Program-made: the position numbers and the translations under genes
In this document: positions 1-36,615 of the stretch, piece after piece
Layout of the letters: each line of letters starts with the position of its first letter
How positions within the stretch are numbered: the first letter of the stretch is position 1
The notes under the pieces: generated by a model
The model's database searches: none
Told to the model about the DNA's origin: nothing
What the model saw: only the letters and a program-made list of their open reading frames with translations
Assembly: GCA_028688955.1 (NCBI GenBank)
Contig: JAQTXD010000030.1
Coordinates: 1 to 36,615, forward strand
Length of the DNA stretch: 36,615 nt
Source of the DNA: Desulfuromonadaceae bacterium
GTDB lineage: Bacteria; Desulfobacterota; Desulfuromonadia; Geobacterales; Pseudopelobacteraceae
Direction: 5' to 3'

Positions 1-205
1 CCGTGATGACGTTGTCACCCTTTTTCATTGAATCAAGAAGGGCCTTATGCTCTTTGGCCTTTTTCTGTTGTGGACGGATAAGCAGAAAATAAAATATAGC
101 AAACATGAATACCAGCGGTATTACCTGCTGAAAAGCTGCCATTCCACCTCCAGCGGCTCCTGCTCCACCCGGAGCACCTCCCATCGCAAACGCCAATCCA
201 AACAT
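1..205 (-). CDS. yajC: Preprotein translocase subunit YajC (partial, 3' end outside window)
   Basis: Translating the minus strand from the ATG at 205 gives a short Gly/Ala-rich N-terminus, one transmembrane helix (VIPLVFMFAIFYFLLI) and then the family hallmark RPQQKKAKEHKALL, followed by the start of the conserved GD.V.T segment. YajC is a single-span inner-membrane protein that associates with SecDF and supports SecYEG-dependent export. A strong Shine-Dalgarno (AGAGGAGGAT) sits just upstream of the ATG, so the start is secure. It lies 33 nt after tgt on the same strand, the common tgt-yajC-secDF order, so secD probably follows outside the window. About 68 codons are visible. Confidence 0.93.
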   Translation of the reverse strand, partial: MFGLAFAMGGAPGGAGAAGGGMAAFQQVIPLVFMFAIFYFLLIRPQQKKAKEHKALLDSMKKGDNVIT

Positions 206-238
206 CAGTTATCCTCCTCTTTCAGTTTATTGCCTCTG

Positions 239-2382
<2,144 letters not shown>

Positions 2383-2393
2383 TACATCCACAT

Positions 2394-3575
2394 TCAACGA
2401 ATATCAGAGAGCTTTTTCAACTCGGTACCGGGGTAATAATAGGAAAGTATCTCTTCAAATCCAAAACCATCCAGTGCTCGCTGCTTTGCACCCCATTGGC
2501 AGAGGCCGACACCATGTCCGTTCCCGCTCCCGGAAAAACTGACTTCACCTTTTAGTGTCTTCATAGTAAAGCGGGTACTCTTAATTACTCCGTATCCCAT
2601 GGCTTTGCGGAACTGCTCCCCGCTTATAGCCACCCCGCCCCTGGGCGTCAGTACGGTAATCTGTTTCAGGCGACCACGCGAATTTGTCGCACCCGGTTTA
2701 ATGTCATACACCCCTGAAAGCTTATGACCGGCCGCCCGCAGACGTTCTTCAATCTCTTTCAGTGATGCCTTGTATTCCCAGAGTGCGGCTGTCGGTGATG
2801 TGAGGCAGTACTGGCAGTCAACACCTTTCAAGTATGGTAACGAAGCTCCCCAGATGTTTTCAGAAGCTTCCGTATGCCCACCGCAACTGGAATGATAAAA
2901 TGCCTGAATTATATTCCCGCCGAATGTAAGCACTTCACCCGCCGTTTCAAGAACCGCACGACGGGCTCGACTGTCTTCAATAAGACACCCTTCATATACC
3001 TGATCGATAACTGATGATTCCAGATGATACGGGGAGGAAATGCGGGCTATTTTCCTGTTTATTGCGTATGTCCTGGCTATAATTGCCTGGGCTTTTACAG
3101 CTTCAATCGGCCATGCAGAAGAGATTTCACAATTTATCAACCCAACCAGATATTCCTCGAGAGGTAACTGGTTTATTACCTGAATCCCCTTATCCGCTAC
3201 TGATAGTTCTGCAAGTCCACGGTAGGGCTTATTATTAATATATACGGCAGAAGAAGCAGAAAATGAAAGGCGACGGAACATTTTCCCCGCCACCAGCAAT
3301 GAATCTTTTATCGGCGTCACCGTAACGGGAAAAGACATGACAAGGGCTTCGCCTGCTTCATTTGTTACAAGAAGCCCGTCACCGGCAACCGTCACTTCAG
3401 GAGCAGATTTAACTATGGCAATCCGGATTGTTTCATCCAGAGTTGCTGCGTATGTCCCGCTCTTTTCCGGCCACAGAAAAATGGCTGTTACCATCACAAG
3501 AAGGACACATATGATCATACGATACAATGGCTGCAAAACCTGACGATAGAACCACACAATAGCGTATTGTGTCAA
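2394..3575 (-). CDS. SpoIID/LytB-domain protein, membrane anchored
   Basis: The protein has an N-terminal hydrophobic anchor (ICVLLVMVTAIFLW), a beta-rich middle part, and a C-terminal SpoIID/LytB domain. Recognisable SpoIID/LytB segments are LPLEEYLVGL, the EAVKAQAIIARTYA block, FYHSSCGGHTE, and GNGHGVGLCQWGAK. SpoIID proteins are lytic transglycosylases acting on denuded glycan strands; LytB homologues enhance amidases. In this apparently non-sporulating lineage the likely role is peptidoglycan remodelling outside the membrane. The longest frame begins with TTG at 3575 without a clear Shine-Dalgarno; the ATG at 3518, just before the anchor, is an equally possible start. It is the first gene of the spoIID-queA-tgt-yajC operon, and its stop abuts queA. 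Confidence 0.88.
   Translation of the reverse strand: MTQYAIVWFYRQVLQPLYRMIICVLLVMVTAIFLWPEKSGTYAATLDETIRIAIVKSAPEVTVAGDGLLVTNEAGEALVMSFPVTVTPIKDSLLVAGKMFRRLSFSASSAVYINNKPYRGLAELSVADKGIQVINQLPLEEYLVGLINCEISSAWPIEAVKAQAIIARTYAINRKIARISSPYHLESSVIDQVYEGCLIEDSRARRAVLETAGEVLTFGGNIIQAFYHSSCGGHTEASENIWGASLPYLKGVDCQYCLTSPTAALWEYKASLKEIEERLRAAGHKLSGVYDIKPGATNSRGRLKQITVLTPRGGVAISGEQFRKAMGYGVIKSTRFTMKTLKGEVSFSGSGNGHGVGLCQWGAKQRALDGFGFEEILSYYYPGTELKKLSDIR
3554..3572. promoter_or_regulatory. Palindrome ACACAATA-gcg-TATTGTGT
   Basis: A perfect 8+8 bp inverted repeat with a 3-nt centre lies at the very 5' edge of the spoIID-like frame. It looks like a dimeric repressor site. If it is an operator, the spoIID start should be the downstream ATG at 3518 rather than the TTG that overlaps it. 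Function is inferred from symmetry only. Confidence 0.35.
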
Positions 3576-3615
3576 TTTTTTTTGATGGCCGGTATTTTAA
3601 TGTAATGAAGAACAC

Positions 3616-3635
3616 GAATTGTTATTGCACAATTC
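3616..3635. promoter_or_regulatory. Inverted repeat GAATTGT-tattgc-ACAATTC
   Basis: A perfect 7+7 bp inverted repeat with a 6-nt spacer sits in the 176-nt region between the divergent spoIID-like and dppD-type genes. Together with the palindrome at 3554-3572, which shares the ACAAT half-site core, it may be an operator for a regulator controlling one or both directions. No strong sigma-70 hexamers were identified with confidence. Confidence 0.35.
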
Positions 3636-3751
3636 AGCATCATTACTGTAAGTTCTCACCGGTACGCTCGCAAACAATAAAACGTGCTAATAGTTTGTTA
3701 TTACTGTGAAGAATATTTTTTAACGGCACTGGTACATCTGGATGTATTTCT

Positions 3752-4714
3752 ATGACTGAACTGCTTACAGTACATAACCTGCATATCTCTTTTCCAACAG
3801 AAACATCTGTCTTTCACGCCGTGCGCGGAATATCCCTATCTCTTTCGCCCGGTTCCGTACTTGCTCTCGTTGGCGAGTCCGGGTCAGGAAAGACTATGAC
3901 AGCCATATCCCTCATGCGGCTCGTCCCCCCTCCCGGATACATACGCGAAGGGGAAATCGTTTTCGAAGGGCAGAATCTGTTAAAGCTTCATGAAGACGAA
4001 CTGCGAAGAGTCCGTGGTCGCCGCATTTCAATGGTCTTTCAGGAACCGATGACATCTCTGAATCCGGTGTTACGCATTGCTGATCAGATATGTGAACCGC
4101 TCAAACTGCATTTGGATATGAATCGGAAAACGGCTCATGAGCGCGCGACCGAACTGCTGACAAATGTCGGGATTTCTTCTGCTGCTGAGCGGATGCGTGA
4201 TTATCCGCACCAGTTGAGCGGCGGTATGCGGCAGCGGGTCATGATAGCAATGGCCCTTGCATGTCAGCCATCACTTTTGATTGCTGACGAGCCGACCACA
4301 GCATTGGACGTTACCATTCAGGCCCAGATTCTGGAACTACTCGATGCTCAGAGAAAATCAAGCGGATTATCGATACTGCTCATTACCCATGATCTGGGAA
4401 TTGTAGCCGAGCGCGCAGACCACACCGCTGTCATGTACGCCGGACAGATTGTTGAGTCTGCACCCACCCGCACTCTCCTTACCTCGCCACGGCACCCGTA
4501 CACACAGGCACTTATGGCGTCTCTCCCCCAATTTGCCGAGCCGGGAAAACCGTTATCAACCCTGAAAGGGCAGCTGAGCAGAGGAGCATCTTCGGAGGTC
4601 GGCTGCAGTTTTGCGGAACGCTGCCCCCTTGCGGAAGCCGCATGTCGCACTGAAACACAGTCGCTCCTGAAGATTGCCCCGTCACACGAACTACGATGCT
4701 GGAAGTGTTCATGA
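3752..4714 (+). CDS. Oligopeptide/dipeptide ABC transporter ATPase, OppD/DppD type
   Basis: This 320-residue cytoplasmic ATPase would energise an oligopeptide- or dipeptide-type importer. It has Walker A GESGSGKT (41-48), the Q-loop at about 97, the ABC signature LSGGMRQ (155-161), and Walker B with DEPTTALD (about 176-186). It also carries the C-terminal OppD/DppD extension with cysteines in CSFAERCPLAEAAC and at 316/319. In some OppD proteins these cysteines bind an Fe-S cluster. A weak Shine-Dalgarno (GGATG) precedes the ATG. It overlaps the next ATPase by 4 nt. No permease or binding protein is adjacent, so the substrate cannot be assigned. Confidence 0.93.
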   Translation: MTELLTVHNLHISFPTETSVFHAVRGISLSLSPGSVLALVGESGSGKTMTAISLMRLVPPPGYIREGEIVFEGQNLLKLHEDELRRVRGRRISMVFQEPMTSLNPVLRIADQICEPLKLHLDMNRKTAHERATELLTNVGISSAAERMRDYPHQLSGGMRQRVMIAMALACQPSLLIADEPTTALDVTIQAQILELLDAQRKSSGLSILLITHDLGIVAERADHTAVMYAGQIVESAPTRTLLTSPRHPYTQALMASLPQFAEPGKPLSTLKGQLSRGASSEVGCSFAERCPLAEAACRTETQSLLKIAPSHELRCWKCS

Positions 4715-5685
4715 AACCGTCTGTTCTGCTCAGTGCAGTTGACCTGCATAAAACGTTCAAGATATCGACACACACCCGTTCAACACGGGTTCTCACCGCA
4801 CTTGATCATGTTTCCCTGCAACTGGCAACCGGTGAAACCTTAGGAATAGCTGGTGAATCAGGGTGCGGAAAATCAACCCTGGCAAAGGTAATGGCCGGTC
4901 TCTTAGCGCCAGATTCCGGCAACGTACTCTACAAAGGAACAAACCTGAACCAGATCGGAAAAGAGGATTGGAAGGTCTTTCGCCGTAAAACCCAGATGAT
5001 ATTTCAGGATCCGTTTTCTTCACTGAACCCGCGTATGCGGGTTGGCGACAGCATGGCGGAGCCTCTCAAAATTGCCGGTTTATCCGTTCATCAGCAACGA
5101 TCGGAACTCGGCCGGATTATGACCGCAGTTGGATTGCCAACTGATGTGGCAGATCGTTTTCCTGACGAATTTTCCGGGGGGCAGCGCCAGAGAATCGGGA
5201 TAGCGCGGGCCTTGGCCGCTGCTCCTGATATTTTGATTGCCGATGAACCGGTGTCATCTCTCGACATTTCGATTCAGGCGCAGATAATCAACATACTGCT
5301 ACAGATGAAAACAGAGTTCTCGCTCTCAATGATGATTGTTTCACACAACCTCCTTGTGCTGCGTCATATCTGTGACCGTATTATCATCATGTATCTAGGA
5401 GCTGTTGTTGAGAGTGGACCTGCTTCAGAAGTATTCAGTCGGTGCCGGCATCCATACACCGAGGCCCTCATCGCGGCAATTCCCGGATTTCAGACGTCAA
5501 CAGAAGCTAAAAATAAGCTGCTGCAGGATGACCTGCCATCCGCCCTGTCAATTCCATTCGGCTGCCGGTTCCATCCTCGCTGTCGACATGCGATCGAGCG
5601 CTGTCGTCAGGAGGTCCCCGAAAGCGAGGAACACGCACATGGTCATTCAGCTGCCTGCCACCTCAGCAGCCACCTTTACGGGTAG
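4711..5685 (+). CDS. Oligopeptide/dipeptide ABC transporter ATPase, OppF/DppF type
   Basis: This is the second ATPase of the OppD/OppF-type heterodimer, 324 residues from the ATG at 4711. It contains Walker A GESGCGKS, the Q-loop in MIFQDPFSSLNPRM, the signature FSGGQRQRIGIARAL, and Walker B ILIADEPVSSLD. A C-terminal Cys/His tail (CRFHPRCRHAIERC) is typical of the family. I chose 4711 over the in-frame ATG at 4696 because 4711 has GGAAG at good spacing and makes the ATGA overlap with the preceding stop. The gene is followed by a 101-nt gap and the ArsR-type regulator. As with its partner, no permeases are nearby. Confidence 0.93.
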   Translation: MKPSVLLSAVDLHKTFKISTHTRSTRVLTALDHVSLQLATGETLGIAGESGCGKSTLAKVMAGLLAPDSGNVLYKGTNLNQIGKEDWKVFRRKTQMIFQDPFSSLNPRMRVGDSMAEPLKIAGLSVHQQRSELGRIMTAVGLPTDVADRFPDEFSGGQRQRIGIARALAAAPDILIADEPVSSLDISIQAQIINILLQMKTEFSLSMMIVSHNLLVLRHICDRIIIMYLGAVVESGPASEVFSRCRHPYTEALIAAIPGFQTSTEAKNKLLQDDLPSALSIPFGCRFHPRCRHAIERCRQEVPESEEHAHGHSAACHLSSHLYG

Positions 5686-5728
5686 TAAACAATTTGAACC
5701 ATACCCGGCACAAAAACACAGTTTTAGA

Positions 5729-5757
5729 TTGACTCGCTTATATTCCATATATATGAT
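5729..5757 (+). promoter_or_regulatory. Sigma-70-type promoter of the ArsR-family gene, overlapping a palindrome
   Basis: TTGACT (5729-5734) and TATGAT (5752-5757) are separated by 17 nt, close to the housekeeping consensus. The palindrome CATATATATG overlaps the -10 region, and ArsR-family repressors commonly bind AT-rich dyads over their own promoter. Autoregulation is therefore likely but inferred. Confidence 0.6.
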
Positions 5758-5786
5758 AATAGAAAATTTTTACGGGAGCCTGAGTC

Positions 5787-6059
5787 ATGGCCTTTGATAA
5801 AGAAAAAAAATTCACCTCAGAAGCAGACGTTTTAAAGGTGCTTGGCCACCCGATCCGCCTTAAAATTGTTGCGGGTCTCTGTACACGGGAGTGTAACGTA
5901 AAGCATATCTGGGAGTGTCTCGGATTGCCGCAGGCAACAGTTTCCCAGCATCTGGCACTTCTTAAGAATAAGGGAATAATCGACGGTAAACGTGAGGGCG
6001 TGGAAGTTCATTACAGTGTCATCAACGAATTGGCAAAAAAAATAATTCTCTCTTTATAG
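5787..6059 (+). CDS. ArsR-family winged-helix transcriptional regulator
   Basis: This 90-residue protein is almost entirely an ArsR-type winged helix. It has the N-terminal LGHPIRLKIVAGL helix, the recognition helix LPQATVSQHLALLKNKGII, and the wing KREGVEVHYSVI. Three cysteines, C32, C36 and C44, surround the third helix (CTRECNVKHIWEC). This differs from the classical ELCVCDL arsenic/cadmium site, so the ligand cannot be read off; a metal or a thiol/redox signal are both possible. GGGAG precedes the ATG at suitable spacing, and a good promoter lies 30 nt further upstream. It converges with bioC, only 15 nt away. Confidence 0.88.
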   Translation: MAFDKEKKFTSEADVLKVLGHPIRLKIVAGLCTRECNVKHIWECLGLPQATVSQHLALLKNKGIIDGKREGVEVHYSVINELAKKIILSL

Positions 6060-6074
6060 AACGAATAATCTCTG

Positions 6075-6911
6075 TCACCCGCTGGTCCGCATCTTTTTTT
6101 GCGCGGACATATAGAGGACCTTATACGTGGCGGGGATCTGGTTCTTCTCCCCATACCGAGCCTGATACAATCGCGAGGTTTCCTGCAATATCCCCCTCCA
6201 GCCAAGACCGTTTCCCGCCCCCTTCGACACAGAACCGGCGCCGATGTTTTTTATTGATCGCAGCAATGCGTGCAGATTTTCGTACCAGTCTACTTCTGTT
6301 TCGACCGTGATGACTATCTTCTCGAAATTAATTTTGCCGGCAATTGTTTTTACCTCTTCTACGGTATGAAAATCATGCAGTCGAGACACCCGTTGCCCGC
6401 TGTCTCCGCATAATCCTTCAACCGCATCTCTGAAACAGCTGTGCAGTTCCCCCAATGTTCCCTCACAAAAAAAGGCCAGGCTGATGTCCCCGCCCGGGCG
6501 GACAACCCGGTTCATTTCATGCAGGGCAGCGGCTAAATTATTTACCCACTGCAATGCAGACGCTGACACCGCTAGATCAAAACTGTCGTTTCTGAACGGA
6601 AGACATTCTGCGTTCCCGACAGCAACGCGGCAGGATGCTCCCAATTTTTGCGCTGCCCGCACACACATATTGTGAGCAACGTCAATCCCTGTCAGGCTGG
6701 CAGAGTTGTAGTGCGCTTTCAATCGTTCGAGAAGTGCTCCCGTACCGGTACCGACATCAAGAATATGCTCCGGTTGTTGGTTCAGATGCAGGGCAATTGC
6801 ATCGGCAAGATTAGCCACAACACGTTTTTGCACGAGGATATGATGGTCATATTCATCAGCACTGTGATGAAACGCGGCTGCAATCCTGCTGACCTCAGGC
6901 ATTTTGTTCAC
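6075..6911 (-). CDS. bioC: Malonyl-ACP O-methyltransferase
   Basis: BioC methylates malonyl-ACP with SAM, masking the carboxylate so that the fatty-acid enzymes can build the pimeloyl chain of biotin. The 278-residue product starts like the family (RIAAAFHHSADEYDHH..VQ). It has SAM motif I ILDVGTGTGALLERL (about 50-64), motif II LTGIDVAHNMC, and the AVSASALQWVNN segment typical of BioC. The start is a GTG at 6911 with a strong AAGGAG five nt upstream; an ATG three codons later is worse placed. It overlaps the end of the upstream BioH-like gene by 17 nt, and bioF precedes that, so the trio forms a biotin unit. Confidence 0.92.
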   Translation of the reverse strand: MNKMPEVSRIAAAFHHSADEYDHHILVQKRVVANLADAIALHLNQQPEHILDVGTGTGALLERLKAHYNSASLTGIDVAHNMCVRAAQKLGASCRVAVGNAECLPFRNDSFDLAVSASALQWVNNLAAALHEMNRVVRPGGDISLAFFCEGTLGELHSCFRDAVEGLCGDSGQRVSRLHDFHTVEEVKTIAGKINFEKIVITVETEVDWYENLHALLRSIKNIGAGSVSKGAGNGLGWRGILQETSRLYQARYGEKNQIPATYKVLYMSAQKKMRTSG

Positions 6912-7722
6912 AGAGTCTCCTTGTAAAACGTATAAGTTCGGTATTGAATCGGTTACTGCGTGTCATAAAAGGCATATGTCCACAGTTCCGATACACCGAC
7001 TGTTCAGCCCCGGAAATATGCAGTTTCAGATACAGTGATGCCTCTGGCAGACAGACTCGATCCTTTTCACCATTTACAATCAGTGTCGGAACAGAAACAG
7101 TGGGCAACAACTCACGCATATCTGTCGCGACAAGCGTATCAAGGGCATCAACGACAGTGGAGGATTCCGGCAGCGGCAGCGTCGATAGCAGCTGTTGAAT
7201 TTCCATCGCACCGTCAGCATCAGTTATTTCACCGTCTGCTACCAACCGGGTATGGAAGCCTTCAAGTGCCCGCTTCACATTTCGCTGCACCTTGAGGCGC
7301 ATCCCATGTGCCTCATTGGCGGCAAGGCCATACGGAAAACCGGCACCTGCTGTGAAACGGGGAGTCGCAGAGACCAGCACCATACCGGCCACCTTTCCCG
7401 GGAACCCGGCGGAAACTTGTAGAGCTATTTGTCCACCCATTGACCAGCCTACCAGAACAGCCTTCGAAATATTCAGCCGATCGAGCAGATCAATTAAATC
7501 AGTGGCAAATGTACCGAAATCCTGTCCTCCGGAAATTCCTGCTGAACGACCATGACCACGAAGATCCGGTGCTACAAGGTGCATTGAGGCAGGAAGATCC
7601 TTGAACTGGTATTTCCAGACGGCCGACGACATACACCAGCCGTGGATAAGCACAACCGGAGTACCCGCCCCCTGTTCTTCATACCACAGCTGCTCTCCCA
7701 CGCGATTTTCATACCACGGCAT
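6895..7722 (-). CDS. bioH: Alpha/beta hydrolase, probable pimeloyl-ACP methyl ester esterase (BioH-like)
   Basis: BioH removes the methyl group added by BioC once pimeloyl-ACP is made. The 275-residue protein has an alpha/beta hydrolase fold: oxyanion-hole HGWC (27-30), nucleophile elbow GWSMGG with Ser94, an acidic residue in VNGEKDRV, and His249 in NCGHMPFM. The start ATG shares one base with the bioF stop (TGATG), and its 3' end overlaps bioC. The function is assigned from the triad plus its position between bioF and bioC, since alpha/beta hydrolases alone are not specific. The symbol is therefore tentative. Confidence 0.85.
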   Translation of the reverse strand: MPWYENRVGEQLWYEEQGAGTPVVLIHGWCMSSAVWKYQFKDLPASMHLVAPDLRGHGRSAGISGGQDFGTFATDLIDLLDRLNISKAVLVGWSMGGQIALQVSAGFPGKVAGMVLVSATPRFTAGAGFPYGLAANEAHGMRLKVQRNVKRALEGFHTRLVADGEITDADGAMEIQQLLSTLPLPESSTVVDALDTLVATDMRELLPTVSVPTLIVNGEKDRVCLPEASLYLKLHISGAEQSVYRNCGHMPFMTRSNRFNTELIRFTRRLCEQNA

Positions 7723-8906
7723 CAGATAACCCCGAGCCGCCTGCCTATCCGGCAGATCGTACTGATAGCGTCGGCAAGGTCGGTCCGGGTATGTGTTGCC
7801 ATCAGCGTAAAGCGGAGACGACTGGTGCCGACCGGGACTGTTGGAGGACGAATCCCCTGGGCAAAGATACCCTCTGCCAGCAACGCTTCTGAAAATTGCA
7901 TCGTTGAGCCCGCTGAACCAACCAGAATCGGCACAATCTGGGTCGAGCCGTCAGGAATGCTGAAACCGGCAGCTGCCAGACCACTTCTGAAAAAGGCAGC
8001 ATTGCCGGATAATTGTTCGCGCAGTCGGTCCCCTTCCTCACCCTGGACCAGTTCAACAGCGGCACGAGAAGCCGCCAGCACTGCGGGCGGCAGTGACGTT
8101 GAAAAAATAAAACTGCGGGCGCGATTGATCAAAAGTTCGCGCAATTCGGCGGAAACTGCAGCATAAGCACCAAAACTCCCCAGTGCCTTGCCAAATGTCC
8201 CCATCTGAACGTCAACGCCCCCCCCGACGCCAAGTAATTCGGCACTCCCCCTCCCCTCAGCACCGAGGACACCGCAGCCATGGGCATCATCGACCATTAG
8301 CAATGCCCCGAAGGTACGTTTACATTCGACAAGTTCTGCCAAAGGGGCAATATCACCATCCATGCTGAAGACGCCATCGCTGACAATCAGACAGCGGCCG
8401 CTTCCTTCTCCTCCGGCATGTTTCTCCATAAGCGCAGCAAGCGCACGATGATCATTATGGGGATAGCGTACCAGACGTGCTCCGGAGAGCAGAATGCCGT
8501 CAACGATACTGGCATGGTTGAGCCGGTCAGAAAAGACAATATCCCCCCGCCCCACCAAAGCCGGAATTATTCCAGTGTTAGCAGCATGTCCGCTGTTGAA
8601 GACAAGAGCCGCTTCCGTTTTTTTAAAGGACGCAACCGTCCGCTCCAATCCCTCGTGAAGATCCATAGTACCGGAGACCAGCCGGGAGGCTCCACTCGAT
8701 GTCCCATAGCGCTGAATTGCCGCTATTGAAGCGGCTGCCAGAACGGGATGATCAGCCAGACCGAGATAATTATTAGAGCAGAGCAACAGTACCTCGTGCC
8801 CGTTGCACATCACACGATCCGCTTGTCGGCCACTGATAGTTCTGGTACTCCGCAGCAGCCCACGGTTTGTTATCTCTGTAAGTTCGTTTTGTATTGTTCT
8901 CTGCAT
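7722..8906 (-). CDS. bioF: 8-amino-7-oxononanoate synthase
   Basis: BioF is a PLP enzyme that condenses pimeloyl-ACP (or -CoA) with L-alanine to give 8-amino-7-oxononanoate. The sequence shows the family segments [25 protein letters not shown], and the PLP ring-stacking HAAN region. It also has [10 protein letters not shown] and the Schiff-base lysine in [14 protein letters not shown] (Lys240 from this start). The ATG at 8906 is preferred; the frame extends to an ATG at 8936, but its Shine-Dalgarno-like GCGGGG is too close. The product is then 394 residues, a normal length. It heads the biotin genes and follows manC after a 77-nt gap on the same strand. Confidence 0.94.
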
Positions 8907-8983
8907 AATCCACTCTTTTTCAATGGTTAACCGCATCCCCGCCTATGGTTGACAACTACACTAAAAAAAAGCAGACCATGCAC

Positions 8984-10072
8984 CTACAGGTACATCGTCT
9001 GCCCGGCAGTACCCAACTGTTCAACCACTTTTTTCACATCCTGGCACCGTTCACGGTCACAGACCAGAATTGCATCAGGAGTGGATACGATGACGATGTT
9101 ATGAACACCAACCGTAGCAACCATTCTGCCGTCGGCATAAATCAGGCAATCGGAAGAATCGACGTTCATATGCCCGGCTGCATTGATACACACCGTCCCA
9201 TTGATGTCCGGCTCTACCACCTCAGGCAATGCACTCCAGCTCCCGACATCACTCCACCCCATCTCAACCGGCACCATCTGAACTTTTGATGACTTTTCCA
9301 TAATCCCGTAATCAATGGAAATGCCCTCAATATCCTCATACAGAGCACCAATCTGCGCATGCAGGGCGGCAGTATCCGATGCACCTCCCGCGGAGAGCAG
9401 CGGCAGAAGTTTCCCGTACAGAACCGGCAAAAACGTTTTCATCTCGTCAAGAACCGTGTCTGCCCGCCAGATAAACATGCCGCTGTTCCAAAAAAAGTTC
9501 CCTGCATCAAGATAGCGTACTGCTTCAGCCAGAGGTGGTTTTTCAACAAACCGTGCTACCGGAAAGGGCCCCCGGGAATCGGCTTCAGTGAGCTGATCCA
9601 TACCGGCTTCAATATAGCCATAGCCGGTTTCTGGGCGTGACGGCATAATACCGAGCGTGACCAGAAATCCTTTGCTCGCGCTCTCCCCTGCAAAGACCAG
9701 AGTATCCCGCAAAGACTGTTCGTTCTTGATGAAGTGGTCGGCAGGGAGCACAACCATAACCCCTGACGGGTCTTGAGAAGCAATGAGCGCAGCTGCCAAG
9801 CCGATGGCCGGTGCGGTATTCCGGCCAACGGGTTCTGCGATGACGTCAATGGCAACAGAGTCATACTGTCGCATCTGACGCCCGGTTTCATCAGCCTGCA
9901 GGTGATTGGTTATAATCAGAATCCGCTTCGGCTGAAGCGGCAATACACGCTCAACTGTCCGCTGCAACATGCTGCGGTCTCCGGTGATCGAAATCAGCTG
10001 CTTAGGGCGCGCAACCCGCGAAAGAGGCCAGAATCTGGTTCCTGAACCACCGGCGAGAATAACGACATACAT
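8984..10072 (-). CDS. manC: Mannose-1-phosphate guanylyltransferase (short form)
   Basis: This enzyme makes GDP-mannose from mannose-1-phosphate and GTP for surface polysaccharides. The 362-residue protein opens with the nucleotidyltransferase signature MYVVILAGGSGTRFWPLSR..PKQ. It also contains ITNHLQADE, EPVGRNTAPAIGLAA, VLPADHFI, FVEKP, FFWNSGMFIWRA, IDYGIMEKS and WSDVGSWSAL, all classical for the family. It lacks the C-terminal phosphomannose isomerase domain of bifunctional ManC/AlgA enzymes. That function may be supplied by the separate cupin at 10609-10977 in the same operon. It begins 13 nt after the lipoprotein gene. Confidence 0.94.
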   Translation of the reverse strand: MYVVILAGGSGTRFWPLSRVARPKQLISITGDRSMLQRTVERVLPLQPKRILIITNHLQADETGRQMRQYDSVAIDVIAEPVGRNTAPAIGLAAALIASQDPSGVMVVLPADHFIKNEQSLRDTLVFAGESASKGFLVTLGIMPSRPETGYGYIEAGMDQLTEADSRGPFPVARFVEKPPLAEAVRYLDAGNFFWNSGMFIWRADTVLDEMKTFLPVLYGKLLPLLSAGGASDTAALHAQIGALYEDIEGISIDYGIMEKSSKVQMVPVEMGWSDVGSWSALPEVVEPDINGTVCINAAGHMNVDSSDCLIYADGRMVATVGVHNIVIVSTPDAILVCDRERCQDVKKVVEQLGTAGQTMYL

Positions 10073-10085
10073 TTGATGTCCTCCG

Positions 10086-10634
10086 TTACTTGTATTGAAT
10101 CCTGTAAATAAAATCCCCTACTTCGCGTCCAAGATCGCTGAATGAGTCTGTTGTGTCAAGGACATCCCAGAGGGTCTGACGGAAAGAGGCGACCTCTTGA
10201 CCACTCTCACCATCGATCAAGCTGACCAAAACAGTAATTTTAAATCGCCCCAGGCGGACGAATCTCCCCGTAAGCAGCAGTGTTGAAGCATCCGGCGTAC
10301 CGTTACGGGAAATATTTTTGTAGATGTCGTGGGACCTGACAGCACGTTCAATATGATCTGACAGTTCTCCCGGCAGCTTTGAATAATGGAGTTCACGACC
10401 GCTCAATCCTGCATCAGGGGCATCTGAATACAGTTCACGTTTGAGCTCCAGATCCCGGATTATCAGTGTCGTGTAGCGGTACATCGGCTTCGGATTTGTT
10501 ACGGTTTCCTCTTCAATAACAGTAGTCGAAGAAGCAGCGCACCCCGCACAGAACGCCAGCAGACAGATACAGAAAAGGGCCCGCAGCGTACACCCGAATG
10601 ACCGTTTGCTACTCAACGGCAGTGGCACTTTCAC
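10086..10634 (-). CDS. Putative outer-surface lipoprotein, DUF4410-like
   Basis: A signal-peptide-like stretch (TLRALFCICLLAFCAGC) ends in a cysteine followed by AASSTT, consistent with a lipoprotein although position -3 is Cys rather than the usual Leu/Ala/Ser. The mature part of about 150 residues has the pattern LLLTGRFVRLG.....LVSLIDGESGQEVA, reminiscent of DUF4410-type lipoproteins; that match is from memory and weak. The frame is open far upstream inside the cupin gene, but the real start must lie near the signal peptide. Candidates are GTG at 10634 or 10628 and TTG at 10616, overlapping the cupin stop. Position among sugar-nucleotide genes suggests a role in the cell envelope, otherwise unknown. 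Confidence 0.7.
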   Translation of the reverse strand: MKVPLPLSSKRSFGCTLRALFCICLLAFCAGCAASSTTVIEEETVTNPKPMYRYTTLIIRDLELKRELYSDAPDAGLSGRELHYSKLPGELSDHIERAVRSHDIYKNISRNGTPDASTLLLTGRFVRLGRFKITVLVSLIDGESGQEVASFRQTLWDVLDTTDSFSDLGREVGDFIYRIQYK

Positions 10635-10977
10635 AACGATTGTAATCATCATTAAAGCGGACAATATCGTCTTCACCCAGATATTCTCCGCTCTGCACTT
10701 CAATGATAACAAGCGGAATCCTGCCCGGATTTTCAAGGCGATGATTCTGACCAATCGGAATAAAGGTTGACTCATTGACGTTAACAATCTGTTGAGCATC
10801 ACCACAGGTCACCAGAGCGGTACCGGATACCACAATCCAGTGTTCACTGCGATGATGATGTTTCTGCAGCGACAGGCGCTGGCCTGGCATGACTTCGATC
10901 CGCTTGATTTTATAACTCGTGTTCTCATCGAGAACCGTATAGGTACCCCAGGGGCGTTCACCGCGTTCCAGTGTCAT
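10609..10977 (-). CDS. Cupin-fold phosphomannose isomerase-like protein
   Basis: This 122-residue cupin matches the isolated C-terminal isomerase domain of type II mannose-6-phosphate isomerase / ManC. It has RPWGTYTVL, the metal-binding QKHHHRSEHWIVVSG motif, and the second cupin motif IPIGQNHRLENPG. The likely reaction is fructose-6-phosphate to mannose-6-phosphate, supplying manC two genes downstream. The ATG at 10977 is chosen because AAAGGA lies 7 nt upstream; the frame could start at a TTG five codons earlier, overlapping the rfbD stop. A phosphomannomutase is not in the window. Confidence 0.85.
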   Translation of the reverse strand: MTLERGERPWGTYTVLDENTSYKIKRIEVMPGQRLSLQKHHHRSEHWIVVSGTALVTCGDAQQIVNVNESTFIPIGQNHRLENPGRIPLVIIEVQSGEYLGEDDIVRFNDDYNRCESATAVE

Positions 10978-10988
10978 TGATGATCCTT

Positions 10989-11828
10989 TCAAGATGAAGT
11001 GGTAGTGCGAAGTTTCATATATTCACACAAGGCTGCTCGCCATGGTTGTGGCTTGAAGCCGGTATCACTCGCCAGTTTACTGCATTCAAGGGTCGAATAC
11101 AGCGGCCGCTGCGCCGGTCGATTTAATTCAGCCGTAGTCATCGGCTTAACTGACACGAGTAAACCGGCTTCCTCGAAAATTGCCGTTGCAAAATCGTTCC
11201 ACGAACAGAATTCCGCATTCGCCGCGTGATAGATTCCCCGGCAGCCGCTCTCGATAAGAGCGATAATTGCCCGCGCCAGATCTACCGTCCAGGTTGGTGA
11301 ACCAATCTGATCATCAACAACCGTCAGTTCATCCTTTTCAGCTCCAAGACGAAGCATCGTTTCCACAAAATTCTTGCCATGCAGCCCATAGAGCCACTGG
11401 GTCCTGACAATCAGATGATCCGGACTGAATGCGGCATTCATTTCGCCAGCCAGTTTTGATTCGCCGTAGACACTCAGTGGGCAGGGTGCGTCATCCTCAA
11501 CGTACGGTGTGCCTTTGCCACCGTCAAAAATGTAATCAGTGCTGACCTGCACCAGTAACGCACCGATTTCACGGCAGGCCATGGCCAGGTATGCAACCCC
11601 TTCACCGTTTACCGTCATTGCGGTCTCGGTATTGTTTTCGCATCCATCAACATCGGTATACGCAGCACAGTTGATGACAACCTCCGGTTTCAAGTGGCCG
11701 ACTACCTTCAACACCGATTCCGGTAACGTAATGTCAATTTCCTCAATATCAACGCCCTGTCCCCTGTCACCCAGGAGGGACATCAGATCACGACCCAGCA
11801 TACCCCGTGCACCCACGACAAGAATCAT
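10989..11828 (-). CDS. rfbD: dTDP-4-dehydrorhamnose reductase
   Basis: RfbD/RmlD reduces dTDP-4-dehydro-L-rhamnose to dTDP-L-rhamnose. The 279-residue protein starts MILVVGARGMLG (Rossmann GxxGxxG). It contains VINCAAYTDVDGCE, the QVSTDYIFDG segment, and the catalytic YGESKLAGE. Further along are RTQWLYGLHGKNFVETML and VVDDQIGSPT, all typical of the family. The ATG at 11828 overlaps the rfbB stop by 4 nt; a longer frame reaching 11897 lies entirely inside rfbB. rfbA and rfbC, which supply dTDP-glucose and the epimerase, are not seen here. Confidence 0.95.
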   Translation of the reverse strand: MILVVGARGMLGRDLMSLLGDRGQGVDIEEIDITLPESVLKVVGHLKPEVVINCAAYTDVDGCENNTETAMTVNGEGVAYLAMACREIGALLVQVSTDYIFDGGKGTPYVEDDAPCPLSVYGESKLAGEMNAAFSPDHLIVRTQWLYGLHGKNFVETMLRLGAEKDELTVVDDQIGSPTWTVDLARAIIALIESGCRGIYHAANAEFCSWNDFATAIFEEAGLLVSVKPMTTAELNRPAQRPLYSTLECSKLASDTGFKPQPWRAALCEYMKLRTTTSS

Positions 11829-12898
11829 GCTGCACCCCCGCCATAGTGGCTCTGATAATAGTCCCGGTACGCACCGGAGGTGACCTCTGACACCCACTCC
11901 TGATTGTCAAGATACCAGTCAATTGTTTCTGCAATACCCTGTTCAAAAGTGTATGCCGGACTCCAACCAAGATCGTGTTTGAGTTTTGAAGCGTCAATGG
12001 CATAGCGACGGTCATGTCCGGGTCGGTCCTTTACAAAGGTGATCAAGGTGCGGTTTTCTCCGTAAGCGCGCCCGAGACGTTCGTCAAGCAGATCACAGAC
12101 GAGATTGACAATGTTGATATTTTTCCATTCGTTGTTGCCGCCGATATTATACACCGAACCGGGTGAGGCCTGTTTCAGAACGGCCTCAATTGCCACGGCG
12201 TGATCACGGACATGCAGCCAGTCACGCACATTCAGGCCGTCACCGTACACCGGCAGCGGTTTCTTGTTGATGATGTTATGAATGAGGAGCGGAATCAATT
12301 TTTCAGGGAAATGGTAGGGGCCATAATTGTTGGAGCACCGGGTGTTGAGGGTCGGCATGCCAAAGGTTTCGTGATATGCACGTACCAGCAGATCAGCTCC
12401 TGCTTTGCTGGCAGAATAGGGTGAATTTGCGGCCAGCGGAGTTTCCTCCGTAAAGTAGCCGGTGTCACCCAGACTGCCATAAACTTCATCTGTTGAAATC
12501 TGAAGGTAGCGAAAATCTGATACGACGGCGGACTGCCAGTGTTTACGACTCTCCTCCAGCATAATCTGTGTACCGAGCACATTGGTACGCACAAAAATTT
12601 CCGGGCCGGTGATGGAGCGATCAACATGGGATTCTGCGGCAAAATGAACAACCGCATTGATCCGCTGATCGGCAAGCAGACCGGCGACTAGCGCCGCATC
12701 ACCAATATCCCCCCTGATGAAACGATACTTCCGGTTTCCCTCAAGGGCGGTCAGATTTTTAAGGTTACCGGCATAAGTGAGGCAATCCAGGTTGGTTACC
12801 GTGCACTCCGGGTTGTTGGCCATGAATGAATGAATAAAATTGGAACCGATAAAACCGGCTCCACCGGTGACAAGAAGTGACGTCGGGTTAAATGACAT
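11825..12898 (-). CDS. rfbB: dTDP-glucose 4,6-dehydratase
   Basis: RfbB/RmlB oxidises and dehydrates dTDP-glucose to dTDP-4-dehydro-6-deoxyglucose, the first committed step toward dTDP-rhamnose. It is a 357-residue extended SDR. The NAD-binding GGAGFIGSN is at 12-20, HFAAESHVDRSI near 85-96, and the dehydratase-specific Thr-Asp-Glu in STDEVYG at 135-141. Catalytic YSASKAGAD (Tyr161, Lys165) follows, then NNYGPYHFPEKLIPL. It is the first gene of the eight-gene minus-strand cluster. No strong Shine-Dalgarno is adjacent to the ATG; AAAGGG lies somewhat far upstream. Confidence 0.96.
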   Translation of the reverse strand: MSFNPTSLLVTGGAGFIGSNFIHSFMANNPECTVTNLDCLTYAGNLKNLTALEGNRKYRFIRGDIGDAALVAGLLADQRINAVVHFAAESHVDRSITGPEIFVRTNVLGTQIMLEESRKHWQSAVVSDFRYLQISTDEVYGSLGDTGYFTEETPLAANSPYSASKAGADLLVRAYHETFGMPTLNTRCSNNYGPYHFPEKLIPLLIHNIINKKPLPVYGDGLNVRDWLHVRDHAVAIEAVLKQASPGSVYNIGGNNEWKNINIVNLVCDLLDERLGRAYGENRTLITFVKDRPGHDRRYAIDASKLKHDLGWSPAYTFEQGIAETIDWYLDNQEWVSEVTSGAYRDYYQSHYGGGAA

Positions 12899-13025
12899 GA
12901 TGGAAGTTGCCCTTTTTAGGTAACGATTATATTAACAGATATTCTGGCTATTTTCTTTTCAGCGTTGTTCTGGTATGGTGTCGTACATTTTTGAAACCTG
13001 ACACTCATCAACCGGGAGGAATACT

Positions 13026-13205
13026 ATGACTACCACACCATGCCGCTGCGGGGCCGATCACCACGGGCACCTCTGCATGCTGAGAAGCAACGGCCTGCAC
13101 GATGAAATTGCCTCGATAACCACTGACCCGAAGTTTTATTGTTTCACGTGCGGTGGCGAGGCAAACTGTGCAGAGAACCTGTGCGAACCGGCTCCCATCG
13201 AGTAG
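13026..13205 (+). CDS. Small Cys-rich protein (59 aa), putative zinc-ribbon-like
   Basis: A 59-codon frame opens with ATG at 13026, preceded by an excellent Shine-Dalgarno (GGGAGGA), and ends in TAG. The product has seven cysteines at C6, C8, C17, C39, C42, C48 and C53, plus histidines at 12, 13, 15 and 25. The C-terminal part, FYCFTCGGEANCAENLC, contains a CxxC knuckle with two further cysteines, suggesting one or two zinc or other metal sites. There is no signal peptide. It stands alone between the divergent rfbB and the convergent HDOD gene. I do not recognise a named family, so function is unknown. Confidence 0.78.
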   Translation: MTTTPCRCGADHHGHLCMLRSNGLHDEIASITTDPKFYCFTCGGEANCAENLCEPAPIE

Positions 13206-13266
13206 CGTATCCTGTTCGATGCTACGTGAGGGCGACACCCAGACATGACCGATGCAGAAAGTCGTG

Positions 13267-14112
13267 TCATCCGGTCACGTCTGCATCCCGTGAATTTTCA
13301 AGTATCGATTCGAGCTCGTCAATCTGATCAGCGTTGAGGTCCAGCACACCCGCTTCTTGCGTGTCTGCCAGCACAAGATCCGGATCGTGATTCAGGCCAA
13401 GACCTATTCGGTGACACGCCTGGTTGACAAAGCGCACTATCGCCAGCAGTTTGTTTACAGTATCCCATTCTTCTGTATGATGATTTTTAATAATGTCGCA
13501 GTAAATTAACGGGAAATTCCAGTGCTGCATCATTCTATGTCCCTGTTCAACATGCATCACTTCAAATATTTCCTGAATCTGATCATCATCAACAAGTGAA
13601 CCGATTACCCCTGCTGCGACCAGATTTTCAATCGATTTCAATAAATACAATTTGCCGACATCGTGTAGAAGGCCAGCAAGATAGGCTTCGTCAGCAACTC
13701 CGCGCATGCCGCAGGACTGAGCCAGCCAGCGGCTCCCAAACGCACATGCATGGCTGTGGATCCATAGTTCTTTCATATAGTGGTCAAGCGCCTCATTACT
13801 TGAGCAGTGAGCTGACGCCTGAGAAGCGGCAATCACCAGATTTATCACCTGCTGAGCACCGAGTCTAACGACCGCTTCCTTGATTGTTGCAACCCTGGAA
13901 CGCCCCATGTACATGGGTGAGTTGGCAATTTTAAGCATCTGGCTCGCCAGCGACATATCCTCATTGGCAACCCGTGACACCTCATCAACGGTAAATTCAT
14001 AGTCTGAAAGCATTTTCTGGAGCTTTAACGCAACCGGATGAAAGATCGGCAGGTCAATAGGCTGTGACGCAAGTAACCTTTGAACGGTTTCCGGAATGGT
14101 TGTCGATGTCAT
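13267..14112 (-). CDS. HDOD-domain signalling protein
   Basis: The 281-residue protein is a stand-alone HDOD domain, a regulatory relative of HD phosphohydrolases. Signatures are LPIFHPVALKLQKML, DMSLASQMLKIANSPMYMG, and IKEAVVRLGAQQVINL. Further on are LAGLLHDVGKLYLLK, EQGHRMMQHWNFP, and IIKNHHTEEW. The HD pair and several histidines are retained, though HDOD proteins usually act without known catalysis. ATG at 14112 is chosen because GAAGGAGA lies just upstream; a GTG five codons earlier is less likely. It follows the DUF815 ATPase by 28 nt, so they are probably cotranscribed. The arms GATGCAGA/TCTGCATC (13251-13258, 13280-13287) form a possible hairpin over its 3' end. Confidence 0.9.
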   Translation of the reverse strand: MTSTTIPETVQRLLASQPIDLPIFHPVALKLQKMLSDYEFTVDEVSRVANEDMSLASQMLKIANSPMYMGRSRVATIKEAVVRLGAQQVINLVIAASQASAHCSSNEALDHYMKELWIHSHACAFGSRWLAQSCGMRGVADEAYLAGLLHDVGKLYLLKSIENLVAAGVIGSLVDDDQIQEIFEVMHVEQGHRMMQHWNFPLIYCDIIKNHHTEEWDTVNKLLAIVRFVNQACHRIGLGLNHDPDLVLADTQEAGVLDLNADQIDELESILENSRDADVTG

Positions 14113-14140
14113 GAAAATCTCCTTCACTCAATATTGGGCT

Positions 14141-15004
14141 TTATGCACGACACTCCAGCAGCAAACGACCTTCCAGGTCATCAATAAACTGCCGGGCAGA
14201 CCGACCACTCCTGCGGGCAGTCAACCGGGCCCATTTCAGCGCTTTATCACACAACTCTTCATCCGACAGGGAGAGTTTTCTTGATGCAGCGTACTCGCGA
14301 ACAATAGCGAGATATTCATCTTGTTGAAATTCATAAAAGCCGAGAGAAATACCAAAACGATCCGAAAGTGCCAGCTTTTCTCCAACGGCCTCTTCAGGAT
14401 GTATTTCAACATCAGCACTATTGGCAGACATACGTTCCGGCATGAGATGCCTGCGGTTTGAGGTTGCATAAATGAGGATATTGGCGGGTCGTTCCTCAAT
14501 ATCACCATCCAAGAGAGTTTTCAGCGCCCTGAAATCACCCTCGCCTTCGTCAAACGAGAGGTCATCACAGAAGAGGATAAACCGGAACGGGACTCCACGC
14601 AGCTGGCTGATAATCTGCGGCAACGAGAGGATATCCCAGCGTTTCAATTCAACGATCCGCAATCCGTCAGGAGCAAACTGCTTTAATAATCCTTTCACCA
14701 GGGAAGATTTCCCACAACCGCGCTCACCCCACAACAGGACGTTATTGGCAGGAAGTGACGCTACAAACTGCGCTGTATTTCGAAGGACCTCATCACGTAT
14801 ATGAGCAATTCCAATCAGCTCGGACAGATCAAACAGATGCGGATGAGCGACAGCGATCAAACGCCCACTGTCACCCGATCGTTCCCACCGAAAAGCAAGA
14901 TTGCCGCAAAAGTCGACGGACGGCTCAGCAGCCGGAGCCAGGCGATCAACCAGCATTCCGATCTTATCAAGCAGTTGATCGAGTCTGTCACTCTGACTGT
15001 TCAT
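14141..15004 (-). CDS. AAA+-type ATPase, DUF815 family
   Basis: The 287-residue protein matches the DUF815 group of P-loop ATPases. Walker A GERGCGKSS lies at about 93-101, and Walker B ILFCDDLSF has its aspartates at about 147. Sensor-like IYATSNRRHLMPERM, LSDRFGISLGFYEF, and a C-terminal helical lid with the ARRSGRSARQFIDDL segment follow. Cellular role is not established for the family. The ATG at 15004 is chosen since it follows the upstream stop (15012) and an AAGG-type Shine-Dalgarno; the frame extends to 15118 but would lie inside the neighbour. It sits between an uncharacterised Cys-tail protein and HDOD. Confidence 0.87.
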   Translation of the reverse strand: MNSQSDRLDQLLDKIGMLVDRLAPAAEPSVDFCGNLAFRWERSGDSGRLIAVAHPHLFDLSELIGIAHIRDEVLRNTAQFVASLPANNVLLWGERGCGKSSLVKGLLKQFAPDGLRIVELKRWDILSLPQIISQLRGVPFRFILFCDDLSFDEGEGDFRALKTLLDGDIEERPANILIYATSNRRHLMPERMSANSADVEIHPEEAVGEKLALSDRFGISLGFYEFQQDEYLAIVREYAASRKLSLSDEELCDKALKWARLTARRSGRSARQFIDDLEGRLLLECRA

Positions 15005-15011
15005 GTCGACC

Positions 15012-15413
15012 TTAGCAGCCACAACCACAGTTATGGCAGACTTTTCTGAACTCACTGGATGGGGCAATTGTTTCCGGAGCAAAAGCCACACGCCTGATTG
15101 CTGTACTGACATCTTCAACTATGTCCAGCCCCGGGCTTTTCCCGATGATATGTCCGACACACTGGTTGCTGTGACCATCCTGCGGAGAAGATATTTTCAC
15201 CACATTCAACAGGTCCGCATAACTGTTAATTGAAATAACCGGTTCCTGAACACGGGAAACAGTTAACTGCACGCCCAACCGTTTCATTTCCGATGTTATC
15301 TCCTTCAAAAAAACGCCAAAGTCGTGTCCTTCAAAATCATAATTCCAATCATTTCTGAGATATTTCCGGTTACAAACGGTAATGACCATCTGCTTCATTT
15401 TTTTACATGCCAT
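15012..15413 (-). CDS. Uncharacterised protein with C-terminal Cys cluster (133 aa)
   Basis: No family is recognised. The product is a small soluble protein with an alpha/beta-like N-terminal part that starts MACKKMKQMVITVCN. It ends in a striking cysteine tail, CHNCGCGC, where C126, C129, C131 and C133 are the last eight residues' anchors and the final residue is Cys. Additional cysteines are C3, C14 and one in NQCVGHIIG. The tail could bind a metal or Fe-S cluster or serve as a thiol relay; this is inference. GGAG precedes the ATG by nine nt. It is flanked by a DUF815-type ATPase 7 nt downstream and another unknown 24 nt upstream. Confidence 0.78.
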   Translation of the reverse strand: MACKKMKQMVITVCNRKYLRNDWNYDFEGHDFGVFLKEITSEMKRLGVQLTVSRVQEPVISINSYADLLNVVKISSPQDGHSNQCVGHIIGKSPGLDIVEDVSTAIRRVAFAPETIAPSSEFRKVCHNCGCGC

Positions 15414-15437
15414 GTGCTGATACTCCAGAAAATATTA

Positions 15438-15935
15438 TTACAACCGGGACTGGCATCCGGCATCCCACGCAAGAAACCCGTCACCGGTAAGATTCAAAAA
15501 GGAATCAATGCGCTGACGGTAAAATTCAAGTTGACCCGCCTCATGCAGCAGAAACGCCAACTCATCGCTGGAGATCAGGTGCTGACGATGCATATAGCGA
15601 TATAACTCGGTGAGTGCCGTCAGATGCCGCTCAAGCATGGCAATTTCCGGATCCAGCGTATGGGTGATAAACCAGGACCCTGCAAACGTGGTTACAATCC
15701 CCGGACGAGGGCGGACAATATTCTGACGACCAAAATCAATCAGATAATCACGCAGATAGAGATCTGCACTGAAAGCCAGATCTGATGCCTGCTCAGCTGA
15801 CATCCCCTGGTGCTGTAGATACAGATAGAATTGCTTTAAAATCTGCTGACAGCGCTCGTCAACAACAAGTTCTTCATCTATCGAGTCAAACTCGAAATCA
15901 TCATGTTCAAATACAATTTCAGGATTTTGCGTCAC
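15438..15935 (-). CDS. Uncharacterised acidic-N-terminal helical protein (165 aa)
   Basis: I do not recognise this protein. It has a very acidic N-terminus (about residues 5-27) and is predicted mostly helical after that, with no signal peptide, membrane span or cysteine cluster. The segment QILKQFYLYLQHQGMSAEQASDL could suggest a helical bundle. The start is GTG at 15935 with only a weak Shine-Dalgarno. It stands 24 nt before the Cys-tail protein and the DUF815 ATPase on the same strand, implying one transcript and a possible shared task. Codon usage looks similar to neighbours. Confidence 0.72.
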   Translation of the reverse strand: MTQNPEIVFEHDDFEFDSIDEELVVDERCQQILKQFYLYLQHQGMSAEQASDLAFSADLYLRDYLIDFGRQNIVRPRPGIVTTFAGSWFITHTLDPEIAMLERHLTALTELYRYMHRQHLISSDELAFLLHEAGQLEFYRQRIDSFLNLTGDGFLAWDAGCQSRL

Positions 15936-15975
15936 GATTTCAGCGCTCTTTATCAGGTGGGATTACGTTCCAGCG

Positions 15976-16015
15976 GCTCTGTTCCGTAACACAGCGGTTA
16001 TTACGGAATCAGAGC
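15976..16015. other. Imperfect hairpin between pepA and the 165-aa gene
   Basis: GCTCTG/CAGAGC (15976-15981, 16010-16015) and TCCGTAA/TTACGGA (15983-15989, 16001-16007) can pair with a small bulge and an 11-nt loop. There is no T-run on either side, so an intrinsic terminator is doubtful; transcript processing or attenuation between pepA and its downstream gene is possible. Confidence 0.35.
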
Positions 16016-16084
16016 GTCATCAGATCATTTTTGTGCCAGCATATATATAACAAATGTGTGCCTACGTCTACCATCAAGCCACGC

Positions 16085-17563
16085 TTATCGACTCTCAAGA
16101 TATTCTATTAAAAGTCGTACACCTATTCCTGTGGCACCTTTGGGTGAGTACGGGCGTGATTTGTCCCCCCACGCAGTTCCGGCAATATCCAGATGAGCCC
16201 ATGGGATTGTTCCAACGAATTGTTTCAGGAACCAGCCCGCAGTAATACTACCACCGTCCCGGCTGCCCGCGTTTTTCAGGTCGGCAATGTCGCTTTTCAT
16301 TGCCTCTCCGTATTCATCCCATAATGGAAGCTGCCAGAGTCGTTCACCGCAACGCTCACCGGCCCCCTTCAGCGCGTCCATCAACCGTTGATTATTGCCC
16401 ATCAACCCACTTGCTTCGTGTCCCAGAGCAACAACACAGGCACCGGTCAGAGTTGCAAGGTCAACCATAACAGCTGGCTTGTATTGAGTGGCAAAATGCA
16501 GTGCGTCGCATAGAATCAGGCGCCCTTCGGCATCGGTATTGGTAATCTCGATAGTCGAACCGGACATGGAGGTAAGAACATCGCCCGGTTTAAATGATTT
16601 GCCATCGGGCATGTTTTCCGCCGTTGGAATAATCCCGATCAGATTTACCGGCAGTTTCAACCCGGCCGCAGCTGCCATGGTGCCCAGTACCGCCGCCCCT
16701 CCGGCCATATCGGTTTTCATCTCCTCCATACCTGCTCCCGGCTTGATCGATATTCCACCGGAATCGAATGTTATTCCTTTGCCAACAATCACCACAGGGC
16801 GCCCTTTGGCATTGACGCCATGGTATTCAAGCACGATAAGACGTGGTGGTTCTGCCGACCCCTTGCCAACACCCACCAGGGCATTCATCCCCAGATTTTC
16901 CATTTCGGCCTGTTCATAGACGCGACATTCAATACCGTGATGCTCGGCCAGATCCTTGGCAACATTCGCCAGATATCCTGTCGTGACGACATTTCCCGGC
17001 TGCGAGACCAGATCACGAGCCAGTGTACTCCCCTGGCAAATAATTTCAGCACGACTGATCCTTGTGTGGGCTGACTTCATATCTGCCCCCTTCGGCAGTA
17101 GCACCGTCATACTCTCGAAGCTGAATCGCTCACTCTTGTCCTTTGTTTTATACAGTTCAAAACTGTAACTACCCAGCACTGTCCCCACGACGACCGCTTC
17201 CAGTGCAGCGTTAGAATCCCCAGTCAGGTGCAGTGTAGTGGCAAACGTGGCCACCCGTGCTTTCCGCAAGACCTGTACTGCATTTCCCGCCGCCTGTCGA
17301 AGGATCTCGACAGTCAGTTCGGACTTTTTCCCGAGTCCCACTAACAACAGGCGCTCTGACGGCAACCTGCCAAGCGTGTGAATCAGATATGTGCTGTTGG
17401 CCTTCCCATTGAACTCTTTAGTGGATTTCAGACGTCCCATACAGCCATCCAGTGCAGCATCGCACGCGTCGATCAGTTCGTTATGTGCGTCTTCAAAGCA
17501 GCCGATTACCAGAGCCGGAGATGCATGTTTACACGGATTAACTGTTTGTATGTTTATGTTCAT
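16085..17563 (-). CDS. pepA: Leucyl aminopeptidase (M17)
   Basis: This cytosolic hexameric metallo-aminopeptidase removes N-terminal residues from peptides. The 492-residue product has the typical size. The C-terminal catalytic domain shows GKGITFDSGGISIKPG (metal and catalytic Lys/Asp), MKTDMAGGAAVLG, the signature NTDAEGRL (Asp/Glu metal ligands), and the LTGACVVALG block. Further on come GWFLKQFV and PWAHLDIAGTAW. A good GAGG lies seven nt before the ATG. It is separated from the upstream metalloprotease gene by a strong hairpin, so it probably has its own promoter, which I could not define. Confidence 0.96.
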   Translation of the reverse strand: MNINIQTVNPCKHASPALVIGCFEDAHNELIDACDAALDGCMGRLKSTKEFNGKANSTYLIHTLGRLPSERLLLVGLGKKSELTVEILRQAAGNAVQVLRKARVATFATTLHLTGDSNAALEAVVVGTVLGSYSFELYKTKDKSERFSFESMTVLLPKGADMKSAHTRISRAEIICQGSTLARDLVSQPGNVVTTGYLANVAKDLAEHHGIECRVYEQAEMENLGMNALVGVGKGSAEPPRLIVLEYHGVNAKGRPVVIVGKGITFDSGGISIKPGAGMEEMKTDMAGGAAVLGTMAAAAGLKLPVNLIGIIPTAENMPDGKSFKPGDVLTSMSGSTIEITNTDAEGRLILCDALHFATQYKPAVMVDLATLTGACVVALGHEASGLMGNNQRLMDALKGAGERCGERLWQLPLWDEYGEAMKSDIADLKNAGSRDGGSITAGWFLKQFVGTIPWAHLDIAGTAWGDKSRPYSPKGATGIGVRLLIEYLESR

Positions 17564-17626
17564 GTGTAACCTCGCAAAAAATCAAGAAAAAGGTATGTTA
17601 CCTGTAAAAACAGTTCAGAACTGAAA

Positions 17627-17661
17627 CGACAGCAGCCACTTTTTCAAAGTGGCTGCTGTCG
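17627..17661 (-). terminator. Hairpin terminator after the M50 protease gene
   Basis: A perfect 16-bp stem (CGACAGCAGCCACTTT and its complement) with a 3-nt loop begins 17 nt after the stop of the minus-strand protease gene. Only a short T-run (TTTC) follows on that strand. It separates this gene from pepA and could also reduce plus-strand readthrough. Confidence 0.7.
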
Positions 17662-17677
17662 TCGGGTGTGTCGATAA

Positions 17678-18358
17678 TCAATGCATCATGAGTCTGGTTA
17701 CACCAAGCACCAGATCACTCTGAGGCCCGGCAAGCAGATGAACACCTATTCCCAGAAACGGCGAAATAATGTACGAAAACATGTTGGTGAAAAATACCAG
17801 CACAATAATTATCACCATTCCATATGGTTCAATACGAGACCAGGCAGCAGCCTGCCGGTACGGCAGCAAGCCGACCAACACACGGCCACCGTCCAACGGT
17901 GGTACCGGTATCATATTGAAGATAGCCAGCAGCAAATTTATATATACAGAAAAGGCCAGCATCAGCACGATCGGCTCCACCAGCATAGCCTGTGGTGAAC
18001 CGGAGACAGCCGGGTTGCCAAAAGCCACCAACCCTCGCAGCAGCAGTGCGGAGACGGTTGCAAGTATAATATTGGTAATGGGTCCGGCTGCCGCCACCCA
18101 GATCATATCGCGTTTGGGATTACGGAGATTTTCGAACACCACCGGCACCGGCTTGGCCCACCCTATGCCGACAAAAAAAATCATCAACGTGCCGATAATA
18201 TCTATATGTTTCAGTGGATTAAGTGTTAGTCGTCCAAGCATTCGTGCGGTCGGATCACCAAATCGCCACGCAATATAGCCATGGGATACCTCATGACACA
18301 CAATTGCCAGCATACCCGGTACAAGCATAACTGACAATTTGAGAAAAAAACTATCCAT
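17678..18358 (-). CDS. Site-2-type intramembrane metalloprotease (M50 family)
   Basis: The 226-residue polytopic membrane protein belongs to the short, PDZ-less M50 group. The zinc motif HEVSH (His22, Glu23, His26) lies in the first transmembrane segment. The third-ligand motif FNMIPVPPLDGGRVL sits around residues 155-170, and four or five further hydrophobic helices are visible. Such enzymes cleave within membrane helices, and the substrate cannot be predicted. A moderately placed AAGGA precedes the ATG. It is a single gene: about 350 nt of non-coding DNA lie upstream and a hairpin follows. Confidence 0.9.
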   Translation of the reverse strand: MDSFFLKLSVMLVPGMLAIVCHEVSHGYIAWRFGDPTARMLGRLTLNPLKHIDIIGTLMIFFVGIGWAKPVPVVFENLRNPKRDMIWVAAAGPITNIILATVSALLLRGLVAFGNPAVSGSPQAMLVEPIVLMLAFSVYINLLLAIFNMIPVPPLDGGRVLVGLLPYRQAAAWSRIEPYGMVIIIVLVFFTNMFSYIISPFLGIGVHLLAGPQSDLVLGVTRLMMH

Positions 18359-18711
18359 TGTTACTTTTTCCTTTATAATTTAGATAGTTACTTTGTTTAT
18401 TGTGGTAACATCGTTACTTAATAGTGCCCTCATCCTGATTTGTCAGATGATCATTCTGTCGTTAATCGTGGTAACGGTGGCATGGCAGAGGCGACATGCC
18501 ATGTAAATACTCGCAATCAACATGACATACACGGGCATACACCGCTCGTTGCCTCGTGCGTAACCGCTGACTTTTTCTAATTACTCCACAGGAGGCACCC
18601 TACGACGAGAGGATATGTTGATGTAATTGGAATGACTTTATGCCTGTTCAACACGTTCTGAAAGTTGATCGCTGTTTATAATATAAAAACCTGCTTTCGG
18701 TCGCACATAAA
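18359..18711. other. Intergenic region (353 nt) upstream of the M50 gene
   Basis: No convincing gene. On the minus strand two overlapping frames near 18462-18602 encode short Cys/His strings (VCHVDC with PLPCHR, and ACRLCH in another frame). Neither has a good start and Shine-Dalgarno. The region may hold the M50 promoter (AT-rich near 18360-18420) and possibly a decayed small Cys-rich gene. Confidence 0.4.
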
Positions 18712-19020
18712 TTAAGATTTATGACACCCCTTGCATTCTACCGGGCCTTTGTCATTCAAATCGTGACATGCGATACATACCTGGTGTGCAACTTCTTTAT
18801 CCCATTTTTTTATTTTCCATTCTTGAGGCTTATGACAATGGAAGCATTCGTTATTATTAGACAGCTGATGCTTCCGGTGTTGGAAATCCAATACGTGATC
18901 ACCCATCTTTATCCTGATGATTTCCGGTCCAATATTTTCAGGAATATCATTCGCAAATAATGAAAGAGGTAACCCTGCAACGACTGAAATAATCGCGTAT
19001 CGTACTATTTTCTGTTTCAT
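18712..19020 (-). CDS. Periplasmic triheme c7-type cytochrome
   Basis: The 102-residue precursor has a signal peptide (cleavage expected after about residue 23, LFA|ND). A compact domain follows with three CxxCH haem-attachment motifs: CFHCH (59-63), CIACH (82-86) and CKGCH (96-100). Extra histidines at 42, 48, 51 and 79 can supply distal axial ligands, as in the bis-His cytochromes c7/c3 family. The likely role is periplasmic electron transfer, as for PpcA-type cytochromes of Geobacter, although spacing differs and it may be a separate subfamily. A very strong GGGGAGG precedes the ATG. It is monocistronic. Confidence 0.9.
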   Translation of the reverse strand: MKQKIVRYAIISVVAGLPLSLFANDIPENIGPEIIRIKMGDHVLDFQHRKHQLSNNNECFHCHKPQEWKIKKWDKEVAHQVCIACHDLNDKGPVECKGCHKS

Positions 19021-19139
19021 AATGCCTCCCCTTACACTAAATGTAGGTACGACTTATATGGATAATTCAGTTAATAATCAATGGATTATTATGAACCTGG
19101 CAAAATAAAAGCAGTTTTCAGATAAGAAGAAGCGGCAGG

Positions 19140-19168
19140 GTGACAGATCGAATGAAATATGGCATAAT
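19140..19168 (+). promoter_or_regulatory. Sigma-70-type promoter for the 46-aa gene
   Basis: GTGACA (19140-19145) and CATAAT (19163-19168) are 17 nt apart, each one mismatch from consensus. Transcription would start near 19175, leaving a leader of about 75 nt before the ATG at 19250. Confidence 0.6.
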
Positions 19169-19249
19169 GCCCCCCCGACTGGGAAGGGATTGTTAACACG
19201 ATCCCGATTACATCCCGGTGAATGTTACCATACCCACAGGAGGTCAGGA

Positions 19250-19390
19250 ATGGAAGAAGTTGCAGGTATTGATTTGAGTGGAATGTTTGGAATGGTTGAA
19301 GGTATCCTGAAAGGACTTACCGACGAGCAGCTCTCTCAAGCCATCGAGTTGATCAAGGCAGAACAGGAATCTCGTTTAAAATCGGCTTGA
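19250..19390 (+). CDS. Small hypothetical protein (46 aa)
   Basis: The ATG at 19250 follows a strong AGGAGG about 7-8 nt upstream. The frame stays open 20 codons further upstream, but that part has no Shine-Dalgarno. The product has a Gly/Met-rich hydrophobic N-terminal half (GIDLSGMFGMVEGILKGL) and a charged amphipathic helix (DEQLSQAIELIKAEQESRL). It has no cysteine and no clear membrane span. Its own promoter lies upstream and a long hairpin lies just downstream, so it is a well-delimited transcription unit. Function unknown. Confidence 0.7.
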   Translation: MEEVAGIDLSGMFGMVEGILKGLTDEQLSQAIELIKAEQESRLKSA

Positions 19391-19408
19391 TGCTATCAAG
19401 GTACAGAA

Positions 19409-19451
19409 ACAACAAATGCCGTGATCTGTAATGGGTCGCGGCATTTGTTGT
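19409..19451 (+). terminator. Hairpin after the 46-aa gene
   Basis: ACAACAAATGCCG (19409-19421) pairs perfectly with CGGCATTTGTTGT (19439-19451) around a 17-nt loop, starting 18 nt after the stop. No strong T-run follows, so termination efficiency is uncertain. Confidence 0.5.
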
Positions 19452-19493
19452 ACAGTTTCAATCGTATTGTTCCCCCAGTATCATGGGGGAGCA

Positions 19494-19973
19494 TTAATGC
19501 TTTTTTTCGAGGAACTGAAAACCAAAATTGTCGAGATTCTGAATATGAACTCCAATTTCCTGATCCAGCGAATGCAGAACTTTTACTACATCATCAGAGT
19601 CACCAACAAAATATTGGAAAACTTTTCTCTCCCATAGTCCTTTTTCAATCTGAAGTGCGACACTTACTGCGTGAGTAATCGGAAGTTTTTTATTGCACTT
19701 AAACTCACTGATGATTCCTTCAATATATTCCACGCTTGACGTAAGATTTATTGTTCTTAATTCTCCCTGCACAAATTTGAATTTATTCAGGGAATCGGTA
19801 TCGGCAATACGCTTAAGCAATGCAGCATGCCGGAATTCCTCAATTGCCATACCAGACCAATAGGTTTTATGTTCATGATATCTCCTTGCAAAATGCTTAT
19901 ATAATGCACATATAAGAAGTTCCTGCTTAATGAATAAATCTAACAGTTTTTCCTGGACTGCATCCAACTTCAT
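19494..19973 (-). CDS. Ferritin-like four-helix protein (putative diiron)
   Basis: The 159-residue protein looks like a ferritin/rubrerythrin-type four-helix bundle. Helix 1 carries Glu18 (KQELLICALYKHF), helix 2 has MAIEEFRHAALL with an ExxH (Glu46, His49), helix 3 has LQIEKGLWE (Glu110/115), and helix 4 has DQEIGVH (Glu139, His143). The last pair is spaced ExxxH rather than ExxH, so diiron binding is not certain. There is no rubredoxin domain or signal peptide. Possible roles are oxidative-stress or iron handling, inferred from fold only. It stands alone, convergent with the 46-aa gene. Confidence 0.62.
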   Translation of the reverse strand: MKLDAVQEKLLDLFIKQELLICALYKHFARRYHEHKTYWSGMAIEEFRHAALLKRIADTDSLNKFKFVQGELRTINLTSSVEYIEGIISEFKCNKKLPITHAVSVALQIEKGLWERKVFQYFVGDSDDVVKVLHSLDQEIGVHIQNLDNFGFQFLEKKH

Positions 19974-20274
19974 AGCATTCCCTATATAATCACATTCATA
20001 TCACTTACGACAAAACCGCATCGGAGGGAAGCGTTTCTGTTTTTGATGCGGGTAAATGTAATCTCGGATAGTCTCAACATTAGCCCTGTTCACGCAGACA
20101 TTCAATGTGAGGAATTAATTCACGTTATTGAGTAAATTGAGCTCAACAGACAACCCCCTTCTAGCAGAGTGCCTCCATAAAGTCAATTGCATCACACCCA
20201 ACCCCCGGCAAAGATGGATGCGTCCAGCTTCAATAAAAAATACATACTCACATTTGATGCCGAAGTATGTCCGG
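19974..20274. other. Intergenic region (301 nt) downstream of the hybrid kinase
   Basis: No gene seen. It contains one hairpin on the minus strand (20016-20051) and presumably the promoter of the ferritin-like gene, for which no convincing hexamers were found. The long plus-strand frame starting here runs antisense to the kinase and is not credible. Confidence 0.4.
20016..20051 (-). terminator. Possible terminator downstream of the hybrid histidine kinase
   Basis: CCGCATC (20016-20022) and GATGCGG (20045-20051) form a 7-bp stem with a 22-nt loop, followed by TTTTG on the minus strand. The large loop and the 220-nt distance from the kinase stop make this only moderately likely. Confidence 0.4.
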
Positions 20275-22920
20275 TCAATCTGTATCTACTTTGATCTGCA
20301 GGAGTTTTTCTTTCAGTTTGGGGAAGATGAATTCAACATTGGCAAGAAGTTCCGGTACCCCGGTCAATACCCCTCCCTTGGCAAGAGCTTCCATGCTTTT
20401 GCATGTTTCGGCAAAATATACAGCTCCAATGAGGGCACTACTGGATTTAAGTTTATGGGCCAGCATGCGGATACTATCCATATCCCCCGCATCAACAGCC
20501 AGATGAAGATCGGATGTAATACTAGAAAAATCAGCTACATACATATCAATCATCTTGTTGAGAATACTGGGGCTGCCGGGAAGCTGCAGAGACATAATTT
20601 CATCGATATATTTGCGTTCAATAAAAAGCGGCCCCGGAGAATCCGGTTGATCCTGATCTGATGACTCTATCAGTTCTGCTTGATCTGTATTTGTTTCCAA
20701 GTAATGTGCGCACAAGCTGTCAGTCGCAGAATTTTCTGCATGCTCTACCCAGCGGTGAATCATCATCTGCAACTGCTGCATTGTGAACGGCTTGCAAAGG
20801 TAGTCATCCATGCCGTCCGCTATGCACTTTTCTCTCTCCCCGCTGAGCGCGTTTGCGGTCAATGCGACAATCCTGGTTCGCCTCGGCGGGATGTCCGGCA
20901 TACGCACAGCAGCAGCCAGTTCATGAGCACGAATCGCTCTGGTTGCTTCGTAACCATCCATTTCAGGCATTTGACAATCCATAAGAATAAGATCAAAGGA
21001 ATCATCAACAAATGCTTCTACAGCCTTTTTTCCGGTATCCACAGCCTGCACGACACAACCCAGGCTTTCCAGCATGGCAATACAAATATCCTGATTGACA
21101 GCGTTATCTTCTGCCAGGAGGATTCTGACAGCACGCATATACTGAGGAGCAACAGGCTGATTAATCCGTACTGTTTCCACTTCAGCCAACTCGGAACCAT
21201 GGGTCAGAAAGCGTGTGGTAAACCAGAAACATGAACCAACACCGGGACTGCTTTCAACTCCGATTGACCCACCCATCAATTCTGCAAGGTGTTTTGATAT
21301 TGCCAATCCAAGACCGGTCCCTCCATATTTTCGAGTTGTTGAAACGTCGGCTTGTGAAAAACTATCGAAGATTGTCGTGAGAACGTCATCCGGCATTCCT
21401 ACACCGGTATCTTGCACCTCATATCGCAACAGGACCGTATCGGAACTGCTTTCAAGCAAGGAGACAAAGATCGCGATGCTCCCGGATTCGGTGAATTTGG
21501 CGGCATTACTGAGCAGGTTGGTAAGAATCTGGGTAAGACGTACCGGGTCTCCTACGAGGACATTCGGTATTTTTTGGTCAATCGTGCAGTCAAACGCAAT
21601 TCCCTTTTGCCTGATTCTGTTCTCGAGCAGGTCATAGCTTCCGGAGACTACGCCTCTCAGGTCGAACGGGACATTCTCCAACTCTGTTTTTCCCGCTTCG
21701 ATCTTTGAAAGGTCCAGAATGTCATTGATGATCGAAAGAAGTATTTCAGCGGATTGCTGGACTGCATGGGCATATTTTTTCTGAACCGGGTTAAGCTCCG
21801 TCGCAAGGAGCAGCTCCGACATTCCAACAACACCATTCATCGGTGTCCGGATTTCATGGCTCATATTGGCAAGAAATCTGGTTTTGGCATAACTGGCAGC
21901 TTCGGCTTCTTCCATTCGTGTTTTTAAAATCACATTCGCCGTTTTCGTTCTGAACATGATAACGGTGCTACCAGCAACGAACAGGGACAATACGGCCAAT
22001 GCAATTGGTATTCGAAATGGCGATCCGAGTTTTTTAATCTCATGCTCGTGAAATACTGCGACAAGCGACAGTGGTGTCGAACCAATTGGCAGTCGTAGCG
22101 CAATCATGTCCCGATTATCCACATTTTTATCGTCAACTTTGAACGGCAGGAAGCTGGTCCCGTTGAGGGCCGGGGATGTAAGGAGAGGTGAAAGAGCCGA
22201 ATACAGTGGCGCGTCCGGCGTATTACCAAGCAGAGTGCCTCCTGCTGTCAGAAAATATAATCGGGAACCGGGCTGTGATGAGTTTTTAAAGGACACTTCG
22301 TTAAGTGTCGTTGTCGAGAGAAATGCCACCAGTTGACCTGAATATTTCCCTTTGAAAATATGGGGATGATTCATTTGTATTTCTTCATTCTTCTTTGAAC
22401 CATTGACCGTGACGATGACATCCTGACTGTTTGGAAAGGCACTGTTCTGTATGAGATAATTTCTGTCGAGGGTCATTCCACCGGTATCAGCCAGCAGTGA
22501 TCCGTTCGTGTCTATCAGCATGAGCCTGGTGAAAATCGGACGGCCGTTGGCCACCCTGTTGGACTTGAACGAGTTGAAATAGGATGCAATATCCACCAGA
22601 CTGCTCTTAAGACCGTACTGCATCGACATTCCCAGAGCCTTGTTTTCAGAATAGACGGTAATTTCACGTGCATCTGACAGATAGTTAAGATCATTCCTGC
22701 GTTCATCCAGAAATTGCTCGATCAGGTTGGCGTGTTTGACAACATCCTGCCGCACCTGTTCAGCAAGAGCCTCCTGAAGTTTTATCTGGGTTTGATAGCT
22801 GGTTATGAATATAAAGACGAGAAAGATCGCAAGGAACAGAGTTGCAGACAAACCGGCAAGCGTCCAGTTTCTCCGTTGAGGAGTGAGTGATGCAGAATTT
22901 GGAACAGTGCCGTTTGTCAT
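20275..22920 (-). CDS. Hybrid sensor histidine kinase (HisKA-HATPase-REC-Hpt)
   Basis: The 881-residue protein has a membrane helix at 22-42, an extracytoplasmic sensor region of about 260 residues, and a second helix at about 302-323. The cytoplasmic part has a HisKA dimerisation domain with phosphoacceptor His355 (ANMSHEIRTPMNG) and an ATPase domain (NLLSNAAKF, DTGVGMP, GGTGLGLAISK). A receiver follows with phosphoacceptor Asp648 (LILMDCQMPEMDG) and Lys710 (CKPF), then a C-terminal Hpt domain with His822 (AHKLKSSSALIG). No HAMP or PAS is visible. The phosphorelay output is not encoded nearby. It follows the periplasmic binding protein gene by 62 nt on the same strand, suggesting the binding protein presents the ligand. 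Confidence 0.95.
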   Translation of the reverse strand: MTNGTVPNSASLTPQRRNWTLAGLSATLFLAIFLVFIFITSYQTQIKLQEALAEQVRQDVVKHANLIEQFLDERRNDLNYLSDAREITVYSENKALGMSMQYGLKSSLVDIASYFNSFKSNRVANGRPIFTRLMLIDTNGSLLADTGGMTLDRNYLIQNSAFPNSQDVIVTVNGSKKNEEIQMNHPHIFKGKYSGQLVAFLSTTTLNEVSFKNSSQPGSRLYFLTAGGTLLGNTPDAPLYSALSPLLTSPALNGTSFLPFKVDDKNVDNRDMIALRLPIGSTPLSLVAVFHEHEIKKLGSPFRIPIALAVLSLFVAGSTVIMFRTKTANVILKTRMEEAEAASYAKTRFLANMSHEIRTPMNGVVGMSELLLATELNPVQKKYAHAVQQSAEILLSIINDILDLSKIEAGKTELENVPFDLRGVVSGSYDLLENRIRQKGIAFDCTIDQKIPNVLVGDPVRLTQILTNLLSNAAKFTESGSIAIFVSLLESSSDTVLLRYEVQDTGVGMPDDVLTTIFDSFSQADVSTTRKYGGTGLGLAISKHLAELMGGSIGVESSPGVGSCFWFTTRFLTHGSELAEVETVRINQPVAPQYMRAVRILLAEDNAVNQDICIAMLESLGCVVQAVDTGKKAVEAFVDDSFDLILMDCQMPEMDGYEATRAIRAHELAAAVRMPDIPPRRTRIVALTANALSGEREKCIADGMDDYLCKPFTMQQLQMMIHRWVEHAENSATDSLCAHYLETNTDQAELIESSDQDQPDSPGPLFIERKYIDEIMSLQLPGSPSILNKMIDMYVADFSSITSDLHLAVDAGDMDSIRMLAHKLKSSSALIGAVYFAETCKSMEALAKGGVLTGVPELLANVEFIFPKLKEKLLQIKVDTD

Positions 22921-22982
22921 AAAAGGGGGCTTTCGTCAGTACCACGATAATGCAGGTGAAAATGGCAAAAAAACATCCGTTA

Positions 22983-23873
22983 TTATTTTATATTTCTAAA
23001 GAAATCAGGAAAGTAGATGTGCGCTGTTGGATAATATTTTTTTATGAGGCGCGCATAGGTGCCATTACGCTTGGTCTCATTAAAATACGTATTGAAAGCA
23101 TCGCGCAATCGTGGAGAATTTTTTGCGAAACCCACCCCCATCAATTGCGGTGGGGAAAGCGGACCGATTATCTTGATTTTACCCGGCCATTTGTCAAGCG
23201 CAATGAGTGCATCGGGAACATCAAGAATTGTCGTTTCAGCTTCCCTGTTGACCAATGCGGGAGCCAGTTCATTAAGATTGCCGCTAAAACAGACAACCGT
23301 TGCTCCAGTTGCTTCCAAATTATACAGACTTGGATCAAGACAGGTTTTGGGCAAAGCCAAAACATTTTTACCCTTCATGGAATGGCGTACTCGTTCAATA
23401 TCTTTAGCTAATTTGGTCGGTTTGATCGGCCTAATCGAAGAACCGGCACGGGCAATAAACCAGATCTGGCTCGGGAATGTCGGTGTGGAAAAGTTAAGAA
23501 TCTGCTGACGCCACGGCAACATGGTGAAACCATTGGCTATCAGATCACCTTTGACGGGGACGTCCTCGCCCAGAACGGCCTGCCCGTTCTCCAGGCGGAC
23601 CTTTTTACCGAGCAGGTCTCCCACAACGGTTCCCCAGTCAGACCTGACATACTCGTAACGCACACCAATATGCTTCGCAAAACCTTTGATCAGCTCGACA
23701 TCCATACCATCATCACTGCCGGTAACAAAGTTAGCATAAGGAATGCCAATATGGCGCAACACCCCGTCAGCTTTTATTTCCGCTAAATCACGACAGAAAG
23801 CGGAACCGACAGCGGCAAGCAGCAAGAACAGTACAACAGCACTACGCGTTAACAGAACTATCAGTATTCTCAT
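22983..23873 (-). CDS. Periplasmic amino-acid-type solute-binding protein (SBP_bac_3 family)
   Basis: From the ATG at 23873 the product is 296 residues, with a signal peptide (ILIVLLTRSAVVLFLLLAAVGSAFC) and then a family-3 binding-protein fold. Visible blocks are GVLRHIGIPYANFVTG, GMDVELIKGFAKHIGV, FTMLPWRQQILNFSTP, and near the C-terminus FAKNSPRLRDAFNTYFNETKRNGTYARLIKKYY. AGGAGAG precedes this ATG; the upstream extension of the frame lacks signal-peptide logic. No ABC permease or ATPase is nearby. The gene is followed directly by the hybrid histidine kinase, so it probably acts as a signal-recognition component rather than in uptake. Confidence 0.88.
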   Translation of the reverse strand: MRILIVLLTRSAVVLFLLLAAVGSAFCRDLAEIKADGVLRHIGIPYANFVTGSDDGMDVELIKGFAKHIGVRYEYVRSDWGTVVGDLLGKKVRLENGQAVLGEDVPVKGDLIANGFTMLPWRQQILNFSTPTFPSQIWFIARAGSSIRPIKPTKLAKDIERVRHSMKGKNVLALPKTCLDPSLYNLEATGATVVCFSGNLNELAPALVNREAETTILDVPDALIALDKWPGKIKIIGPLSPPQLMGVGFAKNSPRLRDAFNTYFNETKRNGTYARLIKKYYPTAHIYFPDFFRNIK

Positions 23874-24096
23874 AATAGATTCTCTCCTGTTTTCTGCAGT
23901 ACGGTATTCGCTTAAAGTATCACCTCCATGTTTTACAGCGGCGATGACCAGCAACGATACTTCACCGTTTTTGTAGCATATATTTCATCTTACACACAAT
24001 TAATAATACAGCTTAATCGAACCGGTACATGTTAAGAGTGCCATAGTGCATACACCAACTCATCGGAATCCTTACAAGAATACCAAAAAAAACAGA

Positions 24097-24137
24097 CAAG
24101 AAAAGGCGCAGCATTATAAATGCTGCGCCTTTTCTTG
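24097..24137 (-). terminator. Intrinsic terminator of the HU gene
   Basis: A 19-bp perfect stem (from CAAGAAAAGGCGCAGC) around a 3-nt ATA loop is followed on the minus strand by TCTGTTTTTTTT. It begins about 80 nt after the HU stop. On the plus strand it is also T-rich, so it may work in both directions. Confidence 0.85.
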
Positions 24138-24215
24138 ATGGAATGCGAATTTTGATGGTTTTTTCTAGGTCTTACTCCGTGGTTACTGATCAATCTTCAC
24201 GCCGTGTGCAGAAGG

Positions 24216-24488
24216 TTACGCAACAGCATCCTTCAGCCCTTTTCCAGGCTTGAACTTAGGAGCTTTACTCGCATTGATCTGCATTTTTTCGCCGGTCTTG
24301 GGATTACGACCCTCTCTCGCAGCACGTTCGGTAACTTCAAATGAACCGAATCCGGTAAAGCTGATTTTCTCGCCAGCTTTCAGGGATTCAGAAACAGTTT
24401 CCAGAAACGCATTAACAGCCTTCTCTGCATCAACCTTTTTCAACTCTGCTTTTTCAGCAACTTTTGCCACAAATTCTGCTTTTGTCAT
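24216..24488 (-). CDS. hup: DNA-binding protein HU
   Basis: This 90-residue histone-like protein dimerises and bends DNA without strict sequence specificity. It starts MTKAEFVAKVAEKAELKKVDAEKAV. The HU/IHF signature follows: GEKISFTGFGSFEV, then the beta-arm RAAREGRNPKTGEKMQI, then KFKPGKGLKDAV. The ATG at 24488 has a good CAAGGAGA upstream; the frame remains open further upstream but that part is leader. It is a single-gene unit with a consensus-like promoter upstream and a strong terminator downstream. HU versus IHF cannot be fully separated from sequence, but HU fits better because the arm and C-terminus match HU. Confidence 0.95.
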   Translation of the reverse strand: MTKAEFVAKVAEKAELKKVDAEKAVNAFLETVSESLKAGEKISFTGFGSFEVTERAAREGRNPKTGEKMQINASKAPKFKPGKGLKDAVA

Positions 24489-24615
24489 ACTGTCTCCTTG
24501 ACTTGTAATTGGGGAAGAATCCCCACTGTATTTGGTACCGCTTACCACAATGTAAAAAAACGGCCGACACTCTTACCTAATTTAAATAATAAAGCCTTTT
24601 AAAAATGGAGGCGAA

Positions 24616-24644
24616 TTTCTAGCACAGATTATATAGCTGGTCAA
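24616..24644 (-). promoter_or_regulatory. Sigma-70-type promoter of the HU gene
   Basis: Reading the minus strand, TTGACC (24644-24639) and TAGAAA (24621-24616) are separated by 17 nt. A TATATAAT lies inside the spacer and could serve as an alternative -10. The distance to the HU start leaves a leader of roughly 120 nt. Confidence 0.5.
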
Positions 24645-24764
24645 CTGTCTTAACGCCTCAGGTTCGTATTATTCTGACACATATATATGGATGTGACTAT
24701 GTACCTGAAGTGTTTCCCCCATTGTTTTGCAGGATAATAATTCTTTCACGAAGGTTTGTGAAAC

Positions 24765-25622
24765 TCATATCACACGTGAAACGGCTGCGAAATCAAGGTC
24801 GCCAAGACCCCCTGCAAGAGCTTTTTTAAACAGCTCGTTAATCGTTGCAGTGGTAAAAAGCGGCTGCCCGACATCTTCTGCCAAGCGCAGCGCGAGGCGA
24901 AGATCCTTCTGCATATGCTTAAGCGGAAAAGCCGCTGGAAACTCCCTATTGGAGGCGATAAGTGGCCCCTTCAAGCGAAACATCGGATTGGAAACAGCAC
25001 CGGAGTCCAGTACTTCAAGCAATTGTGCCATATCCAGTCCGGCTGAAGAAGCGAGCCTCATCCCCTCACACAAGGCAGTGAGTGTACCACACATCACAAT
25101 ATTATTTGCCAGCTTCATGCGGGAGGCATTTCCCGTTTCTCCCAAAAACAGTATTTTTTTCCCCAATGTTTCAAGAATAGGCAGAGACCTGTCGTAGAGC
25201 GTTCTGCTCCCCGCTGCCATGATCGTCAGTGTTGCATCTTCAGCCGGTTTGCGGCTTCCTGCCACAGGTGCTTCCAGAAACATTGCCCCCGCTTCATCTG
25301 CCATTCTGGCCGTTTCCAGGGAAGTGCCATCGTCCACAGTTGACATGTCGATAAAACCTTTGCCGGGGGAAAGCCCGGCTATGATGCCCTCTTTGCCGTC
25401 TCTGACAGCTTCAACAGCTATCGGGTTTGCCATCATTGAAATAGTAATATCACTATTTTCAGCGACAGCACATGGCGAGAGTGCGATTGTTGCACCCATA
25501 CCGGCCAGAGGTTTGAACGCCTCAGGTGAGCGATTCCAGACTGTTACTTCGAAGCCACCTCTCACCAGATTGGCAGCCATTGCGCTGCCCATGATTCCAA
25601 GTCCAATGAATCCGATTTTCAT
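24765..25622 (-). CDS. NADPH-dependent beta-hydroxyacid dehydrogenase (glyoxylate/succinic semialdehyde reductase type)
   Basis: The 285-residue protein belongs to the 3-hydroxyisobutyrate/beta-hydroxyacid dehydrogenase family. It has the Rossmann motif GLGIMG (7-12), Arg31 in WNRSPEA favouring NADPH, and the substrate-binding motif FLEAPVAGSRKPAEDATL. The catalytic Lys170 lies in GNASRMKLANN. Its motifs resemble those of gamma-hydroxybutyrate dehydrogenase / succinic semialdehyde reductases described from Geobacter, which reduce small aldehyde acids; the exact substrate is inferred. GGAGGTGAT precedes the ATG. It lies 72 nt after the MFS gene on the same strand, perhaps in one transcript. 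Confidence 0.88.
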   Translation of the reverse strand: MKIGFIGLGIMGSAMAANLVRGGFEVTVWNRSPEAFKPLAGMGATIALSPCAVAENSDITISMMANPIAVEAVRDGKEGIIAGLSPGKGFIDMSTVDDGTSLETARMADEAGAMFLEAPVAGSRKPAEDATLTIMAAGSRTLYDRSLPILETLGKKILFLGETGNASRMKLANNIVMCGTLTALCEGMRLASSAGLDMAQLLEVLDSGAVSNPMFRLKGPLIASNREFPAAFPLKHMQKDLRLALRLAEDVGQPLFTTATINELFKKALAGGLGDLDFAAVSRVI

Positions 25623-25694
25623 ATATCACCTCCGGGTTTATCTTCGAATATGGTTCGGTGAACGTAGACGTGCAAATTCGCCAATTTTCCGCAC

Positions 25695-26873
25695 TCAGAG
25701 ACTGTCATGGCTTTTAGATTTCATCATCAGGATAAATAGTACAAATGTAATCAGAGCGACACAGCCTGCGGCTGCAAACGCAGATGGATAGCCGATTTGT
25801 TCCAGACTCAGTCCCATGATCGCAGAACCTGACATCATTCCCAAATAGATTGAGCTATTATACATTCCCATGGCTAATCCCCGTTGTACAACCGGTACCA
25901 GTTCCGCAATCAGCGCGCCAATTGCCGTGAAGGTCAGCGCCATACCCACACCCATGACTGCTGCGCATGCCATCAAATGTGCAAGTTGGAAGACCTGTCC
26001 CATTGTAGCCAATGAAACAGCAATAACAACAAGGCCGGCTGCTACGAGCCAACGCCGGTCTAGATGATCAGCCAACATCCCTATGGGAACCCGTCCTACG
26101 ACATTGATTATTGCCTGGGCAGTGAAGACAAGGCCGACCTGAGCCGCATTATAGCCCTGAAGAGAAGCATACAGTGGAATAAATGTCAGGAACACCCCGA
26201 ATCCGATACAGCTCCCGACAGTAGCCAGCAAACAGGCAAGCAGATTTCGGTTGCGAAGCAGTTCAAAGCTGCCTGCCGCAATTGCGTGAAAGTCCGTATT
26301 GTGGCGAGGTGACTCCCGGGGCAGTACCAGAAGAGCAAGCATCACAACTGCCACCAGCAGGAGACCGGAAACAACAAATACCTGACGAAGGCCCATGATT
26401 CTGGCAAAATATCCACCTGATGCCGGTCCTAGAGTCATTGCAACATAGATGGCAGTGGTGTACCACCCATACGCCTGTCCGAGCCGGTTTGAAGGCATGA
26501 CGTCAGCAACCAGAGAAAGCATTCCCGGAGCAAAAACGGCTAAACCGGCACCAAAAAGAACATAGGCAGCCGCCATTTGACCGGGATGGTTGCATTGACT
26601 GACCAGGAGCGAAGAGACCGCCGCGGCAGTCACACCGGCTACAATAGGTTTTTTGCGCCCGATTCGATCTGCAAGCAGTCCTGCAGGGATAGATAGCAGA
26701 CCGGTAGTCAACATAAAGGCCCCGTTGATGAGCCCAACCTGGGCAGGGCCGGCACCTAGCGTGGCAGCCAGCAATGGCATAACCGGAATGCGTAAGTACG
26801 AGCTGAAAAAAGCAGCAAATCCGATCAAACAGAGCAGCAGAAATGGGGCAAGGCCGTGTGTGGTTTTATCCAT
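25695..26873 (-). CDS. MFS transporter (12 transmembrane segments)
   Basis: The 392-residue protein is a typical drug/metabolite major facilitator. It has about twelve hydrophobic helices, motif A GLLADRIGRKKP after helix 2 and its half-repeat GMLADHLDRRW after helix 8. The proline/glycine-rich helix-5 region reads GPASGGYFA. Substrate is unknown; the tone of the motifs suggests an exporter (DHA1-like). The start ATG at 26873 lacks a clear Shine-Dalgarno. It is followed by the dehydrogenase gene. Confidence 0.88.
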   Translation of the reverse strand: MDKTTHGLAPFLLLCLIGFAAFFSSYLRIPVMPLLAATLGAGPAQVGLINGAFMLTTGLLSIPAGLLADRIGRKKPIVAGVTAAAVSSLLVSQCNHPGQMAAAYVLFGAGLAVFAPGMLSLVADVMPSNRLGQAYGWYTTAIYVAMTLGPASGGYFARIMGLRQVFVVSGLLLVAVVMLALLVLPRESPRHNTDFHAIAAGSFELLRNRNLLACLLATVGSCIGFGVFLTFIPLYASLQGYNAAQVGLVFTAQAIINVVGRVPIGMLADHLDRRWLVAAGLVVIAVSLATMGQVFQLAHLMACAAVMGVGMALTFTAIGALIAELVPVVQRGLAMGMYNSSIYLGMMSGSAIMGLSLEQIGYPSAFAAAGCVALITFVLFILMMKSKSHDSL

Positions 26874-26936
26874 GGGGTAACGTCACCGGACAGGCTTGTC
26901 TAAGCGTTTTCTGGCTGCACGGCATGCAAAGAAAAG

Positions 26937-27562
26937 TCAACAAGAATGTGTTAATGATATATTTATTATGTAATGAATAAGCAGACAGATTACGATAAAT
27001 TCTGGACTCCTTTTAAGCTGCGTCAGACCAACGCCCTGAATGTACATGGCAGGGATCTGGTCGGGGAAGAAAATACACCGATGAAGACGGCCGACGATAA
27101 CAGCAAAACAGACGCCAACATTGCATTTTTCGATAATCGGCTGTTTGAACCGATGGAGGGGACGAAGGCGCTGAGCAGGAATGCCGATGCGCCGAAAAGT
27201 CTGGCAGCGATCCAGAACTTCGTAGCTTTGCTTGGATTGTTTGGGGTTCTAAACGGCGGCATGCCGATATAACAGAGTGTATGCATGAATTCAATCAGCC
27301 TGATAACAAGGAATGATACACCCAGAAACAACGAATACCGGTCATTATTCTGGTCAGAGACGTTCCACCAAAGGCCCAAAATGGGCTTGGAGACCATGAC
27401 GCTGAAATATTCTGTGATATTGTGAAAGGCGAAGCAGGATAATACATCCACAACCGAGTATGGATTCGATGTAAAGAGCAGCACCAGCAGAAACGGAAGA
27501 GCCGAACCAACAGTAGTAATTGAAAGCAATGATAAAGGGGACACCCGGTCAAGCTTTTTCAT
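26937..27562 (-). pseudogene. MASE3 membrane sensor remnant, frameshifted and truncated
   Basis: The main frame (27562 down to a stop at 27023) encodes 179 residues with the hallmarks of the MASE3 domain. These are FHNITEYFSVMVSKPILGLWW, then EFMHTLCYIGMP and TKFWIAARLFGA, between several membrane helices. The family's closing segment continues in a different frame from about 27070, reading FFPDQIPAMYIQGVGLTQLK (consensus-like GLTxFK) followed by a hydrophobic helix, and stops at 26937. A net one-base change inside TTTTCTTCCCC (about 27062-27073) explains the break. No kinase, PAS or GGDEF output domain follows, so the gene is both frameshifted and C-terminally lost. The start ATG at 27562 has a promoter-like sequence upstream. 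Confidence 0.82.
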
Positions 27563-27896
27563 ATCACACTCATATCACTCTCTTTACACCCGTAGTATCA
27601 GGACAAACCTGGTCGGGTATACGTCAACAGTAGATTTTGTCAAAGTGGTCACTCGTTAACGGACATGATTATGATTTATTTGCTCGCAGGGATAATTGCT
27701 GATTAATTCCATGACAACGTACTGTTTCCGATCACCACCAAACCCGATAATAAGTTACGGCGGGTTATCTCCCGCCACTACCAACAAACTTCATCAAACA
27801 TCACCTTTTTTCGTCAAGGTTGTCAATCCACCAGAGTACGCCCGGTTTATCATTATACAAGGAATGTGCGATCACTTCCCGCCTTTCAAGTGGAGA
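27563..27896. other. Intergenic region (334 nt)
   Basis: No convincing gene. It contains the probable promoter of the MASE3 remnant (27616-27643) and a short GC-rich hairpin GGCGGG-ttatct-CCCGCC (27759-27776) about 120 nt downstream of the FHA gene stop. That hairpin could be its terminator, although no T-run follows. A plus-strand frame from 27696 overlaps the FHA gene antisense and is rejected. Confidence 0.4.
27616..27643 (-). promoter_or_regulatory. Promoter-like sequence upstream of the MASE3 remnant
   Basis: On the minus strand, TTGACA (27643-27638) and TATACC (27621-27616) are 16 nt apart. They lie about 55 nt before the ATG at 27562, so the remnant may still be transcribed. Confidence 0.45.
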
Positions 27897-29039
27897 CTAG
27901 AGGGGAATAATTCTGAGGTCAATTGGCCCAATAGATATCAGGTCATTTGGAATTAGCTGTTTTCTGGTAATTGTCTCGCCGTTAACTCTAGTGCCGTTTG
28001 TGCTCAGCAGATCTTCAATCACCAGAGTATTCTCGACTAATTTAAGCTCCGCATGTCGTCGGGAAATGAGACTATTGTTCAGTATCAAATCACAGCCTTT
28101 TCGCCCGATTGTGCACGGAAGCGTTACAGTAAAGCGTTCCCTCTTCAGAGGGCCAGACTCTACGGAAATGATGTAACTTGATGGCACCGGTTTCTGAAGG
28201 AGGGCCGAGACAAGAACATCGAGACCAGCGATTGCTGGCAATGGCGCCAATCCTCTATCACTTTTACGCCTGTTTTTCTGATTACCAACAGGAAATGCCG
28301 GCATCTCAACGTTCCTGCTACGCCTGTTTTTCGGATAGCCGACAGAGAAGAGTACATCGAGTGAGTCTTTGCTGAGCAGGTTTGAATCTGCTGCCATAGT
28401 TGTAACCATGTCACGAAAAATGAACGCCTGAACATCTTCCCCAGGCTGAAATGCGTAGAGAAGCAGCTCTTCGTCGAAAGTCATCCCCTCTGGTCGCTTG
28501 AATGTCAAATCAGCGTAATGTGCAAGTGCCCCTTTTCCATCCCTGAAAAAGAAAAAGTTGAATTTATTGTCCCGGCACAGAGCGATCATTGCATTGGTAC
28601 CAGCCTCACTGATCTGCCGGACAATGTGTTCAAAGTCGATCAGAGAGACAGGAGATTTAACAGTGGGCTCTTCCTGCAGAAAGAGAAGCATGCATTTCAG
28701 TAGAACCGGATCGGTTTCGCAGAGGGTAATGGTCATAGACCCTTCTGACGATTTTGCCAGTTGATCACCGAACTCCTGAATAGAGAAACTGATCGGTTTG
28801 TTGGCAGTGTATCTACCGGCAGCATAGGGAGCACCATTGAAGAAAAAAAGAAAGAGAAGAAAAGGGGCATCCCCCTCAATCTTCAGATATCCGGTATAAG
28901 GAGGAGAAACTGCATAGACCATCTTCAGCAGACTGTGCAGCAGATTGCGAGAAAATGGTTTTTCATCGCAGAGCACTTTCTGTTGGGGGAACTGGTAGAT
29001 TTTTTTCTCATCATTTGTAGCATGCTGCTGCATAGTCAT
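27897..29039 (-). CDS. FHA-domain protein with uncharacterised N-terminal region (380 aa)
   Basis: The C-terminus (about 290-380) is a clear FHA phosphothreonine-binding domain. It has IGRKGCDLIL (Gly312, Arg313), ISRRHAELKL (Ser326, Arg327, His329) and LLSTNGTRVNG (Asn348). The first 270 residues are not recognised. They include a Phe-rich stretch (FLLFLFFFNGAPYAAG), a second similar motif (FNFFFFRDGKGALAHYA), and two short near-repeats around 233-260 (VGYPKNRRSRN and VGNQKNRRKSD). The FFFFRDG/LFFFNG pair suggests a duplicated beta-rich domain. There is no signal peptide. AAGGA precedes the ATG. It diverges from the Ser/Thr kinase operon, so it is a candidate reader of that kinase's phosphorylation. 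Confidence 0.87.
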   Translation of the reverse strand: MTMQQHATNDEKKIYQFPQQKVLCDEKPFSRNLLHSLLKMVYAVSPPYTGYLKIEGDAPFLLFLFFFNGAPYAAGRYTANKPISFSIQEFGDQLAKSSEGSMTITLCETDPVLLKCMLLFLQEEPTVKSPVSLIDFEHIVRQISEAGTNAMIALCRDNKFNFFFFRDGKGALAHYADLTFKRPEGMTFDEELLLYAFQPGEDVQAFIFRDMVTTMAADSNLLSKDSLDVLFSVGYPKNRRSRNVEMPAFPVGNQKNRRKSDRGLAPLPAIAGLDVLVSALLQKPVPSSYIISVESGPLKRERFTVTLPCTIGRKGCDLILNNSLISRRHAELKLVENTLVIEDLLSTNGTRVNGETITRKQLIPNDLISIGPIDLRIIPL

Positions 29040-29488
29040 ATATTCCTTAACATATGTGCTTCAGATCCATACGCTTTTGAGTGAACTGATTACCTCTTCC
29101 AGGCAATTGCCGGTTCAACAGCATCGAGGGGCGGTAATTATACTGATATTTCTGACAACTCAACACATCAGTTCCAGTGTAAATTCAGTGTCATGAGAGT
29201 AAGTTAAAGGAAGTATAGCGGATTTAACAATTTCTGAAAGAGGTTTTTTTGTTTTCCGATACAACAGGTAGACAATGTTGTCTAATCAACTACTTGAGCA
29301 AACATTACACTCTGTGGACTCTTCTCAATTTCTGCATACCCGGCACAATCTGCACAGTATTTTCTTATGTCGGCCGGTTATGTGGTAGTGTCATCGTTTG
29401 AACGTACTGCATATCTGCTAATTATATCTTTACCCCGTAATATTAAATTGATAGTGTTTCTGCTCAAAAAAAAGTTGGAGATCGCTCT
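29040..29488. other. Divergent control region (449 nt) between the FHA and kinase genes
   Basis: No gene supported. It must contain the promoters for both directions, but I cannot assign hexamers with confidence. It is AT-rich and holds a perfect 16-nt palindrome at 29269-29284. A plus-strand frame from 29367 has no Shine-Dalgarno and overlaps the kinase start. Confidence 0.5.
29269..29284. promoter_or_regulatory. Palindrome TAGACAA-tg-TTGTCTA
   Basis: A perfect 7+7 bp dyad with a 2-nt centre lies nearly midway between the divergent FHA and kinase starts (about 230 and 205 nt away). It has the form of an operator for a dimeric regulator that could control both directions. Function is inferred from symmetry and position. 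Confidence 0.45.
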
Positions 29489-30373
29489 GTGGCCAACATC
29501 GCATCTATTGACCTCTCACAATACATTGGTACAACTATCGGAACAGTTACTCTGGTCAAATTAATAGGCCATGGAGCTATGGGCGCTGTATTCATAGGTT
29601 ATCAGGCGACTCTCAAGAGGCAGGTTGCGGTTAAAATCCTTCCCAAATCGCTTGCAAGCAGCCTGAAAGCCCAACAGATGTTCCGTGATGAGGCTGAGAC
29701 GGTTGGGATACTTACCCATCCCAATATTGTGCCTGTTTACGAGATGGGAGAAACCGACGAATTCTTTTTTCAGGTTATGCAACTGGTTGTCGGCCATGAC
29801 CTGAAGACAATAATTGGCAAGGCACAGAAACATCCGGTCCCGACCAGGCGAATCATCCCATTACGGGAAACAATTCAGTTCATCAGCCAGATACTTGATG
29901 CACTCGGGTATGCTCATGAAGAAGGAGTCTTTCATCAAGACATCAAGCCGGCAAATATTCTTGTGGACGACCGGTTCAAACGTGCCGTTGTAGCAGATTT
30001 TGGCATAGCACGTACTGTCTGGGCGGAATACAGTTCCACGCATACTCTGGCCGGAACACCAAAATATATGTCACCAGAACAGGCCGCCTGCACTGAAATT
30101 GATGGTCGGACAGATATTTACTCAGTTGGGGTGATCCTCATGGAGATGACGGTGGGCCTATTGCCGATCCATAAAGAACCACTCGCCGATATGATTAAAC
30201 GCAAGAGATATGAACCGGACACTTTTTTTACAGCCCGACCGTCGCAAATTAATCCATCAATAAGCGGCGATCTCGAGGTGATAATTACCAGGGCGATTGC
30301 ATCGAACCCCGAAAATCGTTTTTGTGATTGCCATGAATTTAAAGAAAGCCTTGAAGCGTACGTTCGAACATGA
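29489..30373 (+). CDS. Cytosolic Ser/Thr protein kinase (Hanks type, HQD variant)
   Basis: This 294-residue protein is a bare Hanks-type kinase domain without transmembrane helix or PASTA repeats. It has the glycine loop GHGAMG (27-32), the ATP-binding Lys49 in VAVKI, catalytic HQDIKPAN with Asp151, Lys153 and Asn156, DFG (170-172), and the activation-segment GTPKYMSPEQAA. The usual HRD arginine is Gln150, making it a non-RD kinase; such kinases are often not controlled by activation-loop phosphorylation. The start is GTG at 29489 with GGAG eight nt upstream. It heads the plus-strand operon with the 726-aa protein, the PP2C phosphatase and the FHA-EAL protein. Confidence 0.93.
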   Translation: MANIASIDLSQYIGTTIGTVTLVKLIGHGAMGAVFIGYQATLKRQVAVKILPKSLASSLKAQQMFRDEAETVGILTHPNIVPVYEMGETDEFFFQVMQLVVGHDLKTIIGKAQKHPVPTRRIIPLRETIQFISQILDALGYAHEEGVFHQDIKPANILVDDRFKRAVVADFGIARTVWAEYSSTHTLAGTPKYMSPEQAACTEIDGRTDIYSVGVILMEMTVGLLPIHKEPLADMIKRKRYEPDTFFTARPSQINPSISGDLEVIITRAIASNPENRFCDCHEFKESLEAYVRT

Positions 30374-30410
30374 AAGCAACTGTAACTGATGTGTCACTCT
30401 ACCGAAATGT

Positions 30411-32591
30411 GTGGACGAACCTGATATGCCCGAAATAGCAATCGATTTAAAGCAGGCACTTCAGATTGCCAGGGCATTCAACCTGGCATTCAATAACGCC
30501 TTCATGTACGGAGGTAGCCACCAGACTACCAAAAACAGTGCTGCATCCTTCTATTCTGTATTGCAGCCAATGCTCGACATTGCGCGTATTATCACTATAA
30601 GCTCTGATAAGGACTCCATTTTTTTTGAAAATCATTGCGTCGACAAATTGGTCAGCGTTCAACGTATTAATAGTCGATTCAAAAAGACGGGAGTCCAGTC
30701 AGTCAGTTTTGACAGAGATGCATCCCTTGAAAGTGTTCTGGCGTTGTTTTACATAATGGGGGGGCTATCTGATTTTCAGAGCGTGGAGGAGATGCAGGCG
30801 TACCTTAATAAAGAGCGTATTTCGGGTGTAAAAATAAATTATGTTGTTTACAAAAAAGTTACGATTGATGATGCCATCGTCAATAAAGACGTACTTTCTG
30901 AGACCCAATTCCTCCTGAACAATCAGCACATCATCGGCTCGGGAACCTACATGCAGGCTGATCCCGGCAGAATTCTCAGGGAAGTTTCCGAAATTCTGTC
31001 ACTGAATAATCCCGCTCATGGTGATGGAGCTTCGGAGACGGGAGGAACCGCCTCCCCTGAATTATCCCAGTCCGACTATGACAAATTCATAACTACACAA
31101 ATAAGATCACTCAATAATCAGCTCATTTCAACTGAAACCTCCGAAGGTGAAGCCGGTCTTAGTCCAACCGAAATGCTCGAGGCAATCTTTAAGATCAAAG
31201 AGAATGTCCTCGAAAATATCAGGCTTCAAAAAGAGACCGGAAAGCTTGTTTCCAGTGGTGAGCTTGCCATTACCGAAATTAATCAAATCAGCTACCAGGT
31301 TATTGTGCGCTTGATTAAGGAGGAATACCGGGGCGACCGAAAAATTTCCGTCAAGAGACTTGCCCAGATTATCCGGCGCATGCTGCCCGATATCAAGGAG
31401 TTGAAATATCTGCTGCCACAGCTTAAAGACGGGCTGTTTGCTGAAGGAATGTCACCGTCGGAATATTTGTCTCTAGTGAAGGAATTGAGTAATGAGCTTG
31501 ATTGTGATGGATTAATCCAGATAATGGTTGAGGCATCTGATCAGATCGGTCTTTCCTTGAATGAGTTGATTGACAGTATCAAGGAGGCACCGGAAGAAGC
31601 AGCACGGCTCATCGTGCTTGCAGCAGAAATTAAAAAAGGCGGCATCACTACTGACGAGCAGCAGATGTCTGCAGTTCTGTGCGATTATATTGAAAAAGTA
31701 AGCCGGGCCCTGGCGCTGCAATCCCCTGAAACTACAGTGAGTGGCGGTGGCAAGATGTTGAAAGCTGCCGTGACGAGAATTGAACGTGAAATTATAGGCC
31801 GATTGAAGTCACAGAATATCGGTGCGAACACAATCTCTGACGTTGCCCAGAAACTTGCAGATCAGTTTTCGGAAACCCTTCTGGTTTTGAAAGGCGAATG
31901 GGCCAGAAAGAACGTCACCGGTTCGAAAAGACTGGATGAAGAAACGGTACTTTCGATTATTGAGCAGATTGCAGGACAGGGACATGAAAGTGATAGTCTT
32001 GTCGGAGAAATCCGGACCATTCTGATTTCCCATGGTTTTTCTGCCGAAAAAATTGACAGTATGGTTAATGAGGTCCGACTTCGTGCTGAAGCAGCGGTAA
32101 CACATAAGATAGAAATGCCTAAGGGCACATACAACGCTTCAACCATGGCGTTTTTCCTGAACCTGGAAATCAAGCGTAACAACCGCTACAACTCGCCCTT
32201 TTCCACTATTCTTGTCTCATATGAGAAAATCGTTGATCTTCGCACATTCACCATCATCGAGGTAACTCCTGACAGAGAGATCCAGTTGACCAACCAGTCC
32301 CTGAAATTACTGAAAGACATGCAAAGGGATCTTGATGTAATTGGTATTTGTACAATAAATGATATAAGCGTTCTTCTGATTGTATTGCCCATGACAGATG
32401 TAACCGGTGCGCTCTATGTTAAAAAGAGGATCGAAAAGGATTTCCCATGCCATGAATTTCTTGTTGACGGCATTACGGTTCACATTGAACCGGCAATTAC
32501 TGCATCAAGCTATAACAACAAAATGACACCTGATACAGCTTCTTATCTCAAATCTATTTATCAGCTGTACACACAACCAAAACTGCAATAG
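30411..32591 (+). CDS. Uncharacterised 726-aa protein with degenerate GGDEF-like C-terminus
   Basis: The N-terminal 140 residues (ALQIARAFNLAFNNAFMYGG and onward) resemble a helical/beta module found in Geobacter signalling proteins, but I cannot name it. The middle, about 200-560, is helical and acidic with coiled-coil character. Residues 572-720 follow the GGDEF topology: an opening LEIKRNNRYNSPFSTILVSYE (GGDEF-type Ra-Ry-x-plS). Later the signature position reads TINDISVLLIVLP instead of GGDEFAILLP, and then TDVTGALYVKKRIEKDF. The catalytic Gly-Gly-Asp/Glu-Glu residues are lost, so cyclase activity is not expected. The start is GTG at 30411 or ATG at 30426, both with poor Shine-Dalgarno. 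It lies between kinase and phosphatase genes and is a candidate substrate. Confidence 0.8.
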   Translation: MDEPDMPEIAIDLKQALQIARAFNLAFNNAFMYGGSHQTTKNSAASFYSVLQPMLDIARIITISSDKDSIFFENHCVDKLVSVQRINSRFKKTGVQSVSFDRDASLESVLALFYIMGGLSDFQSVEEMQAYLNKERISGVKINYVVYKKVTIDDAIVNKDVLSETQFLLNNQHIIGSGTYMQADPGRILREVSEILSLNNPAHGDGASETGGTASPELSQSDYDKFITTQIRSLNNQLISTETSEGEAGLSPTEMLEAIFKIKENVLENIRLQKETGKLVSSGELAITEINQISYQVIVRLIKEEYRGDRKISVKRLAQIIRRMLPDIKELKYLLPQLKDGLFAEGMSPSEYLSLVKELSNELDCDGLIQIMVEASDQIGLSLNELIDSIKEAPEEAARLIVLAAEIKKGGITTDEQQMSAVLCDYIEKVSRALALQSPETTVSGGGKMLKAAVTRIEREIIGRLKSQNIGANTISDVAQKLADQFSETLLVLKGEWARKNVTGSKRLDEETVLSIIEQIAGQGHESDSLVGEIRTILISHGFSAEKIDSMVNEVRLRAEAAVTHKIEMPKGTYNASTMAFFLNLEIKRNNRYNSPFSTILVSYEKIVDLRTFTIIEVTPDREIQLTNQSLKLLKDMQRDLDVIGICTINDISVLLIVLPMTDVTGALYVKKRIEKDFPCHEFLVDGITVHIEPAITASSYNNKMTPDTASYLKSIYQLYTQPKLQ

Positions 32592-32598
32592 TACTATC

Positions 32599-33378
32599 AT
32601 GATCTCAGCCCACGCCAGTCATCCCGGCCTTGTTCGCCAGAATAACGAAGATTGCATCCTCACTGATGATGACCTCGGCATCTACCTGCTTGCCGACGGT
32701 ATCGGCGGTCATAATGCCGGCGAGGTAGCAAGCGCCCTTGCTATCGAAACTGTCTATACGATTCTGCGGTCAAATATCGCACATACTGATGTTGAGGATT
32801 TTTTTGAACTTATGGTGCATGCCGTGCAAGCCGCACATTGGGAGGTAAACTCCAAATCCCTTTCACACGATTCATTTACAAGGATGGGAACAACCCTGGC
32901 CGTTGCAGTAATGCGGGATGATAAGGCGTATATCGTGCACGCCGGTGACAGTCGCTGCTACCTGCTTCCGGGCGGGTCACATCCTCACACTGACCCTCCC
33001 GTTACACTGCAGGCTTTAGCGGTCGGGAAGACACTAAAAATCATGAGACTGACTCACGATCACACCGTGGGCGATCAATTGCTGGCAAACGGCATTGCAA
33101 TGGGAGATATTCCAAAGAAACAATTTCACACACTGACCCAATCAGTCGGATGCGGAAATCCGCCGTATCCGGATTTTAATAGCGTAGAATTCAAGCGGGG
33201 GGATTTACTTCTCATCTGTTCAGACGGGTTGACCGATATGCTGGCTGATGCAGAAATCGAAGCCATACTGACTCGGAGAGACACCGGCATTGACACACTG
33301 GTCGTTGATCTTATCAATGCTGCCAATGCAAACGGCGGCAGGGATAATATCTCTGTGATTCTGATAACATCGCCCTAA
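32599..33378 (+). CDS. PP2C-type protein serine/threonine phosphatase
   Basis: This 259-residue cytosolic phosphatase would reverse phosphorylation by the nearby kinase. All metal-binding motifs of bacterial PP2C (PPM) proteins are present. They are VRQNNEDC (Glu17, Asp18), LADGIGGHNAGE (Asp33, Gly34), MGTTLAVAV, HAGDSRCYLL, CSDGLTDML and GGRDNISVI. Between GDSR and the LTHDHT strand there is an insertion of about 25 residues (PGGSHPHTDPP and onward) that is not typical. It begins 7 nt after the stop of the 726-aa gene, so they are cotranscribed. No membrane segment is present. Confidence 0.93.
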   Translation: MISAHASHPGLVRQNNEDCILTDDDLGIYLLADGIGGHNAGEVASALAIETVYTILRSNIAHTDVEDFFELMVHAVQAAHWEVNSKSLSHDSFTRMGTTLAVAVMRDDKAYIVHAGDSRCYLLPGGSHPHTDPPVTLQALAVGKTLKIMRLTHDHTVGDQLLANGIAMGDIPKKQFHTLTQSVGCGNPPYPDFNSVEFKRGDLLLICSDGLTDMLADAEIEAILTRRDTGIDTLVVDLINAANANGGRDNISVILITSP

Positions 33379-33478
33379 ACAGGAAAGCTTTCGTTTTAAA
33401 AAGAGTAATTCCCATCGATACTCTTTGAGATGCTGTTGGTACCTTTTGACAACAGAAATAAATGCAGGGGAAGAATTC

Positions 33479-34540
33479 ATGAGTATAACCGTAAACGCCA
33501 TGCCGCTCAGGCTTGAGAGAAGGTCTCAAGACGAAAGCCTGTGGGTAATCCCTATTGAGTTTTCGCCATTTATTATCGGGAGGAGTGAAGGGTCAAACCT
33601 TCTTCTGACTGCTGAGGAGGTTTCCCGGAAACATGCTGAAATACTCGAGACGGGCGACGGTTGGCGGATCAAGGATTGCGGCAGCACCAACGGTACGTTT
33701 GTCAACGGCAGACGATTGACAGATAATTATCTGCTCAATCACGGAGACTATATCACCATTGGCGGAATCAGGTTCGATGTTGTTGAGCAGATCGATGATG
33801 CCGAATGTACTCAGTTTGTTAGCCCGGATGCAGAAAACCTGGAACGGATGCTCGATCTGAAAGCGGTTGTGCCACATTTCCAGCCACTTATATCTCTCAA
33901 GGACGGTTCTTTAACCGGGTATGAAATTTTAGGAAGAATTGCATATGACGGCCTTCCGAAAAGCCCGGCACAGTTGTTCGAAATTTCCCGACGTCTCGGA
34001 AGACAGATTGAATTGAGTGAGTTGTTCAGGGACACGGCACTTGAACATGCTGCACAACTCGGGATTAAGGAACTGATCCTCTTTAATACTCTGCCGGAAG
34101 AGATGAACCTTGAATGCCTCGGCAGGTCCCTGAAAAAGCTCAGGGAGTCGGTACCCGGTTTGAAACTGGGGCTGGAGCTCCATGAAAACACAATCACCAA
34201 TGTAGAGATGATGAAGAACCTGAGGTCAATGTTGCATGATCTGGATATGTTGCTTGTTTATGATGATTTTGGAGCTGGTCAGTCTCGGCTTGTCGAATTG
34301 CTTGACTCTGTTCCGGACATTGTTAAGTTCGATATAGCACTTATCCAAAATATTCAGAAACGTTCGGAAATCTCGCGTTCCATAGTGGAAACCCTGGTTA
34401 AGATGGCACGTGATGCTGGTATCCGCACCCTTGCTGAAGGAGTAGACAGCCGTGAAGAGGCCGAGACATGCAGATCTATCGGCTTTGAACTCGCGCAAGG
34501 TTTTTATTTTGGCCGCCCTGCCCCCCTCTCACAACTTTAG
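33479..34540 (+). CDS. FHA-EAL fusion protein (phosphothreonine-binding c-di-GMP phosphodiesterase candidate)
   Basis: The 353-residue protein starts at the ATG at 33479, preceded by AGGGGAAG; the frame extends 18 codons upstream without support. Residues 25-100 are an FHA domain: FIIGRSEGSN (Arg35), EVSRKHAEI (Ser49, Arg50, His52) and GSTNGTFVNG (Asn71). Residues 130-353 are an EAL domain. Its motif reads YEILGR (Glu149). Asn203 in LFNTLP, Glu233/236 in LELHEN, Asp262-Asp263 in DDFGAG, Lys283 in VKFD, Glu320 in LAEGVDS and QGFYFGRP are all kept, so hydrolysis of c-di-GMP is plausible. It lies 100 nt after the PP2C gene and closes the module. Confidence 0.92.
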   Translation: MSITVNAMPLRLERRSQDESLWVIPIEFSPFIIGRSEGSNLLLTAEEVSRKHAEILETGDGWRIKDCGSTNGTFVNGRRLTDNYLLNHGDYITIGGIRFDVVEQIDDAECTQFVSPDAENLERMLDLKAVVPHFQPLISLKDGSLTGYEILGRIAYDGLPKSPAQLFEISRRLGRQIELSELFRDTALEHAAQLGIKELILFNTLPEEMNLECLGRSLKKLRESVPGLKLGLELHENTITNVEMMKNLRSMLHDLDMLLVYDDFGAGQSRLVELLDSVPDIVKFDIALIQNIQKRSEISRSIVETLVKMARDAGIRTLAEGVDSREEAETCRSIGFELAQGFYFGRPAPLSQL

Positions 34541-34621
34541 GTATTTTCTCTATTCATACCGGAAGAGGACGTTATTGAAAGTGTACCGTAGAACGCCACC
34601 CGGGCGTCAATAGGCGTCACC

Positions 34622-34972
34622 TCAACAGTTTGCGACAACGTTGATATCATAGCCGTTATTTCGGAATGCCTCTTTTAACGCTGCACGTTGTTCCTTACTC
34701 ATATCATCCAGAGAGGCCATCAGACGTTCCTTGACCTTATTGGAACCACAGACACCCTCTTTCAACTCTTTTTGCATACTGTCGGGTAATTTTGAATCAG
34801 CGGTTATCTTATCCATATCACCGGAATCACAGAGGACTCGTTTCAACTCAGCTCCTTTACTGGTGAGATAAAAATGTTTGGCATCCTTATAGACCAGAAA
34901 GTTGTTTGAGCTGCATCCTCCTATCAAAACTGTCCCAAACACAATAGTCAGCAGCATCTTTATTTGTTGCAT
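34622..34972 (-). CDS. Small lipoprotein (116 aa), unknown function
   Basis: An N-terminal signal peptide ends in the lipobox LIGGC, giving lipidation at Cys20. The mature part of about 96 residues holds cysteines in RVLCDSGD, EGVCGS and the C-terminal VVANC, which may form disulfides or interact with the thioredoxin-like neighbour. The C-terminal half (SLDDMSKEQRAALKEAFRNNGY) is helical. No family recognised. The start is 4 nt after the stop of the TlpA-type gene, so the two are one operon. Confidence 0.78.
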   Translation of the reverse strand: MQQIKMLLTIVFGTVLIGGCSSNNFLVYKDAKHFYLTSKGAELKRVLCDSGDMDKITADSKLPDSMQKELKEGVCGSNKVKERLMASLDDMSKEQRAALKEAFRNNGYDINVVANC

Positions 34973-34976
34973 ACCA

Positions 34977-35486
34977 TTACCGTCCTTTCAGATAAATTTG
35001 GAGCCTGCTCTTTACTTGTGATGATGTCCAATCAATCCCTCCGATTAATTTTTCCCGAACAATTCCGTTACGATCCACGATAATACTGATCGGTTGTCCA
35101 AACAAGCCATAGCTGTCGAAGTAGACGTCCCTGTTACTATCAATGAGATTAGTGTATTCAATTTTGAGTTTATTTACTGACTCCTCAACCGATTTTTCAG
35201 AAGGATCAATTGAAATTCCTAACACTACCAACCCCTGATTTTTCAACTCCCGCTGAAGGGTAACAAGTGACGGGATCTCGGCAATACAAGGACCACAGGT
35301 AGTTGACCAGAAGTTGAGGATCACCACCTTACCGTGATAACGTGACAGGCTGATTTTATTTCCGTGCAGATCATTGAGGGTAAATTCCGGTGCCGGAGTA
35401 TTAACTTTCACGGCAAAGGCGGGAACTACCGCCATTCCGGTCAGGAACCAGAGACAACAATATATAACGCGACAGCTTCTGAACAT
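34977..35486 (-). CDS. TlpA/ResA-type thioredoxin-fold oxidoreductase, exported
   Basis: From the ATG at 35486, preceded by AAGAGGAAA, the product has 169 residues. It has a signal peptide or anchor (YCCLWFLTGMAVVPAFA) and a thioredoxin fold of the TlpA/ResA class. The active site is FWSTTCGPC (Cys64, Cys67), followed by VVLGISIDPS and the cis-proline loop FGQPISIIVDRNG. Such proteins reduce or exchange disulfides outside the cytoplasm, for example during cytochrome c maturation. The frame remains open upstream for 47 codons without a signal-peptide-compatible start. It is cotranscribed with the following Cys-containing lipoprotein, a plausible partner. Confidence 0.9.
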   Translation of the reverse strand: MFRSCRVIYCCLWFLTGMAVVPAFAVKVNTPAPEFTLNDLHGNKISLSRYHGKVVILNFWSTTCGPCIAEIPSLVTLQRELKNQGLVVLGISIDPSEKSVEESVNKLKIEYTNLIDSNRDVYFDSYGLFGQPISIIVDRNGIVREKLIGGIDWTSSQVKSRLQIYLKGR

Positions 35487-35685
35487 GATTTCCTCTTTCA
35501 TGCGATCTGATTCTCTCACCAATTCTGATCTGCACATAAATACAGGTATACGCACTTGGTGACAACAGGCAAAAAGGCATCCGTCGAGGCGTTGAATATC
35601 CGTGAGAGGATTCTCTACCTGGTACATAGCGGCCTATGAGCCTCGTATGGCAAATAGATAATGACGGTTGCAGAGATCCGTGCCG

Positions 35686-36615
35686 TTACCTCGGGAGGAC
35701 TGAATGTACAACATCACCCCGCCCGAAAGAATAATCGTACAGCAGATGATCACAGCAGACCCCGGAGTAAATGGCAGCGACATCCTCAGCAATGACATGT
35801 TCTTCATTTGCAGGTATGACAAAGCTCCGTATCAATGATGTTTTACCGGTAATTTCCACCTCCTGCAGTTCGGTTTGAATCGCACGATTACTGCCTTGAT
35901 CAAGCCGTATTCCGAAGCAGTCAAGTCCGTCCAGTGCCATCTCCCTCACCAGCCATTCTGCAAAACCGGTGCCGGCGGTAAAGACAATCGCATCCAACGG
36001 ACCGATAACAGCCAGATACGATCCAATGTATTTTTTGAGACGCGACGTCTCAATGGAAAGAGCCAACAGAGAGCGTGGATCGCCATCAAGAGCAGCCTGT
36101 AAATAATGATCCCGTGACAACCGTTTACCGGTAATACCAAGCGTACCGCTTTTGTTGTTGAGGATTTGTTCCATCCCTCGCGCCGAAAGATTTAGCTCCT
36201 GCATCATATAGGCAAGAATGCCCGGATCAATATCACCGCAACGGCTTTCCATGACCGCCCCCTCAAGAGGTGTCATTCCCATACTGGTATCAACGGACAG
36301 CCCTTTCCTGATAGCGCAGAGCGATACTCCCCGATCGAGGTGTATGGTAATCAGGTTACAGTCAGTGACCGGCTTACCGAGAAGCACAGCTGCCCTCCGC
36401 GAGAGGTAAAGATGCGACGGGCCATGAAAACCATACCGGCGAACCCCGTACTTTTCATACCATTCATAGGGAAGCGGATAGATGTAGGCACACTCGGACA
36501 TGGATACGTGAAAGGATGTGTCAAATATCGCCACAAGAGGAATAGCGGGCAATTGCAGCAGTTCTGCTTCGATACCCGCAATATTGGGACCCAGGTGAAG
36601 TGGCGCCAGATGTTT
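35686..36615 (-). CDS. ackA: Acetate kinase-family protein, divergent (partial; 5' end outside window)
   Basis: About 309 residues are visible, running off the right edge, so roughly the first quarter is missing. It opens KHLAPLHLGPNIAGIEAELL and has VAIFDTSFH, YGVRRYGFHGPSH (catalytic His), SVDTSMGMTPLEG, SRCGDIDPG (catalytic Arg), and FVIPANEEHVIAED near the end. These are acetokinase signatures. Two normally invariant loops differ: the CHLGNGAS segment reads IHLDRGVS, and the ADP-binding FTGGIGEN reads FTAGTGFAE. It may therefore be a paralogue with altered activity or substrate. The protein is on the minus strand, upstream of a TlpA-type gene with a 199-nt gap in which no gene is seen. 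Confidence 0.85.
   Translation of the reverse strand, partial: KHLAPLHLGPNIAGIEAELLQLPAIPLVAIFDTSFHVSMSECAYIYPLPYEWYEKYGVRRYGFHGPSHLYLSRRAAVLLGKPVTDCNLITIHLDRGVSLCAIRKGLSVDTSMGMTPLEGAVMESRCGDIDPGILAYMMQELNLSARGMEQILNNKSGTLGITGKRLSRDHYLQAALDGDPRSLLALSIETSRLKKYIGSYLAVIGPLDAIVFTAGTGFAEWLVREMALDGLDCFGIRLDQGSNRAIQTELQEVEITGKTSLIRSFVIPANEEHVIAEDVAAIYSGVCCDHLLYDYSFGRGDVVHSVLPR

Follow-up and report, generated by a model that had tools for sequence, protein, structure and literature searches.

A recurrent Ser/Thr kinase-phosphatase-FHA locus encoding a degenerate GGDEF protein as a candidate c-di-GMP receptor

The window, that is, the whole 36,615-nt stretch of DNA analysed here, carries five neighbouring genes, for an FHA protein (FHA1), a Hanks-type Ser/Thr kinase (STK), the protein P726, a PP2C-type phosphatase and an FHA-EAL fusion (Table 1). 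A preliminary description had claimed this five-gene set; all five open reading frames are present where it placed them and Pfam confirmed the domains, namely FHA in FHA1 (E=1.1e-15), Pkinase in STK (E=4.3e-45, residues 22-279, with no further Pfam domain outside it), PP2C_2 in the phosphatase (E=2.9e-13), and FHA (3.4e-20) plus EAL (9.7e-38) in the fusion. STK, P726, PP2C and FHA-EAL follow one another on the plus strand with gaps of 37, 7 and 100 bp. Translation of P726 probably begins at 30426 rather than 30411, as a Met is aligned there in 10 of 12 orthologs (some ortholog starts being trimmed), and FHA-EAL probably starts at the ATG at 33479, aligned with Met in 5/5 sequences, which would give 353 aa rather than 371. 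An Rfam scan of the window gave no match at gathering score. Promoter-like sites are no more frequent than in shuffled sequence (11 as compared with 12.6), and the 12 terminator-like sites, against 6.9 (sd 2.5) in shuffled sequence, include several that are one hairpin counted repeatedly and were left unused in interpretation. The plasmid collection held no match for FHA-EAL (E<=1e-30) or P726 (E<=1e-15).

Table 1. Features of the locus, in window positions
Feature	Position	Strand	Remarks
FHA1, 380 aa	27897..29039	-	C-terminal FHA domain at 27927-28115; about 280 aa N-terminal without assigned domain
Intergenic stretch between divergent FHA1 and STK	29040..29488	.	449 bp; no Rfam match at gathering score
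STK, Hanks-type Ser/Thr kinase, 294 aa	29489..30373	+	GTG start; Pfam
P726, P7xx member	30411..32591	+	ORF; likely true start 30426
Degenerate GGDEF domain of P726, residues 570-725	32118..32585	+	Profile match, model, Foldseek
I-site RxxD of P726 (R639, D642)	32325..32336	+	34/34 sequences
R673 of P726, proposed second I-site arginine	32427..32429	+	33/34 sequences, Lys in one
PP2C-type Ser/Thr phosphatase, 259 aa	32599..33378	+	Pfam
FHA-EAL	33479..34540	+	FHA domain 33572-33763; EAL domain 33833-34519
Thr111 in FHA-EAL linker, candidate phosphosite	33809..33811	+	Invariant in 7/7

Four of these genes, FHA1 and the divergent row STK-P726-PP2C, recur together in 14 of the 76 genomes of the window's family (PP2C in 13; one contig ends early), and the order is shared by Trichlorobacter thiogenes ATCC BAA-34, a named strain. 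Since the order of FHA1 and STK-P726 is kept in 14 genomes whose flanks mostly differ, and since pairwise dN/dS for all five genes against a single relative (G227) is 0.10-0.24, the arrangement is more than chance. The preliminary description named a lack of co-occurrence in related genomes as a refutation; for the four genes this did not come true, and kinase, phosphatase and FHA reader are borne out as one conserved unit. FHA-EAL, which had been counted as a regular fifth member, was found in only 4 of the 14 module genomes. The core is thus four genes (FHA1, STK, P726 and PP2C), not five, and FHA-EAL is accessory.

The key residues of STK, PP2C and FHA1 are kept. In STK, K49, E68, D151, K153, N156 and D170 are invariant in 20/20 aligned sequences, and the arginine of the HRD motif is replaced by Gln; its orthologs (E<1e-140) occur in exactly the 14 module genomes, the next kinases scoring 1e-47 or weaker. 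D33, G34, D117, D209, D249 and N250 of PP2C are invariant in 13/13. FHA1, present in 14/14 module genomes, keeps the binding residues G312, R313, S326, H329, N348 and T350 in 25/25 aligned sequences; its N-terminal part matches DUF4388 in only one of 25 members (E=0.036). The FHA domains of FHA1 and FHA-EAL are the only two in the window's genome at E<=0.001. Two further genomes (G216 and G226) hold FHA1 orthologs that lack the kinase and P726 and lie beside a PilZ protein; this protein bears the motifs RxxxR and NxSxxG and is seen at none of the other loci examined.

P726 had been described merely as a 726-aa degenerate GGDEF protein. It is a member of an unnamed, kinase-linked family, here called P7xx, which also occurs in seven other families of the phylum. 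The gene immediately upstream of P7xx is STK in 14/14 loci of the window's family and in 14 of 17 informative distant loci, and the remaining three P7xx genes have no adjoining STK; five loci (G278, G368, G672, G683 and G716) were excluded from this count, the contig end being too near or the gene fragmentary. No PP2C was found among the neighbours examined of the distant STK-P7xx pairs, and in G715 and G278 the gene that follows P7xx directly downstream codes for an FHA protein. Three of the genomes (G672, G673 and G674) belong to one genus; neither the 17 loci nor the 34 sequences used below are independent lineages. P726 consists of an N-terminal alpha/beta domain, a low-confidence linker, a helical middle and a degenerate GGDEF domain. 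Its N-terminus is matched by proteins of about 720-735 aa that other families in the class encode (L047-L050, which look repeat-like by eye); they have no STK, PP2C or FHA match nearby and were set aside as sharing a domain only.

The structure model of P726 is poor overall (pTM 0.32), and pLDDT for residues 571-720 is 80-93 by block. Foldseek matched this modelled C-terminus to GGDEF structures (PleD at 3.1e-5; target TM 0.71 with 3ign), with PelD absent among the best 50 matches listed; the P7xx profile matched solved GGDEF domains at E=4.1e-10, and one relative exceeds the Pfam GGDEF cut-off (27.7 against 23.8 bits). Against Pfam, P726 alone gave only PelD_GGDEF, below threshold (E=0.069; 13.5 bits, and 16.7 for a relative, against a cut-off of 27), and membership of the PelD family was rejected on that score. 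The comparison of C-termini covered 34 P7xx sequences, including a distant C-terminal fragment (G099); G273, G431 and G719, which lack a C-terminus, were left out. The catalytic GG[DE]EF signature occurs in 0/34, on which ground P726 was rejected as an active diguanylate cyclase, and the column of the metal-binding Asp (603) holds S, T, C, G or A in 34/34. In contrast to this drift, R639 and D642, the RxxD of the I-site, are kept in 34/34; no other column of the domain is invariant except P660 and T662. R673 is kept in 33/34, with Lys in the remaining sequence. We propose R673 as the equivalent of PelD R402 and SgmT R794, its register being taken from the profile alignment to solved GGDEF domains and its spacing compared with that in PMC2170427 and PMC3509222.

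RxxD has been described as necessary yet insufficient (PMC3838380). Among 19 signature-bearing GGDEF controls it is present in 18, while 12 have the second Arg and 11 have both; the controls, the signature-less domains below included, were gathered by similarity to P7xx, contain close relatives and are biased. Because most GGDEF domains carry RxxD, it does not by itself prove a receptor, and the case rests on an invariant I-site combined with a lost active site. Nor is the exact spacing retained automatically: of 14 further GGDEF-type domains without the signature, the raw sequences show RxxxD in 11, which look like one related group, and RxxD in only three. P726, as a degenerate GGDEF protein whose I-site is intact, is better read as a candidate c-di-GMP receptor than as a contributor to c-di-GMP turnover. 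The link to c-di-GMP drawn in the preliminary description is well founded, with EAL residues intact and the I-site kept. We consider it rather unlikely that P726 is instead a kinase substrate and scaffold whose GGDEF remnant is structural, with c-di-GMP entering solely through the optional FHA-EAL. Such a role would suit the frequency of RxxD in the signature-bearing controls, the confinement of FHA-EAL to 4/14 module genomes and the fact that the most conserved region of P726 is not the GGDEF part but the helical middle (281-440; block-wise mean identity 0.64-0.72 over 31 sequences); it accords poorly with I-site residues being among the sole invariant columns of a domain with a drifted active site, and with RxxxD in most of the signature-less domains.

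FHA-EAL keeps the key residues of both its domains. The catalytic residues, by the positions of RocR (E149, N203, E233, E236, D262, D263, K283, E320 and Q340), are invariant in 7/7, the EAL motif itself reading E-I-L in the window; the FHA residues G34, R35, S49, R50, H52 and N71 are likewise kept in 7/7, as is Thr111 in the linker after FHA, down to 38% identity. In the module genomes that carry it, FHA-EAL always lies at the module, in three positions, and 4 of its 5 occurrences in the window's family are there (Fisher p=0.0035, kinship ignored). One survey for FHA-EAL genes scored at most 5 candidates per genome and may have missed some; a partial match was found in G260 (profile 41-348). 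Since it is absent from 10/14 module genomes, local hydrolysis is not essential. The core kinase, phosphatase and FHA1 might control a process independent of c-di-GMP, FHA-EAL being a passenger acquired independently. We regard this as improbable: the bearers of FHA-EAL are indeed scattered over the core tree (gene trees, used solely for this purpose, have low support at many nodes) and the gene occurs outside the module in G233, G566 (no STK or PP2C match within about 9 kb) and G417, yet it lies at the module in three positions, keeps its FHA residues, and in G417, from another family, stands in a second kinase-PP2C set, a row STK-225aa-PP2C-FHA-EAL-STK whose kinases differ from the window's STK.

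The first of these contexts, G233, bears on secretion, of which the preliminary description had seen no genes. None were found among the examined neighbours of the locus, and VipB, the T6SS sheath family and the sole secretion family searched, has no match in the window's genome (G000, 99% complete); secretion is nevertheless not wholly unrelated, since in G233 a T6SS cluster includes an FHA-EAL 75% identical to the window's, flanked by a VipB-like and a VgrG-like gene. A detached T6SS threonine-phosphorylation pathway of the PpkA/PppA/Fha kind, serving a T6SS encoded elsewhere or left as a remnant, would also fit DUF4123, a T6SS-associated family, which in G417 lies some 7 kb away from FHA-EAL, and VipB in 4/14 module genomes against 5/62 others (Fisher p=0.054). 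As the main explanation it was rejected and is quite improbable, because 10/14 module genomes, the window's own included, have no VipB match; FHA1 and FHA-EAL, moreover, score 22.6 and 38.3 bits against an NCBIfam TagH cut-off of 120.25. An anti-phage defence kinase module is scarcely credible and was likewise rejected: STK matches PADLOC PD-T4-6 kinase models (best 1e-69), but 34 PADLOC models, with several systems among the matches listed, hit this one domain, as would be expected if the similarity is general to Hanks kinases, while FHA1, P726 and FHA-EAL have no PADLOC match at E<=1e-5 and that of PP2C is partial (4.2e-10).

The reading that we favour, as on balance probable, is a stand-alone module in which kinase and phosphatase control a c-di-GMP receptor and in which FHA-EAL, in the genomes that have it, removes c-di-GMP locally; its binding, substrates and output are inferred. 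Firstly, STK and PP2C would set the threonine-phosphorylation state of the module's own components, chiefly P726. Secondly, P726, its signature lost and its I-site kept, would bind c-di-GMP and integrate its level with the kinase state. Thirdly, FHA1 would dock on a phosphorylated partner and give the output, which might concern matrix, motility or envelope, through its N-terminal part. Finally, FHA-EAL, where present, may be recruited or switched by the same phosphothreonine signal, its own linker Thr111 being a possible ligand by analogy with DgcB, and would hydrolyse c-di-GMP beside P726, giving local feedback. More tentatively, and somewhat short of probable, P7xx may be a multi-lineage class of c-di-GMP receptors with dedicated Hanks-kinase partners, to which the window's lineage added PP2C, an FHA protein for the output and an EAL directed by phosphothreonine. 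If so, P7xx proteins would each read both Ser/Thr phosphorylation and c-di-GMP, and the window's lineage would possess a switch that is self-contained and reversible and that removes c-di-GMP locally. To our knowledge, the link from bacterial Ser/Thr kinases to c-di-GMP signalling is mostly open. Here one locus brings together a kinase and a phosphatase, two proteins that read phosphothreonine and a candidate c-di-GMP receptor, with a phosphodiesterase in some genomes; with the core order also present in T. thiogenes, this makes the connection testable with few proteins and gives the unnamed P7xx family a concrete, testable function.

The claim that this is no named system is supported: P726 has no name in Pfam, NCBIfam or PADLOC, and no such gene combination was described in the published literature searched. 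The T6SS threonine phosphorylation pathway is PpkA-PppA-Fha; the window resembles it in the adjacency of kinase, PP2C and FHA reader and differs in having a candidate c-di-GMP receptor and an EAL. Within the window's family, five FHA1-paralog loci (L142, L143, L144, L152 and L153) also bring kinase, phosphatase and FHA1-type protein close together, in the row long STK (825-841 aa)-PP2C-FHA1-like. Their kinase architecture is another one (CHASE2-kinase by Pfam in L142), their proteins are 30-36% identical to the window's, they have no P7xx match, and their likeness to FHA-EAL is limited to the FHA domain. As in SgmT/PopA (PMC3509222) and PelD (PMC2170427, PMC7112168), P7xx has lost the signature and kept RxxD with a second arginine, and SgmT and PelD are described there as binding c-di-GMP through I-site residues. 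From the aspartate to that arginine the spacing is 28 in SgmT, 32 in P. aeruginosa PelD and 29 in B. cereus PelD, as against 31 in P7xx within the window's family and 28 elsewhere, a difference within P7xx that counts against a receptor role. Unlike SgmT, a histidine kinase, and PelD, which serves Pel polysaccharide production, P7xx usually adjoins a Hanks kinase, and it differs from both in its N-terminal parts. The nearest precedent for fusing FHA to a c-di-GMP enzyme is the FHA-GGDEF protein DgcB of Bdellovibrio bacteriovorus, which PMC6733907 describes as gated by a phosphothreonine tail; that report postulates a kinase, not identified as of its publication, and notes a Sorangium kinase-tail-FHA-GGDEF fusion. 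In contrast to DgcB, the window's enzyme is by sequence an EAL phosphodiesterase, of opposite sign, its candidate Thr lies in the linker after FHA rather than in a tail, and a kinase and a phosphatase are encoded alongside, together with a separate candidate receptor.

We searched 277 genomes of the class for P726, the 726-aa protein with a degenerate C-terminal GGDEF domain, and found it full-length or near-full-length in 14 (one contig-cut). All 14 fall in the window's own family (76 genomes), which we take to be Pseudopelobacteraceae in the phylum Desulfobacterota; the named records among them include Trichlorobacter thiogenes and a number of assemblies labelled Geobacter sp. The Hanks-type Ser/Thr kinase STK lies directly upstream of P726 in 14/14, FHA1 is divergent from this pair in 14/14, and PP2C follows P726 in 13/13 of those whose contig reaches far enough. 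STK orthologs (E<1e-140) are confined to exactly the same 14 genomes. Beyond this core the flanks mostly vary by genome, the exception being some Trichlorobacter relatives with common flanks. Fragmented assemblies, many being metagenomic, supplied most of the loci, and every count refers to genomes or genes and not to independent events. The preliminary description had read five genes as one unit: the four-gene core FHA1/STK/P726/PP2C does recur as such in the 14 genomes, whereas the FHA-EAL fusion, present in four of them, is accessory.

The five open reading frames are present in the window as described at the outset (see table). The window is an entire contig of a 3.95-Mb genome with 5.9% contamination, in the whole of which just two FHA domains were found, those of FHA1 and FHA-EAL; no Rfam family matched the window. 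Pairwise dN/dS against one relative (G227) is 0.10-0.24 for all five genes, which look to be under purifying selection. The short reading frame beside FHA1 looks, from its partial match, like a truncated membrane-sensor remnant.

Coordinates of the features of the window and of compared loci
Feature	Location	Strand	Basis or remark
FHA1	within 27897-34540	minus	C-terminal FHA (Pfam)
STK, P726, PP2C, FHA-EAL, in that order	within 27897-34540	plus	Pfam
179-aa ORF	27023-27562	minus	partial match to the MASE3 model (226 positions), covering only 6-125
PilZN1-PilZ protein by stand-alone FHA1 orthologs	L146 2757-3890; L147 7828-8967		two different arrangements
Second locus of G204	L145 5295-11416		STK, Sel1-repeat protein, PP2C, short FHA protein, FHA1 copy (50-58% identity)
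Genes beside the FHA-EAL row of G417	L223 2728-5879		caspase-domain protein and two OmpA-domain proteins

P726 is named by no Pfam, NCBIfam or PADLOC model, and one relative (at L125) exceeds the Pfam GGDEF cut-off. Its C-terminal domain matches GGDEF domains with a profile E=4.1e-10, the alignment placing R639xxD642 on the RxxD of the I-site and the helix residue R673 on the arginine of AERIR. The model of the whole protein is weak (pTM 0.32); residues 571-720 reach a pLDDT of 80-93 by block, and Foldseek retrieved PleD and other GGDEF structures, with a target TM of 0.71 for 3ign and 3hva. Among 34 sequences of P7xx, the wider family of P726, the catalytic signature GG[DE]EF occurs in none, every sequence keeps R639 and D642, and 33 keep R673; the sole substitution, to Lys, is in the second copy of G301 (L127), which is also without an adjoining STK. 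The relevant passages on two proteins assign c-di-GMP binding to R763/D766 of the I-site, with R794 as secondary site, in SgmT (PMC3509222), and to R367/D370/R402 in PelD (PMC2170427). As controls we used 33 other GGDEF-type domains from the fetched loci. RxxD is present in 18 of the 19 that carry the signature, and a second arginine in 12 of these 19; the 14 lacking the signature have RxxD in three cases and RxxxD in 11, the latter apparently one related group. Since nearly every signature-bearing control has it, RxxD alone is weak evidence for a P726 receptor. The argument is the invariance of the I-site after active-site loss, and on these residues P726 is a candidate c-di-GMP receptor. Four loci of the same family or order (L101, L102, L103, L104) encode proteins that are receiver-like and GGDEF-like by eye, with degenerate signatures such as WNEYHF and GADAF, and RxxxD in place of RxxD; judged by these motifs, they are a separate degenerate GGDEF-like class.

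Beyond the window's family, P7xx relatives of similar length (~26-33% identity) occur in 8 genomes from seven other families in a draw of 395 genomes from the phylum (9 genes in all, including one C-terminal fragment) and in 14/85 genomes of the class of G308, with G308 and G647 counted in both sets; in G368 P7xx is a fragment. An STK gene directly precedes P7xx, in the same orientation, in 14/17 informative cases (6/8 in a first set and 8/9 further cases), the P7xx genes without it being the second copy of G301 and those of G647 and G680. P7xx is directly followed by an FHA gene in G715 and G278, that of G278 being fused to DUF4388, and no PP2C was found beside the distant STK-P7xx pairs among the neighbours examined. 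Proteins of ~720-735 aa belonging to other families (L047, L048, L049, L050) have an N-terminal domain in common with P726; by eye these proteins look repeat-like.

The catalytic residues of STK are kept in 20/20 sequences. In place of HRD, HQD or HLD is found in 14/14, which makes regulation via the activation loop uncertain. Orthologs of FHA1 are present in the 14 module genomes, G204 having two copies, and in G216 and G226, which have neither STK nor P726 with it. In these two genomes a PilZN1-PilZ protein with intact c-di-GMP motifs (RxxxR and NxSxxG), not found at any other locus compared, lies near FHA1: in G226 the two genes adjoin and diverge, and in G216 they converge and a 120-aa ORF separates them.

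Close FHA-EAL orthologs (E<=1e-30) were found in 5/76 family genomes, four of which are module genomes. The gene sits at the module in all four: after PP2C in the window, after FHA1 in G213 and G204, and before FHA1 in G227. FHA-EAL is an accessory with a strong tie to the module (Fisher p=0.0035, relatedness uncorrected). In the phylum draw of 395 genomes, scored at up to five candidates per genome, two more nearly full-length genes appear. That of G417 lies in the row STK-225aa-PP2C-FHA-EAL-STK; around that of G566, STK, PP2C and the T6SS proteins of the fifth family genome, G233, were unmatched within about 9 kb. In 7/7 FHA-EAL proteins the catalytic residues of the EAL domain, the binding residues of the FHA domain and a linker threonine, Thr111, are invariant. 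The residue at +3 from Thr111 is V or I in 6/7, which fits a pTxxI-type ligand, a type recognized by FHA domains.

What we see here is gene order, residue conservation and the predicted fold of the P726 C-terminus. In the mechanism we propose, STK would phosphorylate P726, a putative substrate because it is the near-constant neighbour of the kinase, and PP2C would reverse this. FHA1 would dock on phosphothreonine, P726 may read c-di-GMP, and FHA-EAL, recruited or released, could bring about local c-di-GMP removal.

Gating of a c-di-GMP enzyme by phosphothreonine is described for DgcB, an FHA-GGDEF protein, in the passages concerned of PMC6733907, which postulate its kinase and do not identify it. 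The module has the kinase-phosphatase-FHA theme in common with the T6SS phosphorylation pathway and differs from it in that VipB is unmatched in 10/14 module genomes. The window's genome is one of these, in agreement with the preliminary claim that secretion genes are lacking; that claim does not extend to G233, which is without P726 and whose FHA-EAL gene belongs to a T6SS cluster, flanked by genes resembling VipB and VgrG; TssF, TssG and a ClpV-like ATPase are encoded close by. Five loci of the family (L142, L143, L144, L152, L153), found in relatives of Trichlorobacter and in a single genome from the window's genus, hold paralogous units in which a long STK and PP2C share one strand and an FHA1-like gene is convergent. 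The long STK of L142 is a CHASE2-kinase, and its unit lies beside shikimate-pathway genes (both by Pfam), as do those of L143 and L144, judged by gene lengths. The theme is therefore recurrent. This gene combination was not found among the matches listed from openly licensed papers. The novelty lies in the P7xx receptor candidate and in FHA-EAL, not in the kinase-phosphatase-FHA theme.
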